DNA of 6,490 nucleotides, from the NCBI GenBank assembly GCA_005879255.1, contig VBKY01000471.1, positions 1 to 6,490 on the forward strand, written 5' to 3'. This DNA comes from Deltaproteobacteria bacterium (GTDB taxonomy: Bacteria; Desulfobacterota_B; Binatia; UBA9968). The translations under genes were made by a program, and so were the position numbers. Of this stretch, positions 1 to 6,490 are shown piece after piece. The notes beneath the pieces were generated by a model. It did not search any database and had not been told where the DNA came from. It worked only from the letters and a program-made list of their open reading frames with translations. Position 1 is the stretch's first letter. Each line of letters opens with the position of its first letter.

Positions 1-274
1 CCCAGATAGTCTCAGGTAATGGAAAGTCATCTTGTTTCCGAACACGCTGGTCGGAAGCAGACCACATAAATGGAAAGTAGACGGAGTGGTCACCGACATG
101 CTTCCCGCTGTATAGGCTAAAGTAGGTCCCCCCTTCAAAAGTCGCTGCGGGTGTTTCGAGGTTGTACCAATGGCCACGTGCAAGGAGACTGGAAATTTTG
201 CGAAGGCGTCCTTGTTCCTGAAGCTGATGAAAAACTGGCAAGTTCACAGCGTCGAATTGTAAGATGACAATCAT
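1..274 (-). CDS. Alkaline-phosphatase-superfamily (type I phosphodiesterase/pyrophosphatase-like) hydrolase, N-terminal part
   Basis: An open frame runs from ATG at 274 to the window edge, 91 codons with no stop; the C-terminus lies outside. The protein begins MIVILQFDAV, a beta strand followed by an aspartate (residue 8), as in the first metal-binding strand of this superfamily. Residues 41-70 carry TPAATFEGGTYFSLYSG and then VGDHSVYFPF, resembling the segment of type I phosphodiesterases that holds the nucleophilic threonine, a (T/S)G turn and a following histidine. T45 is my best guess for the nucleophile, with T50 as the alternative. There is no signal peptide, so a cytoplasmic site is likely. 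It starts 15 bases after the oxidoreductase stop, which suggests co-transcription. By family it would hydrolyse a phosphoester or phosphodiester; the substrate is unknown. I am fairly sure of the superfamily and unsure of the reaction. Confidence 0.75.
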   Translation of the reverse strand, partial: MIVILQFDAVNLPVFHQLQEQGRLRKISSLLARGHWYNLETPAATFEGGTYFSLYSGKHVGDHSVYFPFMWSASDQRVRKQDDFPLPETIW

Positions 275-285
275 GAATCCGGTAA

Positions 286-291
286 CCACCT
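286..291 (-). promoter_or_regulatory. Possible Shine-Dalgarno for the phosphatase-like gene
   Basis: AGGTGG on the minus strand overlaps the TAG stop of the upstream oxidoreductase and ends 11 bases before the ATG at 274. The spacing is slightly long, but it is the best ribosome-binding match there and supports translation of the downstream gene from the same transcript. Confidence 0.4.
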
Positions 292-1213
292 ATGCTTTGG
301 TTGAACTCACTGAGCGCGAAACTCCGCCCATCGCTCCTGAATGCCGAACGGCCTCAATTGTTGACATTACAGCTAATCCATCAGCGGTCGTGGCCAGAGG
401 CGACCCGTCTAACCTCCCGCGTACGGCACGGCCAAAGGCCTCAAGCTGGGCAACCATTGGCCTCACAAGGGGATTCTCTCGATTCGGTTGGAATCTGGCT
501 ACTATTCCTGGAAGAAGGCCGCCGCATTTATAGAAACCGGTCATACGTCCGCGAGCGCATTTCACCTCAAAGCGTTCACGGTAGGGGGTGTTGTTCGAGC
601 ACGAAATCGTGGCGTTTCCCCGCTCTAATCCTATTTCAAATTCAGCGCGACGCTCTTGCAGTGAAAGAGCGCGCGCCCATAGGATTTCGCTGCCCGTGAG
701 CCAGCGGGCGAGATCAATGAGGTGCGGCCCCAGGTCAAGAAGCGCATCATCCTGCATATCAAAAGGCTTCCAGGCAGCTTTTCGGTAATGTAGCTCCAGC
801 CGCAAGTGAATGTCGCCATCACGAGGTACCTTTTCCTTGAGTTTTCTGATACCAGGCTCAAACCGGCGATTGAACGCGATCCACGGGGAGGGATCCAGAG
901 CATGAACAGCACTCGCTTCTCCGACATTCAGGCCGGGGGGTTTTTCCACGAGGGCTGGCAAGCCTGCTTCAGCAGCACAGCGGGCATCTGCCACATGAAA
1001 CCGAGTAGGAGTCGAAATAATCAGTGCGTCAATGCGACCTGCATTGATTAACGCGTGAATGCTTTCATGCGCCGGCACTTCGGGTGCGACTTCCTTGCAG
1101 CGCGTTTGATTAATGTCTACAACACCCGCGAGCTTCACCCCCATCGCCTGTCGAAATGCCGGCAAATATCCAAACTCCGCCACACGACCGCAACCCACAA
1201 GTCCAATTCGCAT
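290..1213 (-). CDS. Gfo/Idh/MocA family NAD(P)-dependent oxidoreductase
   Basis: The protein has 307 residues from ATG at 1213. The N-terminus MRIGLVGCGRVAEFGY is a Rossmann dinucleotide-binding loop (GxGxxA, residues 7-12), with D33 at the end of strand 2 placed to bind the adenosine ribose. ISTPTRFH lies at 66-73, and the family's EKP motif, which carries the conserved catalytic-site lysine, is at 90-92. FNRRF (114-118) and DLGPHLIDLARWL (160-172) match the substrate-side motifs. The family oxidises or reduces sugars, often nucleotide sugars, and among GT genes a sugar-precursor role is the natural inference; the exact substrate cannot be read. The frame is also open upstream. An in-frame ATG at 1255 with a close AGGA is an alternative start, but starting at 1213 puts the GxGxxA loop at the usual distance from the N-terminus. 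The gene is intact and ends in TAG. It follows GT4-C by 124 bases. Confidence 0.9.
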   Translation of the reverse strand: MRIGLVGCGRVAEFGYLPAFRQAMGVKLAGVVDINQTRCKEVAPEVPAHESIHALINAGRIDALIISTPTRFHVADARCAAEAGLPALVEKPPGLNVGEASAVHALDPSPWIAFNRRFEPGIRKLKEKVPRDGDIHLRLELHYRKAAWKPFDMQDDALLDLGPHLIDLARWLTGSEILWARALSLQERRAEFEIGLERGNATISCSNNTPYRERFEVKCARGRMTGFYKCGGLLPGIVARFQPNRENPLVRPMVAQLEAFGRAVRGRLDGSPLATTADGLAVMSTIEAVRHSGAMGGVSRSVSSTKA

Positions 1214-1337
1214 GGGATCTTTATGATCCGACTTCGTTAGCGGAGCGATCTGCATGAGTCCTGATAGCTGAATCTGTCCTACCGGCGAACTGTCTCTAGA
1301 GCGCTCGATCTGTGACGTGCTTGCCCACCTTTCCTGA

Positions 1338-2579
1338 CTAAGCCTCCTGAAGATTCGCCGCGACGCGTTTATCGGCTCTCGCCGCCGCAAGCTGTTCGAC
1401 AAGTTCTAAGTAGCGTTTAATATGAACCTCTGCGCACCATTTTCGCTGCAGTGCTACGTACCCGCGTCGTCCTATCTTCGCCCGCAAATTCGCATCGCCC
1501 ATTAACTGATCCATGGCGTTCACAAGTTCTTTCTCTGTGTCGAATACGAACCCGGCACCGCTTTCTTCAATGATCTTTGGCATCCCTCCCCTATTTCTCA
1601 CGATCACGGGAGTCTCCTGTGCGAATGCTTCAAGGATGACGATTCCAAACACTTCGAACCATAGAGAGGGAACGATGGTTGCCACGGCCTGCTGGTAAAG
1701 GATGCGGAGTTGCTCACCTGCTTGGTACCCTAGGAACTTGATGTTTGGAGATCCCTGAGCCATTCGGCGAAGGACCGGCTCGTAATCGCCCAACCCAACA
1801 ATCCATAGTTGGGCTTTTTCGTAACGGCGAAAAATCGGAAGAAGCTCCTGAAGCCCCTTAGATTTGACCAACCGCCCGACGAAAAGAAAATAAGGAGTCT
1901 CGGCAATAGATTGGCGAGGCGGAATATCGTGCCGCTCCCAGCGGGAGGTGAAGTACGGCAGTTCTACTACAGGAATTTTGAGACCCGTCTCGAGGTGCTT
2001 GTTCATTGTGAACTCACTAGGAGCAAGGAACAGATCAACTTGCTTCACAGCCTGCTGGATCATTTTCGTGTACCGCCAGAGCTGCGGGGGACGCGCATGA
2101 GCGAGCGTGCACGACAAGCACTGTTTGTGAATGCAAACTTCGTGATTAAATTTGAACAGCAAATGGGTTGGACAGATCAGCCAGTACTCATGGAGAGTAT
2201 AGAGTTTGACTGCCTGACCATAATAGAGAATCTTGGGCCCGCCAATCAATGAGATATTGTGGTAATGGATGACATCAAAAGGTTTCTCAAGAATTTTCTT
2301 GATTTTGAAAGACTTTAACATCGGCCGGCCTGTCTGATGAGTTGCGAGCGGAGACAAAACACCGAACCGACTATTCAGTGCGTGGACCGTTACATTAGGA
2401 TGATTGTGGTCGGTTATTGACGATGTTCGGCGAGCTAAGACGTTATAAGTATCTCGGCAATGAACAACCTATACCTGGTGTCCACGTTTTGCTAGCTCAT
2501 TGGACAGTTGCTGCACATAGACACCGTCTCCGCCAAATGCATACGGCGGGTAGAAGGTGGTGATCATGCAAAAACGCAT
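1338..2579 (-). pseudogene. GT4-C: family 4 glycosyltransferase interrupted by an in-frame TAG
   Basis: One frame of 414 codons runs from ATG at 2579 to TAG at 1340-1338. It is broken only by TAG at codon 37 (2471-2469). The N-terminus MRFCMITTFYPPYAFGGDG is the glycine-rich acceptor-side loop of GT-B enzymes. After the stop the frame continues with VVHCRDTY, NVTVH, DVIHYHN (102-108), HEYW (130-133), a cysteine cluster around 136-157, FVGRLVKSKGL (233-243) and the EX7E donor-site motif EVFGIVILE (E309, E317). Length and motif order are normal for GT4, so without the TAG it would be a complete enzyme moving a sugar from a nucleotide sugar to an acceptor at the membrane or in the cytoplasm. Sister copy GT4-B has aspartate at the TAG position; a single GAG-to-TAG change would explain it. 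TTG at 2357 could start a 339-residue product, but that would lack the N-terminal loop. It starts 27 bases after the methyltransferase stop, in the same frame. Confidence 0.85.
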
Positions 2580-2606
2580 ACAGGGAATGCTCGTGGAAGA
2601 TGCCGA

Positions 2607-3632
2607 TTATTTTTTAATGCAGATGACGTGGAACAATGGGCCGAAAAAATAGACCAGCCATTTGAGCAGCAGGCGCTCCTTCAGCGCGTGATAAATCGGC
2701 ACAGCGCAGCGCGCCCACGCCGGCAGACGCGCCGTGTGTTCAGAAGGTAAAGTGGGAGCTACAATGTGCCACCGATCGAACGGTGTTTGCGCAACGAGTC
2801 GGCGCATTTCGAACCAATTGAGCAGGCTGATATTTTGATACGGAACTTTCCGCACGAGCCGTACATAAAGAGTACGCCAAGCTTTCGGCAAAAAACCTAC
2901 CCCCCAAAGATTGACGTGTGGCTCCGGTGTTAGGCTCCAGCGATTCGGCGTCGCCAGAAACAGTGCGCCACCTGGGACCAACACGCGATGTGTTTCACGC
3001 ATAACTTCCAGCTGTTCGTGAACGTGCTCAATGACATCGCTGCCGACGACAATATGAAATGAATCGTTAACAAAAGGAAGAAACTCGGCGGATGCACAGA
3101 TCACCAGCGCTTCCCGACCGGTTTCCTCAAGCTGTTTCTTGGCCAATACCGAGCGGGGCATGCTGATGTCCAACCCAACGACAGAGCGAAAGACCTGAGC
3201 CGCTGCGACAAGGAACTCGCCGGTCCCACAGCCTATTTCGAGGAATTGCCCTTGGCGGGGTAAAGCTGTGATTTGTTCAAGTTCAGCCAGGGAACTTTGT
3301 GCACGAAGGACAGCGCTCAGCATATGAACTCGGCGCTTTGCCACAACATCAGGTGGCACAGCAGGCCTTAGGCTTGCATACAAATCGACGAGTTCCGCAA
3401 ACGACGCGTTAGAATATTCAGCCTCAAGACGTTCGGTCCAAGCATGTTCCATCTCTGACTCGAACAACCCGTCCGGCCATACACGGAAGTCTGGAATCCC
3501 CAGCGTCACGCGACAGACCCGCTGATCGCGCACACAGAAATAACCTCTCGATCCATGCTGCAATCGACCCTTACAGATCGGACAAGCAAACTCTATTACG
3601 ATTGGCTCAGACAATTCGACATCTGGTTCCAT
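2607..3632 (-). CDS. Class I SAM-dependent methyltransferase with N-terminal Trm112-like zinc ribbon
   Basis: This is an intact 341-residue protein. Residues 15-49 form a small zinc-ribbon-like segment: CPIC at 17-20, further cysteines at 33 and 40, and the closing GIPDF at 45-49, as in Trm112/YbaR-type modules fused to methyltransferases. The catalytic domain follows. FLEIGCGTGEF (130-140) is SAM motif I, VVGLDIS (151-157) supplies the acidic residue D155 for the SAM ribose, ASAEFLPF (180-187) is the adenine-side motif, and DVIEHV (199-204) is the typical post-II motif. The C-terminus is hydrophobic (LLKWLVYFFGPLF), perhaps for membrane or lipid contact. Enzymes of this type methylate sugars, lipids or secondary metabolites; the acceptor here is unknown. 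ATG at 3632 directly abuts the TAG of the preceding gene tail, so translational coupling to a gene now mostly lost is likely. It reads cleanly between two damaged GT genes. Confidence 0.9.
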   Translation of the reverse strand: MEPDVELSEPIVIEFACPICKGRLQHGSRGYFCVRDQRVCRVTLGIPDFRVWPDGLFESEMEHAWTERLEAEYSNASFAELVDLYASLRPAVPPDVVAKRRVHMLSAVLRAQSSLAELEQITALPRQGQFLEIGCGTGEFLVAAAQVFRSVVGLDISMPRSVLAKKQLEETGREALVICASAEFLPFVNDSFHIVVGSDVIEHVHEQLEVMRETHRVLVPGGALFLATPNRWSLTPEPHVNLWGVGFLPKAWRTLYVRLVRKVPYQNISLLNWFEMRRLVAQTPFDRWHIVAPTLPSEHTARLPAWARCAVPIYHALKERLLLKWLVYFFGPLFHVICIKK

Positions 3633-3710
3633 CTATTGGCTCGGTTTTGCAGCTCTGATTCCAATCAAGACCTCGTAATCCGGATCTAAATCATCGCGCT
3701 CGTCTTAATC
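3633..3710 (-). pseudogene. Orphan C-terminal tail of a lost gene, abutting the methyltransferase
   Basis: In a frame different from GT4-B, the bases before the methyltransferase read DERDDLDPDYEVLIGIRAAK, then PSQ and TAG at 3635-3633, immediately followed by ATG. The segment is preceded in frame by MD and a TAA at 3707-3705. The acidic run and the YEVLIGIRA strand look like the genuine end of a coding sequence, possibly a methyltransferase, which often ends in such a strand; that assignment is a weak impression. It overlaps the last codons of the GT4-B frame. I infer it is the surviving 3' end of a gene whose body was removed by the deletion that truncated GT4-B. Confidence 0.35.
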
Positions 3711-3913
3711 CATTTCCTCGGGTGATCCTCATTAGTTTTCATGGGCGAACGTCTGGCCAAACGATAGGCGTCAATACAGTGGATCACGTCGACCGTATGT
3801 CCGCGACGCGCCAGGGCGTTAGACAAACGCTGTACAAAGATCCCGTCCCCGCCGAGGTTATAAGGCGGATAGAAGGTCGTAATCATGCAAAAGCGAAGCG
3901 GCCTGTCCGTCAT
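3686..3913 (-). pseudogene. GT4-B: truncated N-terminus of a family 4 glycosyltransferase
   Basis: ATG at 3913 opens a 75-codon frame ending in TAG at 3688-3686. Its first 57 or so residues are a near twin of GT4-A and GT4-C: MTDRPLRFCMITTFYPPYN, GGDGIFVQRLSNALARRGH, VDVIHCIDAY and EDHP. After EDHP the homologues continue with NVTVH; here the frame instead gives RKWIKTSAMI and stops. Everything that makes a GT4 active, the rest of the acceptor domain and the whole nucleotide-sugar domain with EX7E, is missing. This is therefore a remnant, not a short gene. Upstream TTG/GTG-type starts exist in the frame, but homology begins at MTDRPL. It is the best in-window reference for what GT4-A lost and for the residue at the GT4-C TAG. 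Confidence 0.8.
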
Positions 3914-4016
3914 ACTGTGCTGTGCTCTGATACTGCAGGCGGTTGAACGAACATTGTTGGTCAGAGTCTCGCTCGAAGAGAAGCTCACGAAGCGATGTTA
4001 GAGTATTTCGCTATTG

Positions 4017-4735
4017 TTAGACTGAGGGTGGCGAGCGTAGATATAGGGGCTTTAGTTTGCCTGAGGCGCTCCAGATGGGCTCCGCCCGGTCGGCCGAAAC
4101 GTCGCCCCGCCTAAGATACTAACGATTGTCTCGATCACCTCATTTTCACAGCAAGCTTGATGTTAGGGCTGACCCGCACGGTTAGGCGTGACAACCCTTG
4201 GTCATCTTCCTCTTCGCACAGTTGGTAATCCAACGGACTGCCCCTGAACCGCGCGGGTAACGTCTCTTCCAGGATGGGAAGCATTTCGTCCCCGATCAGA
4301 GTGGCTCCTTCGCTGGTCAACTTGCCGTAGCTACCGATATGACTCAAATGCTCCGTGTAACCCAACTTTCCAGCGGGCAGTCGCAAGACCGCTTTTCGAT
4401 GACGCCGTAGTCGCCGCTTTCGACATTGAGCATGACTTTGCGGGCGGCCAGAGACAAAGTCATGAAATAGAAGGCTTTAAGATTAGTCTCCATTTCGGCT
4501 CTCTGAAGCGGGCACGGAAGGAGAACAAAGCTGTCTCTAAAAGGTGCAGCCTGTCACTGTTGAAAGGTTGGGCGCATCCCGCGGCGATCGGCCCGGCTTC
4601 GGCAAAAGCATAAGTCGGAACGTAGCGCGCGCCCGTCTCAGCTATCAGTCTGATCTTAAGAGGAGTAATTCTCTCCCCTGCGCCGCAGAAAATAATCCCT
4701 GTAAGATCTAATCCCTGCTCGCGGGCACTCTCAGC
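4017..4735 (-). pseudogene. 3' half of a phenylacetate-CoA-ligase/F390-synthetase-like adenylating enzyme, multiply frameshifted
   Basis: Homology to the PaaK-like branch of the ANL superfamily can be followed only by changing frame. The first frame reads AREQGLDLTGIIFCGAGE, then ITPLKIRLIAETGARYVP and YAFAEAGPIAAGCAQP, the core containing the adenylation Y-x-x-x-E-type motif; it runs to TGA at 4462-4460. The second reads ETNLKAFYF and KVMLNVESGDYGVIEKR, then CDCPL, and stops at 4346-4344. The third reads GKLGYTEHLSHIGSYGKLTS and later LDYQLCEEEDDQGL, and stops at 4137-4135. The fourth reads NEVIETIVSILGG. The fifth reads GDVSADRAEPIWSASGKLK and ends in TAA at 4019-4017. Switches fall near 4490-4530, 4375-4385, 4135-4150 and about 4100. 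The N-terminal half is absent, replaced by a GT N-terminus. The intact family activates carboxylic acids as acyl-adenylates or CoA thioesters; this copy cannot be functional as written. Confidence 0.72.
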
Positions 4736-4864
4736 GCCCGGTCAGCACTGTAGGCTCCCAACCATGGGCGGCAGGTATCGGCACCACCTGCCGGCGCGGA
4801 CACTCCAGCCAATGGGGCCGGAAGGTGGAAAGGGATTGGCGATGACCAGCAGCTTGTTCGCCAT
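4731..4864 (-). pseudogene. N-terminal fragment of a second type of family 4 glycosyltransferase (NPFPP type)
   Basis: ATG at 4864 begins MANKLLVIANPFPPSGPIG, then VRAGRWCRYLPP, and reaches TGA at 4744-4742. Shifting one base within CTGCCGCCCATGG restores AHGWEPTVLTGR, ending at TGA 4733-4731. Together this is the well-known GT4 opening: a hydrophobic strand, NPFPP-x-G loop, RYLP helix and GWEPTVLT strand. It differs from the MITTFYPPYN group in this window. About 43 residues survive, with one frame change, before the sequence becomes the adenylating-enzyme remnant; in the ATG frame the two run on across one TGA. I see no clear ribosome-binding site. A deletion between two adjacent co-oriented genes would produce exactly this join. 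Confidence 0.65.
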
Positions 4865-4907
4865 AGCTGAGGATGATCTAATTTCGCGAGTATCCACCCG
4901 GTAAGCT

Positions 4908-4969
4908 GGCTAAGTTGCCCCCGAGCATCCCAAAGAAGAGCAATACAAGACACTAAACGGCTAAGTTGC
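4908..4969. repeat. 11-base direct repeat, 51-base period
   Basis: GGCTAAGTTGC occurs at 4908-4918 and again at 4959-4969 on the plus strand. The second copy covers the inferred natural stop of GT4-A; the first lies in the short spacer before the NPFPP-type GT fragment. Such a pair could be the trace of a local duplication, but it is short enough to be chance. Confidence 0.3.
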
Positions 4970-6124
4970 TTTCTGTGCGATCACCGAGCGGCCGCGAGAC
5001 GCCGCGATCTCATCGTTTGTTCGAGAGCCTTGTGACCGGCCGCGCCCAAGCGATCACGGTAGCAGGAATCGTTTAGTAACTGGTCCATGGCCGTGAGCAA
5101 TTCTTGATCGGTGTCATACTCTAATCCGCCGCCGCTATCTTGAATGATCTCCGGCATTCCGCCGATGTTTCTTACAATAACAGGTGTTTGCTGCACAAAG
5201 GCCTCAAGAATGACTAGAGCAAATATTTCAAAAGAGAGCGACGGCACGACAAGCGCCGTCGCATTCCGGTAAAGTTCCTGCAACTCGTCTTTGGTCCTGT
5301 AGCCAAGGAATCGAACGTTGTCGGTTCCTTTGGCTAACCGCCGTAGTTGGGGCAGGTATCCGCCGTCGCCCGCGATCCACAACTGTGCCTTCTGATACCG
5401 GCGAAAAACTGGGATAAGCGTTTGCAGTCCTTTAATCTTTTCCAATCGCCCGACAAACAAAAAATAGGGTTTTTGTTCTGGCTCATGTTGAGGTCGTCGG
5501 AGCGGCAACGCAGCCCCATTCCCCGCGCCCGGAATAAAATGAGATATATGTACAATTCGTGCATCCAGTCCCATTCGGTGGTGGATCTCTTTGCTAAAGC
5601 GGCTAGGAGCAATAAATGCGTCAACATGTTGGATTGCGGACTGCATTATGCCCGACTGCCGCCACCACTGGGGCGGACGCTTGTATATAAGTCCGCAGGT
5701 GAAGCAATCCCGCTGTGTGCAGGCGGCGCGATTGAATCTAAAGAGCACATGAGTCGGACAAACCAACCAGTACTCATGCATCGTGTAGAGCTTAATACCG
5801 GTGCCGTATTCCAGGATCTTTGGTCCACCGACCAGAGAAATATTATGATAGTGGATGACGTCAAAACCTTTGTCTAAAATATCGCGGAGACGATGCGACT
5901 TGAAATAAGGCGAACCCGTCTGTTGTGTGGCTAATGGAGAAAGATAACCGAATGGGCTTTTAAGCCCGTGGACCGTTACGTTCGGATGATCCTCATACGA
6001 CTTTGCTGGCTCATCCACGGCGCGCCAATTCGTTACACAACCGCTGCACATAGATTCCATCCCCGCCAAAATTGTAGGGCGGATAGAAGGTCGTGATCAT
6101 GCAGAAGCGTAGCGGCCTATCCAT
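4961..6124 (-). pseudogene. GT4-A: family 4 glycosyltransferase with internal deletion, frameshift and damaged 3' end
   Basis: ATG at 6124 opens MDRPLRFCMITTFYPPYNFG, GGDGIYVQRLCNELARRG, and hits TGA at 6013-6011. The next frame then reads DEPAKSYEDHPNVTVHGLK and continues as a good GT4 through DVIHYHNIS, HEYW, a cysteine cluster, FVGRLEKIKGL and EX7E (EIFALVILE). Against GT4-B, about 16-18 residues (the HTVDVIHCIDAY block) are missing between RRG and DEP, and the frame is lost with them. A second break lies near 5014. The frame ends ALEQTMRSRRLAAAR with TGA at 4981, while the neighbouring frame gives DEIAASRGRSVIAQKAT and TAG at 4963-4961, which looks like the natural C-terminus with about 15-20 residues missing before it. 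The closest relative in the window is GT4-C. The first base after EX7E-F is A rather than the usual G codon, giving FAxV for FGxV. Without both repairs no full enzyme can be made. Confidence 0.83.
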
Positions 6125-6144
6125 TATCACCAACGAAGCAAGAA

Positions 6145-6306
6145 CTAATTGGCAGCACCGGTTTTCGGAACCTGCCAGTAATTAAACCGACGGAAAGGAG
6201 AACTGCTTTCGGATGAGTCCGCTAACTCGGCAGAATCTACTTTCAGACGCAAATGGAAAACGACAACTCTAGCGGTGAGAACAATTGCTGACGACGCAAC
6301 AGAATT
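6145..6306 (-). other. Possible orphan C-terminus in the spacer between the thioesterase and GT4-A
   Basis: Between TGA (6309-6307) and TAG (6147-6145) there are 53 open codons with no ATG. The translation has a hydrophobic part (SSAIVLTARVVVFHLRLK) followed by a soluble tail ending FRRFNYWQVPKTGAAN. Its composition resembles the end of a real, perhaps membrane-associated, protein, and neighbouring gaps in this window demonstrably hold gene ends. No family is recognisable, and a 53-codon open stretch can arise by chance. If it is not a remnant, the 195-base spacer 6125-6319 holds nothing else I can name: no clear terminator and no convincing promoter. Confidence 0.22.
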
Positions 6307-6319
6307 TCAAAAGGTACTG

Positions 6320-6490
6320 TCATCGACTATGCGGCTGTTTTACCGTAACTGCTCCTGGTTGTACCCCGTCCAGGCAGGCTCTGAGCTTTTCAGCGAGCAC
6401 CTGGACATGAGGTTCTTGCAGCATACTCAAGTGATTTCCGGGAACAACCTTGATCTCGACACCTCCAGCGGCGATTGCTCCCCAGCCTTT
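6320..6490 (-). CDS. C-terminal end of an NRPS/PKS thioesterase domain (5' part outside the window)
   Basis: The first 57 codons read from the window edge encode KGWGAIAAGGVEIKVVPGNH, then LSMLQEPHVQVLAEKLRACL and a short tail ending HSR, TGA at 6322-6320. VPGNHLSML-x-EPHV-x-x-LA is the closing signature of type I thioesterase domains (alpha/beta hydrolase fold). The histidine of PGNH (residue 20 of this fragment) is the catalytic-triad base; the serine and aspartate would lie upstream, outside the window. Such domains sit at the end of multimodular NRPS or PKS proteins and release the product by hydrolysis or cyclisation. A stand-alone type II thioesterase is possible, because only the end is visible. 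The domain reads cleanly with no frame break, unlike the GT genes downstream of it. Confidence 0.88.
   Translation of the reverse strand, partial: KGWGAIAAGGVEIKVVPGNHLSMLQEPHVQVLAEKLRACLDGVQPGAVTVKQPHSR

Follow-up and report, generated by a model that had tools for sequence, protein, structure and literature searches.

Three broken GT4 glycosyltransferase genes in one bacterial glycan locus are probably the remains of two joined, decaying cassettes

When three related glycosyltransferase genes lie close together in one orientation and all of them are broken, do they descend from a single gene copied in place, or did they come together in some other way? We consider this question for a deltaproteobacterial contig (VBKY01000471.1; 'the window' denotes the whole 6,490-nucleotide stretch analysed). 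The initial annotation, made from the sequence alone, proposed an amplified GT4 family whose members are being lost one by one. We consider the window probably to be what is left of two side-by-side glycan-gene cassettes that are losing their GT4s by separate, ordinary mutations. Its features, all on the minus strand, are the following.

2..289, minus strand: 5' part of a phosphodiesterase-like gene that runs off the window edge (named through L001, whose DNA matches window 1-1192)
290..1402, minus strand: Gfo/Idh/MocA oxidoreductase, open frame (Pfam GFO_IDH_MocA, 2.2e-14)
1338..2579, minus strand: GT4-C, glycosyltransferase of full length, interrupted by a single nonsense codon (direct reading, Pfam, blastx, orthologue P0001)
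2607..3632, minus strand: class I SAM methyltransferase, open frame, 341 aa (Pfam Methyltransf_11, 6.4e-19)
3645..3719, minus strand: weak candidate for the tail of another methyltransferase gene, fused to the GT4-B head (match to L031:4934-5950)
3719..3913, minus strand: GT4-B head, about 65 codons, without a body (blastx to GT4 relatives, nearest P0128)
4035..4729, minus strand: remnant of a ligase-like gene that retains just the C-terminal part, spread over three frames (blastx to L027:7064-8680)
4981..6124, minus strand: GT4-A, broken glycosyltransferase (blastx pieces against P0121, body matches to Pfam Glycos_transf_1 and Glyco_transf_4, direct reading)

Direct reading places the three GT4 openings at 6124 (GT4-A, RFCMITTFYPPYNFGGDG), 3913 (GT4-B, RFCMITTFYPPYNLGGDG) and 2579 (GT4-C, RFCMITTFYPPYAFGGDG), in one orientation and exactly where they had first been reported, with start-to-start spacings of 2211 nt (GT4-A to GT4-B) and 1334 nt (GT4-B to GT4-C). 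The heads form a three-copy direct repeat of 114 nt, two of the copies being 63% and 81% identical to the one taken as reference, and their likeness far exceeds the chance level. To call them near-identical, as the initial annotation did, is too strong: head DNA is 62-81% identical across the three copies (86/106 positions, or 81%, for GT4-A and GT4-B; 69/97 for GT4-A and GT4-C; 111/180 for GT4-B and GT4-C), the bodies of GT4-A and GT4-C are 60% identical (596/1000), and the 150 nt upstream of the three starts are no more alike than shuffled sequence. Recombination between the repeats inside the window, which had also been suggested, is unlikely because the DNA they have in common is no longer than 114 nt and only 63-81% identical.

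Each copy is indeed broken differently, all lesions being read from this one contig. GT4-A has its head and tail in one frame and its body in another: blastx against P0121, a full-length orthologue from another assembly (95% identity), splits into residues 2-36 (frame 3), 44-386 (frame 1) and 402-418 (frame 3), which bears out the internal deletion and second 3' break noted before. We read this as two short frame-shifting deletions, one of about 53 bp and the other of about 43 bp, sizes obtained by codon arithmetic against the P0121 protein rather than its DNA. The N-terminal GT4 domain of GT4-A is incomplete, with the second strand and helix missing and the frame changed, and the body matches Pfam Glycos_transf_1 (PF00534) at 2.7e-31. 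GT4-C carries the single nonsense codon ascribed to it, an in-frame TAG at 2471-2469 (codon 37) that interrupts the N-terminal GT4 domain, and is otherwise open down to 1338; PF00534 matches its body at 4.7e-32, and P0001, again from another assembly, is a full-length orthologue at 94% identity. A search for intact orthologues, which the initial annotation had named as a check, thus succeeded for both genes and, together with the separate lesions, agrees with its view that the members lost function independently.

GT4-B is a head only. Homology reaches codon 65 (window 3719) in 25 of 43 GT4 blastx rows, stopping earlier in 16 and slightly later in two (two pairs of rows are the same gene), and the nearest match, P0128, is 80% identical over 66 residues. 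The N-terminal GT4 domain ends at codon 65 and the C-terminal PF00534 domain is absent. The truncation had therefore been seen correctly, with a length of about 65 codons in place of the 57 first given. The putative methyltransferase tail that follows the head matches 25 aa of L031:4934-5950, a gene carrying Pfam Methyltransf_11, at 56% identity (E 0.013). As read here, GT4-A, GT4-B and GT4-C are remnants of their family rather than working members.

A fourth broken gene, missing from the initial annotation, directly precedes GT4-B with a gap of about 110-120 nt. Against the 538-aa protein of L027:7064-8680, blastx covers residues 279-346, 342-401, 397-472 and 503-525, and similar rows come from L108, L005, L019, L109 and L010. 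In L108 an intact ligase-like gene stands directly before a GT4, 117 nt away, matching the window in order and gap. The name 'ligase-like' is a lead: the predicted model of the family is of low confidence (mean pLDDT 64), Foldseek returns acyl-CoA ligases and adenylation domains with TM no higher than about 0.38 among the 50 matches listed, and a PDB sequence search gave one match, to phenylacetate-CoA ligase (E 0.28). Pfam has no match to the family at 1e-5; for L108 even E 1 yields none, and for the L019 protein the single match is at chance level. The L109 and L010 rows also reach weakly over a neighbouring stretch (MANKLLVIANPFPP..., about 4861-4742). As a candidate for another glycosyltransferase head this stretch was rejected; Pfam gave just an unrelated match at E 0.16, and tblastn against a set of relatives' loci gave no match.

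The methyltransferase, the oxidoreductase (whose true start probably lies inside the longest frame, 290..1402) and the visible part of the phosphodiesterase-like gene are all open. The 96 aa of the last that fall in the window have no Pfam match; its name comes from the matching gene of L001, which resembles L033:13646-15214 (Pfam Phosphodiest). L033 itself, where the frames are open, repeats the window's order of methyltransferase, GT4, oxidoreductase and phosphodiesterases. These neighbours bear on whether the lesions exist at all. A chimeric contig or false deletions could hide intact genes in the real genome, given that full-length orthologues at 94-95% occur in other assemblies and that the conserved stretches of a GT4 family could mislead an assembler. 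We regard such an error as unlikely. The methyltransferase and the oxidoreductase read open from end to end, and the former is 100% identical to P0237, on another JGI contig, so base quality in general looks good; moreover, the lesions are of several kinds, with several frame changes in the ligase-like wreck, which is more like decay. We infer that they are real.

The intact relative P0121 points to the closest known enzymes. Its predicted structure (mean pLDDT 83) has two Rossmann-like domains (GT-B), and its best Foldseek match is BshA (5d01; E 2e-19, TM 0.66 by query and 0.76 by target). With Glycos_transf_1 and Glyco_transf_4 domains in the GT4-A body, this resembles the GT4 family of GT-B fold that includes BshA, PimB' and MshA, from which the window copies differ in being broken; no NCBIfam model among the 25 listed reaches its cut-off for the GT4-C body, P0001 or P0121. 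Among the papers listed in a literature search none dealt with this GT4 group, which does not prove its absence from print.

Mosaic patterns among the homologous proteins suggest recombination within the GT4 family across genomes. The best max-chi exceeds 40 in 31 of 238 GT4 sequences and in none of 238 after column shuffling (triplet parents were restricted to the 40 closest sequences of more than 60% identity), and P0001 is identical to GT4-C over the 102 N-terminal columns compared and to P0009 throughout segment 301-350 (50 columns). A strict reciprocal rule passes one sequence in 238, the value of 40 is exceeded by 3 of 60 long-contig proteins picked by hand from homologue tables, and a 70-aa near-identical island occurs in 7 of 13,666 diverged pairs and in 0 of 800 long-contig pairs. 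Chimeric assembly and uneven rates may also explain the pattern. It is a doubtful reading that the group diversifies as lineages exchange gene parts, its two domains partly separate, and that glycan loci gather broken copies as by-products of this exchange or as a store for it; were it to hold, P0001 would combine the GT4-C lineage with a C-domain tract from the lineage of L001 and P0009.

Could one GT4 have been copied in place, its copies diverging and then being lost one by one? The common orientation, the conserved start and the 81% likeness of the GT4-A and GT4-B heads favour such local amplification, but for GT4-A and GT4-C the tree and the upstream DNA speak against it. GT4-C falls within a 22-row clade (support 100) with all five labelled oxidoreductase-linked GT4s; GT4-A lies outside it, in an 11-row group (support 99), and the seven labelled ligase- or sulfotransferase-linked GT4s are also outside (GT4-B was too short for the tree). 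Each of the two is far closer to its counterpart in another assembly (95%, 94%) than to the other's lineage (56% for the GT4-A body against P0001, 55% for GT4-C against P0121), and the labelled members of the two clades have different neighbour genes. Tandem amplification is expected to leave nearest kinship and common flanking DNA; GT4-A and GT4-C have neither, and the upstream DNA of GT4-A and GT4-B is unrelated too. Relatives having the gene mostly hold one copy: two copies at E 1e-80, far apart, were found in 3 of 246 relatives in one search and 0 of 193 in another, scoring just the best 7 and best 9 candidates per genome, respectively. (A further broken relative reported in G312 was discarded, its TAA being the gene's own end and the frame open.) Amplification is thus improbable for the locus as a whole. 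GT4-A and GT4-B may be an older pair: GT4-B is nearer to the GT4-A side, and with their heads 81% alike over 106 nt, one of the three GT4s of this group, which all lie within 3.6 kb, may be an old copy made locally.

In the silent cassettes of pilE/pilS, partial copies carry a conserved start common to the full-length gene. The window GT4s are similar in this, but their shared heads are only 62-81% alike and the window contains no intact, full-length recipient. It is very improbable that the broken copies act as such a store, donating segments to an intact GT4 in another part of the genome as pilS does to pilE. The mosaics, that of P0001 included, would fit, though no mosaic protein could be linked to a partial copy within the genome it comes from. 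Strain-to-strain mosaics require no store, and both the prevailing single copy and the long-contig counts (3/60 and 0/800) speak against it. PMC6959607 mentions gene conversion at pilE from truncated donors and also describes independent pseudogenization of the Neisseria glycosyltransferase gene pglP and intragenic recombination among its alleles. The independent decay of a glycosyltransferase gene is the likeness to our window; pglP, however, is one gene in two species, whereas the window has three related genes of two lineages in one genome.

We return to the two cassettes. The first would comprise GT4-A, the ligase-like gene and GT4-B, and the second the methyltransferase, GT4-C, the oxidoreductase and the phosphodiesterase. 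Transfer or rearrangement, and not in-place copying, would have placed them next to each other. Both were seen side by side in no relative, so their joining is something we infer. The three GT4s and the ligase-like gene would have been broken separately, by small deletions, by larger ones leaving only a head or a tail, and by a nonsense codon. The products presumably make a surface or secreted glycan, and loss of the enzymes would be tolerated with that glycan changed or lost. The locus would seem to record ordinary gene loss, not a new system. A glycan locus can thus mimic amplification of one gene family although two different decaying cassettes, joined together, are the likelier origin; and if the mosaics in the wider family are real recombination, natural exchange between the two domains of GT-B enzymes would offer bacteria a way of altering their sugars that can be tested.

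Every recognisable gene of the 6490-base window lies on the minus strand, in the following reading order:

6490-6320, minus strand: open-frame tail cut by the window edge
4981-6124, minus strand: glycosyltransferase gene GT4-A
minus strand: wrecked ligase-like gene (the name is a lead only)
start 3913, minus strand: GT4-B
minus strand: methyltransferase
start 2579, minus strand: GT4-C
minus strand: Gfo/Idh oxidoreductase
minus strand: beginning of a phosphodiesterase-like gene

A Pfam search of the 6490-6320 tail gave no match; it may resemble the tail of a thioesterase domain. A short open stretch at 4742-4861 (MANKLLVIANPFPP...) may resemble a glycosyltransferase start, a likeness that no tool supported. 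The methyltransferase is identical to a protein (P0237) on another JGI contig.

By fold and domain, GT4-A, GT4-B and GT4-C belong to GT4/GT-B. They are best read as ordinary pseudogenes within an already known enzyme family, and as read they most likely do not function as three enzymes. Among the matches listed, none of the NCBIfam models scored above its cut-off, so none points to a substrate. The observation in the initial annotation, three near-identical openings each broken differently, holds with corrections, and its interpretation is supported in part. The starts at 6124, 3913 and 2579 are real, each followed by RFCMITTFYPPY, two residues and GGDG, and the heads form a direct repeat of 114 nt in three copies. 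‘Near-identical’ was too strong a description, given DNA identities of 86/106 (A-B), 69/97 (A-C) and 111/180 (B-C). The bodies of A and C share 596/1000 bases, and the 150 nt 5' of each start are 38-52% alike, against 37-53% for 20 shuffled pairs. What the copies share is a conserved protein start rather than a copied DNA block.

The lesions themselves differ. GT4-A is indeed broken twice: blastx against its full-length relative P0121 gives three pieces in frames 3, 1 and 3, a pattern pointing to two small deletions of about 53 and 43 bp (sized by codon arithmetic). Mapped on the predicted P0121 model (mean pLDDT 83), the first removes the strand at 38-44 and the helix at 45-52, together with H37, V39, V41 and C44, all invariant in a 29-sequence alignment; the second falls around residues 387-401, chiefly the last helix. 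As sized, the deletions sum to a multiple of three, and the last 17 codons regain the head frame, probably by chance. The truncation of GT4-B is real, with 65 codons retained instead of the proposed 57 or so (25 of 43 GT4 rows stop at 3719, 16 earlier and 2 slightly later). Past its head, a 25-aa stretch weakly resembles the end of a second methyltransferase (56%, E 0.013). GT4-C is full length apart from the single nonsense codon expected, at 2471-2469. The ligase-like wreck matches residues of about 279-346, 342-401, 397-472 and 503-525 of the L027 protein, in three frames. Across 2469-6124, we spotted after the fact that the first lesion falls within the first 66 codons in all three GT4 genes.

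Searching for intact orthologues, as had been suggested, recovered full-length best matches for C (P0001, 409 aa, 94%) and A (P0121, 418 aa, 95%). Because no other break interrupts either body and both match these relatives at 94-95%, C's nonsense codon and A's two deletions look recent; the ligase wreck and GT4-B look older. Broken relatives do occur, since the GT4 at L036:9767-11009 is split across two overlapping frames and is possibly a broken copy.

That an amplified family is losing members independently fits the differing lesions; for A and C it does not fit the tree (49 rows, quick method, B omitted as too short), where the two fall in separate groups. C sits with all five oxidoreductase-linked GT4s in a 22-row clade (support 100), and A belongs to a group of 11 rows beyond that clade (support 99). 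Also outside C's clade are seven GT4s labelled ligase/sulfotransferase-linked, a label that fits two loosely: L006 has a sulfotransferase with no ligase-like gene in the mapped stretch, and in L010 the ligase is downstream. Several of these rows are long-branched and drew a tool warning. By blastx, GT4-B is closer to P0128 (80%) and P0121 (76%) than to P0001 (63%), which places it on A's side. With scoring confined to the 7 to 18 top candidates of each genome in three overlapping genome sets, matches occurred in 7 of 97 genomes at E 1e-60 (one apiece) and, at E 1e-80, in 23 of 246 (20 single, 3 with two far apart) and 13 of 193 (one apiece). Three copies inside 3.6 kb are unusual for this GT4 group.

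Gene neighbourhoods in relatives show two contexts. In L033 (titled Nitrospirae bacterium) the frames are open and the genes follow the same order as in the window: methyltransferase, GT4, oxidoreductase and then three phosphodiesterases. Four others (L001, L002, L003, L110) have GT4, oxidoreductase and phosphodiesterase. L111:9792-13482 carries methyltransferase, oxidoreductase and phosphodiesterase without the GT4 that L033 and the window place between the first two; a close GT4 in that genome adjoins a sulfotransferase on a different contig (L006). At this site the GT4 seems to be gained and lost. In the second context, a ligase-like gene and one or two others precede the GT4 (L005, L019, L027, L109), or the ligase directly precedes it (L108). 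This family of ~540 aa (L027:7064-8680, L108:4917-6527, L005:5640-7265) is conserved next to GT4 and to a gene resembling an amine oxidase; it has no Pfam or NCBIfam match, and a weak predicted structure hints that its members may be adenylate-forming enzymes.

Mosaic patterns raise recombination within the GT4 family as a side question. The alignment comprised 238 sequences (window C, A's body and 236 database proteins), from which 169,369 triplets were tested. Best max-chi exceeded 40 in 31 of the 238, against none with shuffled columns (one above 30), and the 45 strongest, each permuted 500 times, were never reached. The clearest case, and one touching the window, involves C, P0001 and P0009. 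C and P0001 are identical in 102/102 N-terminal columns compared (stop omitted) and 97, 95 and 97% alike elsewhere, with just 82% in segment 301-350; there P0001 matches P0009 at 100%. Most differences from C cluster at P0001 residues of about 283-338, a stretch mostly identical to P0009 and a possible gene-conversion tract. P0012 is 99% like P0003 up to residue 110 and, over 236-300, 100% like P0015. Among 60 proteins on contigs of at least 10 kb, 5 exceeded 30 and 3 exceeded 40 (shuffled: none above 30), and three random short-contig sets of 60 gave 6, 3 and 1 above 40. Other results speak against mosaicism: a strict reciprocal test passed 1 of 238 sequences, and near-identical islands appeared in 7 of 13,666 diverged pairs and in none of the 800 such pairs from long contigs. 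Uneven rates or assembly chimeras may instead account for the patterns.

For pglP of Neisseria, published work (PMC6959607) already describes a glycosyltransferase gene that decayed independently and whose alleles recombined. The window is most likely a decayed stretch where two glycan cassettes join. One ordinary reason for losing GT4s with the methyltransferase and oxidoreductase spared may be that the glycan lost a sugar branch or had it replaced.
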